From assembly GCF_018987235.1 (NCBI RefSeq), contig NZ_CP072197.1:1054001-1118000 (forward strand): a stretch of 64,000 nt of DNA. Reading direction: 5' to 3'. Below the pieces are notes generated by a model that searched no databases, was not told where the DNA came from, and saw only the letters and a list, made by a program, of their open reading frames with translations. This DNA is from Lactobacillus crispatus (GTDB taxonomy: Bacteria > Bacillota > Bacilli > Lactobacillales > Lactobacillaceae). Positions 1-64,000 of this stretch are shown here, piece by piece (positions within the stretch are counted from its first letter, which is position 1; each line of letters opens with the position of its first letter). The translations under genes and the position numbers were made by a program.

Positions 1-73
1 CTATGCGTTCTATTTCCTGCTTCTTATCATGTACGTTTGGCACAAGCAGTAGAGAGACAGCTGTAATATCCAT
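1..73 (-). CDS. partial hypothetical protein, N-terminus only
   Basis: An ATG at 73 opens a frame running off the left edge (24 codons visible, beginning MDITAVSLLL). It starts 2 bases beyond the stop of the upstream small gene, with a G-rich run about 15 bases upstream that could act as ribosome site, so the two look like one operon. Too little is visible to name a family. Confidence 0.45.
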   Translation of the reverse strand, partial: MDITAVSLLLVPNVHDKKQEIERI

Positions 74-74
74 T

Positions 75-292
75 TCACATTGTCCCCCCCAAAAATTTAT
101 CATAAAGCTCGCTAAAGTTTTGATCTGATTGAGCTAAAAGCCATTCCTGGTAGATTTTTAAAATACGAATTGTTTTTTGAATATCATATAAATAAAGCTT
201 ACGATAACTAAACTGCTGAAATTTTCTTGTAATTCCAGAAAGTAGCTCTGTATAGCAATTTAAGTCTTCAGCAATTTTAATTGCCGAGTCAT
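75..292 (-). pseudogene. small hypothetical gene, probably frameshifted just after its start
   Basis: A clean 70-odd codon frame ends at 75 and reads through about 290, but it has no start codon of its own. An ATG at 292 with a good AAGGA ribosome site 7 bases upstream is one frame off. A single extra A after that ATG would give a 72-residue protein beginning MNSAIKIAED. It is charged and helical-looking, with no recognised domain, and ends immediately before the next gene. It is either a one-base deletion mutant or a sequencing indel. Confidence 0.4.
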
Positions 293-473
293 TTTTATTT
301 CCTTTCTGTATTTCATTTACATTAGCTGATACTTATATAAGTCTATATTATAATACTGTACTTTCTATACTTTTATTATAAGATCATCGCATGATTTGTT
401 AATAATAGAGACTGTAAAATAGTTTGTGTAAGGATGAATGATTCCTTAAATTTATTTCTTTAAACATTAGAAA

Positions 474-537
474 AAGGAGTTCCTTTCTCGTATGATTGGT
501 TTGAACAAAAAAACACATACAGAAAGAAGAACTCCTT
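474..537 (+). promoter_or_regulatory. long stem-loop before the transposase start
   Basis: Bases 474-494 (starting aaggagttcc) pair with 516-537 (ending gaactcctt) to form a stem of about 20 bp with a small bulge, ending one base before the transposase ATG. The only good ribosome-binding sequence, AAGGAG, lies in the left arm, and the transposase ATG has no ribosome site of its own. Such stems limit translation of IS transposases from read-through transcripts in other families (known for IS10 and IS50); the same role here is inference. The structure is present in every copy. Confidence 0.65.
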
Positions 538-542
538 CATGA
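492..542 (+). CDS. 16-residue leader ORF overlapping the transposase start
   Basis: ATG at 492 follows AAGGAG (474-479) at 12 bases spacing. The frame reads MIGLNKKTHTERRTPS and stops at TGA 540-542, overlapping the transposase ATG at 539 in an ATGA arrangement. A ribosome on this leader would open the stem-loop and could reinitiate on the transposase. It is repeated identically in the other IS256 copies. Coding status is inferred from layout only. Confidence 0.4.
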   Translation: MIGLNKKTHTERRTPS

Positions 543-1717
543 ATGATTTTACCAAAGATTTTGCTCAAGCTCTATTCAATCCAGACAAAATAAATGATTT
601 ATTGCGCAAAGAGCTACAACAGGCTGTTAATAACTTGCTAGAAGCTGAGTTGACTGCCTTTCTAGGCTATGATCCCTATGCCAGAAATGGCTGGAATACT
701 GGCAATTCTAGAAATGGTGCTTATTTCCGCAAGGTTGATACCCAGTTTGGACCAATTGAAGTGCAAGTGCCTCGAGACCGCAACGGTCAGTTTCATCAGC
801 ACACGCTGCCTGACTACAAGCAGCACTCTGATGTTTTGGAAAGCACGATTATCAAGCTATACTCCAAAGGCGTAACTACCAGAGAAATCGCTGACTTGAT
901 TGAGAAAATGTATGGCAGTCATTATAGTCCAGCTCAAGTATCAAATATTTCCAAGCAGATGCTCCCCAAGATTGAGGCTTATCACAAGCGCAAGCTAAGC
1001 GACAAGTTTTTCTGTGTCTATTTGGATGCGACATACCTTCCTTTGCGCCGAGAAACGTTTGAGCGTGAAGCAGTATATATTGCCATTGGCATTAAACCTA
1101 ATGGACATAAGGAAGTCATTGACTACTGCATTGCTCCTAGTGAGAACATTGAAGTTTGGACAGAGATGCTTCAAAACATGAAGTCCAGAGGCTTGAAGCA
1201 AGTTGAGCTTTTTCTTTCTGATGGTGTTGTTGGCATGAAAACAGCCTTGGCCAGGACTTATCCTAAAGCTCATTTTCAACGCTGCCTGGTTCATGTCATG
1301 CGCAATATCTGCGCTAAAGTACGCGTCGACGATCGTGAAAAGATCATGAACGAATTCAAGCAGATACATCAACAGACAAGCAAAAAAGAAGCTGCAGCTG
1401 TCTTGCACAAATTCTATGCCAAATGGAATAAAGCTTATAGCCATGTCATCAAAGGTTTGAAGGAAATTGAGCCCGATCTGCTAGTCTTCTACAATTATCC
1501 CAAACAAATCAGAGCTTCAATTTATTCAACCAATATGATTGAATCCTTTAACAACGTCATCAAGCGTAAAGCTAAGCCTAAGGCAGAATTTCCAACTGAA
1601 CAGTCGCTTGATGCATTTATTGGCATCCAGGCAATGAGCTACAATGACCGTTATTTCAATCGAATTCATAAAGGCTTTGGTCAGGTTCAGGACACCTTAG
1701 AATCCTACTTTGATTAA
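539..1717 (+). CDS. IS256-family transposase, copy 1
   Basis: This 392-residue mutator-type (IS256/MULE) transposase catalyses cut-and-paste or copy-out movement of the element. The probable catalytic triad is D163 (in YLDATYLPLR), D228 (in LFLSDGV) and E335 (in TNMIESFNN). C249 and H252, in the RCLVHVMRN stretch, match the C/D(2)H motif typical of the family. The N-terminal part (about 1-145) is the DNA-binding region. Length is normal for the family. Translation is probably coupled to the short leader ORF that overlaps its ATG. Confidence 0.95.
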   Translation: MNDFTKDFAQALFNPDKINDLLRKELQQAVNNLLEAELTAFLGYDPYARNGWNTGNSRNGAYFRKVDTQFGPIEVQVPRDRNGQFHQHTLPDYKQHSDVLESTIIKLYSKGVTTREIADLIEKMYGSHYSPAQVSNISKQMLPKIEAYHKRKLSDKFFCVYLDATYLPLRRETFEREAVYIAIGIKPNGHKEVIDYCIAPSENIEVWTEMLQNMKSRGLKQVELFLSDGVVGMKTALARTYPKAHFQRCLVHVMRNICAKVRVDDREKIMNEFKQIHQQTSKKEAAAVLHKFYAKWNKAYSHVIKGLKEIEPDLLVFYNYPKQIRASIYSTNMIESFNNVIKRKAKPKAEFPTEQSLDAFIGIQAMSYNDRYFNRIHKGFGQVQDTLESYFD

Positions 1718-1881
1718 ATAAATAATTAAAAAATCAATTTACGAGAAAGATCTATTTACACAAAAGATTTGACAGTTTCTAATAATAAAATGCTCACTAA
1801 AAATGTTGTGACAATTTATTATTAACAACTAAACAATTATGATAGTGTAAGTAGTAATAATTATGAAAGAGCGTGATATAA

Positions 1882-4800
1882 ATGGCTAGATGGCATAGAT
1901 TATTTCCTGAACGAGTTTTTGATCGTGGAGAAATATATTATGGCAATGATATGGTTGAAAATATTCAATTAGCTCAAGATCAGGAACACTTTACCGCTCA
2001 AGTTCAAGGCGGAATTGGTCGTTCTTATACTGTAACTGGTCGTCTTCGTTTAGATGGTCGAGCTTCAGAGTTAGACTGTAATTGTCCATGGGCTAATAAA
2101 GGGCATCGCTGTAAACACGAGGTTGCGGCTTTACTTGCAGTAGAAAACGAACATAACGTTAAAGTCCCTTTTTCTGACTTAATTTCTGAACATCTTAAGC
2201 AAATGATCGCACATAAAAGCCCAGTACTTAACCCCTTAAATTTGATTGGCAATATGAAATTTACCAAAAAAAGTTATGATCAGGCACTGGAACTTAATGA
2301 TCACTGGTTGATTAGTAGTTGTCGGCATTTTGATGATAAGATGCGTAAATATGAATATTTTTGGGAGATAGTAACAGAGGACAATGAGTTAATTACATTA
2401 TCTGTGCAATTTACTCGCTGGCAAATTATATCAATTAAATTTGATAGTGATTTTTCCCGTATTGAAAAAGATAGTGTTAGAATATTAGCTCTGTTTTACT
2501 TTATTAATGAGTATCTTGATGACGATCCATTTGATTTAACTAACCAGGCCGCTGAAGATCTACTTGAATTTTATAGTGACGCTTCTACCCAAAATGATGA
2601 GCCGATTATTTTGCGGGCAAGTATTGATAAGTATAATAACATCCCTAGTTTGACGTTTAAATTAGGAAAGAACAAGCATATTTATAAAGTTAAAGATCTT
2701 AATCAACTAGTAGATGCATCCCGACACAGCTCTTCTCTAAAGCTAGGTAAATTTTTCAACGAGCCTATAAATCAGGCTAAAATGGATATTGATAGTCAAC
2801 ACTGGTTATCTTTTATTGAAAAAATTATAGATGCTCGTAATCTAAACGAAGAATTTTATTATAATTACAGTAGTCAGGTTGGTCGCATTACACTAGAGAA
2901 CTCTGTGGCCGATGAAGTTAATGATTTACTTTATCAAGGCGTAAAGTTGTACTCAAATGAGCAGCCTATAGGATATACAACTGATCAACTAGATTTAAAC
3001 ATTAAAATTGAAACTCAAAAGTCATCTGCTTTAGTTAGTGTAGAGGATCTTCCAGTTTCTACTATAATTACTGGGAGTCATGCGTATTATGGCTATTACA
3101 AAGATGTATGGATCAAATATATAGGTCTTACGCCTGCTTCTTTGCATAATTTAGGATTGCAGCCTGGTGCTGAAATGCAATTTAGTAAAAAGACCGTTGC
3201 TAAGTTTGCACATAATATTTTGCCTAAATTTGAGCAAACAAAGTTTATATTAGTGTCTGGTACTGATGAGTTGAAAGCTATTTTGCCACCAGAGGCCCAT
3301 TTTTTGTTTAAATTAGATTATCGTGTAGGCAGTATTTTATGTATGGCTCGAGTACAGTATGGGGATGCACAATACGAGTTAAATCAAGGATATACTGAAG
3401 AGGACCGACGCGATGTTGAAAAAGAGACCGCAGCATGGAAGCACATTAATACATATTTTAGTGATTATCAGCATGGGCGGTATGTTTTATCCAATGAAGA
3501 ATCGGATGTCGTACAAGCTTTTCTAGATGATGGTATCAATGAGTTGAAACGATTAGGCGAAGTACAAATTACAGCTAACTTTAGATCACTTTTAAAGGGA
3601 ATAAAGATTAATTTGGATGTTGGAGTAGGTATCAACCTGACTAATGAATTATTAGATATCGATCTTGCTGATCAAAAGATGAGCTGGGAAGACATTCAAG
3701 CGGCTTTGAAAGCCTACCAAGAAAAGCGAAAATATTTTGTTTTAAAAAATGGAATGCTAGCTAAGGCAGAACAACCGACAATTGAACAATTGGCACAAAC
3801 TTTGCATGATTTAGGTATTAGTTTTAAGGATTTCATTCACGGTAAATTACATTTACCAGCATATCGTGCCTTTTATTTTGCTAAGCAAATGAAAGCTGCT
3901 AATGCACTGCATTTCTCAACTAATGAATCCTTTAATACTCTGATTAATGATTTAGCTAAGAATCAGTTGAAGCAAAATCAAATACCAGTTAGTTTGCAAA
4001 ATATTTTGCGTCCATATCAGAAGATAGGTTTTAATTGGCTAAGCACTATCGTTAATTATAAATTTGGCGGGCTACTTGCTGATGAGATGGGATTAGGTAA
4101 AACCTTGCAGATTATTAGTCTTCTTTTAGCTCGCAAAGAAAAAATGCAAAATCAGTTACCTAGCTTAATCGTTGCGCCTGCTTCTGTTATCTATAATTGG
4201 CAGGCAGAAGTTAAAAAGTTCGCACCTAGCCTTAATGTGGCTCTATTAGATGGCACTAAAAAAGAACGAGAGAGATTGCTTTTAGATGCTAAAAAGTATG
4301 ATCTGCTAATCAGTTCATATCAATCGCTTAATCGAGATCTAGAAGCGTATCAAAATCTAATTTTTGATGTAGAAGTAATTGATGAAGCACAAAATATTAA
4401 GAATCAGCAATCAGTTACCGCCAAGACAGTCAAAGTCATTAAAGCGCATCATAAACTAGCTCTAACAGGAACACCGATTGAAAATAAATTGAGCGAGTTA
4501 TGGAGTATTTTTGATTACTTAATGCCAGGTTTTTTAGGTTCATATCCTGACTTTAGGAAAAAGTATGAATTACCGATTGTTAAAGAGCAAGATAAAGAGG
4601 CAGAAGATCAATTAGCTAATATGGTAATACCCTTTATCTTGCGGCGTCTAAAAAAAGATGTGCTACGTGACTTACCTGACAAAGATGAAGAAATTGTGCC
4701 TGTTAAAATGAATAAGAAACAAGCTGATTTGTATAATATGCAGACGCAAAAGATTATCGCTCAATTAAATGGACAGGGGGATGAAGACTTTAAGAGATCA

Positions 4801-5397
4801 CGTTTTCAAATTTTGGCTCAGATTACTAAATTACGTGAAATTTGTTGTGATCCTCATTTGCTTTATGAAAACTATCACGGCAAGTCTAATAAATTAATTG
4901 CTACAATTGAGTTGATTAAGAATAATCTAGCAAATGGACATAAAATTTTATTGTTTTCACAGTTCACAGCTATGCTAGATATTTTGCATGAAAACCTTGC
5001 CAGATTAAGACTACCTTTATTTACTATTACTGGATCAACACCTAAAACTAAGCGTCAAGAACAAGTTCAAAAGTTTAATCAAATGGCTCAACCAGGGGTC
5101 TTTTTGATTTCATTAAAAGCAGGCGGAACAGGCATTAACTTGACTGGTGCTGATGTTGTAATTCATTATGATCCTTGGTGGAACTTGGCCGCAGAAAAAC
5201 AGGCGACGGATCGAGCTCATAGAATTGGTCAAAAGCATTCTGTTAAGATTTATAAGATGGTTACAGAAGACAGTATTGAAGAGAGAATCATTGCTTTACA
5301 GCAAAAGAAAGCAGAATTAGCTGATATAATTTTTCAAAATGATCAGATTGCTGATGCAACAATGAGTAAAGACGATTTAATTAAGATTTTGAAATAA
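1882..5397 (+). CDS. SNF2-family helicase with N-terminal SWIM zinc finger
   Basis: A 1171-residue Swi2/Snf2 DNA-dependent ATPase. A SWIM zinc-binding motif lies near the N-terminus (C66, C68, C77, H79 in CNCPWANKGHRCKHE). A long middle region without recognised motifs follows, then the two helicase lobes: Walker A DEMGLGKT at about 734 and the DEAQ box at about 834 (VIDEAQNIK). The C-terminal lobe has the SLKAGGTGINLTGAD and QATDRAHRIGQ motifs. Bacterial members are thought to remodel protein-DNA complexes, but the role here is unknown. IS256 copy 1 ends about 100 bases upstream and splits an inverted repeat there, so expression may be altered. Confidence 0.93.
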   Translation: MARWHRLFPERVFDRGEIYYGNDMVENIQLAQDQEHFTAQVQGGIGRSYTVTGRLRLDGRASELDCNCPWANKGHRCKHEVAALLAVENEHNVKVPFSDLISEHLKQMIAHKSPVLNPLNLIGNMKFTKKSYDQALELNDHWLISSCRHFDDKMRKYEYFWEIVTEDNELITLSVQFTRWQIISIKFDSDFSRIEKDSVRILALFYFINEYLDDDPFDLTNQAAEDLLEFYSDASTQNDEPIILRASIDKYNNIPSLTFKLGKNKHIYKVKDLNQLVDASRHSSSLKLGKFFNEPINQAKMDIDSQHWLSFIEKIIDARNLNEEFYYNYSSQVGRITLENSVADEVNDLLYQGVKLYSNEQPIGYTTDQLDLNIKIETQKSSALVSVEDLPVSTIITGSHAYYGYYKDVWIKYIGLTPASLHNLGLQPGAEMQFSKKTVAKFAHNILPKFEQTKFILVSGTDELKAILPPEAHFLFKLDYRVGSILCMARVQYGDAQYELNQGYTEEDRRDVEKETAAWKHINTYFSDYQHGRYVLSNEESDVVQAFLDDGINELKRLGEVQITANFRSLLKGIKINLDVGVGINLTNELLDIDLADQKMSWEDIQAALKAYQEKRKYFVLKNGMLAKAEQPTIEQLAQTLHDLGISFKDFIHGKLHLPAYRAFYFAKQMKAANALHFSTNESFNTLINDLAKNQLKQNQIPVSLQNILRPYQKIGFNWLSTIVNYKFGGLLADEMGLGKTLQIISLLLARKEKMQNQLPSLIVAPASVIYNWQAEVKKFAPSLNVALLDGTKKERERLLLDAKKYDLLISSYQSLNRDLEAYQNLIFDVEVIDEAQNIKNQQSVTAKTVKVIKAHHKLALTGTPIENKLSELWSIFDYLMPGFLGSYPDFRKKYELPIVKEQDKEAEDQLANMVIPFILRRLKKDVLRDLPDKDEEIVPVKMNKKQADLYNMQTQKIIAQLNGQGDEDFKRSRFQILAQITKLREICCDPHLLYENYHGKSNKLIATIELIKNNLANGHKILLFSQFTAMLDILHENLARLRLPLFTITGSTPKTKRQEQVQKFNQMAQPGVFLISLKAGGTGINLTGADVVIHYDPWWNLAAEKQATDRAHRIGQKHSVKIYKMVTEDSIEERIIALQQKKAELADIIFQNDQIADATMSKDDLIKILK

Positions 5398-5476
5398 ATA
5401 GATCATTATAATAAAATAAAAATATTTGTTTGTACTTGCGAACTATTGTTTGCAAAAGTATAATATTTAGGTAAAC

Positions 5477-5509
5477 AAAAACCAACAAGCTAAATGCTTG
5501 CTGGTTTTA
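5477..5509. terminator. bidirectional rho-independent terminator
   Basis: Stem accaacaagc / gcttgctggt (5481-5490, 5496-5505) with a loop of 5 bases and one G-U pair, flanked by A- and T-runs. It lies between the convergent SNF2 and plsY genes and serves both. Confidence 0.85.
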
Positions 5510-5514
5510 TAATT

Positions 5515-6150
5515 TTAGTTTGAGTTAGTATGTTTCTTTTTATACCAATACACTAGACCGAATGGAACCAGATTCTCTTGGTGATGTTCGATTCGAATAA
5601 TATTGCTTCGGTGACTCCAGTAAATTAAGATTACGAGCAATCCACTGATAATGCTCAAGGCAAGATCGTGGAAAAAGAATGAAGCAATAAAGATTAGAAC
5701 TACTGAGATCAAACTAGTTAATGAAACCATACTTGTAATAAATAAGATAGGGAAGAAGATTAACGCACAGATCAAGAAAAAATGGACATTATATCCTAGT
5801 AAAAATCCAGCGGAAGTTGCTACTGCCTTGCCTCCTTTGAACTTTAAAAAGACAGGAAAAGCGTGGCCTAAAATTGCAGCTAAGCCAAAAATCAAGCAAA
5901 GATAATGTGGTCCTAGTTTAAAAATTATTGGTAATACTGTAGCAAAAGTTCCTTTGAGAAAATCTACTATAAAGACAATGATTCCAGCAGCTGGTCCTAA
6001 TACTCTAAAGGTATTAGTCGTTCCGATATTTCCTGATCCGTATTTCCTAATATCTTTATGAAAAAAGATATTACCCACTAACACACCTGTTGGGAATGAT
6101 CCAATCAAGTATGCTAAAATAAACAACGATGCAAATTTTAATGCAAACAT
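5515..6150 (-). CDS. plsY: glycerol-3-phosphate acyltransferase PlsY
   Basis: An integral membrane enzyme that moves an acyl group from acyl phosphate to glycerol-3-phosphate, the first step of phosphatidic acid synthesis in Gram-positive bacteria. The family motifs are visible: YLIGSFPTG near the N-terminus, KYGSGNIGTTNTFRVLG (loop 1) and LGHAFPVFLKFKGGKAVAT (loop 2), with several hydrophobic segments between. ATG at 6150 is preferred because it follows AGGAG at 11 bases; an in-frame GTG at 6162 lies inside that ribosome site. It is transcribed away from parE, with a promoter region shared between the two. Confidence 0.93.
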   Translation of the reverse strand: MFALKFASLFILAYLIGSFPTGVLVGNIFFHKDIRKYGSGNIGTTNTFRVLGPAAGIIVFIVDFLKGTFATVLPIIFKLGPHYLCLIFGLAAILGHAFPVFLKFKGGKAVATSAGFLLGYNVHFFLICALIFFPILFITSMVSLTSLISVVLIFIASFFFHDLALSIISGLLVILIYWSHRSNIIRIEHHQENLVPFGLVYWYKKKHTNSN

Positions 6151-6248
6151 ATTTAACAACACTCCTATTAATCTATCGCTATTTTAGCAAAGATTATCTT
6201 TTAAATATATGGTGCTGGTTAAATTAATGAACAAGTGGAGGAATTTTA

Positions 6249-8195
6249 GTGGCAAAAGCTAATACTTATGATGATTCTTCAATTCAAATTTTACATGGCC
6301 TAGAAGCCGTTCGTAAAAGACCTGGTATGTATATTGGTTCAACTGATATTCATGGTCTTAATCAATTAGTGTATGAAATCGTCGATAACTCTGTCGACGA
6401 AGCCATGGCTGGTTTTGGTAAAGAAATTGATGTAACCATTCATTCAGATAATAGTGTTACTGTAAGAGACTTTGGGCGTGGTATGCCGACAGGAATGCAC
6501 AAATCGGGTAAGCCCACAATTGAAGTTATTTTAACTGTATTACATGCTGGTGGTAAGTTTACTGAACAAAATTATAAAACTTCAGGCGGGTTGCATGGCG
6601 TAGGTTCATCCGTTGTTAATGCACTTTCAAGTTATATGAAGGTTAGAGTCGTTCGCGATGGTAAAGCTTATGAAGAAGAATTTAAAGATGGTGGGCATCC
6701 GGTAGGTACATTAAAGTGTGTAGGAAAGACAAAAGAGCCAACAGGGACTACCATTACGTTTAAGCCAGATGAGACTATCTTTTCAACCACGAAGTATAAG
6801 TATGAGACAATTCAGGAGAGAATTCGTGAATCTGCTTTTCTACTTAAAGGGGTTAAATTTGTCTTAACAGATGAGCGTGAGCCAGAACATCATGATGTTT
6901 TTCAGTATGATGATGGAATTAAATCATTTGTTAAGTATTTAAACGAAGGTAAAGGCACAATTAGTGATGTCTTTTATTTTGAAGGCAAGCAAGATGGCAT
7001 GGAAATTGAATTTTCAGGTCAATATAGTGATGGATATTCAGAAAATTTAGTTTCATTTGTTAACAATGTTAGAACTGGTGATGGTGGTACCCATGAGTCA
7101 GGTGCTCGTAGTGGATTTACACGTGCATTTAACGATTATGCTAAAAAGCAGGGTCTACTAGGTAAAAAAGATAAAAATATTGATGGTTCTGATTATCGTG
7201 AAGGGCTTAGCGCGGTTTTATCTGTTAAAATCCCTGAAGAATTACTTGAATTTGAAGGACAGACTAAGGGTAAATTAGGTACTCCACAAGCACGTTCTGC
7301 TGTAGATTCACTTGTTTATGAGAAAATGTCTTACTATTTAATGGAAAATGGTGAGCTGGCTCAGGAACTAGTTAAGAAGGCTCAAAGGGCTAGGGATGCA
7401 CGTGAAGCAGCTAAAAAGGCACGTGATGAAAGCAGAAATGGTAAAAAGAGACGAAAAAAAGAAGTTTTGTCTGGTAAATTAACGCCAGCTCAATCGCGAA
7501 ATCCTAAAAAGAATGAACTATTCTTGGTCGAAGGTGATTCAGCTGGTGGATCTGCTAAGCAAGGTAGAGACAGAAGATTTCAAGCAATTTTGCCTCTTCG
7601 TGGTAAAGTATTAAATACTCAAAAGGCAAAATTGCAGGATATCTTTAAAAACGAAGAAATTAATACCATGATTTATACCATTGGTGCTGGTGTAGGAACC
7701 GAGTTTAATGTTGATGACTCTAATTATGATAAAGTCATTATCATGACTGACGCCGACGATGATGGTGCTCACATTCAGATCTTGCTATTAACATTCTTTT
7801 ATCGTTATATGCGGCCGATGATTGAACACGGAAAAGTTTATATTGCTCTGCCACCGCTTTATCGCTTACAAAAAGGTCGAGGCAAAAAGACGCAAGTTCA
7901 ATATGCATGGACTGATGAAGAACTAGCTGATGATGAAAAGAAAATGGGACGTGGCTATTCGCTGCAGCGATTCAAAGGTTTAGGTGAAATGAACGCGGAA
8001 CAGCTATGGGCTACTACTATGGATCCTCAATCGAGAATGTTAATCAGAGTTAAAATTGACGATGCTGCTCTTGCTGAGAGACGAGTTACTACCTTAATGG
8101 GTGATAAAGTAGCCGCAAGAAGAAAGTGGATTGAAGAAAATGTTAAATTCAGAATGGGCGAAGACGGCTCAATTCTAGAATCCGAAGATGAATAA
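6249..8195 (+). CDS. parE: DNA topoisomerase IV subunit B
   Basis: A 648-residue GHKL ATPase/TOPRIM subunit that decatenates daughter chromosomes with ParC. Visible motifs are NSVDEAMAG (ATPase catalytic Glu), GRGMPTG, GGLHGVGSSVVNALS, the TOPRIM motif EGDSAGGSAKQGRDR and the metal site DADDDGAHI. It starts at GTG 6249 after GGAGGA. It is not GyrB, because it is followed directly by parC and the pair sits beside plsY, an arrangement common in lactobacilli and streptococci. Confidence 0.95.
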   Translation: MAKANTYDDSSIQILHGLEAVRKRPGMYIGSTDIHGLNQLVYEIVDNSVDEAMAGFGKEIDVTIHSDNSVTVRDFGRGMPTGMHKSGKPTIEVILTVLHAGGKFTEQNYKTSGGLHGVGSSVVNALSSYMKVRVVRDGKAYEEEFKDGGHPVGTLKCVGKTKEPTGTTITFKPDETIFSTTKYKYETIQERIRESAFLLKGVKFVLTDEREPEHHDVFQYDDGIKSFVKYLNEGKGTISDVFYFEGKQDGMEIEFSGQYSDGYSENLVSFVNNVRTGDGGTHESGARSGFTRAFNDYAKKQGLLGKKDKNIDGSDYREGLSAVLSVKIPEELLEFEGQTKGKLGTPQARSAVDSLVYEKMSYYLMENGELAQELVKKAQRARDAREAAKKARDESRNGKKRRKKEVLSGKLTPAQSRNPKKNELFLVEGDSAGGSAKQGRDRRFQAILPLRGKVLNTQKAKLQDIFKNEEINTMIYTIGAGVGTEFNVDDSNYDKVIIMTDADDDGAHIQILLLTFFYRYMRPMIEHGKVYIALPPLYRLQKGRGKKTQVQYAWTDEELADDEKKMGRGYSLQRFKGLGEMNAEQLWATTMDPQSRMLIRVKIDDAALAERRVTTLMGDKVAARRKWIEENVKFRMGEDGSILESEDE

Positions 8196-8213
8196 AAGAA
8201 GGTTTTAAATTTA

Positions 8214-10670
8214 ATGGCCACAAAAGAACGAATTCGAGAAATGCCACTTGAACAAGTAATGGGTGAACGTTTTGGACGATATTCAAAATATATTATTCAA
8301 GAACGTGCTTTGCCTGATATTCGAGATGGCTTAAAGCCAGTTCAGCGGCGTATCCTTTATGCAATGTATCAAGATAGTAATACTTATGATAAACCATTTA
8401 AAAAGGCTGCTAAGGCTGTCGGTAATATCATGGGTAACTTTCACCCTCACGGTGACAGCTCAATCTATGGGGCTTTAGTGCACTTATCACAAGACTGGAA
8501 GATGCGCGAACCGTTAGTTGAAATGCATGGTAACAATGGTTCAATGGATGGTGATGGCCCAGCAGCTATGCGTTATACGGAATCCCGCTTAAGCAAAATC
8601 TCTAATATGCTTTTGCAAGATATTGATAAGCAAACCGTAAACATGGTGCTTAACTTTGACGATACTGAGTATGAACCTACAGTCTTACCTGCACGCTTTC
8701 CTAACTTATTAGTTAATGGATCAACTGGGATCTCATCTGGTTACGCTACAGAGATTCCACCACATAACTTAGGTGAAGTGATTGATGCAACAATTTATTT
8801 GTTGAAACATCCTGATGCTTCTCTTGAAGATTTGATGAAATATGTAAAAGGCCCTGACTTTCCAACTGGTGCTATTGTTATGGGGACTAAGGGAATTAAG
8901 GAAGCATATAGGACAGGACGTGGTAGAATTCAGGTCCGTGCCAAAACCACTATTCAAGAAATTCGTGGGCATAGACAAGAAATTGTTGCTACGGAAATTC
9001 CATTCGATGTTAACAAAGCACTATTAGTAAAAAAGATAGATGAAATCCGTCTGAATAAAGAAATTGATGGAATCGCAGAAGTTCGTGATGAAACTGACCG
9101 CCATGGTTTGTCAATTGTGATTGAATTGAAAAAAGATGCTGATGCGCAGAATATTTTAAATTATTTATTTAAAAATACTGACTTACAAGTATCTTATAAC
9201 TTCAACATGGTCGCTATTGATCACATGACTCCTGTTCAAGTTGGGCTAAAACGAATTTTAGCTTCTTATTTAGAACATGAAGAAGACGTTGTAACTAAAC
9301 GTACGAAATTTGACTTAGATAAGGCAGAAGCTAGATTAGAGATTATTCAGGGCTTGATTCATGCCATGGATATTTTGGATCAAGTAATTAAAACCATCCG
9401 CGCTTCTAAAAATAAAGCCGATGCTAAGAAGAATTTAATAGCTAAGTATAAATTTACTGAAAAACAAGCTGAAGCAATTGTTTCTTTACAACTTTATCGT
9501 TTAACTAATACGGATGTTAATGAATTAATTGCTGAACAAGACAAGTTAAATAAATTGGCCGAAAAATACCGTAAATTATTATCAGATCGTGCAACTTTAG
9601 AAAAAGAAATTATTAAAGAGTTAAATGCAGTCAAGAAAGAATTTGCTAATCCACGTCGAACTCAAATTTCAGAAGAAAGTGCTAAAGTTGAAATTGATGA
9701 AAAAGCCTTAGTTGCTGATGAACAGGTTAGAGTACTAATTAGTCGAGATGGCTATTTAAAGCGTTCATCTTTACGTTCATATCAGTCAACTAATGATGAT
9801 GACAATGGTTTACCAGATGGTGACAAAGTAGTTTATGAAAACACACTATCTACCCTGACTAACTTGTATTTATTTACCAATAAGGGGAATGTCATTTATC
9901 GTCCAGTACATGAACTAATTGAAACCAAATGGAAAGAAACAGGACAACACCTATCACAAGAAATTGGATTAGACAGTGATGAGCAAATTATTCGCGTCTT
10001 TGTATTTGATAAATTGAATACTGATTGCAACTTTATTCTGGCTACTAATGACGGTTATATCAAACAATTGGAGTTAGCTAACTTACAGCCGACGAGAACT
10101 TATAAGTCACGTGCAATGACAGCTATCAAGTTAAAGGGCAAGGATAGTTATGTGGTTGGGGTAGATTTGATCAAATCAGATAATCATAAGGAAATCACAT
10201 TATTTACTCATCGCGCCTATGCAATTAGATATGATGTTAGCGAGATACCAACTTCAGGAGCTAAAGCAGTAGGTGTTAAATCTGCTAACTTGAAAGATGA
10301 CGATTATATCGTAAATTATGTCCTAGTTGATTCTAAGTATGTTGATTTAATGCATGTTGGGCTAATTACTCAACGTGGGGCATTTAAGCAATTCAAACTT
10401 AAACTAGTTAATAAAGTTTCTAGAGCCAAGCGAGGGGTACTAGTACTGCGGGAATTGAAGAATAAACCGCATAGAATTGTTGCTCTAATGCCATATGCTC
10501 AAGATCATTTGTTACATGTCACTACTTCTAGTGACCGTCATGTAAATATTAAAACTACGGATTATCCATTAGGCGATCGTTATTCTAACGGCTCATTTGT
10601 TATTGATACTACCGTTGATGGGACGCCTGTAAGTATTGAATTGGGAAGACCCATTAGTAGTCAAAATTAA
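8214..10670 (+). CDS. parC: DNA topoisomerase IV subunit A
   Basis: An 818-residue DNA cleavage subunit. The active-site Tyr is Y121 (AAMRYTESR). The quinolone-determining region reads HPHGDSSIYGALV at 78-90, so S82 is present while the position equivalent to E. coli ParC E84 (S. pneumoniae D83) is G86. The C-terminal third carries the beta-pinwheel repeats. It begins 18 bases after parE and is surely cotranscribed with it. Confidence 0.95.
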   Translation: MATKERIREMPLEQVMGERFGRYSKYIIQERALPDIRDGLKPVQRRILYAMYQDSNTYDKPFKKAAKAVGNIMGNFHPHGDSSIYGALVHLSQDWKMREPLVEMHGNNGSMDGDGPAAMRYTESRLSKISNMLLQDIDKQTVNMVLNFDDTEYEPTVLPARFPNLLVNGSTGISSGYATEIPPHNLGEVIDATIYLLKHPDASLEDLMKYVKGPDFPTGAIVMGTKGIKEAYRTGRGRIQVRAKTTIQEIRGHRQEIVATEIPFDVNKALLVKKIDEIRLNKEIDGIAEVRDETDRHGLSIVIELKKDADAQNILNYLFKNTDLQVSYNFNMVAIDHMTPVQVGLKRILASYLEHEEDVVTKRTKFDLDKAEARLEIIQGLIHAMDILDQVIKTIRASKNKADAKKNLIAKYKFTEKQAEAIVSLQLYRLTNTDVNELIAEQDKLNKLAEKYRKLLSDRATLEKEIIKELNAVKKEFANPRRTQISEESAKVEIDEKALVADEQVRVLISRDGYLKRSSLRSYQSTNDDDNGLPDGDKVVYENTLSTLTNLYLFTNKGNVIYRPVHELIETKWKETGQHLSQEIGLDSDEQIIRVFVFDKLNTDCNFILATNDGYIKQLELANLQPTRTYKSRAMTAIKLKGKDSYVVGVDLIKSDNHKEITLFTHRAYAIRYDVSEIPTSGAKAVGVKSANLKDDDYIVNYVLVDSKYVDLMHVGLITQRGAFKQFKLKLVNKVSRAKRGVLVLRELKNKPHRIVALMPYAQDHLLHVTTSSDRHVNIKTTDYPLGDRYSNGSFVIDTTVDGTPVSIELGRPISSQN

Positions 10671-10705
10671 GATTTGAGTTTAACTAAAACAATATATTAA
10701 TTTTT

Positions 10706-10747
10706 AAAAACAGTGTTAAGACATATGTTTTGACACTGTTTTGTTTT
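10706..10747 (+). terminator. rho-independent terminator of parE-parC
   Basis: A stem of about 15 bp (aaaacagtgttaagac pairing with gttttgacactgtttt, with one or two mismatches) followed by a T-rich tract, 36 bases after the parC stop. Confidence 0.88.
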
Positions 10748-10817
10748 GGATAGATAATAGCAGTGTTATGGGACATGGCTTATCGTAAAATAATATTTTA
10801 GGAAAGAGATAATCGTT

Positions 10818-11792
10818 ATGTCTAAAAGTGATACTATTTTATCGGCTAAATCATTGCGTTATTTTTTACAATTGATTGAGACGATGAATTATACCCAAGC
10901 TGCACAAATTTTAGGTATTACTCAACCGGCTTTAACTCAGCAAGTAAAAAAATTGGAACGCGCTATTGGTGCTCCATTATTTGGACAAATGGGGAAGAAG
11001 TTATACCTAACCGAAGCTGGTAAAGAAATGGAAGCAGCAGCGATAGAGTTGCTAAATACCATTAATGGTGTTATTAGTGACATTCAAGAATATACCCAGT
11101 CAGATAAAGGCAATATTTCAATTGGTATTCTAGAGTCCGTACATGTTGATCTTTTCTACCAATTTTTACGTTACTTCAATAAAAAGTATCCAGAAGTAAC
11201 TTTTACTGTTGATTACTTTGACCGCAAAGAGCTATGGCACAGACTTGATTCCAATATGATTGATATGGCGATTATGTATATGCCAGATACTACTAATAAA
11301 ACAGGAGCTAATTTCCGTCATCAATACAATCATCGTGATATTTGCCCTGAGCATATTGTTGTACTGACTCACAAGGATAATGTGGAAGCAGGAGGGACAT
11401 ATTCTGTTACTCGTTTTGGCAACAGAAAGTGGGTTGCATATCCGGAGAATTACTACTTATCAAGATTAATGCGACTTAACTTTAGTAAAAAGATTGATCT
11501 CGTTACTCCGTTTAAAATTGCATCTACTAAGGAAATGATCAAAATTGCAGAAAATACTGATCTTGATACTTATGTAGATCAGACTTACTATGAGGCGCAT
11601 AAGGATGAGATTAATTTGACTCCTGTTTATATTAAAAATATGCCTGAGTTTACGACTGCTTGTGTTTATCGTAGAGGAAAATTAGATGTTCCTAGGATGA
11701 AGAAATTACTAACGGAATTACAGATTTTCTTAGACAATAACTTGGATAGGAACAATAATTTTAGTAAACTATTAAGTGAAGAAATTAAATAA
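10818..11792 (+). CDS. LysR-family transcriptional regulator
   Basis: A 324-residue LysR-type regulator. The winged helix-turn-helix occupies residues about 8-67 (SLRYFLQLIETMNYTQAAQ, then ITQPALTQQVKKLE). The effector-binding domain follows from about 95 (GNISIGILESVHVD). The ligand cannot be inferred. The gene sits just upstream of ppaC on the same strand with 29 bases between, so cotranscription is possible. There is no divergent target gene next to it. Confidence 0.88.
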   Translation: MSKSDTILSAKSLRYFLQLIETMNYTQAAQILGITQPALTQQVKKLERAIGAPLFGQMGKKLYLTEAGKEMEAAAIELLNTINGVISDIQEYTQSDKGNISIGILESVHVDLFYQFLRYFNKKYPEVTFTVDYFDRKELWHRLDSNMIDMAIMYMPDTTNKTGANFRHQYNHRDICPEHIVVLTHKDNVEAGGTYSVTRFGNRKWVAYPENYYLSRLMRLNFSKKIDLVTPFKIASTKEMIKIAENTDLDTYVDQTYYEAHKDEINLTPVYIKNMPEFTTACVYRRGKLDVPRMKKLLTELQIFLDNNLDRNNNFSKLLSEEIK

Positions 11793-11821
11793 AATAATTA
11801 GAAAAAGAGGCAATTTATTTA

Positions 11822-12757
11822 ATGGAAAAAGAATTTGTTTTTGGACACCAAAATCCAGATACTGATGCAATTGGCACTGCTATTGCATTTTCATATTTGC
11901 AAAACAAGTTAGGTTACAACACCGAAGCCGTTGCCTTGGGTGAGCCTAATGATGAAACTGCATATGCTCTTAAAAAATTCGGCTTTAAAGCACCTCGTGT
12001 AATTAAAGAAGCTGCTCCAGAAGTTAAATCTGTTATGTTGGTTGACCACAATGAACCACAACAAAGTGTTTCAGATATTGACAAAGTTAAGGTTACTCAT
12101 GTTGTGGATCACCATAGAATAATGAATTTTAATACCGCTGATCCATTATATTACCGTGCAGAACCTGTAGGCTGTACTTCAACCATTGTTTGGAGAATGT
12201 TCAATGAATTTGGTATTGAAATTCCAGAAAACTACGCTGGTTTAATGCTTTCAGCTATTATTTCAGATACTTTACTTCTTAAATCACCAACTACTACAGA
12301 TAAGGATAAAAAGGCTGTAGAAGCATTGGCTAAGATTGCTGGCGTAGATTACAAGGAATACGGCTTAGCAATGCTTAAGGCTGGTACTAACATCAGTGAC
12401 AAGTCAGAAGAAGAATTGATTGATTTAGATGCCAAGAGCTTTGAATTAAATGGTCACAACGTCCGTGTTGCACAAATCAATGTTGTTGACTTACCTGAAG
12501 CGTTAGAACGTAAGGAAGCCTTTTTAAAGGCAATGGATGCTTCATCTAAGGATAATGGTTATGATATGTTTATGCTTTTAATTACTAACATTCTTGACTC
12601 AGATTCAGAAGCTTTAGTTGTTGGCTCTGATGAGACTAAGTCATTATTCGAAAAAGCATTTAATAAGCAACTTAGTGATTCAGAAGTTAAATTACCTGGT
12701 GTAGTATCACGTAAGAAGCAGGTTGTTCCACCTCTTACTGATGCTTTTAATGCTTAA
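11822..12757 (+). CDS. ppaC: manganese-dependent inorganic pyrophosphatase
   Basis: A 311-residue family II (DHH-type) pyrophosphatase, cytoplasmic, that hydrolyses PPi to pull biosynthetic reactions forward. Metal-binding motifs are [14 protein letters not shown] near residue 8, MLVDHNE near 74 and THVVDHHR near 95. The C-terminal substrate motif [10 protein letters not shown] is intact. Length is typical. A strong terminator follows. Confidence 0.95.
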
Positions 12758-12769
12758 AAGTAATGATGT

Positions 12770-12808
12770 AAAAAATAGGAGGTAGGGTTAACCGCCTCTT
12801 ATTTTTTA
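12770..12808 (+). terminator. rho-independent terminator after ppaC
   Basis: A-rich arm with ggaggt pairs with cgcctc and its T-rich arm (aaaaaataggaggt against cgcctcttatttttt), closed over gggttaac. Confidence 0.85.
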
Positions 12809-12842
12809 CCTAAAAATTAAAACTGATTTTAGGAGAAAAATA

Positions 12843-13442
12843 TTGAAATACCCACAATTAAATTTAGAAAATCAACAGGGACCAACAGCTGTATTGAAAA
12901 CCAATCAAGGTGAAATAAAAATTCAACTTTTTCCAGAACAAGCCCCAATGACGGTTGAAAATTTTATTCGTTTAGCTCAAAAAGGCTATTATGATGGTAC
13001 TATTTTTCACCGCGTAATTAGCGACTTTATGATTCAAGGTGGAGATCCTGAAGGAAATGGCACTGGTGGTGAAAGCATTTGGGGGCATCCATTTGAAGAT
13101 GAACTTTCACGAGAACTTTTTAATATTCGCGGAGCATTATCAATGGCTAATTCAGGCCCTAACACTAATGGTAGTCAATTTTTTATCGTTCAAAACAAGA
13201 ATATGCCTAAGCGTTACATAAAACAGATGGAACCCGCAGGCTATCCAAAGGAAATTATTCATGCTTATAAGCAAGGCGGAACTCCATGGCTTGACGGTCG
13301 TCATACGGTCTTTGGACAAGTAATTACAGGCATGGATGTAGTTGATAAAATTGCTAAGTCGAAAAAAGATAAAATGGATAAACCACTAGAAGATATAACT
13401 ATTGAGTCGATCCAAGTCCAAGGATCAAAGTTTGATGACTAA
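12843..13442 (+). CDS. cyclophilin-type peptidyl-prolyl cis-trans isomerase
   Basis: A 199-residue cytoplasmic cyclophilin (PpiB-like) that speeds proline isomerisation in protein folding. Active-site motifs are FHRVISDFMIQGGDP (catalytic Arg) and ANSGPNTNGSQFFI. It starts at TTG 12843 after AGGAGA. There is no signal peptide. A strong terminator immediately follows the stop. Confidence 0.93.
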   Translation: MKYPQLNLENQQGPTAVLKTNQGEIKIQLFPEQAPMTVENFIRLAQKGYYDGTIFHRVISDFMIQGGDPEGNGTGGESIWGHPFEDELSRELFNIRGALSMANSGPNTNGSQFFIVQNKNMPKRYIKQMEPAGYPKEIIHAYKQGGTPWLDGRHTVFGQVITGMDVVDKIAKSKKDKMDKPLEDITIESIQVQGSKFDD

Positions 13443-13485
13443 CAAAAACGTGCTGTTTTTTCGGAATAAACAGCACGTTTTTGTT
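13441..13485. terminator. bidirectional terminator between cyclophilin and XRE genes
   Basis: Long perfect arms (aacaaaaacgtgctgttt / aaacagcacgtttttgtt). The XRE gene stop lies in its right edge, so the structure ends both convergent genes. Confidence 0.9.
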
Positions 13486-13849
13486 AATTATTCATTTCTT
13501 TTAGAAGGGTGATCAAAGACTTACATACGCGTTCAGCCTTAGGTTCTGATAATTTTCTTAATTCGTTAATAACTTTTTTCATGAAAACGGGTGTATTGTT
13601 ATCATGAATTTTTTCAGGCTTGATTTTTTTAGCACGATAGGCATTGTTAATGATATCGGGTGTAGTAGTATTCAAAGCTTTGGCAATAGAATCAAGCTTC
13701 TGAATACTAATGTTTTGGTCCTTAGTCCTTTCCACACGTGAAATAAAATTTACAGAAAGATCACTTAGCTCAGCCAAATCTTCCTGTGTTAGTTTCTGTT
13801 CACGTCTTCTACGAGAAATTTCTTCTCCTAAATTAATATTCACAAGCAT
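13484..13849 (-). CDS. XRE-family helix-turn-helix regulator
   Basis: 121 residues. Residues about 8-65 form a lambda-repressor-like HTH (EISRRRREQKLTQEDLAEL then SVNFISRVER); the C-terminal part is short, basic and helical. The start is supported by GAAAGGATCG upstream. Three copies of an ATAGTCTAT-like motif lie directly upstream and suggest autoregulation. Such small solo regulators are often prophage or island relics; no partner gene remains here. Confidence 0.82.
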   Translation of the reverse strand: MLVNINLGEEISRRRREQKLTQEDLAELSDLSVNFISRVERTKDQNISIQKLDSIAKALNTTTPDIINNAYRAKKIKPEKIHDNNTPVFMKKVINELRKLSEPKAERVCKSLITLLKEMNN

Positions 13850-13868
13850 TCGATCCTTTCAAGTAACT

Positions 13869-13919
13869 TATAGTCTATTATAGCCTATATAAAATTATGT
13901 AAAAAATGAATAGACTATT
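13869..13919. promoter_or_regulatory. candidate XRE operator repeats
   Basis: Tandem 10-bp repeats TATAGTCTAT (13869-13878) and TATAGCCTAT (13879-13888), one helical turn apart, plus an inverted copy ATAGACTATT (13910-13919), all within 70 bases upstream of the XRE start. A further tatagtct lies near 15405, beyond IS256 copy 2, and was originally about 90 bases away. Binding is inferred. Confidence 0.45.
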
Positions 13920-14017
13920 TTAATATTCTCAACATACACTTATATTAAATAATAAGAAATTATATTTGTTTATAAATGTACATTTTTAGCGTAATCAGTG
14001 CTATTAGGCACTACAGT

Positions 14018-15389
14018 GAGACTGTAAAATAGTTTGTGTAAGGATGAATGATTCCTTAAATTTATTTCTTTAAACATTAGAAAAAGGAGTTCCTTTCTCG
14101 TATGATTGGTTTGAACAAAAAAACACATACAGAAAGAAGAACTCCTTCATGAATGATTTTACCAAAGATTTTGCTCAAGCTCTATTCAATCCAGACAAAA
14201 TAAATGATTTATTGCGCAAAGAGCTACAACAGGCTGTTAATAACTTGCTAGAAGCTGAGTTGACTGCCTTTCTAGGCTATGATCCCTATGCCAGAAATGG
14301 CTGGAATACTGGCAATTCTAGAAATGGTGCTTATTTCCGCAAGGTTGATACCCAGTTTGGACCAATTGAAGTGCAAGTGCCTCGAGACCGCAACGGTCAG
14401 TTTCATCAGCACACGCTGCCTGACTACAAGCAGCACTCTGATGTTTTGGAAAGCACGATTATCAAGCTATACTCCAAAGGCGTAACTACCAGAGAAATCG
14501 CTGACTTGATTGAGAAAATGTATGGCAGTCATTATAGTCCAGCTCAAGTATCAAATATTTCCAAGCAGATGCTCCCCAAGATTGAGGCTTATCACAAGCG
14601 CAAGCTAAGCGACAAGTTTTTCTGTGTCTATTTGGATGCGACATACCTTCCTTTGCGCCGAGAAACGTTTGAGCGTGAAGCAGTATATATTGCCATTGGC
14701 ATTAAACCTAATGGACATAAGGAAGTCATTGACTACTGCATTGCTCCTAGTGAGAACATTGAAGTTTGGACAGAGATGCTTCAAAACATGAAGTCCAGAG
14801 GCTTGAAGCAAGTTGAGCTTTTTCTTTCTGATGGTGTTGTTGGCATGAAAACAGCCTTGGCCAGGACTTATCCTAAAGCTCATTTTCAACGCTGCCTGGT
14901 TCATGTCATGCGCAATATCTGCGCTAAAGTACGCGTCGACGATCGTGAAAAGATCATGAACGAATTCAAGCAGATACATCAACAGACAAGCAAAAAAGAA
15001 GCTGCAGCTGTCTTGCACAAATTCTATGCCAAATGGAATAAAGCTTATAGCCATGTCATCAAAGGTTTGAAGGAAATTGAGCCCGATCTGCTAGTCTTCT
15101 ACAATTATCCCAAACAAATCAGAGCTTCAATTTATTCAACCAATATGATTGAATCCTTTAACAACGTCATCAAGCGTAAAGCTAAGCCTAAGGCAGAATT
15201 TCCAACTGAACAGTCGCTTGATGCATTTATTGGCATCCAGGCAATGAGCTACAATGACCGTTATTTCAATCGAATTCATAAAGGCTTTGGTCAGGTTCAG
15301 GACACCTTAGAATCCTACTTTGATTAAATAAATAATTAAAAAATCAATTTACGAGAAAGATCTATTTACACAAAAGATTTGACAGTTTC
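14018..15389 (+). mobile_element. IS256-family insertion sequence, copy 2 (1372 bp)
   Basis: Same length and ends as copy 1. Target duplication actacagt at 14010-14017 and 15390-15397. It is inserted between the XRE regulator and the DUF1275 gene, overlapping the right arm of a short stem-loop (agtgc/gcact, 13997-14012). Confidence 0.95.
14149..15327 (+). CDS. IS256-family transposase, copy 2
   Basis: Protein identical to the copy 1 transposase (392 residues, intact DDE motif). The same 16-residue leader ORF and stem-loop precede it. Identity between copies points to recent transposition. Confidence 0.95.
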   Translation: MNDFTKDFAQALFNPDKINDLLRKELQQAVNNLLEAELTAFLGYDPYARNGWNTGNSRNGAYFRKVDTQFGPIEVQVPRDRNGQFHQHTLPDYKQHSDVLESTIIKLYSKGVTTREIADLIEKMYGSHYSPAQVSNISKQMLPKIEAYHKRKLSDKFFCVYLDATYLPLRRETFEREAVYIAIGIKPNGHKEVIDYCIAPSENIEVWTEMLQNMKSRGLKQVELFLSDGVVGMKTALARTYPKAHFQRCLVHVMRNICAKVRVDDREKIMNEFKQIHQQTSKKEAAAVLHKFYAKWNKAYSHVIKGLKEIEPDLLVFYNYPKQIRASIYSTNMIESFNNVIKRKAKPKAEFPTEQSLDAFIGIQAMSYNDRYFNRIHKGFGQVQDTLESYFD

Positions 15390-15530
15390 ACTACAGTTTA
15401 TAGTATAGTCTTAAATTGAATACTTTTATTGTTAAAATAGAAATGAAATAAAAGCTTAAAAAAATATACTAATTATTAAGTTTTTAAGCTTATAATGTAT
15501 ACAAGGATATAAAAATAGATTGGGGATTTG

Positions 15531-16226
15531 ATGAGTTTAAAAGAGGTTTTAAATAGTAATCGGCCTGCAGAGTCACGACAATTAGCGTGTGCGTTAACTT
15601 TTTGTGGGGGATTTATTGATGCATATACATATATCCAGAGAGGACATACGCTTTCCGCTGGACAAACAGGAAACGTTATCTTTTTTAGTTCAGCATTAGC
15701 TGATCATAATGTTCCTGGAATGATTAATCGAGCTAGTACGTTTATTGCTTTTTCTTTAGGATTGCTATTAGTAGGACTTTTTCATAAATATGTGAAAAGT
15801 CACTATTGGAGAGTATTTTGCTTATTTCCAATTTTAGCGATTTGTATTGTAGTGGGCTTTTTGCCTAAAAGTGTTCCTAATTATTATATTGTGCCTGCTA
15901 TTGCGTTTGGATTGGCTATTCAAAACGCATCTTTCAGCAAAATTGAAGGCATGGGTTATAACAATGCATTTACAACTGGAAATTTAAAAAAATCGGTTGT
16001 TGCATGGAGTGCATTTTTCTTTGGTGAAGACAAAAGTAAACATACAGCTGCCGTTAATTATATGATGTTAACAATTGCATTTGCAGTTGGAGCAATAATT
16101 TCAGCTTTACTGCAAAAATTATTGGTATTAAAAACTATTTGGATTGCAGTCATTTTTTTAACGACGATTAATTTAGTTTATATCATTGCATTGAGACGAA
16201 ATAAAAAAATTGATTTTTCAAAATGA
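15531..16226 (+). CDS. DUF1275 (YoaK-like) membrane protein
   Basis: About 231 residues with roughly six hydrophobic segments. The N-terminal LTFCGGFIDAYTYIQRGHTLSAGQTGNV is the hallmark of the DUF1275/YoaK family, proposed to be small-molecule transporters of unknown substrate. ATG at 15531 is preferred to the TTG at 15528 because of spacing from the upstream GGGG. A TATAAT lies at 15491-15496. Its native upstream region is now separated from the XRE gene by IS256 copy 2. Confidence 0.85.
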   Translation: MSLKEVLNSNRPAESRQLACALTFCGGFIDAYTYIQRGHTLSAGQTGNVIFFSSALADHNVPGMINRASTFIAFSLGLLLVGLFHKYVKSHYWRVFCLFPILAICIVVGFLPKSVPNYYIVPAIAFGLAIQNASFSKIEGMGYNNAFTTGNLKKSVVAWSAFFFGEDKSKHTAAVNYMMLTIAFAVGAIISALLQKLLVLKTIWIAVIFLTTINLVYIIALRRNKKIDFSK

Positions 16227-16230
16227 TTTT

Positions 16231-16264
16231 AAAAGCACTTGTCATAATTGGCAAGTGTTTTTTT
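16231..16264 (+). terminator. rho-independent terminator after the DUF1275 gene
   Basis: Arms gcacttg / caagtgt around cataattgg-type loop, followed by a run of T residues. Confidence 0.85.
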
Positions 16265-16331
16265 GAAGAGGTTGTGAGTGAGAAGAAAGCGACCAATCTT
16301 AAAAATAATAATTTTATCAGTGTGCGTATAA

Positions 16332-16568
16332 TTCATATTATGTAAAGCCAGATTAAAAAACAATCATTTAATAATAGAAGTCATAATTAATTTAATTATT
16401 TCAGCAAATAAGTCTTATTTTGGATTTGTTAACTCGAATTCAGGTTATTTATTTTTTCAAAAAATGAATTTTGCTTTTTTAATTTTTGTTTTTACTTCAT
16501 TTACTCTGACTATGACAAGAAAATCACCTCTCAATAAATTTTTACATGCTGAGATCGCAATTCTATGA
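16332..16568 (+). pseudogene. remnant of a membrane-protein gene (C-terminal end)
   Basis: A 79-codon open frame without a start codon ends at TGA 16566-16568. It encodes two hydrophobic stretches (around EVIINLIISANKSYFGFVN and MNFAFLIFVFTSFTLTM) and a basic tail, as expected of the end of a multi-span membrane protein. It is preceded in frame by a stop. The family cannot be named. Confidence 0.45.
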
Positions 16569-17041
16569 CCAAGTTCATTTATTTTGATCAATAGTTAGTT
16601 TTATAGTTTAATAGTTAGTTGTTCATTTGTATGAACCAGTTTTTAAAAGTAATGGTTTTATTGATGGTTGGAATTATAGTTTTTCATCAAGTTAATCAAG
16701 CTAGATAAAATTACTTTTATGGCTAAGAGTAAATCAATGGTATCCTAGATATTCTTGAGATAATTTTTTAGAGATTAGTTTCCGTATATTTTATGGCTAA
16801 AAGTCTGAATTGAATAATATGCTGACAATAATCAATAAAACAACCTTCAAAGAGAAGTATTTTGAAACAGTTATGGTAAAGTAATTCTAATTAAAAATAA
16901 TGAAAATAGTTGAGTAATATGCTAGTTTTGCCTTTAGTATCTATAAAGCCATTTTTTATTTTTATGCTATAGCTTTCTTTAAAACAAAAATTTTAATGAT
17001 CACTAGATACCACTTCCCGATATATCAACAATTTACTTGAT
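16569..17041. other. AT-rich spacer without recognisable genes
   Basis: About 470 bases of low-complexity AT-rich DNA with stops in all frames. The only structure seen is the arm cccgatatatca at 17016-17027, which belongs to the hairpin split by IS256 copy 3. Probably decayed sequence. Confidence 0.6.
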
Positions 17042-18413
17042 GAAACTGTCAAATCTTTTGTGTAAATAGATCTTTCTCGTAAATTGATTTTTTAATTATT
17101 TATTTAATCAAAGTAGGATTCTAAGGTGTCCTGAACCTGACCAAAGCCTTTATGAATTCGATTGAAATAACGGTCATTGTAGCTCATTGCCTGGATGCCA
17201 ATAAATGCATCAAGCGACTGTTCAGTTGGAAATTCTGCCTTAGGCTTAGCTTTACGCTTGATGACGTTGTTAAAGGATTCAATCATATTGGTTGAATAAA
17301 TTGAAGCTCTGATTTGTTTGGGATAATTGTAGAAGACTAGCAGATCGGGCTCAATTTCCTTCAAACCTTTGATGACATGGCTATAAGCTTTATTCCATTT
17401 GGCATAGAATTTGTGCAAGACAGCTGCAGCTTCTTTTTTGCTTGTCTGTTGATGTATCTGCTTGAATTCGTTCATGATCTTTTCACGATCGTCGACGCGT
17501 ACTTTAGCGCAGATATTGCGCATGACATGAACCAGGCAGCGTTGAAAATGAGCTTTAGGATAAGTCCTGGCCAAGGCTGTTTTCATGCCAACAACACCAT
17601 CAGAAAGAAAAAGCTCAACTTGCTTCAAGCCTCTGGACTTCATGTTTTGAAGCATCTCTGTCCAAACTTCAATGTTCTCACTAGGAGCAATGCAGTAGTC
17701 AATGACTTCCTTATGTCCATTAGGTTTAATGCCAATGGCAATATATACTGCTTCACGCTCAAACGTTTCTCGGCGCAAAGGAAGGTATGTCGCATCCAAA
17801 TAGACACAGAAAAACTTGTCGCTTAGCTTGCGCTTGTGATAAGCCTCAATCTTGGGGAGCATCTGCTTGGAAATATTTGATACTTGAGCTGGACTATAAT
17901 GACTGCCATACATTTTCTCAATCAAGTCAGCGATTTCTCTGGTAGTTACGCCTTTGGAGTATAGCTTGATAATCGTGCTTTCCAAAACATCAGAGTGCTG
18001 CTTGTAGTCAGGCAGCGTGTGCTGATGAAACTGACCGTTGCGGTCTCGAGGCACTTGCACTTCAATTGGTCCAAACTGGGTATCAACCTTGCGGAAATAA
18101 GCACCATTTCTAGAATTGCCAGTATTCCAGCCATTTCTGGCATAGGGATCATAGCCTAGAAAGGCAGTCAACTCAGCTTCTAGCAAGTTATTAACAGCCT
18201 GTTGTAGCTCTTTGCGCAATAAATCATTTATTTTGTCTGGATTGAATAGAGCTTGAGCAAAATCTTTGGTAAAATCATTCATGAAGGAGTTCTTCTTTCT
18301 GTATGTGTTTTTTTGTTCAAACCAATCATACGAGAAAGGAACTCCTTTTTCTAATGTTTAAAGAAATAAATTTAAGGAATCATTCATCCTTACACAAACT
18401 ATTTTACAGTCTC
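17042..18413 (-). mobile_element. IS256-family insertion sequence, copy 3 (1372 bp)
   Basis: Opposite orientation to the other copies. Target duplication tacttgat at 17034-17041 and 18414-18421. Ends and length are identical to copy 1. Together with copy 2 it forms an inverted pair around the DUF1275 gene. Confidence 0.95.
17104..18282 (-). CDS. IS256-family transposase, copy 3
   Basis: Identical 392-residue transposase read on the minus strand, DDE residues intact, with the same leader ORF and stem-loop before its ATG. Confidence 0.95.
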   Translation of the reverse strand: MNDFTKDFAQALFNPDKINDLLRKELQQAVNNLLEAELTAFLGYDPYARNGWNTGNSRNGAYFRKVDTQFGPIEVQVPRDRNGQFHQHTLPDYKQHSDVLESTIIKLYSKGVTTREIADLIEKMYGSHYSPAQVSNISKQMLPKIEAYHKRKLSDKFFCVYLDATYLPLRRETFEREAVYIAIGIKPNGHKEVIDYCIAPSENIEVWTEMLQNMKSRGLKQVELFLSDGVVGMKTALARTYPKAHFQRCLVHVMRNICAKVRVDDREKIMNEFKQIHQQTSKKEAAAVLHKFYAKWNKAYSHVIKGLKEIEPDLLVFYNYPKQIRASIYSTNMIESFNNVIKRKAKPKAEFPTEQSLDAFIGIQAMSYNDRYFNRIHKGFGQVQDTLESYFD

Positions 18414-18567
18414 TACTTGATATATCGGGATTTCTTCTTAGTTGTTAGTTTCAGATAAAATCGTTTTGAATCGTCTAGTTTCATATTTTTCGCCCCATTT
18501 TTGCCCCATAAAATTACTAAAAATCACAATGTTTTCTGAATTTTATTGATAATAATATATATGTTAT

Positions 18568-19532
18568 ACGCGTGGTGCTAGTTAAATCTTTCTAGACAAT
18601 AAGCCAAATTATAAGCTAAAATTGCAATTTCCAACCGGCTTTGAAAGCCTATCAGACTACGTGCTCGATTGTTCTCGGCATTGTAATAGGTCAGAAGCGA
18701 AAAGTCGCTTTCAATTGTTCTGCGAATAGCCATCAATTGATGATCATTGTGCTTTTTAGCTCCTGTCATATTTTTACGATATGGTGTCCAAAGTTCATAA
18801 CCCATTTGTTTTAGCTGTTGATGCAGTTCTTTGCCTAAATAGCCTTCGTCGCCAAGAAGATAGTAATTAGATGGATGTGCATTTTCCATCAGTTCAACTG
18901 TCTCCTTGGCATCATGAACTGATGCTTTTGTTACGACATAATCAAGAATGTAACCGTCATCGCTAACAATGGCATGAACTTTGAAACCATAGAAGTAAAT
19001 TTTCTTGGTGGCCTTATAACCAATGTTGGCATAACCGCGAAAAATTTTAGCACGATAGTTGCGAATTGGTTGGCAAACAGGTACCGGAAAGCTGTCAATG
19101 ATCAAGAAATGTCCATTCAGGTCAACCTTTTTATTCATTTCTTGCCGTATCTGATAAATCAATTGCAATAGCTGACGTGAACGCCGATTAAAACGTGAGT
19201 GTGATAAACAATTGAAACATTCACAGAATCTTCTTTGTGATTCAATTCCTGTCTTAGCTTGCCAGATAAGTAAAGCCAAAATCAGACTGTCCGTAGTTTT
19301 AATTTGATCAATATTTCGCCGATGAGTAAACTCAGCCGGTGCATACAAACGATACCAGTGCCGACAAATTATCACTAAATCTTTAAAACTAACTTGTAAA
19401 TGGTGGCTAAAACGCTTAAGCTTAAGGCAGTTCAATCAGATCAGACTCTTTTCTATTATTACTATTTACAAGTCGAGTCTAACAAGATTGGACTTTTTTA
19501 TTAACTAAAACGATTTAACTAGCACCACGCGT
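18568..19532 (-). mobile_element. IS982-family insertion sequence (965 bp)
   Basis: Perfect terminal inverted repeats of 20 bp or more, beginning acgcgtggtgctagttaaat. Flanks atgttat at 18561-18567 and 19533-19539 form a 7-bp target duplication. Size and transposase fit IS982. Confidence 0.92.
18578..19435 (-). CDS. IS982-family transposase
   Basis: 285 residues. Catalytic region with LIIDSFPVPVCQPIRNYRA (first Asp), GYKATKKIYFYGFKVH, LLGDEGYLG (second Asp) and RRTIESDFSLL (Glu), the DDE pattern of IS982. The apparent start is TTG 19435 without a clear ribosome site. The frame is intact and fills the element. Confidence 0.92.
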   Translation of the reverse strand: MNCLKLKRFSHHLQVSFKDLVIICRHWYRLYAPAEFTHRRNIDQIKTTDSLILALLIWQAKTGIESQRRFCECFNCLSHSRFNRRSRQLLQLIYQIRQEMNKKVDLNGHFLIIDSFPVPVCQPIRNYRAKIFRGYANIGYKATKKIYFYGFKVHAIVSDDGYILDYVVTKASVHDAKETVELMENAHPSNYYLLGDEGYLGKELHQQLKQMGYELWTPYRKNMTGAKKHNDHQLMAIRRTIESDFSLLTYYNAENNRARSLIGFQSRLEIAILAYNLAYCLERFN

Positions 19533-19539
19533 ATGTTAT

Positions 19540-19857
19540 TTACTAACTACTACTCTATTCTATTTTTATTAACTGCTCTTAAAGTTACTTGAAATATTAT
19601 TAAATAAATAATCAAGCGGTAAAAATGATAATTCTACTAAACTCATGACTCAAGTCGCTACTTAAATCTGTGTTTTTACATGAATAAGACATCTAAATAA
19701 AGTTTCAATCTTCAAAAAATGCTGAGAATCACTCTAAGATTTCTTTTTAATGAATTAATTTATCGTGGTTACTCAATCTTTATACAAACAAGCAACATTT
19801 TAATTCATTATTATAACCCTTATACCTCTATCTCCCCTCCTCTGCTGACCAGGGAAG
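19540..19857. other. intergenic spacer, nothing recognised
   Basis: About 320 bases of AT-rich DNA between the IS982 element and the terminator of the GlsB-like gene. No ORF with a ribosome site, no repeat and no clear promoter were seen. Confidence 0.6.
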
Positions 19858-19860
19858 ACG

Positions 19861-19907
19861 AAAAAAGAGCCGAAATCAGACATAATTCGTCCAATCAGGC
19901 TCTTTTC
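19861..19907 (-). terminator. terminator of the GlsB-like gene
   Basis: Arms aaaagagcc and ggctctttt (9 bp perfect) with an inner partly paired loop. On the minus strand it ends in a T-run, 30 bases after the gene's stop. Confidence 0.75.
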
Positions 19908-19938
19908 TTATCTAGCTAGAATAAAAATCTGAATAAAA

Positions 19939-20199
19939 TCAATCTGTTGCAGGTCTAATTTTATTCATAATGAAGGCAACGACGATTACCAAGATAACTG
20001 CACCTAAAATTGACGGTACAATTGCCATGTCCGCAACCTTCGGTCCCCATTCCCCTAAAAGGGCTTGGCCTAGTGAAGATCCAACCAATCCTGCTAAAAT
20101 ATTAGCAATCCAGTTCATTGACTTACCATGTCCAGTTAAAGCACCTGCAATTAAGCCGATTACTCCACCAACAATTAATACCCAAATCCAATGTAGCAT
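19939..20199 (-). CDS. GlsB/YeaQ/YmgE-family stress-response membrane protein
   Basis: 86 residues, three hydrophobic glycine-rich segments (GGVIGLIAGALTG, ILAGLVGSSLGQALLG, ILGAVILVIVVAFIM), the pattern of the transglycosylase-associated family (PF04226). Despite that name no enzymatic role is established; members are induced by stress. ATG at 20199 is chosen because AAGGTGATC lies 7 bases upstream; a longer frame from 20253 lacks a ribosome site. Confidence 0.85.
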   Translation of the reverse strand: MLHWIWVLIVGGVIGLIAGALTGHGKSMNWIANILAGLVGSSLGQALLGEWGPKVADMAIVPSILGAVILVIVVAFIMNKIRPATD

Positions 20200-20556
20200 T
20201 TTGATCACCTTTGCTTTCTTGCAAAATATCTTATCACATTTCTGATTAAACAAAGCGCTTTCTTTAACTATCTTTATTTTAAGCGAATGAACTATTTCTT
20301 GTCACTTTTAAAATATATTATTTGACTGTCTTATACTTTTCTTTAGATTTGGGGCATATTTCTTGCCACGACTAATTCTTTATTTTTTGTCTATTGTATA
20401 TCTCAATTTGATTTCAATTTTTTTCGGTTTGATTACTGATATATTAATAAATGATCTCATCTATTGCCTTTTGAGAACTATATCTGTAGTCTATAAAGTA
20501 TAAATTATGTGAGAGATATAGATAAGATTCTCTCCACTAAGTATGGAGGACATAAA
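20200..20556. other. divergent intergenic region
   Basis: About 350 bases between the GlsB-like gene and the lysozyme gene, holding presumably both promoters and the GGAGG ribosome site of the lysozyme at 20544-20548. No RNA motif was recognised. Confidence 0.5.
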
Positions 20557-21714
20557 TTGTTTAAAAGGAAATCAATTATTAAATTAGCATGTGCAACTAT
20601 GTTAACGAATGCAGGTGTCACACTTTTATCTCAAATGACTCGTTTCTCTGACTCAGAGAGCATTGTGCAAGCTTCATCAACATCAGTTGTTGCTAAAGCC
20701 CTTGGAATTGATGTTGCCAGCTACCAAAGCGCAGATTTAACTGCTCATGCCAAGGCTGGTTCTCAATTTGCAATCGTTAAAGTTAGTGAGGGAACCAGTT
20801 ATCGCAACCCTAAGGCAGCCAATCAGATTAAATCTGCTATTGCTAATGATATGATGCCGATGGCTTATCATTTTGCAACTTTTAGTTCAAGTTCATCGGC
20901 CGCTAAGCGCGAAGCGCAATACGCAATTTCTTCTGCTAAGGCGTTGGGATTACCAGCTGGCTCATACTTAGCCTGCGATTATGAAACTGGTCAGGGCAAT
21001 ATCATTACTAATGGTAAAAATGTGACAGCTAAGGCTATTATTGCCTTTATGGATCAAATTAAGGCGGCTGGCTATCAACCACTTCTCTATGCTAGTTCTT
21101 CCGTTTTGCAAAACAATATTAATACTCCATCTATCGTGAACAAGTATCCTAATTCACTCTGGGTAGCCGCATATGCGATTTCAGGCCGAGTAGACCAACC
21201 CAACTTTAAATACTTCCCTTCAATGGATGGTGTCGCAATCTGGCAGTTCACAGATAATTGGCGCGGAATGAATACTGATGGCAATATTACAGTCTTGCCA
21301 TTATCAATCGCAGGTAACGCGGCAGTCTCACAGGCTCCTAAGGCTTCCAATACCAAGAAAACAGCTACAGTTATGTACAAGTCATATGTTTATGACAAAA
21401 ATAGCAACCGGACAAATGATTTTTATAATGCTTACAGCTCTATTACTTATTATGACAATAAGGTGAGAATTAAAGGCAAATCAATGATTCGTGTCGGTGA
21501 AGACAAGTATGTGATGGCAAGTAACGTACTAGGCAATTCACGCGTCTTTAAAGCTGATGCTAAAGTGTATAAAAATGATGGCACCATTAATACAAAATGG
21601 TCTACTAAAAAATCCGGTTCACCGATCAAGACTTATGGCCCTAAACATTACATCAATAATGAAGCTTACTATCGAATTGGTAAAAATGCTTACGTTAAAG
21701 CAGACAAGTTCTAA
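20557..21714 (+). CDS. secreted GH25 lysozyme with C-terminal SLAP domain
   Basis: About 385 residues. It has a basic N-terminus and hydrophobic signal peptide ending near QASS, then a glycoside hydrolase family 25 muramidase domain (ALGIDVASYQ, YLACDYETGQ with the catalytic acid pair, LWVAAY, VAIWQFTDNW). The C-terminal ~110 residues form two repeats of the lactobacillar surface-layer attachment (SLAP) type, so the enzyme probably sits in the S-layer/wall and cleaves peptidoglycan. TTG at 20557 is chosen because GGAGG lies 8 bases upstream; the ATG 48 bases earlier has no ribosome site and would place charged residues before the signal peptide. Confidence 0.9.
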   Translation: MFKRKSIIKLACATMLTNAGVTLLSQMTRFSDSESIVQASSTSVVAKALGIDVASYQSADLTAHAKAGSQFAIVKVSEGTSYRNPKAANQIKSAIANDMMPMAYHFATFSSSSSAAKREAQYAISSAKALGLPAGSYLACDYETGQGNIITNGKNVTAKAIIAFMDQIKAAGYQPLLYASSSVLQNNINTPSIVNKYPNSLWVAAYAISGRVDQPNFKYFPSMDGVAIWQFTDNWRGMNTDGNITVLPLSIAGNAAVSQAPKASNTKKTATVMYKSYVYDKNSNRTNDFYNAYSSITYYDNKVRIKGKSMIRVGEDKYVMASNVLGNSRVFKADAKVYKNDGTINTKWSTKKSGSPIKTYGPKHYINNEAYYRIGKNAYVKADKF

Positions 21715-21723
21715 TTTATTTTT

Positions 21724-21749
21724 AGCAGCAAATATTTGCTGCTTTTTTG
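21724..21749 (+). terminator. terminator of the lysozyme gene
   Basis: Perfect palindrome agcagcaaatatttgctgct followed by six T, 10 bases after the stop. Confidence 0.9.
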
Positions 21750-21863
21750 ATGCATCCCTAAAACGTAAATGAACTGACGAATCATTTCCAATTTATTTAT
21801 CTGCATCCCTTTTTTACCCATGTTAAAATTAAGGCATTATATAGAAACGAGGATAAGATAAGG

Positions 21864-22475
21864 ATGAAATTTAAAAAGAAGTTAGCTTTATTCTTAGGTC
21901 TGGGAGTATTATTGCTTTCTCTGACTGGTTGTAGTGATTTTCAAAACTGGGAATTATCTATGCGCTCTAAGATTGGGGCATTGCCCTTAACAGTATCAAC
22001 GTATGATTCTAATGGACAAAAGATCGACCAGATCAAAGCTAAGTCAGTTAATATTCATACTGATAAAAAGATGTCACAGAAAAGTAGTAATGGCACTGAA
22101 CATTCTAGCGTAATTGATGTTGACTATGGCAATAATCGAATGATTCACGTTGGTTCTACTATGATTGCCTATGAAGGACTGAAAAACTACGAGGATGCAT
22201 TTAACAAAAAAGTTAAGATCGACGATCAAAATCGTTCTGTTCCTCTGTTAAATACAATGTATCAGAATTTTAAAAACGATTGGAATGGTAGCTCAAGAGT
22301 AGTAATGATTAGAAGCCAATTAGGAATGCCGATTGCTGTCTTTATTGGAAATCACGTCTCAATTCATAAGAGTGATATGAAGAATGCAACTCAATTTGTG
22401 ATTGATGGTCATCGTCTATTTGTTTACCGTGCTGATTACACAGTTTATCCAATGTCCAGTTTAAAAAGCAATTAA
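21864..22475 (+). CDS. lipoprotein, DUF5052-like
   Basis: 203 residues with a lipoprotein signal peptide: basic start, hydrophobic LFLGLGVLLLSLTGC with lipobox LTGC (Cys about 23). The mature part has no known catalytic motif and resembles the DUF5052 lipoproteins common in lactobacilli (family assignment from memory). It is monocistronic with its own terminator. Confidence 0.72.
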   Translation: MKFKKKLALFLGLGVLLLSLTGCSDFQNWELSMRSKIGALPLTVSTYDSNGQKIDQIKAKSVNIHTDKKMSQKSSNGTEHSSVIDVDYGNNRMIHVGSTMIAYEGLKNYEDAFNKKVKIDDQNRSVPLLNTMYQNFKNDWNGSSRVVMIRSQLGMPIAVFIGNHVSIHKSDMKNATQFVIDGHRLFVYRADYTVYPMSSLKSN

Positions 22476-22477
22476 CT

Positions 22478-22520
22478 ATAAAAAGTGTCAATCCTCATTT
22501 TAAGGACTGACACTTTTTAT
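22478..22520. terminator. bidirectional terminator
   Basis: Arms ataaaaagtgtca...cc and gg...tgacactttttat between the convergent lipoprotein gene and the acidic-protein gene. Confidence 0.85.
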
Positions 22521-22978
22521 TATTTATCATCAATTAATGCATTAAATGCTTCATTAGTTTCAACGATGTCGCTCATTACTTGATTAATCCAGTCATTAAG
22601 CTTATCGTTATCGTAGTTTTCTAAACCGCCTTCGGAATCTCCAATGTCCGCAATACCATTATTGAAATCTACTAGTTCAGTAATTAACTTTTGAGCAAAA
22701 ATCTTAGTGGTGCCACCAAAGTTTTCCGCAAAATTATTTACATCCCCATATGCATCGGCAATATCACTGAAAACTGTGACAGTTTTACCAAAAGTCTCAC
22801 TCAAGTTATCTACATCTGCTTGAGTTGGTACAGTCAATTCTTCATCTTCATTATTAAGTTGTTCATCTAAACGAACGCCAATGTCGTTTAACACTAAGTG
22901 ACCATCATATAGACGATTCAGTAATTTGATACCACTAGGGTTTTTAGCTTGGAAGTTTACACTAATTTTTTCTGTCAT
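22520..22978 (-). CDS. acidic hypothetical protein
   Basis: 152 residues, strongly acidic, cytoplasmic (no signal peptide or membrane span), with regular helix-forming heptad-like spacing from about 55 to 150. No family recognised. It is monocistronic with its own terminator; the ATG is preceded by a GAGGAAAA ribosome site. Confidence 0.65.
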   Translation of the reverse strand: MTEKISVNFQAKNPSGIKLLNRLYDGHLVLNDIGVRLDEQLNNEDEELTVPTQADVDNLSETFGKTVTVFSDIADAYGDVNNFAENFGGTTKIFAQKLITELVDFNNGIADIGDSEGGLENYDNDKLNDWINQVMSDIVETNEAFNALIDDK

Positions 22979-23229
22979 ACTTTTTCCTCATCTCACATAA
23001 TGTATTTTCATCTATTGTACAATTTTTAGCCAAAAAATACGACTAAACAAGGAAAATAAGCTTTTTTCGATTCTTTATAAAAAATGTTATATTTTACTTG
23101 AACATTAGCAATAAAGAGCATAAAATAAACGATTGAAAAGTGTTGTACCATACAAACAACATATGTTTGTAAGTAATGTTTGAATTACTAAATGTAATTT
23201 GCCCTTACTTACTGACGAGCAATCACTGT

Positions 23230-23424
23230 TGCTATAATTAGAATGCTAAGAGTTTTCTATAAGCGTTGCTGGTATTCTAGTTATAGTGACATGATTATCT
23301 AAGTTAAATTTAGTTGCAATCATTTTTCTACGTTAGTACTATAGATATTCACGTTCGAATGAGCGCAGTAATTTTAAATTAGACTTTTTTTTATCACCTA
23401 TTCCTGAGAATAGGTGATTTTTTT
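23230..23424 (+). ncRNA. candidate orphan small RNA with own promoter and terminator
   Basis: An extended -10 TGcTATAAT (23230-23238) is followed about 155 bases later by a strong terminator (23394-23424). No ORF with a ribosome site lies between, and the terminator cannot belong to any plus-strand gene upstream (the nearest, the 22.5-kb lipoprotein, has its own). The predicted transcript is about 180 nt. Size would suit 6S RNA or a regulatory RNA, but the characteristic 6S structure could not be shown by eye. Confidence 0.4.
23394..23424 (+). terminator. strong orphan rho-independent terminator
   Basis: Perfect 10-bp stem tcacctattc / gaataggtga with a 4-base loop, then seven or more T. It lies about 55 bases before xerS and does not follow any recognised plus-strand gene. 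Confidence 0.9.
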
Positions 23425-23480
23425 ATGATTAACGTATTTGTATGATATAATATAAACATTAGTTCGTGAAAGGAGCAGAT

Positions 23481-24548
23481 ATGGAAACTGCTAAATACCT
23501 AGAATTGATCCAAATTGAAGTAAATAAATTGCCTGATTTTGTTAAGCAATTTAATCTTGGTACTAATCATTCATTAACTACTACTTACCAGTACTTAACT
23601 GAAATTCGACGCTTCTTCGATTGGCTACGTCAAGAAAATATCTCTTCTGCTTCAGATAATGCTCATGTTACTACGGATACATTAGCCAACTTACGTCGCA
23701 ATGACATAATGCTGTATATTGATTATTTAGGACATACCCGTAATAAGCAAGGCCGACTAAACTCCCCCACTACGATTAATCGCTCAATTAATGCTTTACG
23801 CTCCCTATTTAAGTTTTTAACCATTACTGCCGACAATAATCATGGTGAGCCATATTTTGAGCGGAATGTAATGCTTAAAATTAATTCTTTAAATGATACG
23901 CAAACACTTAATTATCGGGCTCATGTACTTGAAAGCCACATGTACACTGGTAAGTTAAAATTTGAATTTTTGACTTTTATTGATCAGGACTATATTAACC
24001 ATTGTAATAAGCAAGCAAAGATTGGTTTTAAGCAAAACAAAGAACGTGACATGGCAATTGCTGCATTAATCTTAGGTACCGGCATTCGGGTGTCTGAATG
24101 TGCTGGCGTTGATTTGAGTGATTTAAACCTTAAGGATGCTGTACTAGATGTAACTAGAAAAGGCGGACAAAAAGATAGTGTACCAATTGCAGAATGGACA
24201 CTTCCTTATATCAAGCGATATAAAGGTATTCGTAATGAACGCTATCATGCAGATAGTAAGCAAGTGGCATTCTTTTTAACTCAATGGCATGGTCAAACGC
24301 GGCGAATTACAACTAATGCAATTGAAAAAATGATCAATAAGTATTCTGCAGCTTTTGGTCATCCCCTTACCCCACATAAGTTACGTCATACGGTTGCTTC
24401 TGAGCTCTATGAAGTAACTAAAGATCAAGTGCTTGTAGCACAACAGCTAGGTCAAAAAGGCACTTCAGCCACCGATCTATATACTCATGTTGATCAGAAA
24501 AAACAGCGTGCGGCTCTCAATGAGATCTCAAAAGAAAATCACGATTAA
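23481..24548 (+). CDS. xerS: site-specific tyrosine recombinase XerS
   Basis: About 355 residues, the single-recombinase chromosome-dimer resolution enzyme of streptococci and many lactobacilli. SAM-like N-terminal domain about 15-120; catalytic residues in LGTGIRVSE (Arg), DVTRKGGQKD (Lys), TPHKLRHTVAS (His, Arg) and ATDLYTHV (Tyr). ATG 23481 is used because of the GAAAGGAG just upstream. In other genomes the difSL site lies near xerS; no convincing match was found here. Confidence 0.88.
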   Translation: METAKYLELIQIEVNKLPDFVKQFNLGTNHSLTTTYQYLTEIRRFFDWLRQENISSASDNAHVTTDTLANLRRNDIMLYIDYLGHTRNKQGRLNSPTTINRSINALRSLFKFLTITADNNHGEPYFERNVMLKINSLNDTQTLNYRAHVLESHMYTGKLKFEFLTFIDQDYINHCNKQAKIGFKQNKERDMAIAALILGTGIRVSECAGVDLSDLNLKDAVLDVTRKGGQKDSVPIAEWTLPYIKRYKGIRNERYHADSKQVAFFLTQWHGQTRRITTNAIEKMINKYSAAFGHPLTPHKLRHTVASELYEVTKDQVLVAQQLGQKGTSATDLYTHVDQKKQRAALNEISKENHD

Positions 24549-24560
24549 TCAAATTAAATG

Positions 24561-24600
24561 CAAAAACGAGTTTGGCTATTCAATTCCAAACTCGTTTTTT
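24561..24600. terminator. bidirectional terminator between xerS and the MutS2-like gene
   Basis: Perfect 14-bp arms aaaaacgagtttgg / ccaaactcgttttt with a 10-base loop. Confidence 0.9.
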
Positions 24601-24601
24601 A

Positions 24602-26478
24602 TTAATGTTTCAATTTCTTGTAAGCTTTTTTGGAGCCACGATCTAGATCACGATTAAACTTATAATCTTGCCAGTCTTTAACAAAGAGTAAATCTAAGTT
24701 ATATCCTTTTGGGTACAAGTCTTTAGCTAGTCGTCTTAATTGTAAACGTCTGAGTGGTACTTCTACAAATTCTTTTGCCAAAAATATCTTTGCTGCATTT
24801 TGGGTAGGAAGATATTTATAAAAGATTCCTTCTTCTTTTAAATTGGTAGCATATACAATATCACCTTTATGAAATTCTTTTTTAACAACCAGGTTGCTTT
24901 TGTTTTTCCGCTGGTGAACGAAACGTTTTTTAAAGATAAAGGTAAATTATTGCCCGCTAATATGGCTTCTGCTTGATGCAGAACATTTTCTGGAATACCT
25001 GATTTTTTGGCGATCCATAGTGCTCGACTATTACCAATACTTCCTATCTTTAACTTATAAGTAGGTTGCAGATTTTTTAAGTCAAAATCCATTGCAGCTG
25101 TGATAAAACCATCATGCTGCTTAGCAAAATCCTTAATAGAGCTGTAGTGTGTTGTGGCCATGATTAAACAGCCACGTAAATACAACTCTTGTAGAATTCC
25201 AATAGCGAGTGCGCTTCCTTCATTTGGATCTGTCCCTGTCCCTAATTCATCTAATAATACTAAACTATGGAATTGAGCATATTTGGTAATCATGGCAATA
25301 TCTTTCATTTCGGCTGAAAAAGTACTCAGAGAATTATCTAGGTCCTGGTGATCACCTATTAAAGTAAAAACGTCATCCATTAATGGAATATCACATGGTT
25401 TATCGCTTGGTAAAAACAGACCTAGTTCGGTCATTAAAATCATCAAACCAGTAGTTTTAAGCGCGACGGTTTTACCACCAGCATTTGGTCCTGTAATCAT
25501 TAGAACACTATTTTCTTGGGTTAATTCTAAGGTTAACGGAACAGGATTAATGATCAAGGGATGCCGCACTGCACGTAAAACAAGAGAATTTTCACGATTA
25601 ATTTTAGGCCTAATACAATTATATTTTTGTGCAAACTTTCCCCTAGCAAAAATCATATCTAGTAAAGTGATTAGTTCAATGTTACGCTTAATATCATCCT
25701 TCACGTCGTATATTTTTGCAGTTAAAGCACCTAAGATTGCTAGTTCTAGATTACGTATTTGTGCCTTTAAATTGGTTATTTGCTGATTTAGACGAACAAC
25801 CTTAGCAGGTTGAAAGTAGACGGTTTGTCCACCATTAGAAACAGCCACAATAGTCCCTGACAATTGATTTTTGTAGTTTGCTTTAATTGGAATGGTAGCG
25901 TAGCCCTCTTTTTCAACGATCATTGCGTCTCTAATCATTTTTTGATTAGGTTTACTAGTCAAAAAATGATTTAATGCAGTTTTGAGTTCAGTAACAGATT
26001 TCTTTAAGTCGCGGCGCATTTTTGCTAGTTCACGATCTGCCTCATCGCGTACTTGACCATGTTCAATAGTAGTATAAATAGCATTTTCAATGTCTGGCAA
26101 TAGCGTCATGTCTTGGACATATGCATTGAGTAATGGTGCTAGCTGCTCATGTCTGGCTAAAAAGCGTTGTAGTAGGCGATTTACTCGTAAAAATTCTGCT
26201 ACTTTTTCTAGATCATCGGGAGTTAAGATTAGTCCTTTTTCAGCTTTAGTAATTAAATGCTCGATATCCTCAGAACTGGCAAAAGGAATGTGCTGCCGTA
26301 ATTTCAAAATCTTCACGGCTTCTTCTGTTTCATTAAGCAGTTGTTCTACTTTATGTAAATTGCTACTTGGTTGGGCGGAACTTAATTGTTCTTTGGCAGC
26401 AATAGTAATTGCCTGTTGAGCTAAGATATCTTTAACTTGAGTAAAGTTTAAGTTTTGATTATTGTTGATATTTTTCAA
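24602..26478 (-). pseudogene. MutS2-like ATPase gene broken by a frameshift
   Basis: The first frame (546 codons) covers a MutS2-type core: clamp/lever helices and the ATPase with Walker A MITGPNAGGKT, Walker B LVLLDELGTG and TTHYSSIKDF. About residue 520 it leaves frame at a run of six A. Adding one A restores a continuation of ~105 residues (KKRFVHQRKNK to the stop at 24602). Repaired length is about 625 residues, with no C-terminal Smr nuclease domain, so it is a short MutS2 paralogue rather than canonical MutS2. The ATPase domain itself is complete and could still be made as a truncated protein. Confidence 0.75.
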
Positions 26479-26770
26479 TTTGATGTAATTTCCTTATGTT
26501 TAATTTAACGTTGATTGTAACTAATGGCTTAATAAGTATGCTTGCAGACATATGCATTTCCTCGAATTTCTATAATTTGATTTAAAAATGATTGTAACAT
26601 AAAAAGAACATTAAAATAAATACTATAGTAAAACAGTTATTAAATTAATTCCTATATTTTGTGATAACCATAGCACTATTGCACATTATAGCAATTTTAC
26701 TATGACATTCAACACTAGTATCTCAACTGTAATTTTTAATTACAAATCTATTATCGTAAAAAGGGTAAAC
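26479..26770. other. promoter region of the MutS2-like gene
   Basis: About 290 bases, AT-rich, without ORF or recognised RNA motif. Divergent or readthrough transcription is blocked by the degV terminator at its right end. Confidence 0.5.
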
Positions 26771-26800
26771 AAAAAAAGACCATAGTACAAACTATGGTCT
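26771..26800 (-). terminator. terminator of degV
   Basis: Perfect 10-bp arms agaccatagt / actatggtct with a 4-base loop. On the minus strand it is followed by seven T. Confidence 0.9.
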
Positions 26801-26814
26801 ATGGCTATTTGTTC

Positions 26815-27693
26815 TTATTTTAATTCGAGCTTATCAATATCAACCATCCATGCAATTGCAATTGATTTCTCTCCTAAGTGTGTAGCGATTACTGGACTAA
26901 ATTCAGCTACATCAACTGGCTTATCTGGAAAGTTTTCATTAACAAATTGCTTAATTTGCTCCGCTTGCTTTAAATCATTTGAGTGAAATACAAACAAGCG
27001 GAGCTTATCTTTATAAGGCAAATTTGCTGTCTTCTCTAAAGTTAATTTTTCTACCTTAGAAACAGCACGCCTTAATGATCTGATCTTATCAAAAGCAACG
27101 ATTTTTCCTTCATCATTAAAAGTTAACAAAGGCTTGATTTGAAGCATTGTCCCAATAAAAGCACCGGCATTGCTTAAACGGCCACCACGACTTAAGTTTT
27201 TAAGATCATCTACTACAAAGAATTCATCAATTGTCTTACGTATCTCATCTAATTTCTTTAAGATAGCCTCTGGTTCCATACCATTTTTTATCATTCTTGC
27301 GGCAGCTAACACCAAGTAGCCTTGCAATCTAACTGTCATCTTAGAATCGTATGGATATAAATTATATTCAGGATTGTTATGTGCCATATTTACCATATTT
27401 TGATAAAAGCCTGAGATACCACTGGACAAAGTGATAGCGATAATAGCTTCATAGCCTTCTCCGTGTAATTTATTACATAATTCTATCATTTGACCCATGC
27501 TGGGCTGTGAAGTTTTAGGAAAAGCAGCACCTTGTCTCTCCATCTCAAAAAGCTGGGTGGAAGTGATATTAACGCCTTCTGAATATTCCTTATCACCTAC
27601 GATGACAGGAATAGGAACTACATTAATATCATTATTTTTAACTTCTTGATCAGTTAAGACACTAGTACTGTCAGTAACTAATGCAATTTTCAA
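26815..27693 (-). CDS. DegV-family fatty-acid-binding protein
   Basis: About 292 residues. DegV/FakB fold: IALVTDSTSVL at the N-terminus, the fatty acid-binding TSQPSMGQM and ITLSSGISGFYQ motifs, and DLKNLSRGGRLSNAGAFIGTMLQIKPLL in the centre. FakB proteins present fatty acids to the FakA kinase. No kinase is adjacent. TTG at 27693 is preferred because GAAGGG lies 9 bases upstream; an ATG at 27711 has no ribosome site. Confidence 0.88.
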   Translation of the reverse strand: MKIALVTDSTSVLTDQEVKNNDINVVPIPVIVGDKEYSEGVNITSTQLFEMERQGAAFPKTSQPSMGQMIELCNKLHGEGYEAIIAITLSSGISGFYQNMVNMAHNNPEYNLYPYDSKMTVRLQGYLVLAAARMIKNGMEPEAILKKLDEIRKTIDEFFVVDDLKNLSRGGRLSNAGAFIGTMLQIKPLLTFNDEGKIVAFDKIRSLRRAVSKVEKLTLEKTANLPYKDKLRLFVFHSNDLKQAEQIKQFVNENFPDKPVDVAEFSPVIATHLGEKSIAIAWMVDIDKLELK

Positions 27694-27762
27694 TTTATTA
27701 ACCCTTCCCATATCTAATTTAGCATAGAAAAATTATAGCATAAAAGGCACCTATCACGCACC

Positions 27763-28179
27763 CTATTCCATTTTTTCTAGGGTCATAGAAGTATCAGCGA
27801 CTTGATTTAATTGCTTAATAAATAAATTAGCAGCATCTCTGTCAAAATAGACAAATAATAAATTCTCAATCTTAGTCAGAGTTTTTTTTAGTTCTTTAGC
27901 TTTAGTCACGCCAGCTTCACTTAGATTCACAATCTTGCTTGAATCTTTTTCCGATCTAGTGATATTAATAAAGCTCATAGTCTTCTTTTGCTGCAATTGA
28001 CGACTTAAGGTTGATAATGAAATATTAAGCGCTTCTGCCAGCTTCCCCATCGCTAATGCTTGATTTTTGTTTTCATCAAAAAATAGCAAAATTCGAGTTT
28101 GTGAAATATTTAAGCCACATTTGTGATTTATTTCTTTTTTCACTTGATCTGCGATCGTACTAAAAAATAATACATCCAT
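27763..28179 (-). CDS. MarR-family transcriptional regulator
   Basis: 138 residues with the winged helix typical of MarR (ISQTRILLFF, MGKLAEALNISLSTLSRQLQQ, then the wing around SEKDSSKIVNLSEAG). It is shorter and more divergent than average but complete. ATG 28179 is chosen over an upstream in-frame start at 28257 because the MarR fold starts here and AGGA precedes it. Two TTGTA/TACAA palindromes lie 100-140 bases upstream. Confidence 0.78.
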   Translation of the reverse strand: MDVLFFSTIADQVKKEINHKCGLNISQTRILLFFDENKNQALAMGKLAEALNISLSTLSRQLQQKKTMSFINITRSEKDSSKIVNLSEAGVTKAKELKKTLTKIENLLFVYFDRDAANLFIKQLNQVADTSMTLEKME

Positions 28180-28277
28180 TCGTATAGTCCTTTTTCTCCA
28201 ATGTAGATTACTATATACTTGTATTTTATCATTTAATATTACATTTGATAATACCAAAAGGCTAATTTATCAGCAAT

Positions 28278-28318
28278 ATTGTATAATACAATGTACTTTT
28301 TATGTTGTAATATACAAC
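28278..28318. promoter_or_regulatory. two palindromes, candidate MarR operators
   Basis: attgtataatacaat (28278-28292; 7-bp arms, 1-base centre) and gttgtaatatacaac (28304-28318; 6-bp arms, 3-base centre) share TTGTA-N-TACAA and lie 26 bases apart between divergent marR and rqcH. The shape is usual for MarR-family operators. Target assignment is inferred from position. Confidence 0.5.
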
Positions 28319-28406
28319 TGAATGATATAGCAGACTTAGCGTGAAACATTTACTACTGTATTGTAGGCTTCAATTATGATTAGCTATAACTTATAAATAT
28401 AATCAT

Positions 28407-28435
28407 TTTAGAATCTGACTAAAAATTGATATAAT
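28407..28435 (+). promoter_or_regulatory. likely promoter of rqcH
   Basis: TTTAGA (28407-28412) and TATAAT (28430-28435) with a 17-base spacer, 27 bases before the start codon. Confidence 0.5.
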
Positions 28436-28461
28436 ATTACACGAACTTTGAGGTGATATTT

Positions 28462-30153
28462 ATGGCATTTGATGGATTATTTATCCATAGTTTATTAAAA
28501 GACTTAGTCCCTACTCTGGTAGGTGGTCGCTTATCAAAAATTTATCAACCATTTGATCAAGACCTAGTCTTAATTTTTAGAAAAGATAGAAAGAATTATC
28601 AATTTTTAATTTCGGCCAATGCACAATATCCAAGAATGTATTTGACTAAACAAAACATTGCAAATCCTGATAAAGCACCTATTTTTGTCATGGTTTTAAG
28701 AAAATACTTAGAAGGTTCAGTTTTGCAATCGATTGAGCAAGTTGGCTTAGGCCGAATTGTCAACTTTCATTTTAGTAATCGAAATGAACTTGGTGATCAA
28801 GTCAAGCTCGTGCTTTCTGTAGAATTAATGGGACGTCATAGTAATGTCATCCTTTATAATCAAGAAGACAATCACATTATTGATTTACTTAAGCGAATTA
28901 ATCCTGATGAAAATAGAGCGCGTGTTTTACTGCCAAAAGCAAAATATGAGTTGCCCCCACTAAAACCAGGATTAAATGGGTTGACTCTATCAGAAAGTGA
29001 ATTTAAACAATTAAGTAGTGAAAACCAGCCTAATGAAATTGCTCAAAAAATGGATGGCTTAGATAAAGATGATCGAACTGAATTATTAGGCTATCTTGAA
29101 GACGATTACACTTATTCATCTTTTAAGATCTTTTTTAATCAGTTTGACAATCCGCGTGCTTTTATTTTAAAAACACCTAGAAATAAGCGTAAGATTTTTT
29201 GTTATTTGCCCTATCATTTAGATTTAGAGAAAGAAAGCTCTAATCCAGATCTGAATGCTGGCTTAGATGAATTTTATGAATATCAGGCAACACGTGATTG
29301 GGTTAAGCAGCGTGCAGGACAAGTTGAACGTGTAGTTAAGAATGAGCAAAAGAAACTAACTAAGAAAGTTAAAAAACTTGAGAAGCAATTAGATCTTGCT
29401 GAAAATTCAGAGGGCTATAGAATTAAAGGCGAAATTTTAAATGCAAATTTGGCTCAAGTAAAACCTGGAATGACTAAAGTTTCATTACCTAACTATTACG
29501 AAAATAATGCTCCATTAGAGATTAAATTAGATCCTGCTCTCTCCCCTGCTCGTAATGCGCAAAAGTATTTTACTCGTTACAAAAAGTTACGTGATTCTAT
29601 TAAGCACATTAATGAACAGCTTCGTATTGCTAAGGATGATATTCGTTACTTTGATTCAATTCAAACAGCTATTGACAATGCGAATCCACAGGATATTGAT
29701 CAAATTACAGATGAATTGATTAATCAAGGATATTTACGTAAACAAAAGAAAAATAAGCGTAGGAAGAAAATCACTGAACGCAATTTAAATGAATTTAAAC
29801 TTTCATCTGGTAAACACGTATTGGTTGGTAAAAACAACTATCAAAACGATTGGCTTACTCTTAAAAAAGCTAATAAATCTGATTACTGGTTTCATGTTAA
29901 GAATATGCCAGGCTCACATGTGATCTTACGCGATGATCAGCCTACTGATCAAGATATTAAAGAAGCGGCTGAGATTGCAGCTTACTTTTCTAAGGCTAAA
30001 AATTCCGCTCACGTACAAGTTGATTATGTGCAAGACAAGCGTGTGAAAAAGCCTAATGGTGCTAAACCAGGATTTGTAATCTACACTGGACAAAATTCAA
30101 TTGAAGTAACTCCTGAAGAAAAGGAAATTATGAATAAAAAAATTGAAAAATAA
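28462..30153 (+). CDS. rqcH: NFACT-family protein RqcH (fibronectin-binding protein A homologue)
   Basis: 563 residues. NFACT-N domain at the start (FDGLFIHSLLKDLVPTLVGGRLSKIYQP), a long charged coiled coil around residues 280-410, and the C-terminal NFACT-R domain (KKANKSDYWFHVKNMPGSH). RqcH binds stalled 50S subunits and adds Ala tails to incomplete chains; some homologues were first described as fibronectin-binding proteins. ATG 28462 follows GAGGTGAT; an upstream in-frame start at 28453 overlaps that ribosome site. Confidence 0.9.
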   Translation: MAFDGLFIHSLLKDLVPTLVGGRLSKIYQPFDQDLVLIFRKDRKNYQFLISANAQYPRMYLTKQNIANPDKAPIFVMVLRKYLEGSVLQSIEQVGLGRIVNFHFSNRNELGDQVKLVLSVELMGRHSNVILYNQEDNHIIDLLKRINPDENRARVLLPKAKYELPPLKPGLNGLTLSESEFKQLSSENQPNEIAQKMDGLDKDDRTELLGYLEDDYTYSSFKIFFNQFDNPRAFILKTPRNKRKIFCYLPYHLDLEKESSNPDLNAGLDEFYEYQATRDWVKQRAGQVERVVKNEQKKLTKKVKKLEKQLDLAENSEGYRIKGEILNANLAQVKPGMTKVSLPNYYENNAPLEIKLDPALSPARNAQKYFTRYKKLRDSIKHINEQLRIAKDDIRYFDSIQTAIDNANPQDIDQITDELINQGYLRKQKKNKRRKKITERNLNEFKLSSGKHVLVGKNNYQNDWLTLKKANKSDYWFHVKNMPGSHVILRDDQPTDQDIKEAAEIAAYFSKAKNSAHVQVDYVQDKRVKKPNGAKPGFVIYTGQNSIEVTPEEKEIMNKKIEK

Positions 30154-30189
30154 AAATCATCGAACTAGTTAGTTCAATGATTCTCATAA

Positions 30190-30222
30190 ATGCAAAGTCA
30201 TATCGACTTTGCATTTTGTTTT
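30190..30222 (+). terminator. terminator of rqcH
   Basis: Perfect 10-bp arms atgcaaagtc / gactttgcat with a 5-base loop and a T-rich tail. Between it and the rqcH stop is a second weaker stem (aatcat...atgatt). The carB-like gene ends on the other strand at 30228. Confidence 0.85.
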
Positions 30223-30227
30223 GCTTA

Positions 30228-33200
30228 TTAAATAGGTTGAGTAGTTAAAGCCAATGATTCTAGAACGTCTAAAATCAATTCCGCTGTTTCGATACTTGAG
30301 AAAACAGGAATATGTGTATTCAGCGCTTCATCTCTGATGCGCGATGCATCTTCGCTAGCTGCATCAGACAAATTAGTAATATTAATAACCATGACGATCT
30401 TATGTTGACGAATTTTATCTAGTAGATTTCTAGGGTCTTTATGAACCTTCTCCACTACTCCAGTAGTAATCCCAGCTTCCGCAAACATATTAGCTGTTCC
30501 TTCGGTCGCAATTAATTTGAAACCCAAGCGATCAAATCGGCGAGCTAGTTGGGTCACGCGATTCTTGTCTTCATCTCTGACTGAAATAAAGATTGTTCCA
30601 TAACTTGGAATATGTAAATCACTTGCTTCATATCCTTTGTATAAAGCCTTAGCTAGTTGAGTATCTCGACCCATTACAGAACCTGAGGATTTCATATTTG
30701 AATCGAAAGTATTACCACTTGAATAATTAAGAAATGAAAATACTGGCATTTTAATATGAATAAAATCGCTGTTTTGCCATAGACCATTAGGATATCCTAG
30801 CTCTGCTAAATTTTTGCCAATTAAAGCTTCTGTAGCACAAGTAGTGATATCCTTATCTAGTGATTTTGATAAAAATGCTACATTATGACCTGCATATGGT
30901 TTAATTTGCAATAGATATAGGTCATTATCAACGAATAAATAGTGCAGATTAAAAATACCTTTTGTTTTCAGCTGCTTAATTAATTTAATTGACTCTTGCT
31001 CAATCTTTTTTTGCTGCTCTTCGGTTAAATTTTGCGGCTGAATCACTGCAATTGAATCAGAGGCATGCGAACCTGTTTGCTCTAGATGTTCAATTATACC
31101 GGGCAAAGTTACATTGGTACCATCAGAGATAGCCGTTACCTCATATTTGTGTCCCTCAATAAAGCGAGAAATAGTTATTTGATCAAGTTGGTTTTCTGCT
31201 AAATATTTCTCTATTGCAGGAACATCATAAACAACTGCAGATTTTTTCTTGTTTTCTTTATTCATACCGCCAATTAAAAGTGGAAAACCATATTTAGAAG
31301 CAAAAGCGAAAACCTGGTCTGTATCAGTTGTTTTATTTAATGCCGGGACCCGCTTTAAGGTAGTAAATTGTTGATCAAGCAAAGTAGTAATCTTATCCCG
31401 CGGATCGTCGTTTGCCTTTTGCCCAATAACGTGCAAACCACATTTTTCCAACTCTTTACTCAATGCACTGATTCTTTTGCCAGAAAATTGAACTAATACA
31501 TCAGAAATATTTTCTCTTTTAGCAACAGTTAGAATATTTTCAACTGTAATGGAATCAAAATAAACTCGGTCAATATTCTTATACCTTGATGAAATCGATT
31601 CGTCATTATTTGATAGAAGCACAGTAACATAGCCATACTTATGTAAAGTATCGGCCGCGTGAGCAATCATATAGTCAAACTCGCTAGTAACCGAAACTTG
31701 AAGCGGCAACATGCCCAAAATCAAGATCTTTTTTTCAGCATTTAAAGCTTTTGCTTCATTTTGAACATCATATGCACTGTAGTAAGCACAAACATTAGGT
31801 TTATATATACCTGCTGAGCCGTCGATCTTCAAATATGATGGCTGCAAGTCAATTTTATTAATCAAAGAGCGAACTTCAGTAACTGATTTTTGTAAAATCT
31901 TAGCTAATAATGGGTTAAAGAATCCATAGTCTTTAGCTTCTTGCAGCAAATCACGCGAAGGCTGCTCCTTCTCTTGTAATAACTTTTTGCCAAGTCTTAC
32001 AATGTGAAGCAATTTCTGATAATAAACCGGATGCAAATGTGTTACTTTTTGTAATTCAGAATATGGAATATCTTGATCAATTGCGGCTAATAATTTAACT
32101 AAATGCAATTCATCAGGATGTGCCAAATCATTCAAAATATCTGCAGTGGATTTTTCTTTTTCTTTTATAAAAGCATGCCAACCCAGTTCTAAATTAATAG
32201 TTGCATCTAAGCCTTTCAGAAAAGCAGTTTCAAAATTACGCCCTACACCCATTGCTTCTCCACTTGCTTGCATGCGACTTCCTAGCAAATAGTGGTTATA
32301 ACCGGATTCAGCAAATGACCAATATGGCATTTTAATTGCTACTGCATCTAAGGTGGGTTCAATTGAGGCATTAAGTCCAGATAGAGGATCGGTAATCTCA
32401 TTCAGTCGATAACCGATAGCAACTTTGCTAACGACATATCCCACATCATACATTCCAATTCTTTGAGCCCAAACAGAACTTCGCGTCAAACGCGGACGAA
32501 TCGTCAAAAGCTTAGATCGAATTTGAGTTCCATGGTGTTTAATCGCAAAATGAAAACTAGCAAATCCAATGAGATCAAGATTAGACATGATTTTTCTAAC
32601 GGTTATTCTTAACTCTTGAATATGATCATTGCTTAGGGTTAATGATGGCATCACAACTGCAGAGTCACCTGAATTAATACCTACAGCTTCAATAGATCCC
32701 GCAAAATTGATAAAAGCTAAATTGCCATCCTTATCACGGATTACGTCAACAATTACTTCTTCCCAACTAGATAAGTCTTCAGTTAAGCGATAATTCTTCC
32801 ATGTAAAATTATCATTTTGCTTTTCTTCTTTAAAGTAACTGATTAAATCGGTAGGATTTGCAAATTGCAAATGTTCGTTGTGTACAAAACGGTTGTACTT
32901 AGTAACTAATACGGGAAAAGTGACTTTGTCGTTAATGCTTTCTAGCGCATTATCTAAATTATCCTGAATACTCTGATTAAGTTCCCAAGATTGCCCGGTA
33001 TCAATATGTAGCTTAGTAAGCAACTTTGTCTTTTTCTGTTGATTCCCCATTTGTAGAGCACGCGAATTCAATGTTAGTAACTGAATTCCCATTTGTTCTA
33101 AAATGCCATCTTGTAATAACTTATGTGCAACCTTTAAACCATTAGTTGAACCATAAGCTGTCATAATTGCATCTGGCTCTTCCATCCGTAGAATTCTTTT

Positions 33201-33422
33201 CAGGAAGTCGAGAGTCATCGGTTCAAGATAGACTGTTACACCAGATTTTTTATCAGTTGAAATTGTAGCTGGATTAGGATTGACTAGCACAACTTGAATG
33301 CCTTCTTCTGTCAAAGCATCAATTGCTTCTGTTGCCATAAGATCCATTTCTGCTACACTACCGATTAAAGTAGGGCCTGATCCGATAATTAAAACTTTAT
33401 CTAAATCGTTTTCTAATGGCAT
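30228..33422 (-). CDS. CarB-like protein, catalytic residues lost in both halves (pseudo-carbamoyl-phosphate synthetase large subunit)
   Basis: 1064 residues, the full CarB length, with the duplicated ATP-grasp halves and the C-terminal MGS-like allosteric domain. Overall alignment to CarB is easy (LVNPNPATISTD, GDSAVV, GEAMGVGR). The catalytic ligands are gone. First half: E. coli E299/N301 correspond to T307/R309, Q285 to H291, H243 to N250, and the Gly-rich ATP loop after R169 is replaced (VTKYNRFVHNEHL). Second half: E841/N843 correspond to Q839/K841, Q829 to H827, and the R715 segment is replaced. In contrast the MGS domain keeps ATEGTA, EKVH (K992) and INIT (N1014), which match nucleotide-binding residues. 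The frame is fully open. It starts 4 bases after the carA-like stop. Carbamoyl phosphate synthesis by this protein is very unlikely; a regulatory or sensor role is possible. Confidence 0.85.
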   Translation of the reverse strand: MPLENDLDKVLIIGSGPTLIGSVAEMDLMATEAIDALTEEGIQVVLVNPNPATISTDKKSGVTVYLEPMTLDFLKRILRMEEPDAIMTAYGSTNGLKVAHKLLQDGILEQMGIQLLTLNSRALQMGNQQKKTKLLTKLHIDTGQSWELNQSIQDNLDNALESINDKVTFPVLVTKYNRFVHNEHLQFANPTDLISYFKEEKQNDNFTWKNYRLTEDLSSWEEVIVDVIRDKDGNLAFINFAGSIEAVGINSGDSAVVMPSLTLSNDHIQELRITVRKIMSNLDLIGFASFHFAIKHHGTQIRSKLLTIRPRLTRSSVWAQRIGMYDVGYVVSKVAIGYRLNEITDPLSGLNASIEPTLDAVAIKMPYWSFAESGYNHYLLGSRMQASGEAMGVGRNFETAFLKGLDATINLELGWHAFIKEKEKSTADILNDLAHPDELHLVKLLAAIDQDIPYSELQKVTHLHPVYYQKLLHIVRLGKKLLQEKEQPSRDLLQEAKDYGFFNPLLAKILQKSVTEVRSLINKIDLQPSYLKIDGSAGIYKPNVCAYYSAYDVQNEAKALNAEKKILILGMLPLQVSVTSEFDYMIAHAADTLHKYGYVTVLLSNNDESISSRYKNIDRVYFDSITVENILTVAKRENISDVLVQFSGKRISALSKELEKCGLHVIGQKANDDPRDKITTLLDQQFTTLKRVPALNKTTDTDQVFAFASKYGFPLLIGGMNKENKKKSAVVYDVPAIEKYLAENQLDQITISRFIEGHKYEVTAISDGTNVTLPGIIEHLEQTGSHASDSIAVIQPQNLTEEQQKKIEQESIKLIKQLKTKGIFNLHYLFVDNDLYLLQIKPYAGHNVAFLSKSLDKDITTCATEALIGKNLAELGYPNGLWQNSDFIHIKMPVFSFLNYSSGNTFDSNMKSSGSVMGRDTQLAKALYKGYEASDLHIPSYGTIFISVRDEDKNRVTQLARRFDRLGFKLIATEGTANMFAEAGITTGVVEKVHKDPRNLLDKIRQHKIVMVINITNLSDAASEDASRIRDEALNTHIPVFSSIETAELILDVLESLALTTQPI

Positions 33423-33426
33423 ATAA

Positions 33427-34482
33427 CTACCCCATCATCTGTAAAAAATAATCAAAAATTTCATCTGCATCATTAGTGCCTGGTGCTCCTTCAGGATTAA
33501 AAGCAGTGGCGATCAATTTGTCCTTACTGTTCCAGAAGCCCGCCATCAGTTCACTGTGTAGATCAAAGTATTCACGATTCATATTCATCTTCACACTATC
33601 AGGCAACACTAGTTGGTCAATATTCATCGCTGTTTGCCAGATAGCATTACTATTTTGTTCAATCACTGGATAATTAATACCATCAAATTCTTGTGGTAAT
33701 TGAACCAGTTCAAAGCCGAGATAATCGCTCAAAGTTAAAAAACCTAATCCGATTCCTAAAATTGGATACTTACCATAAAAATGATCTAAAACTGGCGTTA
33801 GCTGATTAATTACTTCTTCTGGTTTTCCTGGCCCATTTGAAATAATTATTCCTTCAGGACGTAAGTTTTCAATATCAATCGGACTGGCACTGTATGGTAA
33901 AACTGTCGTATTTACTTTTCGTAAAGATAAAGCACGCAGCATTGAGTGCTTTAGCCCAAGATCTAGCACAGCTACAGTTCGTCCAACATTAGGGGATGCA
34001 TATGCATTCTTAGTTGAAACAGTCGCAGATTTATTTTTAGGTAAAACTAGTGCTTTAATCTGATCAAAGGCATGCTCGTCATTAGTATCCATGATCGAAG
34101 CCTTAATTGTACCTTCTTCCATTAGACGATGAACTAAAGCACGAGTGTCAACTTTGAAAATTGCAGGGATGTTCTTTTCTTTCAAAAAAGAACTTAAATC
34201 TTCAAAATTTTCACTATCTGAAATATTTAATGCAATATCGTTAGCAATAATCCCTTTAACTACGGGATCAATACTTTCATAATCAATGGCATTAATACCG
34301 TTATTACCAATCATTGGTGAAGTAAAGACTAAAATTTTACCAGCATTAGTAGGATCTGTTAATGCTTCTTGGTAGCCAAAATTAGCCGTTTGAATTGCTA
34401 ATTCACCGGTTGAAATAATACTGGCACCAATTCCTTCACCTGGAAATGAACTGCCATCTTCTAAAATCAAATAACGTTTCAT
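33427..34482 (-). CDS. CarA-like protein, glutaminase nucleophile lost (pseudo-CarA)
   Basis: 351 residues, normal CarA length. The N-terminal CPSase small-chain domain is recognisable (LEDGSSFPGEGIGA, GYQEALTDPTNAG, VDTRALVHRL), followed by a class I glutamine amidotransferase fold (ISNGPG at 214-219). The nucleophile elbow, normally GICLGHQ, reads GIGLGFL at 243-249: Cys to G245, His to F248, Gln to L249. The catalytic His in FHPE is N329; E331 remains. Glutamine hydrolysis therefore should not occur. It lies 4 bases after rluD and 4 before the carB-like gene, in one operon. Distant but intact, so selected for some other role. Confidence 0.87.
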   Translation of the reverse strand: MKRYLILEDGSSFPGEGIGASIISTGELAIQTANFGYQEALTDPTNAGKILVFTSPMIGNNGINAIDYESIDPVVKGIIANDIALNISDSENFEDLSSFLKEKNIPAIFKVDTRALVHRLMEEGTIKASIMDTNDEHAFDQIKALVLPKNKSATVSTKNAYASPNVGRTVAVLDLGLKHSMLRALSLRKVNTTVLPYSASPIDIENLRPEGIIISNGPGKPEEVINQLTPVLDHFYGKYPILGIGLGFLTLSDYLGFELVQLPQEFDGINYPVIEQNSNAIWQTAMNIDQLVLPDSVKMNMNREYFDLHSELMAGFWNSKDKLIATAFNPEGAPGTNDADEIFDYFLQMMG

Positions 34483-34486
34483 ATTA

Positions 34487-35398
34487 TCACTTACTTGTTT
34501 GTTCTAGTTGAGCCAACGTTTCTTGAAAAATTTGTGGTGGTTCTACACTAAACTCTAGCCATTCGCCAGTACTTGGATGTTTAAATCCTAATACTTTAGC
34601 ATGCAAAAATTGACCATGACCTTTCAAGGTTTTACGTGGACCGTATAATGGGTCTCCTGCAACCGGATGTCCAATATAGTCAAGATGAACTCTAATTTGA
34701 TGGGTTCTTCCAGTTTCAAGCTGACACTCAATTAAGCTATAATCCTTGAACTGCTCAAGCACCTTGAAGTGAGTAATAGCTTTTTTGCCTGTTTCAACTA
34801 CCGCCATTTTCTTGCGGTCATATGGATTGCGACCAATTGGTGCATCAATTACCCCATTTTCTTCCGCAAAATTACCATGAACAATTGCCCAATAAAGACG
34901 TTTGTTAGTCTTATGAGCCAATTGATCTTCTAATGATTCACGAGCCTTGGCGGTCTTAGCGATCATTAATAAACCAGATGTATCTTTATCAATCCGGTGG
35001 ACAATTCCAGGACGAAATCCTTCTGGTGATTGTGCTAAGGCCTTGGTGTGATATAACAACGCATTTACTAAAGTATGATCTGGATGACCTGGTGCGGGAT
35101 GCACTACCATACCTTGAGGCTTGTTAACTACAATGACATCATCGTCTTCATACACGATATCAAGTGGAATATTTTCGGGTATAACATCTAACGGTTTAAC
35201 CGCTGGAATATTAACTTCGATTTTATCTCCCGCCTGAATCTTATAAGATACTTTTTCGACTTTGCCATTAACTAGGATATTTTGGTCTTTAACCAGTTCT
35301 TTAACTCTAGTTCGAGATAGATCAGGAATTTGTTCTGAAACAAACTTATCTAAACGTCCCTTTTCGTTTTTTACTTCAAGTGAATATTCTTTAGTCAT
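34487..35398 (-). CDS. RluD-type 23S rRNA pseudouridine synthase
   Basis: 303 residues: N-terminal S4 RNA-binding domain (RLDKFVSEQIPDLSRTRV, ILVNG) and a RluA-family catalytic domain with HRIDKDTSGLL (catalytic Asp) and GRTHQIRVHL. It probably modifies 23S rRNA; RluD numbering of the sites is inferred from the family. ATG 35398 overlaps the lspA stop by 8 bases (ATGACTAA), with AAGGAAG upstream; a longer start at 35419 is less likely. Confidence 0.88.
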   Translation of the reverse strand: MTKEYSLEVKNEKGRLDKFVSEQIPDLSRTRVKELVKDQNILVNGKVEKVSYKIQAGDKIEVNIPAVKPLDVIPENIPLDIVYEDDDVIVVNKPQGMVVHPAPGHPDHTLVNALLYHTKALAQSPEGFRPGIVHRIDKDTSGLLMIAKTAKARESLEDQLAHKTNKRLYWAIVHGNFAEENGVIDAPIGRNPYDRKKMAVVETGKKAITHFKVLEQFKDYSLIECQLETGRTHQIRVHLDYIGHPVAGDPLYGPRKTLKGHGQFLHAKVLGFKHPSTGEWLEFSVEPPQIFQETLAQLEQTSK

Positions 35399-35855
35399 GT
35401 TGTTCTTCCTTACCTTCAATAAAAATTAAGTAAATGAACACAAGGATTACTCCAACAGTAATTGCGGAATCCGCAATATTAAAAATGTTGAAGTGAACAA
35501 AATCAAGCTGAAGCATATCAACTACATATTTTAAATGCAAACGATCAATAAAATTACCAACAATTCCACCTAAGATGAGGGCTAAACCCGCATCAAACAA
35601 GGTATTCTTGTACTTTTTGTTAAAAAGAAAATACAAGCAAACACTAATGGCAATAATACTGATAATGTAAAAAAGCCACATTTGACCAGTTAAAATGTTC
35701 CAAGCCGCGCCATTATTTTGTAGATAATTAAAAGAAAGAATTCCAGGAATAATCTGGTGTACTTCTCCTATAGCATAATGAGCAACAATATAATTTTTTA
35801 GTCCTTGATCAGCAAGAACGACAACTAATGAAATAATTAAATATAAAAATTGCAT
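35391..35855 (-). CDS. lspA: lipoprotein signal peptidase
   Basis: 154 residues, four membrane spans, aspartic peptidase that removes prolipoprotein signal peptides. Family motifs: ADQGLKN, LQNNGAAWN, GNFIDRL (first catalytic Asp) and FNIADS (second). It overlaps rluD by 8 bases and lies 5 bases after fhs. Confidence 0.92.
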   Translation of the reverse strand: MQFLYLIISLVVVLADQGLKNYIVAHYAIGEVHQIIPGILSFNYLQNNGAAWNILTGQMWLFYIISIIAISVCLYFLFNKKYKNTLFDAGLALILGGIVGNFIDRLHLKYVVDMLQLDFVHFNIFNIADSAITVGVILVFIYLIFIEGKEEQHD

Positions 35856-35860
35856 ATTTT

Positions 35861-37537
35861 TTAGAATAATCCACTAATTTTACCATTGTTATCAACGTCA
35901 ATGTCTAAGGCTGCAGGATGCTTAGGTAAACCAGGCATATCTAGCACGTGACCAGTAGTGACTACGATAAAACGAGCTCCATTTTTTAAACTAATTCCCT
36001 TTACATGAAGCTTAAAATCAGTTGGAGCACCTAATTCATTCTTATTATCAGTGAATGAATATTGTGTTTTAGCGATAATTACAGGTAAGTTAGCCTTGTC
36101 TAACTTTCTTAATTCTTCGATTTGTTTTTCAGCTTTTTCGCTGTATTCAACTCCGGCTGCATGATAAATCTTAGTGGCGACTTTTTTAATTTTATCTTTA
36201 ACATCGTCATTATCTGCGTATGTTGGAGTTAAATTTGCTGCATTAGAATTAGCTAAATTAATCACAGCTTGAGCAGCTTTAATGCCACCTTTTGAACCTT
36301 CACCATGGTAAGTAACCACTTGAGCTTGAACGGCCTGTTCTTCAATTAATTGCTTAAGTAAAGCGAGTTCTTGTTCAGTATCTGAAGCAAAACGATTGAT
36401 CAAGACAATTACTGGTACATTGTATGAACGCATATTATTCATGTGTCGTTCTAGATTCTTAAATCCTTCTTTCAATGCATCCAAGTTTTCTTCATTTAAA
36501 TGATCAGTTGAGCCTAATGCCTGATATTTTAAAGCACGAACAGTTGCTACAACTACTGCAGCATCGGGCGTCTTGTCCAGATGTCTTGAGACAAAGTCCA
36601 TGAACTTTTGCCCACCAAGATCACTACCAAAGCCGGCCTCAGTTAATACATAGTCGCTTAAATGCAAAGCCAAGTTTGTCGCAATGACGGAATTGGCTCC
36701 ATGTGCGATATTAGCAAAAGGCCCCCCGTGCACTAATGCTGGTGTGTGTTCCAAGGTCTGTACTAAGTTAGGCTTCAGCGCATTAGACAATAGTGCAGCA
36801 ATTGCACCTTGGAATCCTAACTGTTTAACATAAACCGGCTCATCATCTTTAGTGTAGCCAACTAGCATATCACCAATTCTACTCTTTAAGTCGTTGATAT
36901 CTGTTGCTAAACAGAGAATTGCCATTAATTCATTAGCAACAGTAATAGCAAAACTAGCTTGGTGCTCAACACCATTGAATTTAGAGCCTTGACCAACCGT
37001 GATTTTTCTTAAAGCACGGTCATTAACATCAAGCCCACGCTTAAGTAAAATTCGGTCAGGATCAAGATTTAGGCTATTGTCTTGGTAGATGTAGTTATCA
37101 ACTAAAGCTGCAAGTGTGTCAATTGCGGCAGTTAAAGCATGCATATCTCCTGTGAAGTGTAGGTTGATATCTTCCATAGGGATGATTTGTGCTTTCCCAC
37201 CACCTGTAGCACCGCCTTTTAATCCAAAAACAGGTCCCATCGAAGGTTCACGCAAGGCGATCATCGCATTCTGGTGCAACTGATTGTGAATTGCATCCCC
37301 CAAGCCAATTGTAATCGTTGACTTACCTTCCCCAGCGGGAGTAGGAGAAATTGAGGTTACTAATACTAATTTACCTAACTTTTTACTAGCACGAGTCCTG
37401 TTAATGGCTTGCCAAGTAATCTTAGCCTTATCATGACCATAAGGTTCTAAGTCTTCCTCTTTCAAGCCTACCTTAGCGGCTATTTCATTAATAGGTAATT
37501 CTTTGGTTTCTTGTGCGATTTCAATATCTGATTTCAT
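35861..37537 (-). CDS. fhs: formate--tetrahydrofolate ligase
   Basis: 558 residues. ATP-dependent formation of 10-formyl-THF from formate and THF, feeding purine and fMet synthesis. Motifs: [17 protein letters not shown] (P-loop-like), [20 protein letters not shown], and [13 protein letters not shown]. Length is typical. Its ATG overlaps the stop of the upstream small membrane gene by one base (TAATG), so translation is coupled. Confidence 0.95.
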
Positions 37538-37872
37538 TATTGCTTATTCTTCTTTCTAGACATCATTAAAACAGAATAGCTTTGGTAATCACTTTTTAGT
37601 TGATAAACTTGAAAATTACGCCAACTTGAAAGCAAAGTCATTTGATTGATTTTTACTTTTGAACGATATGGCAACTTGAGTAATATTTTGTCTCCACCCT
37701 TTTGCAAGTAAGAAAAGGACCAAGTATAAACTGCTAAAAGTAAGAAAATGATACCAACTACTATTCCAGGTATACTAATTGCTTTGTTCCCTTCATAGCC
37801 CAAAATAAAGGCGATAAATAGAACGATTAAGAGCCAAGAATAATAGATAATTCCTGCAACTCCTAGAAACAT
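37537..37872 (-). CDS. small membrane protein of unknown function
   Basis: 111 residues with two hydrophobic segments (about 5-22 and 30-52) and a basic cytoplasmic tail. First gene of the fhs-lspA-rluD-carA'-carB' operon; start supported by position just after the upstream spacer. No family recognised. Confidence 0.65.
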
Positions 37873-37950
37873 GAAATGCCGTTTAGATTTTAGAATTTAG
37901 ATCACACCCTATTTATTTAATCATGTCTATTGTATCAAAGATTTAATCAA

Positions 37951-37999
37951 AATAAGAGGGTTGAACTTACAGCAATTAAATATAAGTCCAATCCTCTAT
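37951..37999 (-). terminator. terminator of the surface decarboxylase-like gene
   Basis: Long stem (aagagggttgaactta pairing with ataagtccaatcctct, with a couple of mismatches) followed on the minus strand by a T-rich tract. Confidence 0.8.
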
Positions 38000-38008
38000 C
38001 ACATTTAT

Positions 38009-39695
38009 TTACTTTACTACTGCTATTTCGTCTCTAACCTTTATATTGCTTGAATCGATGCCAGGTTTTTGACCGTGAAGATTAAAGTCTAAATCAACTG
38101 TCGGTTGAAACAGTAAGACATGTGTTGAACCACCAAAGTGGAACATGCCCAATTGCTCACCTTTTTTGACATGCTGTCCAATACGAACAGTAATTTCGTT
38201 GTTTGATACATCTCCCATACCTACGGCTACAAAGCACATCAGGCCTATCTTAGGGTTATCAGCTTGAATAAAGATTACAGCACGTGTTGCAGTTGAAGTT
38301 AAAAAGGCTTGTGAGTCATTAGCAGCTACTGGATCAGCACCATTTGGATTTTCGAAACCTTGACTTAACGCTTCACCATAGTAGCTACCATTGATGTGAT
38401 ATGCTTTAACAATCTTACCACTAACTGGACTGTTCCAACGGTGATAGCTTAAGGCGCTTAAAAATGCCTGATAAATAGTGCCACCCTCGAATTTAGAAGT
38501 CCAAGGATCATTATGAAGTAGATCAAGCAAGGAATATGGGTGCCCCTTGATCCAAAACTTATTTTTCAAAGGAACATGCTCTACTTCTTTTGAGTTAGAT
38601 TGAGAAGTTGTTGATGTATTTCCTGGATAATCACCAGTTTTCGTATCATCAGTGTCTGAACCTAGTGAAATGTACGTGATCTTAATAGGTTCAAAGTGAT
38701 CATCACCATGTTTAACAACTTCAACAGCTTTGGCATTTCGATTTGGAGTATAACCTTGAATTTCTGGGGCATTGTATTCACTAAAACTACTAATTGTCCA
38801 GTTACTATACTTAATCACCTTCCCTGTTACTTCATCTAATGTCGCAGTTCTCGTTAGCGTTATCAATTGACTAGCATCAATGGTACTGCCATCAGGTCTG
38901 ACTACCGTAATTTGACGTTTGATCATTTCGTTTAAATCATTTTGACTAACACCAGTTAGATAATTCTTACTTGGATTATCTGGCAACTTATCAGTTGACT
39001 GCTTTGGACCATTTGGTGTGATAACTATTACTTTATGCTTCAAATGAATATCAATTGGATCATTGTCAGAAGCTTTAAATTTATAGCTGGTTGGTAACAT
39101 ACTTACTAATTCATAACCTGCGGGGATGATAAAGTCACCATCATGATAGGTTAGTTTCTTCAGCTTGGCCTTGACCGATTTCTGCCTTATTAGCATTGGC
39201 ATCCTGGTTAGGCTGAACTTCGATTGGCTTAGCAGTTGCACTAGGCTGCTCTACCCCCCCATTTTGAGTTTGAACATTAGAATTTTTTACTTTGCTTTCA
39301 ACTAATTGTCTAGCTTTAATAGTTGATTCGGGTTTAGAGACTGTCAAATTATTTTCTGTATGATTTTCAACAGAATTATCTGCAGTATTATCGTTTTCTT
39401 GAGAAGTTGGTTCAGCAGCCTTACCAGAAACATCATCTGTTTTATCTTTATTTAAACCAGCTTGCACAGAAGAATCTGCTTTCTTCTGTACTACTTTCGC
39501 AGTTTGCACACCGCTATCTACCGTACTTGCTTGTACAGTATTTGTATTAATCGCACCAACGTAAAACAAAGTTGATAACAACACTGAAGTGACACCGATA
39601 GATAATTTACGTATTCCAAAATGCTGAACTTGATCCGCATTTTGCTGTAATTCATTTTTCAGTGTTTTCTTTCCTGTCAAAGTCATATCAATCAT
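38009..39695 (-). pseudogene. frameshifted surface protein with YSIRK signal and pyruvoyl-decarboxylase domain
   Basis: Two overlapping frames make one gene. The first (39695 to about 39141) encodes a YSIRK-like export signal (HFGIRKLSIGVTSVLLSTLF) and a Ser/Asn/Gln-rich linker; the second (to 38009) encodes Mub-like beta repeats (PAGYELVSMLP) and then a domain of the phosphatidylserine decarboxylase superfamily (SYHRWNSPVSG, TATRAVIFIQADNP, FHFGGSTHVLLF). The Gly-Ser cleavage site that yields the pyruvoyl group is retained, while the usual His in YHRWH is Asn. One surplus base near 39150 (gaagaaact for gaagaact) joins the frames. No LPXTG motif follows. Repaired length about 562 residues. 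Substrate unknown. Confidence 0.72.
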
Positions 39696-39828
39696 TCTTC
39701 CTTATGTATGAATAAATTTTTCACATCATTATCTAGCAATTGTTATTATAATCTTGTTTGTAGTTATCGTATCAATGAAACACAACACAAAAGCTCTGGT
39801 CTTATTTTTAATAAAATTTCAGATTAAA

Positions 39829-39858
39829 AAAGCCGCGTCCGGTTTAGGGATGCGACTC
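39829..39858 (-). terminator. terminator of the first Sel1-repeat gene
   Basis: On the minus strand gtcgcatcc / ggacgcggc (with G-U pairs) closes a 7-base loop and is followed by six T, 10 bases after the stop. Confidence 0.85.
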
Positions 39859-39868
39859 GTCGATGTTA

Positions 39869-40447
39869 TTAATTTTTTAAATATTCATCTAGTCTTTGTA
39901 AAATCTCGGCTCTTAGTGATTCAATTCTCTTAGCTATTGATTGCCACATGAATTTATCTTCAAAGCGGTCACAATAAGAGTAATATTCAGCTTCATTTAT
40001 GTATTCTAATGCAGATAATGGATCTTCATCTGTACCATACCCTTTGTACAAACATAGCGCTAAACGATAATAAATATCTGATTTAATATCATCATCAATA
40101 CCAGATTTATTAGCAAAATCTTCTGCTTTGATATAGTACTCAAGAGCCAAGTTGTAATTTTGTTTTATTGCATCTCCATAGAAGTAACTATCTCCTACTT
40201 TATAACAGGCTTCTGCACTACCGTCATCTGCGGCAATCTTAAAGCAGTAAAACGCCTTCTTGTAATCACGCTTCCCTGTACGACCATATTCATAAATATA
40301 GCCCAAATTACAGATAGCTTGAGTGTTACCTAGCTTTGCTGCATATTCATAATATTTTTGTGCTTTTAGGTAATCACCATTGCGGTAGGCCTCAGCGCCT
40401 ATATCTAATAATTTATTTGATTTTTGTAATTTATCGTCTTCATCCAT
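39869..40447 (-). CDS. Sel1-like repeat (TPR) protein 1
   Basis: 192 residues of Sel1-like/TPR helical repeats (AYRNGDYLKAQKYYEYAAKLGN, AICNLGYIYEYGRTGKRDYKKAFYCFKIAADDGS, and others). No signal peptide. About three quarters of residues match the second Sel1 protein at 43.0-43.6 kb, so they are duplicates flanking a small accessory block. Sel1 proteins scaffold protein contacts; the partner is unknown. Confidence 0.8.
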   Translation of the reverse strand: MDEDDKLQKSNKLLDIGAEAYRNGDYLKAQKYYEYAAKLGNTQAICNLGYIYEYGRTGKRDYKKAFYCFKIAADDGSAEACYKVGDSYFYGDAIKQNYNLALEYYIKAEDFANKSGIDDDIKSDIYYRLALCLYKGYGTDEDPLSALEYINEAEYYSYCDRFEDKFMWQSIAKRIESLRAEILQRLDEYLKN

Positions 40448-40487
40448 TATTCTGTCCTGATTATATCAAAATCTCTGAAAACCATGT

Positions 40488-41060
40488 TTATCGATAATTT
40501 AACACCATATCGATTATATCCTGTGCTTGCTGCAAATCTGCAGAACTGATCACTTTGACTTTATCTGGTATTTTAAAATCTTTATAATAGCCAACAAAAC
40601 GTTTAATTATATCCATATTCACTGAATATTCTCGATCACGATTGCGCTGCACAAGAGTTTTTAATGCATGATCTAGAGACTCCTCACTGAATGGATCTTT
40701 GGAGTCCAATAATGGCTTAAAACAATCAATGACATATACTTGATAATCGACTGGCACTCTTTTCAGAATATCGCTGATTGGATTGAATCCATGACCAGCC
40801 AGATTCGTATTATCTATGACAGTTGGCAACTTATTCTGCAAACGTGTGTCTAGTTCTTCATAAAAAATATGCCATACAATTGATTCTGTTTGCGGGACAA
40901 AATTTATCTGAGTGTGACCATTATTAGAATTGATCCCATTTAGGCGAATTCTAATTTCATCTCCAGAAATAGTATAGTTTTGTAAATTATTCATCTTAAT
41001 AAAACTAGATTTACCAGACGCTTGTGGTCCTAGCATTAAGATTAAAGGTATCTTTTTCAT
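40488..41060 (-). CDS. P-loop kinase (AAA_33/polynucleotide kinase type)
   Basis: 190 residues. Walker A GPQASGKSS at about residues 9-17, then ISGDEIR and the VIDNTNLAGHGF segment, typical of the T4 polynucleotide kinase/zeta-like P-loop kinases. Substrate not evident. ATG 41060 lies 1 base after the stop of the lipoprotein gene, implying coupling; the longer frame to 41174 overlaps that gene. Confidence 0.72.
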   Translation of the reverse strand: MKKIPLILMLGPQASGKSSFIKMNNLQNYTISGDEIRIRLNGINSNNGHTQINFVPQTESIVWHIFYEELDTRLQNKLPTVIDNTNLAGHGFNPISDILKRVPVDYQVYVIDCFKPLLDSKDPFSEESLDHALKTLVQRNRDREYSVNMDIIKRFVGYYKDFKIPDKVKVISSADLQQAQDIIDMVLNYR

Positions 41061-41061
41061 T

Positions 41062-42090
41062 TTATTGGTCATCCTGATAGAATAAATCTCTAAATTTCTT
41101 GTGTTTATACTGTTGTGCAAGTTGCGGTGTCTTCCAAGCAACACTATTTGTCCATAGTCCTGCACCCTCACCAATAACTACAACTGACTGACCGTTTTCA
41201 GTATGAGCACCATAATAAATACCATCACCAGCACCTTGCATCCAGGTACGGACATTCAAGTAATCAATGTTATGGATCTTCTTCCCTATCATCTGTGCCA
41301 TGCCCCAATTCTTAGTAGCATTTCTATAAGACCTGGACATGTCGCTATATAAATGCTCGTTAGCAAATTTAACGTTAATTTTATGTAACTCTAGTGAACT
41401 GTAGCCATCATTGATTTTATTTTGACTAATCTTAATAGTTTCTAGTTTGTCATCATCAGCAGGATAAGTATACCAAGTTCCTTGTAGTTCTTTTGGTACA
41501 TTTAATAGTCCATCATCTCCAGGCAAGTTAGATTTTTTACCAGTAGAATTCGAAGAAGCATTATTAGAATCTGAACGTTCATCGTTAACTTTGGCATTTT
41601 TAGCCAAGCTATTCACCAACTTGTCTGAATCCCGTTTGTTCAAATAAGCAATCATTTCTTTCATGGTAACTGATTCTAGCTTTTTACCATTTAAAAAGAG
41701 ATAATAAATATTTTTACTATTTACTTGTTTCAGAGTATATCCTGCATTTTCGGAAACCATGTAGGCTACTCCGCTACCTTCATTCATATATGAATAATCT
41801 GATTGATTCTTCAAGTCAACTTCGAGCCCGTTTTGCTTGCCATCAAGCAAAGCCTTATTCCAACTGCCAGAGTAACGATTACCTGCATACGCAACTACAA
41901 CTGCAACAGTTTTTTGTGGAGTTAAGTCCTGAGCAGATAAATGCCTCATTCTTGTAGGCTTTTTATTATTTTTAACAGTTTTTGTAGTTGCATTTTTCTT
42001 TGGTGCAGTATTTTGCTTAGAGTTTTGACTGCATCCCGTTAAAGCTAAGCCAGCTAACAAAACTAACGATAGTTTCCCGATTTTTTTCAT
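41062..42090 (-). CDS. lipoprotein of unknown function
   Basis: 342 residues with signal peptide and lipobox LTGC (Cys 20), a Lys/Asn/Ser-rich spacer (about 21-50), and C-terminal region with VPKELQGTWYTYPAD, which recurs in lactobacillar lipoproteins. No catalytic motif. It precedes the P-loop kinase gene with 1 base between. Confidence 0.7.
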   Translation of the reverse strand: MKKIGKLSLVLLAGLALTGCSQNSKQNTAPKKNATTKTVKNNKKPTRMRHLSAQDLTPQKTVAVVVAYAGNRYSGSWNKALLDGKQNGLEVDLKNQSDYSYMNEGSGVAYMVSENAGYTLKQVNSKNIYYLFLNGKKLESVTMKEMIAYLNKRDSDKLVNSLAKNAKVNDERSDSNNASSNSTGKKSNLPGDDGLLNVPKELQGTWYTYPADDDKLETIKISQNKINDGYSSLELHKINVKFANEHLYSDMSRSYRNATKNWGMAQMIGKKIHNIDYLNVRTWMQGAGDGIYYGAHTENGQSVVVIGEGAGLWTNSVAWKTPQLAQQYKHKKFRDLFYQDDQ

Positions 42091-42264
42091 TTCATCCTCA
42101 ACTTTCTAATCAACAATATTTTATCATTTATTTACCAGCTAAAAAGTGTCCAGAGAAAATGTTTCTAGCTGTCATTATACTTTCAGCTATTAAAGCACTA
42201 CAATAGTGTGTACAGGGATACAGTCAAAGTAGCTGCAATTCTAAATATTGGAAAGGAAGATTTC

Positions 42265-42477
42265 ATGAAATATCTATCAAGAAATCAAGCAGAGCAATGG
42301 CTGAATCAACATACGCTTTACGGTCAAAAGAAAAATGGTTTCACCAATAAATTTATGAGAACGTTAAAGAATAGCTATCGTTTGGTTCCTGATAAAGATA
42401 GCATCTTCGGCAAGAAATACAGCATGCGCGAATTAAAAGAATATGCGAATGATGTAAATCCTAGACAAATCGCTTAA
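42265..42477 (+). CDS. small hypothetical protein
   Basis: 70 residues, basic, cytoplasmic (KYLSRNQAEQWLNQHTLYG...). The ATG at 42265 follows AAAGGAAG at 6 bases. Upstream 42091-42264 holds the divergent promoters. No family recognised. Confidence 0.6.
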   Translation: MKYLSRNQAEQWLNQHTLYGQKKNGFTNKFMRTLKNSYRLVPDKDSIFGKKYSMRELKEYANDVNPRQIA

Positions 42478-42479
42478 GC

Positions 42480-42512
42480 AAAAAGGGCACCACTTCAATG
42501 TGATGCCCTTTT
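42480..42512. terminator. bidirectional terminator
   Basis: Arms aaaagggcaccac / gtgatgccctttt with a short loop, between the small plus-strand gene and the HIRAN gene. Confidence 0.8.
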
Positions 42513-42513
42513 A

Positions 42514-42960
42514 TTATGCTCTCATATAAACTTTTACTACTAAATACAAACGCTTGCCGTCCCAATGAAAAGTCTTGGTTTTGCCAAACAACAAATTGCC
42601 TTCATCCATCAAACGACTTAAGATCAAATTATTGCTTCTAGGTAAATAGCCTAGCTTAAGTCCGCCAGTTGTGTGCACGCTAATTGCATGCTCGTCGAAT
42701 TCATTATTGGGCTCACGCATTAAAACCAGCGGATCATTTTCATGCAGTTTTGGCACAACGTGATCTGCTAAATCAAGGTACTGACTGCCAGCTAATTCGC
42801 AGCCATATAGAAAAACGTCACGTGCGTTGCTGGAATTACTATATTGAAGCCGCTTGAGTTCGTCCACTTGCGTTTGCAACTTTTCGACCTGATCAAGTAA
42901 GTCTTCAAAAATATTTTGTGGTGGAACATGGATAGTATCGTTAGGATTGTGGAATTGCAT
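42514..42960 (-). CDS. HIRAN-domain protein
   Basis: 148 residues: N-terminal coiled coil (EDLLDQVEKLQTQVDELKR) and C-terminal HIRAN domain (LMREPNNEFDEHAISVH, LGYLPRSNN). HIRAN domains bind DNA 3' ends or damaged forks and are often found next to SNF2 helicases; here it stands alone in an accessory region. Confidence 0.8.
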   Translation of the reverse strand: MQFHNPNDTIHVPPQNIFEDLLDQVEKLQTQVDELKRLQYSNSSNARDVFLYGCELAGSQYLDLADHVVPKLHENDPLVLMREPNNEFDEHAISVHTTGGLKLGYLPRSNNLILSRLMDEGNLLFGKTKTFHWDGKRLYLVVKVYMRA

Positions 42961-43044
42961 AGGTGTAGTCCTTTCTATGGTTGAGTTTTATTTTTCAATG
43001 ACCTGATAAAAAATCATAATTGTATTAGTTGTAGTTATTTGTAG

Positions 43045-43620
43045 TTATTTGTTTTCTAATGCTTCATCCAAGCTGTGTTTAATCTCGCTTCTTAATAATT
43101 CAATTCTCTTAGCTATTGATTGCCACATGAATTTATCAGTAAAACGATCACAATAAGAATAAAATTCAGCTTCATTAATATAGTGAAATGCGATTAATAT
43201 ATCTTGATCCGTGCCATATCCTTTATACCAGCATAAGGCCAAGCGATAATAAATATCTGACATAATATCATCATCGTCGTTTGTTTCATTAAGAAGTTGC
43301 ACAGCTTCTTGATAATATTCGAATGCTAGACCATAGTCTTTCTCTCCTGCATCCCCGTAAAAATAAATATCGCCAACTTTATAGCAAGCTTCTGCACTAC
43401 CACTATCTGCAGCTTTCTTAAAACAATAGAAAGCCTTCTCATAGTCTCGCTTACCAGTGCGGCCATATTCATAAATGTAACCTAGATTGCACATAGCTTG
43501 AACATTTCCAAGTTTAGCTGCTTGAGTATAGTACTCTTGTGCTGTCACATAATCACCTTTGCGGTATGCCTTAGCACCGATATTTAATAATTCATTTGAT
43601 TTTTGAAAATTCTCGTCCAT
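43045..43620 (-). CDS. Sel1-like repeat (TPR) protein 2
   Basis: 191 residues, paralogue of the protein at 39.9-40.4 kb, with the same repeat order and the strongly conserved YIYEYGRTGKRDY and DRFTDKFMWQSIAKRIELL stretches. It lies 8 bases after the gene upstream of it (43.6-44.3 kb), suggesting cotranscription. Confidence 0.8.
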   Translation of the reverse strand: MDENFQKSNELLNIGAKAYRKGDYVTAQEYYTQAAKLGNVQAMCNLGYIYEYGRTGKRDYEKAFYCFKKAADSGSAEACYKVGDIYFYGDAGEKDYGLAFEYYQEAVQLLNETNDDDDIMSDIYYRLALCWYKGYGTDQDILIAFHYINEAEFYSYCDRFTDKFMWQSIAKRIELLRSEIKHSLDEALENK

Positions 43621-43628
43621 TTTATGCC

Positions 43629-44333
43629 TTATTCTTTAGCTAAATTCTTAAGTATTTTATCAATCTCTTGTTGATGTAAATGATGATTGAACTTTTTATG
43701 CAAGCGATTGACTTCTTGAATTAACTTTTGCTTTTTAACTTCATCTTCTTTACTCAGTTTCGGTGGACGTGGTTCATCACCATATATGAAGTCCTCGAAT
43801 TCTTCATATGAGCTAAAAGATTCCTCTAGGCCCTCATCTATTTCTTTGTCGGCTGCTTCCAACTCCTTAACCGCCTCGGGCAATTTTTCCTGTTCAACTC
43901 CGAAAAAAGATGCATCCCACAAAATCTCAATTATCAAATCATTAAGATAATATTGTGTCATTTCTGTATCAGCTACCCAGTAACCCATGATTTCTTCTTG
44001 AGGAGTATATTCAATCCCATAGTTGGGTGCTTCAACGCCTTTTTCTTGAAGATCAGCTACAGTACACAGTCCACGATTTGGGTCTAATTTGTAACTACCC
44101 AAATATTCATACATGTAAAAAATCATTTGTCTATCATTTGGCTTGACTTCCATGGTTTCGAGACGTTCTATATATTTTCCAATAACTTTATTTGCTCTTT
44201 CTTTTGCTTGAGCAATTGTTAGATCATCATCAAAACTATCCAATTTGTTAGGATGCTCATAGAAAAACTTTCGCAGTAATTCTTTTTTATCCATCTCACG
44301 CAATGTCTCTTGGACTGTTTTCATCTGCATCAC
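43629..44333 (-). CDS. hypothetical acidic protein
   Basis: 234 residues, charged, helical, with an acidic stretch around 160-195 (KEIDEGLEESFSSYEEFEDF) and a basic C-terminus. No family recognised with certainty. A ribosome site AAGGTGATG lies before the start. Likely cotranscribed with the Sel1-repeat gene downstream. Confidence 0.65.
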   Translation of the reverse strand: MMQMKTVQETLREMDKKELLRKFFYEHPNKLDSFDDDLTIAQAKERANKVIGKYIERLETMEVKPNDRQMIFYMYEYLGSYKLDPNRGLCTVADLQEKGVEAPNYGIEYTPQEEIMGYWVADTEMTQYYLNDLIIEILWDASFFGVEQEKLPEAVKELEAADKEIDEGLEESFSSYEEFEDFIYGDEPRPPKLSKEDEVKKQKLIQEVNRLHKKFNHHLHQQEIDKILKNLAKE

Positions 44334-44442
44334 CTTCCTTATATTGAATCATAACTAGATTATATTTGTTCATCGCCCATCAAACTACATTTTATATTGA
44401 AAAAATCCATGCACGATTAAAATATTGCACATGAATTTTCCG

Positions 44443-45039
44443 TTAATCAAATATTTTTCTTTTAGGTGTAAAAATCTTTAGCTGATGATTATCATAGTGA
44501 TGGTAAACTTTGATAACATCATCATAGTTAATTTGCCAAATACAGCCTTGAATCCATTGACCATCTTTTTTTACATCAAAAATATGTTGCCAAGATTGTT
44601 CGATTATCTTTCGTTTTTCAAGTTCTGGAAGAGCCTCAATTCTGTCATCTACCTTAGAATACTTTTCAGAATCCATATCATCTGGAGGTACAAAACCATC
44701 CATTAAAACTACATGCCATAGATCAAAATCGCTTAATAAAATTTTATTTGCAGGCAATTCTAACTCGATACAAGCTTGATTTGAATAATACCTATTTTTG
44801 GAAACAGTGCGGTCATCTTGCGCATACCAACATCAGATAGGTGTAGTTGCATTTTCCGGAGGTAAAGAAATTTTTTCTTGCATCTGTTTAGCCATCCAGC
44901 GATAGGCTTTAGTAAATTCATCTTCTAGTAAATGATCACGAGGATGAAGTAACTGTGATAAATTTTCGTTGGTATAATAAACACCATTCTTTTTGATTTG
45001 CAACCACACTGACCATGGTTGGATTGTCCATACTTTAAT
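44443..45039 (-). pseudogene. DUF3841-family gene with lost start and nonsense codon
   Basis: Read through, the frame gives about 198 residues beginning IKVWTIQPWSVW, typical of DUF3841. The codon at the start position is ATT (45039-45037) behind a G-rich ribosome site, where ATG would be expected. At about 44832 a TGA interrupts the motif PI*CWYAQDD, where the family has Trp (TGG to TGA). Downstream 104 codons are open. Two inactivating point changes make it a pseudogene. Confidence 0.75.
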
Positions 45040-45154
45040 GTTATATTCCCCCCTCCAACACCAGACGCGATAACTACCAATTTATTTTTTGATATTGATC
45101 AAATCTTTTTGAAAAATGGTTTTCATTAACTTTTCGGAATCATATCTGCCATGG

Positions 45155-46381
45155 TTACATATCTTTGACTCTAATATTAACTTTGTATTTAATGGGTTCA
45201 ATTTGTACTAAATCATCCTTAAATGGATTTTTGATTTTATAAATAGTCGGTTGATTATCAATACTAAAAACATAGTAGATCCAATAATTAGTCAATTTCA
45301 ATGCATGTTGTCTTTCATTTTCTGTCAGAACAAAATGAAATTTATCACTAGGCTGAGCATTGGTACTTTTGACTTCTATTTGACGCTCAGTACCATCTTT
45401 GTCATAAGATAGAATATCGTATCCAATTGCATCAGATTCTTGAGATTGCCATTTTATTCGTCTTTGTAAATCAGGATGATTACTCAGCCTTTTTCTCTCA
45501 TATTCAAGTACTTGTTTTTCTCCAGTATATCCAATAACAATGTTTGTCTTTTGTTTCTGAACGTAGTCTATTTTTGAAATACCTTGACTATATTTTTTTA
45601 CTTTTCGAGAGTTAAATTTTACAGCTTGCTTTTCATAAACAATTGGCTCTTTAATGATTGTTTTATTATCTATATCGGGAGTTAATAACTGGTACTTTTC
45701 CTGTATCTGTTCCTTGTTTTCCTTACCTAGAGCAAAAGCTTGCGGAAACAAATGGTATAAATAATTACCAAACTTAATATTATTCCAGTTCTGCATAGCT
45801 TTATCTTCAGATTTTAAATCTAAGAGTAATTTTTGTTTTTCAAATCTAGTAAGATTCTTAGATACATCGTCTTCATAAAATTGATATGTAAAAAAGTTTA
45901 GCATTCTATCTGAAAAAATATTGAGATATTTATCAGGGTAATATACAGATAAAATCTTCATCTTTACCATTGTTGCTAAGGGATGCTTTTGGATAGCCTC
46001 TTCATCTCCTGCCTTTCCTAATTCGATTAGGTCTGCAATTGCATTTCTTAGCTTATCAAAAGAAAACTTTAAATTCGGATTATTCTGAGGTATTCGCCAA
46101 ACCTTATTTATAAGATACTTGTGTTTTTCTTGACTGTAATAAATTCCAAATTTTGAAGCAGTTGCGCCTTTAATACTGCCTAAACCAATTAGCTCTCTTT
46201 CTAAACGATTACAAAAAGTATCTTTTTTACCCTTTCCCTCACAATAATCATCTAATGTCATTTGGTTTCTAATGTATTCAACAGGATAAGAATTAACAAA
46301 GTTTTCTCTTAAGTCCTCTAAAATTTGATCATTTGAAGTATATGTATCTAATTTATAATCAAATTCACTTAGTTTGCGCAT
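45155..46381 (-). CDS. DUF3883-domain protein, putative restriction-type nuclease
   Basis: 408 residues. The C-terminal ~110 residues match DUF3883 (KQVLEYERKRL, GYDILSYDKDGTERQIEVKST), a PD-(D/E)xK-like fold with the ExK residues in QIEVKST. The N-terminal part is helical and unassigned. It sits 22 bases after the Mrr-like gene in the same direction, so the two form a likely unit. Function in DNA restriction is inferred from neighbours and fold. Confidence 0.75.
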   Translation of the reverse strand: MRKLSEFDYKLDTYTSNDQILEDLRENFVNSYPVEYIRNQMTLDDYCEGKGKKDTFCNRLERELIGLGSIKGATASKFGIYYSQEKHKYLINKVWRIPQNNPNLKFSFDKLRNAIADLIELGKAGDEEAIQKHPLATMVKMKILSVYYPDKYLNIFSDRMLNFFTYQFYEDDVSKNLTRFEKQKLLLDLKSEDKAMQNWNNIKFGNYLYHLFPQAFALGKENKEQIQEKYQLLTPDIDNKTIIKEPIVYEKQAVKFNSRKVKKYSQGISKIDYVQKQKTNIVIGYTGEKQVLEYERKRLSNHPDLQRRIKWQSQESDAIGYDILSYDKDGTERQIEVKSTNAQPSDKFHFVLTENERQHALKLTNYWIYYVFSIDNQPTIYKIKNPFKDDLVQIEPIKYKVNIRVKDM

Positions 46382-46403
46382 AATCTTTTGCTTTCTAATA
46401 CAA

Positions 46404-47324
46404 TTAATTTTCTTCTCTAAAAAAATCTTCTAGTTTATAAACAGTGACCGGCTTTACATATAACTCGTATTTGGTCACTAGATCAATTAACTTATCTCCG
46501 TCAATTAGAGTTATCACTCTGGTTCCGGCTCTCGAGGCTTTGATAGCATCCCTAGTAAACGTCGAAGTAGTAATAAAAATACCAAATTCTGCTCGAAACT
46601 TATCCATTGCACCTCTGAATTTATCAATTTCAGGAGACGAAACTGAGTTATTTGTTGACCAACGTTTAGCTTGACTGGCAACACGAGAAGTTCTAAAGTC
46701 ATCGGTTGTTATATAGCCATATCCGTCTAATCCGCCATCACCAGTTAACTTAGTTCCAACATTCTCATCTATATCTACTTTCATTCTTTTAACTAAAGCA
46801 CGACAGAATAATTCAAATTTTGCTGGCGAGAGGTTCATCAACGCACTTAAAATTTCACTTCGCCAACTCTCTTCGTCATCTGAATCTTCATCTGTTTTGG
46901 CCACTACCTCTTCATTATTACTAGTATCATTTATACTTTGATTTTCCTTACTCTTGTCTTTCCATAAAGGCACTGATATTTTATATACTTGTTCACTTAA
47001 TTCTGTCCCATTTCCTTCAAATTCTCTACCCTTTTCAGTTAACTTTACGATTCCAGTTTTAGGTCGTTTTAGCATTTCAGCTAAGATTAAATTTGCAATA
47101 GCAAAATTAAAACTAAAGTTAAAAGGTAAATATTTTGAACCTTTTCTAGAAGTCTTAAAATCAGTTAATGTATTTTCTGGAATACTTGAGTCATTAGCAA
47201 CCACAGATCGTTTCAAATCCTTAGTAGTTGATTGCCCACCTAATTTCTTAAGTTCGGTTAATATGGGAAGCATTAAATAAGCTTCTTGTTCATGCCTAGT
47301 TAACTCATTATATTTCTTCATCAC
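46404..47324 (-). CDS. Mrr-like type IV restriction endonuclease
   Basis: 306 residues. N-terminal winged-helix domain (Mrr_N type; ELTRHEQEAYLMLPILTELKKLGG) and C-terminal Mrr catalytic domain with ELFCRALVKRM, GDGGLDGYGYI (Asp) and QAKRW (the QxK variant of the PD-(D/E)xK site). Mrr enzymes cut methylated DNA. It faces the silent hsdS copy, with 68 bases between. Confidence 0.85.
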   Translation of the reverse strand: MMKKYNELTRHEQEAYLMLPILTELKKLGGQSTTKDLKRSVVANDSSIPENTLTDFKTSRKGSKYLPFNFSFNFAIANLILAEMLKRPKTGIVKLTEKGREFEGNGTELSEQVYKISVPLWKDKSKENQSINDTSNNEEVVAKTDEDSDDEESWRSEILSALMNLSPAKFELFCRALVKRMKVDIDENVGTKLTGDGGLDGYGYITTDDFRTSRVASQAKRWSTNNSVSSPEIDKFRGAMDKFRAEFGIFITTSTFTRDAIKASRAGTRVITLIDGDKLIDLVTKYELYVKPVTVYKLEDFFREEN

Positions 47325-47392
47325 TTTACTCTTTTCGTTTATGTTAATAACCCAAGTATAGCAAAATTCTCTAAGTTATTTGTCTCATTTTC

Positions 47393-47830
47393 GATTGGGC
47401 GCAACGTAAGTTGAGAAATATATTGATTGTGAATTCTGGTAAAGACTATAAAGAATTAAATAAAGGTAATGTACCTGTATACGGGACTGGTGGATATATG
47501 ATGATATCCGTAGATCACGCACTTAGTCACAAAGATGCTGTAGGTATAGGAAGAAAAGGTAGCATAAATAAACCCCAATACTTAAAGGCTCCATTCTGGA
47601 CCGTGGATACACTGTTTTTACTACGAAAGAAAACAATAATTTAGAGTTTATTTATTCCTTGTCTCAAACCATAAATTGGAAAAAATACGATGAGTCTACA
47701 GGATTACCAAGTCTATCTAAGAATACAATCAACAACATTTCAATAAAGACCCCTTCATATTTTGAGCAAAAAAAAATAGGTAAAATAATTTCACAAATAG
47801 ATACTTTACTATCACTTCAGCAACGAAAAG
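47393..47830 (+). repeat. 438-bp inverted repeat, left arm (hsdS TRD1)
   Basis: The bases from gattgggc to caacgaaaag match the complement of 52700-53137 over their whole length as far as compared, including a run of nine A and a frameshifted T run. It covers the first target recognition domain and the central conserved region of HsdS. Confidence 0.88.
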
Positions 47831-48453
47831 CTAAACAATTAAAGCTGTTGAAAAAAGCGATGCTTCAAGATTTATTTACTGATAAGAATGTTCCTAAATT
47901 ACGATTTAATGGCTTTGATGCAAATTGGATACAGTGTAAATTAGAAAAAGAAGCATTGCTTACTATGGGACAATCTCCTTCCGGATCTACATATTCTGAT
48001 CAACCTTCTACTTATATTTTAGTTCAAGGGAATGCCGATCTTAAAAATGGATGGGTAAAGCCAAGGATTTGGACTACTCAAATTACTAAACTGGCTAAAA
48101 AAGGAGATATAATAATTACTGTACGTGCTCCTGCAGGAAAAGTTGGAAGAACAAATTTTGATGTGGTTTTAGGACGTGGTGTAGCATCAATACAGGGAAA
48201 TGATTTTATTTTTTATTTGCTATCTAAAATGGATATGAATAAATATTGGAAGAAGTATGCTGCAGGATCAACCTTTGAGTCAATAAACTCTAATGATATA
48301 AAAAATACTAGGGTACACGTACCGAATCTGCCCGAGCAAAATCGAATTGCTAATTTATTTTTACGTTTGGATGATCTTATACGTTTTCAGCAAAATAAAT
48401 TAAATAATTTACAAAAAAACAAACAATTTTTACTTCAAAATATGTTTATATAG
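47393..48453 (+). pseudogene. hsdS: silent, 5'-truncated hsdS copy
   Basis: This type I specificity subunit copy lacks the first ~19 codons and any start, promoter or ribosome site. Its first half (TRD1) is frameshifted at codons reading LFLLRKKT where one T is missing from a run of T (LFFTTKE expected). The second half is open to the end: central region LLSLQQRKAKQ, a second TRD (KEALLTMGQSPSG, IITVRAPAGKVG) and the C-terminal NKQFLLQNMFI. A storage cassette for recombination rather than an expressed gene. Confidence 0.85.
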
Positions 48454-48470
48454 CACAAAAGGGCATCTTG

Positions 48471-49842
48471 GAGACTGTAAAATAGTTTGTGTAAGGATGA
48501 ATGATTCCTTAAATTTATTTCTTTAAACATTAGAAAAAGGAGTTCCTTTCTCGTATGATTGGTTTGAACAAAAAAACACATACAGAAAGAAGAACTCCTT
48601 CATGAATGATTTTACCAAAGATTTTGCTCAAGCTCTATTCAATCCAGACAAAATAAATGATTTATTGCGCAAAGAGCTACAACAGGCTGTTAATAACTTG
48701 CTAGAAGCTGAGTTGACTGCCTTTCTAGGCTATGATCCCTATGCCAGAAATGGCTGGAATACTGGCAATTCTAGAAATGGTGCTTATTTCCGCAAGGTTG
48801 ATACCCAGTTTGGACCAATTGAAGTGCAAGTGCCTCGAGACCGCAACGGTCAGTTTCATCAGCACACGCTGCCTGACTACAAGCAGCACTCTGATGTTTT
48901 GGAAAGCACGATTATCAAGCTATACTCCAAAGGCGTAACTACCAGAGAAATCGCTGACTTGATTGAGAAAATGTATGGCAGTCATTATAGTCCAGCTCAA
49001 GTATCAAATATTTCCAAGCAGATGCTCCCCAAGATTGAGGCTTATCACAAGCGCAAGCTAAGCGACAAGTTTTTCTGTGTCTATTTGGATGCGACATACC
49101 TTCCTTTGCGCCGAGAAACGTTTGAGCGTGAAGCAGTATATATTGCCATTGGCATTAAACCTAATGGACATAAGGAAGTCATTGACTACTGCATTGCTCC
49201 TAGTGAGAACATTGAAGTTTGGACAGAGATGCTTCAAAACATGAAGTCCAGAGGCTTGAAGCAAGTTGAGCTTTTTCTTTCTGATGGTGTTGTTGGCATG
49301 AAAACAGCCTTGGCCAGGACTTATCCTAAAGCTCATTTTCAACGCTGCCTGGTTCATGTCATGCGCAATATCTGCGCTAAAGTACGCGTCGACGATCGTG
49401 AAAAGATCATGAACGAATTCAAGCAGATACATCAACAGACAAGCAAAAAAGAAGCTGCAGCTGTCTTGCACAAATTCTATGCCAAATGGAATAAAGCTTA
49501 TAGCCATGTCATCAAAGGTTTGAAGGAAATTGAGCCCGATCTGCTAGTCTTCTACAATTATCCCAAACAAATCAGAGCTTCAATTTATTCAACCAATATG
49601 ATTGAATCCTTTAACAACGTCATCAAGCGTAAAGCTAAGCCTAAGGCAGAATTTCCAACTGAACAGTCGCTTGATGCATTTATTGGCATCCAGGCAATGA
49701 GCTACAATGACCGTTATTTCAATCGAATTCATAAAGGCTTTGGTCAGGTTCAGGACACCTTAGAATCCTACTTTGATTAAATAAATAATTAAAAAATCAA
49801 TTTACGAGAAAGATCTATTTACACAAAAGATTTGACAGTTTC
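48471..49842 (+). mobile_element. IS256-family insertion sequence, copy 4 (1372 bp)
   Basis: Target duplication gcatcttg at 48463-48470 and 49843-49850. Ends and length identical to copy 1. It is inserted into the loop of the terminator between silent hsdS and the recombinase. Confidence 0.95.
48602..49780 (+). CDS. IS256-family transposase, copy 4
   Basis: Identical 392-residue transposase; leader ORF and stem-loop conserved upstream. Confidence 0.95.
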   Translation: MNDFTKDFAQALFNPDKINDLLRKELQQAVNNLLEAELTAFLGYDPYARNGWNTGNSRNGAYFRKVDTQFGPIEVQVPRDRNGQFHQHTLPDYKQHSDVLESTIIKLYSKGVTTREIADLIEKMYGSHYSPAQVSNISKQMLPKIEAYHKRKLSDKFFCVYLDATYLPLRRETFEREAVYIAIGIKPNGHKEVIDYCIAPSENIEVWTEMLQNMKSRGLKQVELFLSDGVVGMKTALARTYPKAHFQRCLVHVMRNICAKVRVDDREKIMNEFKQIHQQTSKKEAAAVLHKFYAKWNKAYSHVIKGLKEIEPDLLVFYNYPKQIRASIYSTNMIESFNNVIKRKAKPKAEFPTEQSLDAFIGIQAMSYNDRYFNRIHKGFGQVQDTLESYFD

Positions 49843-49872
49843 GCATCTTGTATAAATGCCCTTTTGTTTCAT

Positions 49873-50805
49873 TTATAATTGCGACAAGTGATGCAAGATT
49901 TTATCATTATCCTTATTTTCAAGTTCACGAATAATATGAATGTACGTTTCTTGTGTGGTTGCAGTATTGCTATGTCCTAATCTTTTGGCAACACTTGCAA
50001 TAGAAACTCCTTCATATAAGAGCAATGAAGCATGTGTATGTCTTAACCCATGAATTGAAATTACTGGTATATCTAGTTCTTTACAATATGATGCCAGTTT
50101 TTGATTTAAAGTAGAATTGTAAATTCTCTGTTTTTTATCAAAAAAGATTAACTGCTCTTCTGCTTTATCATTGATCAATGATCTAAACTGTTGCATTAAC
50201 TGCCAATCTACCATGACTGTTCTATTAGATGATTCATTTTTAGTTGGTTGGAAATACCCAATCTTTTCTTTATAATTCCAAGATTTACTGATAATGATCC
50301 TTTGCTTTTCAAAATCAAAATCTTTAGGCGTTAAAGCTAATGCCTCTGCAAAACGTAATCCAGTCTTAGCAATGAGTAAGAAGAACCAATCCCAATTAAT
50401 TTCAGAGCCTAAATCCAAGGATCTGATTAATTTCTGTAGATCAAATAAATTTAAGTATTTGATCTTCTTTTTACTTGGTGGGCATCCCTTAATTATTGCT
50501 CTTCGAGTAGGATCACTTTTCAATAGACCATCATCAACCGCATCAAAAAGACTAGCTTTTAAATGGTGATGAAAATCTAACACGGTTGTCTTTTCATGAT
50601 CTTGAGCATACAAATTTAAAATCTGTTGATAGCTACGGCGATCAAGTTCATGCATATGCAAGTTAGGAACAAGTTCCTTCAATTTTCTTTGCACTAAATA
50701 ATATTTATTTAGTGTAACTGGACGAACAGCATTATCTTTGTAGATGTGAATCCAGTCAAGGTAATATTTGTAAAACAATTTAGTACTATACTTTTTCCGT
50801 GACAT
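49873..50805 (-). CDS. tyrosine recombinase linked to hsdS
   Basis: 310 residues. N-terminal SAM-like core-binding domain (about 5-110) and C-terminal catalytic domain with KTGLRFAEALAL (Arg), SKSW..K, SIHGLRHTHAS (His, Arg) and TTQETYIHI (Tyr). Recombinases of this type next to hsdS catalyse inversions that swap specificity domains in other bacteria. The ATG follows AAGGAGG, which is itself in the right side of the preceding hairpin. It may alternatively be a phage-type integrase, but no phage genes are near. Confidence 0.83.
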   Translation of the reverse strand: MSRKKYSTKLFYKYYLDWIHIYKDNAVRPVTLNKYYLVQRKLKELVPNLHMHELDRRSYQQILNLYAQDHEKTTVLDFHHHLKASLFDAVDDGLLKSDPTRRAIIKGCPPSKKKIKYLNLFDLQKLIRSLDLGSEINWDWFFLLIAKTGLRFAEALALTPKDFDFEKQRIIISKSWNYKEKIGYFQPTKNESSNRTVMVDWQLMQQFRSLINDKAEEQLIFFDKKQRIYNSTLNQKLASYCKELDIPVISIHGLRHTHASLLLYEGVSIASVAKRLGHSNTATTQETYIHIIRELENKDNDKILHHLSQL

Positions 50806-50809
50806 AGAA

Positions 50810-50857
50810 AAACCTCCTTAAATATTAAGTCACGTACTTAATTGTTTAGGGAGGTTT
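50810..50857 (-). promoter_or_regulatory. terminator/attenuator hairpin holding the recombinase ribosome site
   Basis: aaacctcc (50810-50817) pairs with ggaggttt (50850-50857), with an inner stem attaagt/acttaat. Read on the minus strand the hairpin follows the hsdS stop and ends in tttttct, like a terminator. Its last arm contains AAGGAGG, the ribosome site of the recombinase ATG 8 bases further on. Folding should both end hsdS transcription and hide that site. Confidence 0.65.
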
Positions 50858-51035
50858 AATTTTTGCAAGATTTTAGATAAACATATTTTGGAGTAGGAAC
50901 TGCTTTACTTTAGTTAATATTTTTATTTTTCGTTTAGAAAATTCAAGTTGGTCATCTAACCCTTTTAATAAATGACTTATCTTTTTCATTTCACATGAAT
51001 TAGGAACAGCTATTTTTTGTTTTAAAAAATCTTTT

Positions 51036-52199
51036 CCTGAATTGTCAAATTAAGTGCAACAGTTAGGCTATGAGGAAATATATTGCTTGAAGAGTTCTTC
51101 TGCTGTGTGATATTGAAGGATTCGACGATGTTTGCGGTTAATGGCATCAGTTGCCTGTTGAACATAAGCAGCTGACTTATCTTTCATGCTTTTGCCTTTA
51201 GGGAAGAATTGACGCAGAAGTCCATTGCAGTTCTCATTGGTGCCTCTTTCCCATGGAGAATATGGGTGGGCGAAGTAGATCTGGCAGCCTTTGATCTTGG
51301 TCATATCCGCAAACTCAGAGCCATTGTCAAACGTGATCGATTTAAACCAGGCAGGATGTCTGTCAATCTCATTTTGAAGCAGCCTTTGGCATGTGCTTGC
51401 CCGATAGTCAGGAATCTTGATAACTACTTCAAAGCGTGTGGTTCTTTCGGTCAAAGTCATTAAAGCAGGCTGATTCTTGCGTCTGACGCCTTTAACCAGA
51501 TCTCCTTCCCAGTGCAGCGGCGTTTTTCTGTCTTCAATCTCTTTAGGACGCTGTTCAATGGAATTGCCAAGATTCTTCTTGTGCAAAGCATGACCGCTCT
51601 GGCCGTGATGACGCTTGTTCCTGCGTCTTTTGAGCTTCATAGGCAGATCAATATTGCTTATGTCCAGCAAGCCCTGATCAATATAGCGATAGACAGTTGG
51701 TGTGCTGGGACAAGGGTAGCCTGGCATAGTCCTTTTGAATTCACCAACGAATTCATCGATGCTGGTGGCATCAAATTTAGCTTTGAAGCGTCTGGAGAGC
51801 ATTCTCAAAAAGACAGCATAATGCTTCAATGGATTGCGCTGATAGCAGTTTTTGCGACGCTTCTCATAATAAAGCTGTGCAGTATCAGCGTAATAGTGCT
51901 CATACAATAAATAGCTGCTGTCTCTTTGCAGGACGCTTCCGCGTTTGATTTCGCGACTGATTGTCGACTTATGGCAGCCGACTTCTTGAGCGATAACAGT
52001 ACGGGAAGTTATGCCGGAATCCAGCATTGCTTGAATTTGTCCACGTTGTACGCTGGTTAATTGATGATAGTGCTTAGAAATGCTAGAATTTGAATTGGTC
52101 ATGAAGATCTTCCTTTCTTGATTTTTCGTCACTTCAAGTTTAGGTCTTCATGGCCTTTTTGTTTAACACTTGGTGTTGCACTTCAATTTTAAATCCGGG
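51036..52199 (-). mobile_element. IS30-family insertion sequence, copy A (1164 bp)
   Basis: Imperfect terminal inverted repeats of about 26 bp (cctgaattgtcaaattaag against cccggatttaaaattgaag). The flanks 51023-51035 and 52200-52212 are the same 13 bases, taaaaaatctttt. It is inserted in the second TRD of hsdS. Confidence 0.93.
51068..52102 (-). CDS. IS30-family transposase, copy A
   Basis: 344 residues from ATG 52102 (AGGAAG upstream; the upstream in-frame start at 52132 has none). N-terminal HTH (LTSVQRGQIQAML..., GCHKSTISREI) and a DDE integrase core: HWEGDLVKG (Asp), FDNGSEFA (Asp) and SPWERGTNENCNGLLR (Glu), the signature of IS30. Confidence 0.93.
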   Translation of the reverse strand: MTNSNSSISKHYHQLTSVQRGQIQAMLDSGITSRTVIAQEVGCHKSTISREIKRGSVLQRDSSYLLYEHYYADTAQLYYEKRRKNCYQRNPLKHYAVFLRMLSRRFKAKFDATSIDEFVGEFKRTMPGYPCPSTPTVYRYIDQGLLDISNIDLPMKLKRRRNKRHHGQSGHALHKKNLGNSIEQRPKEIEDRKTPLHWEGDLVKGVRRKNQPALMTLTERTTRFEVVIKIPDYRASTCQRLLQNEIDRHPAWFKSITFDNGSEFADMTKIKGCQIYFAHPYSPWERGTNENCNGLLRQFFPKGKSMKDKSAAYVQQATDAINRKHRRILQYHTAEELFKQYISS

Positions 52200-52699
52200 T
52201 AAAAAATCTTTTGTAGAAAGATTATTCATCATAGTAGCTTTAGTTGTGGATTTTACCAATACATATTTCATAATATGCTCATTGTGAATAGCATACTTCC
52301 AATAATTCAGATTTTCTTTATTTAAAGGTGTAAAAACATCAAAAACGTGAGAGACAATCCCATCACCTATATTATTTTGAACAAATCGACCGTGTGAAAA
52401 TCCTTCACTTCGATTTCCCTCAAAAGCAATGTCTCCTTTTTTAAAAACATTATATGTTTTTAGATAATCTTTAGAAGAATTTTGTGATTCATGTTTAAAA
52501 TACATTTTTGCAACAGAAATAATCTTGTCTTCACCATATGTTAAATCATTCTTTTCTTTAGATTTTTTATATAGTTTGTTAAAGGAAACAATACTCCAAT
52601 CTTTATTAAATTCTCTATGTCTAATTATGGGTATTTTAGTCCCATATTCTGGATAAATATTATAGTAAATTGCTTGTTGTATTTGTTTTAAGAGTTTTT

Positions 52700-53137
52700 C
52701 TTTTCGTTGCTGAAGTGATAGTAAAGTATCTATTTGTGAAATTATTTTACCTATTTTTTTTTGCTCAAAATATGAAGGGGTCTTTATTGAAATGTTGTTG
52801 ATTGTATTCTTAGATAGACTTGGTAATCCTGTAGACTCATCGTATTTTTTCCAATTTATGGTTTGAGACAAGGAATAAATAAACTCTAAATTATTGTTTT
52901 CTTTCGTAGTAAAAACAGTGTATCCACGGTCCAGAATGGAGCCTTTAAGTATTGGGGTTTATTTATGCTACCTTTTCTTCCTATACCTACAGCATCTTTG
53001 TGACTAAGTGCGTGATCTACGGATATCATCATATATCCACCAGTCCCGTATACAGGTACATTACCTTTATTTAATTCTTTATAGTCTTTACCAGAATTCA
53101 CAATCAATATATTTCTCAACTTACGTTGCGCCCAATC
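52700..53137 (-). repeat. 438-bp inverted repeat, right arm (hsdS TRD1)
   Basis: Complement of 47393-47830. Separated from it by about 4.87 kb that contains both second TRDs, the recombinase, IS256 copy 4 and IS30 copy A. Recombination between the arms would exchange the two TRD2 segments. Confidence 0.88.
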
Positions 53138-53186
53138 ATCATTGAACCCTTTAAAACGTAGAGCTGGCACACGTTTATCATCAATT

Positions 53187-54824
53187 TTAGTCATGATTTT
53201 CCTCCTTTAACTCCTTGATAATTGCATTCAAGCCATCCATGATATCGTCATCATCAGATGTTAAATCCTTAAGCATCCCTACCAACTCTTTTTGAGTTTT
53301 CTCAATTTCAATGTTAGTTTCATGTAGATCAGCTGCAACTTCTTTCAAATCTACAGGCGGCTCAGGAACAAAAGTATCGACATATCTTGGAATATTTAAA
53401 TTGAAATCATTTTCCTTGATTTCATCAAATGAAGCCACATGAGCATAACGTTCAACATCTTTACGAGCCTTATAAGTTTCAATTATCTTATCAATATCTT
53501 CATCCCTTAAGATATTTTGGTTCTTTCCCTTTTCAAATCCCTTAGAAGCATCAATAAACAAAATATCCTTATTAGTTTTATTTTTCTTTAAAACCAAAAT
53601 AACAGTAGGAATCCCAGTTGAATAAAACAAACCAGCTGGCATACCAATAATTGCATCAATCTGATTTTTCTTAAGTAGAGTTTCACGAATTTTACCTTCT
53701 TTAGCCCCTCTAAAAAGTACACCATGAGGTAAAACAATAGCCATAGTTCCATTCTGATCCAAGTGATATAAACCATGAAGTAAGAATGCATAATCGGCTT
53801 TAGTTTTAGGAGCTAAACCGTAATCTTTAAATCGTGGATCTTTAAGTTTCCGATCATTGTTATCCCATCTTTGTGAATATGGTGGGTTAGCAACGACTAC
53901 GTCAAAATTAAGTGGATGTTCAACTCCTTGTGCATCAGTTTCACTAGGCCAATCCTCTTCTAATGTATCTGCATTTCTTAACTTCATTCTGTTATAGGGA
54001 ACATTATGCATCATAAGATTCATACGAGCTAAATTGTAAGTAGTCGTATTTAATTCCTGACCATAATACAAAATTCGCTTATAATTCTTAATTTCATCTT
54101 TAACAGTTAAGAGCAAAGATCCACTCCCACATGTAAAATCATAAACAGAAGGTTTAATGCTATTTTGATCAAAAGAAACTGTTGCAAATTTAGCTAACAA
54201 CTTTGAAACTTCATGGGGAGTGTAAAATTCACCGGCTTTTTTTCCAGAATTACTTGCAAATTCTTTAATCAAATACTCGTATATTCTACCTAGAATATCT
54301 TTTCCATTTTCATCCTTGTACTCAATCTGATCTACCAAATTTACAATCTCAGTCAAAGCTTTAGCTCTAGCCGTGGTTGTACCACCTAATCTAGAATTAT
54401 TTAAATTCATGTCTGCAAAAATATTACTAAAGTCGCTTTTAGAGTTAGTATTCAGCTTTAAATTAGTATCAAAGCTATCTAACATTCTCTGAAAAGTGTC
54501 CGGCTTAATGGTACTATTGTTCACTTCATTGACAATAGATTTCCAAGTATATTCTGGTCCAATAACATATCCATTAACGCTAGCAATATATGCTAATAAG
54601 TCATTTCCATCCTTCTCAGAAGCTGCTTTCCTATACTCTTCATTAATATCTTCGGACTTAGTATCTGTTAGTAGCTTTTTTAAATACTGTTCTTGATTTT
54701 CAGAAAGATATCTATAGAACATGAAACCTAGAATATAATTTCTGTACTCTGAAGCATCCATGTTCCCCCTCAATCTATTAGCCATATCCCATATTTTATT
54801 TGTTATTTCTCTTGCCTTATCCAT
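53187..54824 (-). CDS. hsdM: type I restriction-modification methyltransferase subunit
   Basis: 545 residues. N-terminal HsdM helical domain (about 1-140) and an N6-adenine methyltransferase domain with the SAM motif FTCGSGSLLL and the catalytic NPPY motif (VVANPPYSQRW). Intact. It starts 9 bases after the hsdR stop and overlaps hsdS. Confidence 0.95.
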   Translation of the reverse strand: MDKAREITNKIWDMANRLRGNMDASEYRNYILGFMFYRYLSENQEQYLKKLLTDTKSEDINEEYRKAASEKDGNDLLAYIASVNGYVIGPEYTWKSIVNEVNNSTIKPDTFQRMLDSFDTNLKLNTNSKSDFSNIFADMNLNNSRLGGTTTARAKALTEIVNLVDQIEYKDENGKDILGRIYEYLIKEFASNSGKKAGEFYTPHEVSKLLAKFATVSFDQNSIKPSVYDFTCGSGSLLLTVKDEIKNYKRILYYGQELNTTTYNLARMNLMMHNVPYNRMKLRNADTLEEDWPSETDAQGVEHPLNFDVVVANPPYSQRWDNNDRKLKDPRFKDYGLAPKTKADYAFLLHGLYHLDQNGTMAIVLPHGVLFRGAKEGKIRETLLKKNQIDAIIGMPAGLFYSTGIPTVILVLKKNKTNKDILFIDASKGFEKGKNQNILRDEDIDKIIETYKARKDVERYAHVASFDEIKENDFNLNIPRYVDTFVPEPPVDLKEVAADLHETNIEIEKTQKELVGMLKDLTSDDDDIMDGLNAIIKELKEENHD

Positions 54825-54833
54825 TTTAACTCC

Positions 54834-57800
54834 TTAATACTTGTTCGTTATTTCATCAGCAAACTTGTTAATACTGTCGCTTAAACTTCTAAGATATTTA
54901 AATTTACCTAATTCACGTATTTCTTCATCCTCGGCATCAGTTTTATAAACTAATGAAGCTTCTCTAATAATGGCATCTAAATCACCATCAATATTCAAAT
55001 CATCTGCACCTTGTACGTGATTGTAAATAATTGCATTAACCTTTTGACTGTCTGGAATATCTACAAGTCCCCATTTACGCTTATATGTCAAAATATCTTC
55101 ACGCATTGAAGTATTGGCATATCTCTCCAGCAATTCATCAATGTCATCTTGTCTTACTGGGTATGATTTAGCCTTTACATCATTGTTAAAGATGCTATCA
55201 ACGAATTTACTAATCTGTTCGGCTTTCTTTCGATCATCCATCCGATCAGACAATTCTTTGATCTTTTTAACAGTCTTTTTGGCCTTTTCTTCTTGCTCTT
55301 CATGTTTTTGATTCATCAATTCTGCAATCAATTGTTTCAGGTATGTATATGAAACTTTTATTTCCTTAACATGCTCCATACTTAAGTCAATTGCAGTAAA
55401 ATCAATGTTCTTCCGTTTAGCAATCTTTTTCTTCAATTTAATAGCTAAAGTAGTTGTCAAAATCTCTTCTTGCTGTTGAGATAAGCCGATTTCCTTAAGC
55501 AGTTTCTCAGGATGTTTTTCATCATATTCATCATCTTGCTTGGCCATTGCCATCAGATGATTATATTGCCTTAGATCCTTTAACATTTGGTCCTGTCTAT
55601 CAGCTTCTAAGTCCTGAGGAACTCTAGTAAAGTTATCAGTAGTATCACTTAGAGTACTTACTACCTTTCTCAATTCTTTCTTCACTTCACTAAATGGGGG
55701 TGAAATTACAGTAGGTATATCACCCCCTAGGTCTTGCTGTTCATTTGCAGAATCTTTAGAGCCATATTCAGCTAGAGCTTTTTTCATCAACTTCTCGCTT
55801 TGAACGGGCCAACGATAGTTTACAACCCTACCAAAAGGCTTAGTTTGCATATCATAAACTCGATTAGTTCGAGAATATGCCTGAATTAACGAAGCGCCTT
55901 GAAGCGTACGATCAACATATAACGTGTTAAGTTGAGGAGCATCAAATCCCGTTAATAACTGATCAACTACAATTACAAGATCTAAATAATTTCCATCATA
56001 GATCGTGCGATTCAGGCGTGATACTAATTGTTCGGTATATTCCTTAACATCCTTTAATCCAAAGTTAGTGCCAAATTGAACATTATAGTCATGAATTGCT
56101 TCCACAAGTGAGTCATTATTATCCAATTGATTGTCACCATTAGAATTATCCATACTAAAGGTAATTCCAATCTTCAATGGTTTATCACGCAACTGATTTT
56201 GCTTTTTAAATTCTCGATAAAACATCATCGCCATCGGAGTAGATGGTTTCATTCCTCCAACGTGCGTAGTAAATAATGCATTATATTCCCCATTTCGAGA
56301 ACGTTTATCCCAATTTTTTAGGACGTCTTTAACAACTAATTCTACGTGCTTCTGATTATTGTCATAAACACTGGGTTCAATCATGTCGTCCATATCTTCA
56401 GGCTTAAGGTTATTAATTCTATCCTGAATTTGTTTATCAGTATATTTAGGATATCTAGCTTTAAAGTAAGCAGGCAAATATTGTTTTTTTAGAACTTCAT
56501 CGGATAAGGTTGTCTCAAAATCGACCTTAAATCCTAAAACATTATTATCTCTAATTGCATCTACAATAGTATATGCATGAATTAAATCACCAAATATTTC
56601 CCTAGTGGTTGAATGTCCATCAAACACTGGTGTACCTGTATATCCAACCCAAGCCGATTTTGGAAAGGCTGTTTTGATACTTTGTAACATATCACCGGAA
56701 GTTGATCTATGAGCTTCATCAACAATAAACAAAATATGCTTTTTGGCAATATTACTAATATCTTGTTTATCTTTAACCAGAGCTGCCATTTTTTGTAGAG
56801 AAGTTACAATGATTCCATTACCTTTAGATCTAATTTTTCTAGACAAAACCCATCTATTAGATGCATCAGTAACTACACCGCCGCTACCATTTTCAGCTTT
56901 TTCAGGATCATAAGCACTATACTCATCAACTGTCTGATTAGTAAGAGCCACTCTATCAACTAAAAATACAACTTTATCAACATTAGGTAATCGTGAAGCC
57001 AGCCATGCAGTCTTAAATGAAGAAATAGTTTTGCCCGAACCAGTTGCATGCCAAACATAACCAATCCCTTGAGGATCAATGTCAAAATTATGTTGACGCA
57101 CTTTATCAATAATTGAGCTTGCTGCATAAACCTGATATGGTCGCATAACTTTAATCATCTGGCGTTTAGGCGTACCATCCAAAATTATGTAGTTGGTTGC
57201 CATTTGATGTGCCATTGGAATTGAAAGCATACTTGAAGTAAATTCTTGCCAATCGTATACAGGAGAATTATCTTTTTTACGTTGCCACTGAAATGCAAAA
57301 GTTTTATTAAAGGCTTCATCAGTAGTTCTAGCCATATATCTTATGTCGTGTGGCGTCATTGCAACTAAAATTTGTAAAGTGGAAAAAATGTCACCGTATT
57401 GTTGTTCATGAATATATTTGTGCATCTGATTTAATGCTTCATCAGAATCATGATAATCAGCTTTTTCTTCGATTTGAATAATTGGTAATCCATTAATGAG
57501 TAAAGTAGTATCGAATCTGCAAGACCTAAATCCAGGAATTACTGCTGGTCTTTCAATTTGATTAACAACTTGATACCGAGTATTTCCTGCACCAATTTGT
57601 GATTGATCAAATACCGTAAGATATACATGTTTTCCAGAATCTAGATCAACTTCAACTTGAGAAACACCATTAAGTCCATATAAAAATTGCCCTGCTTCAT
57701 ATGGTGTTTTCAAATTGGAAATAATACGTTTCACTTGAGCAAATTCTTCATCTGACAACGGCTCTTCCAATTTATCAGAATTATTTTCTTCAAGAATCTT

Positions 57801-57932
57801 TTTGAAATTTTGCCATAATTGTTCAGTTGTCTTTATTGAAGGTTCATATTTCCACTGCTTAACTCCACCTAAAGTCTCCAATTTATGAATTAACTTATTC
57901 TCAAATTCTAATTCTGCCTTTTCTATAGCCAT
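54834..57932 (-). CDS. hsdR: type I restriction endonuclease subunit R
   Basis: 1032 residues. N-terminal PD-(D/E)xK nuclease (RFDTTLLINGLPIIQIEEKAD), SF2 motor with Walker A HATGSGKT and DEAH (FIVDEAHRS), and TGTPVFDG; C-terminal helical domain that contacts HsdM. The frame is intact. ATG 57932 follows TAGGAGAAG. With hsdS broken the enzyme should be unable to find sites, as HsdS is needed for both cutting and modification. Confidence 0.95.
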   Translation of the reverse strand: MAIEKAELEFENKLIHKLETLGGVKQWKYEPSIKTTEQLWQNFKKILEENNSDKLEEPLSDEEFAQVKRIISNLKTPYEAGQFLYGLNGVSQVEVDLDSGKHVYLTVFDQSQIGAGNTRYQVVNQIERPAVIPGFRSCRFDTTLLINGLPIIQIEEKADYHDSDEALNQMHKYIHEQQYGDIFSTLQILVAMTPHDIRYMARTTDEAFNKTFAFQWQRKKDNSPVYDWQEFTSSMLSIPMAHQMATNYIILDGTPKRQMIKVMRPYQVYAASSIIDKVRQHNFDIDPQGIGYVWHATGSGKTISSFKTAWLASRLPNVDKVVFLVDRVALTNQTVDEYSAYDPEKAENGSGGVVTDASNRWVLSRKIRSKGNGIIVTSLQKMAALVKDKQDISNIAKKHILFIVDEAHRSTSGDMLQSIKTAFPKSAWVGYTGTPVFDGHSTTREIFGDLIHAYTIVDAIRDNNVLGFKVDFETTLSDEVLKKQYLPAYFKARYPKYTDKQIQDRINNLKPEDMDDMIEPSVYDNNQKHVELVVKDVLKNWDKRSRNGEYNALFTTHVGGMKPSTPMAMMFYREFKKQNQLRDKPLKIGITFSMDNSNGDNQLDNNDSLVEAIHDYNVQFGTNFGLKDVKEYTEQLVSRLNRTIYDGNYLDLVIVVDQLLTGFDAPQLNTLYVDRTLQGASLIQAYSRTNRVYDMQTKPFGRVVNYRWPVQSEKLMKKALAEYGSKDSANEQQDLGGDIPTVISPPFSEVKKELRKVVSTLSDTTDNFTRVPQDLEADRQDQMLKDLRQYNHLMAMAKQDDEYDEKHPEKLLKEIGLSQQQEEILTTTLAIKLKKKIAKRKNIDFTAIDLSMEHVKEIKVSYTYLKQLIAELMNQKHEEQEEKAKKTVKKIKELSDRMDDRKKAEQISKFVDSIFNNDVKAKSYPVRQDDIDELLERYANTSMREDILTYKRKWGLVDIPDSQKVNAIIYNHVQGADDLNIDGDLDAIIREASLVYKTDAEDEEIRELGKFKYLRSLSDSINKFADEITNKY

Positions 57933-58026
57933 TTCACTTCTCCTAATATTGATATCTATTTACTATTTTATAAAATTTTCGTTGTGAAGGAAGGAAAATT
58001 TCATAAAAGCAAGAAAAAAGAGATTA

Positions 58027-59190
58027 CCTGAATTGTCAAATTAAGTGCAACAGTTAGGCTATGAGGAAATATATTGCTTGAAGAGTTCTTCTGCTGTGTG
58101 ATATTGAAGGATTCGACGATGTTTGCGGTTAATGGCATCAGTTGCCTGTTGAACATAAGCAGCTGACTTATCTTTCATGCTTTTGCCTTTAGGGAAGAAT
58201 TGACGCAGAAGTCCATTGCAGTTCTCATTGGTGCCTCTTTCCCATGGAGAATATGGGTGGGCGAAGTAGATCTGGCAGCCTTTGATCTTGGTCATATCCG
58301 CAAACTCAGAGCCATTGTCAAACGTGATCGATTTAAACCAGGCAGGATGTCTGTCAATCTCATTTTGAAGCAGCCTTTGGCATGTGCTTGCCCGATAGTC
58401 AGGAATCTTGATAACTACTTCAAAGCGTGTGGTTCTTTCGGTCAAAGTCATTAAAGCAGGCTGATTCTTGCGTCTGACGCCTTTAACCAGATCTCCTTCC
58501 CAGTGCAGCGGCGTTTTTCTGTCTTCAATCTCTTTAGGACGCTGTTCAATGGAATTGCCAAGATTCTTCTTGTGCAAAGCATGACCGCTCTGGCCGTGAT
58601 GACGCTTGTTCCTGCGTCTTTTGAGCTTCATAGGCAGATCAATATTGCTTATGTCCAGCAAGCCCTGATCAATATAGCGATAGACAGTTGGTGTGCTGGG
58701 ACAAGGGTAGCCTGGCATAGTCCTTTTGAATTCACCAACGAATTCATCGATGCTGGTGGCATCAAATTTAGCTTTGAAGCGTCTGGAGAGCATTCTCAAA
58801 AAGACAGCATAATGCTTCAATGGATTGCGCTGATAGCAGTTTTTGCGACGCTTCTCATAATAAAGCTGTGCAGTATCAGCGTAATAGTGCTCATACAATA
58901 AATAGCTGCTGTCTCTTTGCAGGACGCTTCCGCGTTTGATTTCGCGACTGATTGTCGACTTATGGCAGCCGACTTCTTGAGCGATAACAGTACGGGAAGT
59001 TATGCCGGAATCCAGCATTGCTTGAATTTGTCCACGTTGTACGCTGGTTAATTGATGATAGTGCTTAGAAATGCTAGAATTTGAATTGGTCATGAAGATC
59101 TTCCTTTCTTGATTTTTCGTCACTTCAAGTTTAGGTCTTCATGGCCTTTTTGTTTAACACTTGGTGTTGCACTTCAATTTTAAATCCGGG
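58027..59190 (-). mobile_element. IS30-family insertion sequence, copy B (1164 bp)
   Basis: Same length and ends as copy A. The 13-bp flanks aaaaaagagatta at 58014-58026 and 59191-59203 are a target duplication. It is inserted in the T-tract of the terminator of the CPBP gene. Confidence 0.93.
58059..59093 (-). CDS. IS30-family transposase, copy B
   Basis: 344 residues, identical to copy A. Confidence 0.93.
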   Translation of the reverse strand: MTNSNSSISKHYHQLTSVQRGQIQAMLDSGITSRTVIAQEVGCHKSTISREIKRGSVLQRDSSYLLYEHYYADTAQLYYEKRRKNCYQRNPLKHYAVFLRMLSRRFKAKFDATSIDEFVGEFKRTMPGYPCPSTPTVYRYIDQGLLDISNIDLPMKLKRRRNKRHHGQSGHALHKKNLGNSIEQRPKEIEDRKTPLHWEGDLVKGVRRKNQPALMTLTERTTRFEVVIKIPDYRASTCQRLLQNEIDRHPAWFKSITFDNGSEFADMTKIKGCQIYFAHPYSPWERGTNENCNGLLRQFFPKGKSMKDKSAAYVQQATDAINRKHRRILQYHTAEELFKQYISS

Positions 59191-59224
59191 AAAAAAGAGA
59201 TTAAAATATTGCATTTCAATCTCT
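59191..59224 (-). terminator. terminator of the CPBP gene, with its T-tract cut by IS30 copy B
   Basis: On the minus strand agagatt (59224-59218) pairs with aatctct (59202-59196), followed by the T-rich tract tttttt that forms the insertion site. The duplicated target rebuilds part of the T-tract next to the hairpin. Confidence 0.7.
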
Positions 59225-59282
59225 ATACCAAAGTTAATTTCTTTTTGACAAATTCAATTTAAGACTACATACTTTATAAATA

Positions 59283-59984
59283 CTAATTTTCTTTTAAGCA
59301 ATGATGGTTATAGGTCCAGATAGTTAGCAGTGATATTCCGCCTATCCATAAACCACTTACAATAATAGCGGACCATTTTCCTATTATATCTCCTGTTACC
59401 ACGAGAGGTGATATATCAAAAGCAATGTGCATAATGACATTTAACCACATATTATTAGTGAATATTCTTATCGTGCACAGCATTAATCCTATAGATGTAA
59501 CTGCAATTACCTGTTGGAAAGTAACTACAAAATCTTGTCTGGCTAAATTTACAAAATGGGCTAAGCCAAAACAAATCGAACTTAAAATAGCTGACCACAA
59601 TAACACGTAGCGTCTTTTACTAAGTATTTTGGTAAACAAATTAAAAAGTAAATCACGAAATAAAAATTCTTCACAAAGTCCCGCAGCCACTGCTAACAAA
59701 AGAATTGTTATGATACTCATTACAGATTTATGCATTACTTGAACCCACTGTGACGCCTTAGCTAAGTAAAGAATAAATACTATTACACAAAATAATGCTG
59801 TAAGCCAACGTACTTTTCCTTGCTCAATTCTCTTGATAAATACTTTAAAACTTTTTCCGGCAAGCTTATTAGCAAAATGGGCACAAATTAATGCAATAAC
59901 TAAACTAACAATTGCTTGTAATAATTTTCCATTACCACTATTTAAGAAACTAGGACCGAGAAAGAATAATATTTTCCCTCTCAA
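59283..59984 (-). CDS. CPBP-family (CAAX-like) intramembrane protease
   Basis: 233 residues, about seven hydrophobic segments. Abi/CPBP motifs EEFLFRD (Glu-Glu...Arg), AHFVNL and the H in HIAFDIS, typical of membrane metallo-proteases used in bacteriocin immunity or protein processing. The apparent start is TTG 59984, close after an in-frame TAG and without a convincing ribosome site, so the N-terminus may be cut back. Upstream DNA contains decayed genes. Confidence 0.7.
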   Translation of the reverse strand: MRGKILFFLGPSFLNSGNGKLLQAIVSLVIALICAHFANKLAGKSFKVFIKRIEQGKVRWLTALFCVIVFILYLAKASQWVQVMHKSVMSIITILLLAVAAGLCEEFLFRDLLFNLFTKILSKRRYVLLWSAILSSICFGLAHFVNLARQDFVVTFQQVIAVTSIGLMLCTIRIFTNNMWLNVIMHIAFDISPLVVTGDIIGKWSAIIVSGLWIGGISLLTIWTYNHHCLKEN

Positions 59985-60074
59985 AATATTAGACTACGGT
60001 TAAAACAACAAAGGCTATTGTCATCTGCGATATTGAATATTTGTTTTTAGTTGCTTCTAAATCGTTTCCCATTT

Positions 60075-60292
60075 TTATGCTATGCCTTCTTTAGTTAACT
60101 GCTCACCGAAAGTACCAAAAACTGTCAAACTACTTCTAGGATCAGAGTAAATTAAGCTTTCAGCGCTGGAAGCCAATTTTGCGTATTCTTGATAATCTTT
60201 TTGTGAAGTTTCAAAGTTAGTGGTGCTGCGGCAATTGGAGACACAGCCAATAACGCAGTAGAAATTAAAATAAGTTTTTTATTGATTTTCAT
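60075..60292 (-). pseudogene. small secreted protein gene with a frameshift
   Basis: ATG 60292 starts a signal peptide (MKINKKLILISTALLAVSPIAAAP). The frame then shifts. Inserting one base near cca|ctaac gives NFETSQKDYQEYAKLASSAE and on to GIA and TAA at 60075. Repaired length is about 72 residues. Function unknown. Confidence 0.5.
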
Positions 60293-60397
60293 AATGAACC
60301 TTCGATCTAATAAATGCAGTTAAGATTTGATCAGTTAGTACTCATATCATTATTATAGCAGTTATAGTTATTTATTCCTTGATATTGAGCCTATCAA

Positions 60398-60433
60398 AAA
60401 AGAGATCGAAACCCAGTGTCTCAATCTCTTTCG
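60398..60433 (-). terminator. terminator after the decayed LPXTG gene
   Basis: On the minus strand agagat...atctct closes over an imperfect stem and is followed by a T-run. Confidence 0.6.
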
Positions 60434-60436
60434 ATT

Positions 60437-60955
60437 TTATTTTGTTTTCTTCTTACGAGTCCATAATCCACTTAAACTCAAGCCAGACAGTAATAACCCT
60501 AACCATGAAAGATCACTATCTTGCCTACCGGTAGCTGGTAAAACAGACTTAGAGGCTGATCTCGGTGTAATTTGTTCTACTGTATCGTTTTTCATAATAG
60601 AAGTTTCCGTTTGAGCAGCTTTAGTTTTAACAGAGTTTAATCCTACTGGTGATGCTTCACTATGCAGACCAACTCGATGAGTGTAGGCTTTCTTTTTTTA
60701 TCTTTGGCATGACGCTCAAGCTCTGTGGCCTTTGCTAGTGCCGGTAAGAATAGTTCTTCATCAGTTGAAGTCTCCTGACCTTTTTGTTCACTTGGATCAT
60801 CAGAACTACTAATTGAAGATTCAGAAGATTGGTTAGTTTCATCAGATGCTACTTAATCCTAAAACAGAGAAGCCAATTATTGCGGACACAACACCCACTG
60901 ATTCAAATAAAATAAATTTAGCACAATGAGTGCTCTTTTTAAATAGTCTAATCAT
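60437..60955 (-). pseudogene. decayed LPXTG surface protein gene
   Basis: ATG 60955 begins a signal-like segment (KKSTHCAKFILFESVGVVSAIIGFSVLG), cut by a stop; a Ser/Glu-rich stretch (ETNQSSESSISSSDDPSEQ) follows in another frame. A third piece ends with a cell-wall sorting signal: LPATG, a hydrophobic span (WLGLLLSGLSLSGLW) and RKKKTK, stop at 60437. At least two frameshifts and probably a large internal deletion. Confidence 0.6.
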
Positions 60956-61100
60956 ATATTCTTAATAGATATGTAATTAAAGAAGCATTGCATATAGATT
61001 AATACTATTTTTCATGCCTTCTTTTCTTATTGAAATACTTGATTATAAGAGCAATATAGCTTTTATCAATCGAATTATAAAATAACAGTTATTTAAGTAT

Positions 61101-61138
61101 AAAAAAAGCAGATCACCCAGACTAAGGTAATCTGCTTC
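61101..61138 (-). terminator. terminator of the metallophosphoesterase gene
   Basis: gaagcagatta / tgatctgctttttttat on the minus strand: arms agcagat.acc / ggt.atctgct with a loop cttagtctg region and a long T-run. Confidence 0.85.
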
Positions 61139-61160
61139 CGTTTTACAGCAACTAATCTCA

Positions 61161-62387
61161 CTACCACTTAAGCTTCAGTTTATGGCTACTTTGCTCTACC
61201 TGTAAAAATGAATCAACGTAACGCTTAAAACCAGGTAAATATTTGGCAATCAAATGATATTCTCGTGAATTAACAATTTCTTTCTTTTGGGCTGCAGAAT
61301 AATTACTTTCACCTACAAAAAAGTTCCAATTCAATTGATCTATAAATTTTATGACCACGTTAGCATCATTTTTATCTGATAAAGCTTGCGCAATCTGATT
61401 TAGTTGCTTTTCATCCAAACTAAAAAACAAATGTTTCAAATATTGTGAAAAATCTGTTGGCACTTTTTGCTTTTCTTCTGCAGTTAACCACGATTCCATT
61501 TTGAAGGAATGCACCTGATATTGCATCCCCGCTTCGTCTAAATATAGCTGACCATATTCCTGCTTAGTCATACAAAAACAAGCTCCTGCTACCTCCGCAA
61601 TTGGTCGATTAGCAAACGGACCAATAATATTCTGTGCGTTCATATGGCCAGAAAAGACTGCTTTTACATTATATTTTTGTAATAAACCTTGCAGTGCAAG
61701 TGCATTATCAAGAATATATCCCTGATAGATTACTTTATTATGGCGATACAGATTATGATGCATAAAGAATAGCACTTGTTGCTGCTTTTGCTGCGCATCA
61801 ATTAATTCTTTTTCGATCCAGTTCATTTGAGATTCTGAAATTCGACCGTTAGTAATCGGATGAGTTTGTGATTCCTGCTTGCCATAAATATTTGAGTCAG
61901 CCAATATTAGTCGATACTGCTTATTCAGATTAACGCTATAAGCCAGTGAATCAGGATCTTCATGTAAAGCATAATGATAAGAATCAGCAAAGATCTCTTT
62001 CCAAATAGCTGGGCTAATTTGCGGGGTGTAATCTTCATGATCACCTTTAAACTTGCGAGCCCAGCCGTCAAAAATATCATGATTTCCTGGTAAAACTAAG
62101 AATGCAATTTTATTTTTAGTTAATGGCTTAAAAATATTAGCTAAACGTTCTCCTGATATTTTAGCGCCATTAAAGGTTACATCACCAGTAATTATCACTG
62201 CAGTGGGCTTCTCTTGGATTACTTTACGTACAAACGCGGTCAAAGCAATCTCCTGATAATCTAAGTCTTTACCTGCACTAGTGTTGCGCATATGCTGAAA
62301 AGCAAGACCATCATCATGTAAACTATCTGCAATTAGATGTGTATCTGATAATAACCAAAGAATTGGCTTCTTTTTACTAGTAATCAC
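61161..62387 (-). CDS. metallophosphoesterase
   Basis: 408 residues. Calcineurin-like fold with the metal-binding set: SDTHLI, ITGDVTFNG, LPGNHDI, FMHHNL and FSGHMN. Binds two metals and hydrolyses phosphoesters; substrate unknown. No signal peptide. GTG 62387 with AAAAAGG upstream. A C-terminal helical tail (about 300-408) is an addition to the core domain. Confidence 0.87.
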   Translation of the reverse strand: MITSKKKPILWLLSDTHLIADSLHDDGLAFQHMRNTSAGKDLDYQEIALTAFVRKVIQEKPTAVIITGDVTFNGAKISGERLANIFKPLTKNKIAFLVLPGNHDIFDGWARKFKGDHEDYTPQISPAIWKEIFADSYHYALHEDPDSLAYSVNLNKQYRLILADSNIYGKQESQTHPITNGRISESQMNWIEKELIDAQQKQQQVLFFMHHNLYRHNKVIYQGYILDNALALQGLLQKYNVKAVFSGHMNAQNIIGPFANRPIAEVAGACFCMTKQEYGQLYLDEAGMQYQVHSFKMESWLTAEEKQKVPTDFSQYLKHLFFSLDEKQLNQIAQALSDKNDANVVIKFIDQLNWNFFVGESNYSAAQKKEIVNSREYHLIAKYLPGFKRYVDSFLQVEQSSHKLKLKW

Positions 62388-62442
62388 AATTTACCTTTTT
62401 CAAAAATCTATTTTCACTTTAACTACTCATCATTATACCAAC

Positions 62443-62472
62443 AAAAAAGGCATCCCTGCTAGGGATGCCTCA
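62443..62472. terminator. terminator between the phosphoesterase and PNPOx-like genes
   Basis: Perfect 10-bp arms aggcatccct / agggatgcct with a 3-base loop. On the minus strand it is followed by six T and ends the PNPOx-like gene. Confidence 0.9.
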
Positions 62473-62490
62473 TTGCGATAAAATATTGAA

Positions 62491-62856
62491 TTAAGCGTCG
62501 ATTTCTTCGATCTTAATGTTAACTACGAATGCTTCAGGAGTATCAGTGCCTGAAACGATCTTCTTAGCGTAATCGTCGCCTTCATGAATTTCAGCATGTC
62601 CTAAAACACGAAATGCCTTATGAGTAGGAACATCAGCGACAACAATAGCTGCTACTGAACCATTCTTCAAGTTTGCATAAGCAGTTGACTTAGTCTTTTC
62701 AAGATATTGAATAGTTGAAGCATCAATTGCCTTAAGTGAAGCCTTAGGACCAACTTGTGGCACACCGTTAGCATTCACAGTTGCCATGTATGGTAACTGT
62801 GAGTTAAAAAATTCAATTTGTTCATCAGTAAGCTTAGTAGTATCTAATTTTTTCAT
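62491..62856 (-). CDS. pyridoxamine 5'-phosphate oxidase-like flavin protein
   Basis: 121 residues with the PNPOx-like split-barrel fold (LPYMATVNANGVPQVGPKAS, GSVAAIVVADVPTHKAFRVLGHAEI). Such small proteins bind FMN or F420-type cofactors; substrate unknown. ATG 62856 is chosen because of GAAAGG upstream; a longer frame to 62886 exists. Confidence 0.8.
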   Translation of the reverse strand: MKKLDTTKLTDEQIEFFNSQLPYMATVNANGVPQVGPKASLKAIDASTIQYLEKTKSTAYANLKNGSVAAIVVADVPTHKAFRVLGHAEIHEGDDYAKKIVSGTDTPEAFVVNIKIEEIDA

Positions 62857-62897
62857 AAAATTCGACCTTTCTTTTCTTAACTTCATTATTAATTATA

Positions 62898-62919
62898 AGC
62901 TATTTGCTAGAAAATAGCT
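62898..62919. repeat. hairpin abutting IS256 copy 5
   Basis: agctattt (62898-62905) and aaatagct (62912-62919) are exact complements with a 6-base loop. The IS starts 8 bases further on, the length of one target duplication. Confidence 0.6.
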
Positions 62920-62927
62920 ATTATTTT

Positions 62928-64000
62928 GAGACTGTAAAATAGTTTGTGTAAGGATGAATGATTCCTTAAATTTATTTCTTTAAACATTAGAAAAAGGAGT
63001 TCCTTTCTCGTATGATTGGTTTGAACAAAAAAACACATACAGAAAGAAGAACTCCTTCATGAATGATTTTACCAAAGATTTTGCTCAAGCTCTATTCAAT
63101 CCAGACAAAATAAATGATTTATTGCGCAAAGAGCTACAACAGGCTGTTAATAACTTGCTAGAAGCTGAGTTGACTGCCTTTCTAGGCTATGATCCCTATG
63201 CCAGAAATGGCTGGAATACTGGCAATTCTAGAAATGGTGCTTATTTCCGCAAGGTTGATACCCAGTTTGGACCAATTGAAGTGCAAGTGCCTCGAGACCG
63301 CAACGGTCAGTTTCATCAGCACACGCTGCCTGACTACAAGCAGCACTCTGATGTTTTGGAAAGCACGATTATCAAGCTATACTCCAAAGGCGTAACTACC
63401 AGAGAAATCGCTGACTTGATTGAGAAAATGTATGGCAGTCATTATAGTCCAGCTCAAGTATCAAATATTTCCAAGCAGATGCTCCCCAAGATTGAGGCTT
63501 ATCACAAGCGCAAGCTAAGCGACAAGTTTTTCTGTGTCTATTTGGATGCGACATACCTTCCTTTGCGCCGAGAAACGTTTGAGCGTGAAGCAGTATATAT
63601 TGCCATTGGCATTAAACCTAATGGACATAAGGAAGTCATTGACTACTGCATTGCTCCTAGTGAGAACATTGAAGTTTGGACAGAGATGCTTCAAAACATG
63701 AAGTCCAGAGGCTTGAAGCAAGTTGAGCTTTTTCTTTCTGATGGTGTTGTTGGCATGAAAACAGCCTTGGCCAGGACTTATCCTAAAGCTCATTTTCAAC
63801 GCTGCCTGGTTCATGTCATGCGCAATATCTGCGCTAAAGTACGCGTCGACGATCGTGAAAAGATCATGAACGAATTCAAGCAGATACATCAACAGACAAG
63901 CAAAAAAGAAGCTGCAGCTGTCTTGCACAAATTCTATGCCAAATGGAATAAAGCTTATAGCCATGTCATCAAAGGTTTGAAGGAAATTGAGCCCGATCTG
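62928..64000 (+). mobile_element. IS256-family insertion sequence, copy 5, cut by the window edge
   Basis: Left end identical to copy 1. The expected left target copy is attatttt (62920-62927); the right end lies beyond the window. Confidence 0.93.
63059..64000 (+). CDS. IS256-family transposase, copy 5 (partial)
   Basis: First 314 residues visible, identical to copy 1, with D163 and D228; E335 and the rest are off the edge. Confidence 0.93.
   Translation, partial: MNDFTKDFAQALFNPDKINDLLRKELQQAVNNLLEAELTAFLGYDPYARNGWNTGNSRNGAYFRKVDTQFGPIEVQVPRDRNGQFHQHTLPDYKQHSDVLESTIIKLYSKGVTTREIADLIEKMYGSHYSPAQVSNISKQMLPKIEAYHKRKLSDKFFCVYLDATYLPLRRETFEREAVYIAIGIKPNGHKEVIDYCIAPSENIEVWTEMLQNMKSRGLKQVELFLSDGVVGMKTALARTYPKAHFQRCLVHVMRNICAKVRVDDREKIMNEFKQIHQQTSKKEAAAVLHKFYAKWNKAYSHVIKGLKEIEPDL

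Follow-up and report, generated by a model that had tools for sequence, protein, structure and literature searches.

Results

A CarA/CarB-like pair next to rluD

The window, a stretch of 64,000 nucleotides from Lactobacillus crispatus, carries two adjacent genes, here called carA* and carB*, whose products resemble the small and large subunits of carbamoyl-phosphate synthase (CPS). The features of the locus are as follows, with residues of the Cys269 position given in E. coli numbering.

30150..30187, minus strand: terminator-like stem of 17 pairs followed by a T run, after carB*, supported by nothing but a consensus scan that gave 6 hits where chance predicts 5.7
30228..33422, minus strand: carB*, encoding the 1064-aa large subunit of the dead CPS (profile matches, residue alignment, predicted fold)
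30300..30554, minus strand: MGS nucleotide-sensing domain of carB*, residues 957-1041 (Pfam match, 77 bits)
30633..31427, minus strand: second ATP-grasp region of carB*, residues 666-930, with invariant G/K/H/Q/Y residues in place of most ligands
32229..33047, minus strand: first ATP-grasp region of carB*, residues 126-398, variable and without most of its ligands
33427..34482, minus strand: carA*, encoding the 351-aa small subunit of the dead CPS (CPSase_sm_chain and GATase; C269G, H353N)
33748..33750, minus strand: codon for Gly245, which replaces the nucleophile Cys269 (alignment)
34487..35419, minus strand: rluD, directly upstream of carA* and co-directional, a neighbour in nearly all loci read
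35391..35855, minus strand: lspA, a neighbour of the pair in nearly all loci read
35861..37537, minus strand: fhs (formate--tetrahydrofolate ligase), a neighbour in most loci read

The preliminary description of this DNA had reported the two genes as full length, contiguous and open, which is correct: both frames are uninterrupted and separated by 4 bp, and carA* itself follows rluD by 4 bp, in the local order lspA-rluD. Both proteins have the domain architecture of a functional CPS, and Pfam and NCBIfam label them as CPSase large and small chains. The cut-offs of the PRK-type models NF003671 and NF009475 are passed by CarB*/CarA*; those of TIGR01369 (CarB*, 680 bits, cut-off 1027) and TIGR01368 (CarA*, 264.5 bits, cut-off 307) are not reached. 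A normal pyrR-pyrB-pyrC-carA-carB operon is present elsewhere in the same genome.

Loss of the catalytic residues

In CarA* of the window genome, the glutaminase residues have changed to C269G, H272F, Q273L and H353N, with E355 retained, so that the triad previously described as lost is lacking two of its three members. C269G and H353N recur in all 50 Lactobacillus-type CarA* sequences (49 distinct), again with E355 kept, and a Gly also occupies the Cys269 position in 2/2 sister-genus, 21/21 short-type and 3/3 Schleiferilactobacillus-type loci. The N-terminal half of CarA* is strongly conserved; column counts for CarA leave out L197. L104 and L135 come from one contig, which leaves 49 distinct rows among the 50 for CarA* and likewise among the 50 for CarB*, and the 48 CarB* sequences used below include one duplicate.

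The claim that both ATP-grasp sites of CarB* have lost their metal and phosphate ligands holds for most of those tested. The first site of the window protein reads R129Q, R169T, G175V, G176H, E208T, E215I, Q285H, E299T and N301R, with R303 and R306 retained; the second reads R715G, G722K, E761K, Q829H, E841Q, N843K, R845Y and R848H, with R675 and H788 retained, the alignment around R715-G722 being uncertain. In the residue alignments, which leave out L064 (truncated where its contig stops), L083 (whose frame is split) and L090 (a true CarB with an internal gap), none of the 48 CarB* sequences keeps R129, R169, E215, Q285 or E299 and only one keeps N301, while R303 is present in all 48. At the second site, R715 (in an uncertain column), E761, Q829, E841 and N843 are replaced in 48/48 sequences and in both sister-genus proteins. 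These alignments show that, as far as sequence can tell, the glutaminase and the phosphotransfer chemistries are both without the residues they require.

The first cleft is variable (mean entropy 1.31 at the ligand positions and 1.38 over the first ATP-grasp region). By comparison, 34 positions of CarB* are invariant in the 48 Lactobacillus-type and 2 sister sequences yet differ from a residue that is near-invariant in 39 true CarBs. Twenty of these fall in ATP-grasp 2 (Fisher p=4e-6, only a guide, because the enrichment was tested after the list had been seen and on related sequences). In a control against 28 other true CarBs, the true CarB of Lactobacillus had 5 such switched-and-invariant positions and the pseudo set 31. 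The second cleft is not frozen throughout: the R675 and G721 positions vary among CarB* proteins, and the G722K of Lactobacillus is absent from the sister genera.

The C-terminal nucleotide-sensing domain, rightly described as well kept, is the least variable domain of CarB* (entropy 0.76). T973, G975, T976, K992 and N1014 are invariant in 48/48 Lactobacillus-type and 2/2 sister sequences, and the phosphate-binding Thr/Thr/Lys/Asn set (T973, T976, K992, N1014) is retained in all CarB* proteins aligned. The first pre-ATP domain is also strongly conserved, and the predicted fold of CarB*, the only subunit predicted, is intact (pLDDT 86.9; TM 0.87-0.88 to E. coli CarB).

Distribution, selection and phylogeny

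CarA* was found in 73/75 Lactobacillus genomes, including all 60 that are ≥90% complete and ≤5% contaminated, and CarB* in 74/75, full length and in one frame in 71. The orthologues in relatives are intact in nearly all cases; G021 has a split carB* frame, and neither subunit was found in G199, a 59% complete genome. Full-length true CarB stands alongside the pseudo pair in 51 of the 75. Fifteen genomes at least 90% complete lack an intact true CarB, and CarA* is present in all 15 and an uninterrupted CarB* in 14; one of the 15, G014, retains CarB* while the pyr operon elsewhere in the genome is decaying. Seven genomes (≥93% complete) retain the pair without true CarB, PyrB or PyrR.

YN00 gave dN/dS values of 0.02-0.05 for CarB* in three unsaturated pairs, far from the value near 1 named beforehand as the sign of decay. 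For one pair of genomes (G012/G096) the values were 0.039 for CarB* vs 0.031 for true CarB, and 0.076 for CarA* vs 0.045 for true CarA. Values were obtained for 4/13 pseudo-CarB, 4/13 pseudo-CarA, 2/6 true CarB and 1/6 true CarA pairs, the rest being probably saturated, and 4 of these 11 carry little weight with dS >1.6 (pseudo-CarB own/L070, pseudo-CarA own/L070 and L075/L079, true CarB own/L086). CarB* nevertheless changes faster than true CarB, with a mean identity of 0.62 (n=12) vs 0.87 (n=11, about the same genomes). Catalytic residues have therefore been lost with the reading frame and purifying selection retained, and the sequence comparisons show that the pair is held intact by such selection. 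The selection for a non-catalytic function first suggested from the window alone gains support from the intact relatives, the low dN/dS and the grouping of CarB* apart from true CarB in our tree.

That the pair would cluster apart from true CarAB and coexist with it is borne out for CarB*, and less clearly for CarA*. In a quick tree of the first half of CarB, all pseudo sequences lie on one side of a branch (98), and long branches make this tree and that of CarA unsure. A first CarA tree placed the short type among true CarA; one with all pseudo lineages held together, as a single origin would require, leaving out L188 and L103, passed the AU test (p-AU 0.68) and scored slightly above the free tree.

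An ancestral pyr-operon site

The absence of pyrimidine genes from the locus, noted at the outset, is true of its present content; gene-order comparison across loci identifies its position as the ancestral pyr-operon site. Of the 40 Lactobacillaceae genera sampled, at least 17 have dead CarAB pairs. A pyrR lies directly upstream in 18/21 short-type loci and in 5/5 further Lactiplantibacillus loci, and beside pyrP, upstream of the pair, in 3/3 Schleiferilactobacillus-type and 1/2 sister-genus loci. The Lactiplantibacillus module reads lspA-rluD-pyrR-carA*-carB*, its pyrR being a second copy; in each of five genomes the encoded protein shares 63-65% identity with the PyrR from the complete pyr operon. 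The preliminary description had missed the origin of the pair at a pyr locus, the freezing of the second cleft and the occurrence of related dead pairs next to pyrR in other genera.

The PyrR-binding RNA RF00515 is present in both sister-genus loci (L115 and L116) and sub-threshold in L158 and L160; none was found in short-type loci L119 and L121, or in the window between 26000 and 40000. The Lactobacillus loci read have no pyrR next to the pair, and the window locus has neither mark of a PyrR-controlled gene.

The lineages retain different parts of the enzyme, and one mechanism may for this reason not fit them all. Short-type CarB* is without MGS, has some frozen first-cleft residues and carries Lys at the E299 position (Arg in 2/21), which makes bicarbonate phosphorylation unlikely. 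The Schleiferilactobacillus type keeps all tested ligands of the first, bicarbonate-phosphorylating site and has lost the second site and Cys269. A search with short-type CarA (E<=1e-122) matched 249/397 genomes in 25/40 genera; these figures cannot be taken as a tally of dead CarA, since the cut-off also admits genera whose locus carries the canonical operon.

Discussion

Our favoured explanation, to which we give a probability of about 0.62, is that the pair is a conserved, non-catalytic, ligand-sensing regulatory complex descended from a pyr-operon carAB. The ancestral genes would have been sited between rluD and fbpA. We infer that CarA* and CarB* still assemble as a CPS-type heterodimer whose MGS domain may bind a phosphorylated effector of the UMP, IMP or PRPP type; its invariant site, on the alignments, fits the 'nucleotide-responsive' role proposed earlier. 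As in true CPS, the effector signal would travel to the remodelled second cleft, where Lys, His and Gln in place of Mg2+ and phosphate ligands could accommodate an anionic ligand with no need of Mg2+ or ATP turnover, and the complex would then act on another protein or an RNA. Ancestrally, this partner was probably the PyrR encoded next to the pair; in Lactobacillus it cannot be PyrR everywhere.

It is possible, if doubtful, that in all lineages the dead CPS serves the PyrR2 pathway as its sensor subunit, tuning pyr transcription to bicarbonate or carbamoyl phosphate. The pyrR genes upstream of dead pairs, the 63-65% identity between the two PyrR proteins of Lactiplantibacillus and the preserved bicarbonate-phosphorylating ligands of the Schleiferilactobacillus type would all suit such a role, as would the inorganic-carbon-responsive pyr regulation reported for L. 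plantarum PyrR2 (PMC3582564). However, the E299 substitution of the short type speaks against it, as do the Lactobacillus loci read, with no adjoining pyrR, and the lack of a PyrR site at the window locus. As a universal answer, partnership with PyrR is ruled out for Lactobacillus by the seven genomes that keep the pair without PyrR. A broader and rather improbable reading makes the pseudo-CPS at the pyr locus the missing inorganic carbon/carbamoyl-phosphate sensor across Lactobacillaceae, working with PyrR2 in Lactiplantibacillus and its relatives; in Lactobacillus it would have a new partner and control a process other than pyrimidine synthesis.

Invariance of the new cleft residues across 50 sequences would also be expected of an active site, and the second ATP-grasp cleft might catalyse a different reaction. 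We consider this unlikely: the acidic and Asn Mg2+ ligands needed by ATP-grasp chemistry became Gln and Lys, the glycine loop is gone, as probably is Arg715, and the neighbouring genes give no clue to a substrate. A decoy or regulatory subunit acting solely on true CarAB, as once suggested, would be compatible with the 51 genomes holding both, but is very improbable and refuted as a general answer, because the pair persists without intact true CarB, as in G014, and without PyrB and PyrR. Slow pseudogene decay, despite the faster evolution of CarB* and the one split frame, is scarcely credible given the near-universal retention of intact frames in the genus, the low dN/dS and the frozen second ATP-grasp replacements.

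The pair resembles E. coli CarAB (PDB 1BXR/1C30/1JDB; pyrimidine-type PyrAA/PyrAB) in domain order, length, predicted CarB* fold, MGS site and carA-carB gene order; it differs in the replacement of Cys269, His353 and most tested ATP-grasp ligands, and in a second cleft bearing a different, largely invariant residue set. The second-pyrR module of Lactiplantibacillus occupies the same chromosomal site with a dead CarA (C269G in 6/6) and a dead CarB, but its CarB* is of the short type (852-855 aa, no MGS, some first-cleft residues frozen) and its pyrR has no counterpart beside the pair in Lactobacillus. HisZ of the short-form ATP phosphoribosyltransferase is likewise a dead ligase paralogue kept as a ligand-sensing regulatory subunit, as we propose for CarA*B*, but has a known catalytic partner. 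Yeast Ura2 carries an inactive dihydroorotase-like domain (PMC6245113), another dead enzyme kept in the same pathway; that domain sits in an active multienzyme, whereas CarA*B* would be a free two-subunit complex that has outlived its pathway. Our literature search, judged partly by title, found no described dead CPS.

Where databases name these proteins, they call them carbamoyl-phosphate synthase, and metabolic models may consequently credit lactobacilli with pyrimidine or arginine capacity that is absent. Since the pair follows a second pyrR in Lactiplantibacillus, the CO2-dependence of lactobacilli can be tested directly. In bacteria common in the gut, the vagina and food, a dead two-subunit CPS that outlives its pathway represents an unexplored candidate regulator: lactobacilli carry such a pair alongside the normal enzyme or in its place, and its retention by selection points to a putative regulatory role.

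Results

The genes for the small and large subunits of the dead carbamoyl-phosphate synthetase (CPS), carA* and carB*, are adjacent in the window:

33427-34482, minus strand, carA*, 351 aa
30228-33422, minus strand, carB*, 1064 aa

They come after lspA-rluD, with gaps of 4 bp, and fbpA faces the pair. Relatives that bear a name are Lactobacillus sensu stricto. At a distance of 0.3 Mb from carA*carB*, this genome carries an intact pyr operon of the normal kind, pyrR-pyrB-pyrC-carA-carB. It has another PyrR-like protein, 64% identical (G000:C1:1764939), and L. johnsonii and relatives (loci L084, L085, L094) have a second pyrR-like gene after true carB. Elsewhere in the window, an ORF at 24838-26478 (546 aa), which we take to be MutS2-like, has an odd C-terminal end and looks shortened or frameshifted.

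With E. coli residue numbers transferred by motif, and their catalytic roles as in the CPS literature, the catalytic residues of CarA* and CarB* are in the main gone. Cys269 is replaced by Gly and His353 by Asn in 50/50 Lactobacillus-type CarA* sequences (49 distinct), which retain Glu355. In the first ATP-grasp site of CarB*, R129, R169, E208, E215, Q285 and E299 are absent from all 48 aligned sequences and N301 from 47, with replacements that differ among sequences at most lost positions; R303 is retained in 48/48 and R306 in 35/48. In the second site, E761K, Q829H, E841Q, N843K, R845Y and R848H are uniform in the 48 and in two sister-genus sequences, all of which retain H788; R715G is uniform too, but its column is of uncertain alignment, with a gap there in a wider alignment, and R675 and G721 are variable. 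Judged by its sequence, CarA*B* is inactive through residue loss, and CarB* retains both the site of its C-terminal nucleotide-sensing domain (MGS) and its predicted fold.

Among 75 genomes of the genus Lactobacillus, CarA* is present in 73, including all 60 genomes that reach 90% completeness with contamination of 5% or less; it was not found in G199 (59% complete) or G032 (76%). CarB* is present in 74, full length and in a single frame in 71, the exceptions being G021 (split), G001 and G032 (partial) and G199 (weak match only). For the genome pair G012/G096, dN/dS was 0.039 for CarB* vs 0.031 for true CarB, and 0.076 for CarA* vs 0.045 for true CarA; the remaining two unsaturated CarB* pairs gave 0.020 and 0.052, values being obtained for a minority of pairs and none for most. 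Amino-acid divergence is faster in CarB*, with a mean identity of 0.62 (n=12) vs 0.87 for true CarB (n=11). The pair is retained by selection.

True CarB is full length in 51 of the 75 genomes. Under the same completeness and contamination thresholds, 15 genomes are without an intact true CarB (G026, G021, G013, G187, G003, G002, G195, G009, G005, G198, G200, G212, G214, G014, G010), several being drafts in any one of which a true gene may have been overlooked; CarA* is present in all 15 and an uninterrupted CarB* in 14. G014 combines a whole CarB* with a pyr operon in decay, in which CarB is reduced to a remnant and stops interrupt PyrB; in G010 (locus L090) true CarB has an internal gap and CarB* is intact. 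Neither PyrB nor PyrR was found in seven of the 15 (G187, G003, G195, G009, G005, G198, G214): matches there were weak at most, at about 24-34% identity, as is seen with carbamoyl- and phosphoribosyltransferases of other kinds. Such genomes show that the CarA*B* pair is independent of true CarAB and PyrR.

In some genera the rluD-fbpA interval is occupied by a canonical pyrR-pyrP-pyrB-pyrC-carA-carB operon (L095); L097 and L102 have this gene order with an unnamed ORF of pyrP length at the pyrP place. The sister-genus interval holds pyrP-carA*-carB* (L115) or pyrR-pyrP-carA*-carB* (L116), with PyrR-binding RNA upstream in both. At the three Schleiferilactobacillus-type loci (L158, L159, L160) pyrR-pyrP-carA*-carB* adjoins fbpA, with rluD alongside in two; PyrR sites were weak and sub-threshold in both loci checked. 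In a further 21 loci, from 13 further genera, the interval contains carA* with a short-type carB* of 818-882 aa; pyrR lies directly upstream in 18, and no PyrR site was found in L119 and L121, the two searched. CarA* C269G is common to the short-type (21/21), Schleiferilactobacillus-type (3/3) and sister-genus (2/2) loci. Including Lactobacillus, dead pairs occur in at least 17 of 40 genus codes sampled, a lower bound, with loci inspected in few of the remaining genera. The Lactobacillus-type locus L151 is in a record titled Faecalicatena absiana, probably through contamination or mislabelling.

The Lactobacillus type has most of the second cleft frozen and the MGS retained. Short-type CarB* lacks the MGS (coverage 0.02); first-site changes such as R169K and E299K are among its 18 switched positions, each of them shared by 85% or more of the 26 sequences compared. 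In the Schleiferilactobacillus type the glutaminase and second ATP site are dead and the first (bicarbonate) site is apparently complete, every ligand tested there being retained; it is a half-dead CPS, which might still be capable of carboxyphosphate synthesis. The dead pairs may stem from one event or from several.

Three Streptococcus genomes (L197, L201, L202, L203), one S. parasanguinis-like and the others of the same genus code, have carA* and a first-half-only carB (577-579 aa) behind pyrR, with pyrB between pyrR and the dead pair in L201 and L202. C269G is present in 3/3, L202 retains His at H353, and no further CarA was found in these genomes. This is another dead-CPS lineage.

Discussion

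A link to PyrR2 comes from Lactiplantibacillus (genus code g55, assigned via a 100% match to an L. brownii protein), where lspA-rluD-pyrR-carA*-carB* and CarA* C269G were found in 6/6 loci read (including L169). In the five genomes read with both, the PyrR of this locus is 63-65% identical to that of the complete pyr operon elsewhere. Arsene-Ploetze and colleagues reportedly described, in 2006, a high-CO2 requirement on pyrR2 deletion. L. plantarum pyrR1 is lp_2704 and pyrR2 is lp_1782 (PMC7911632), PyrR1 reportedly answering to pyrimidine and PyrR2 to inorganic carbon (PMC3582564). From the genus-wide pattern, rather than L. plantarum's own record, we infer that lp_1782 is the pyrR at the carA*carB* locus; the portions of the literature searched contained no mention of a dead CPS encoded behind pyrR2.

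We propose that CarA* and CarB* would form a heterodimer, a non-catalytic complex that may sense a phosphorylated ligand via the MGS and the remodelled second cleft, the ligand and the coupling both being putative, and would then act on a presumed partner. The ancestral partner of CarA*B* was likely PyrR.
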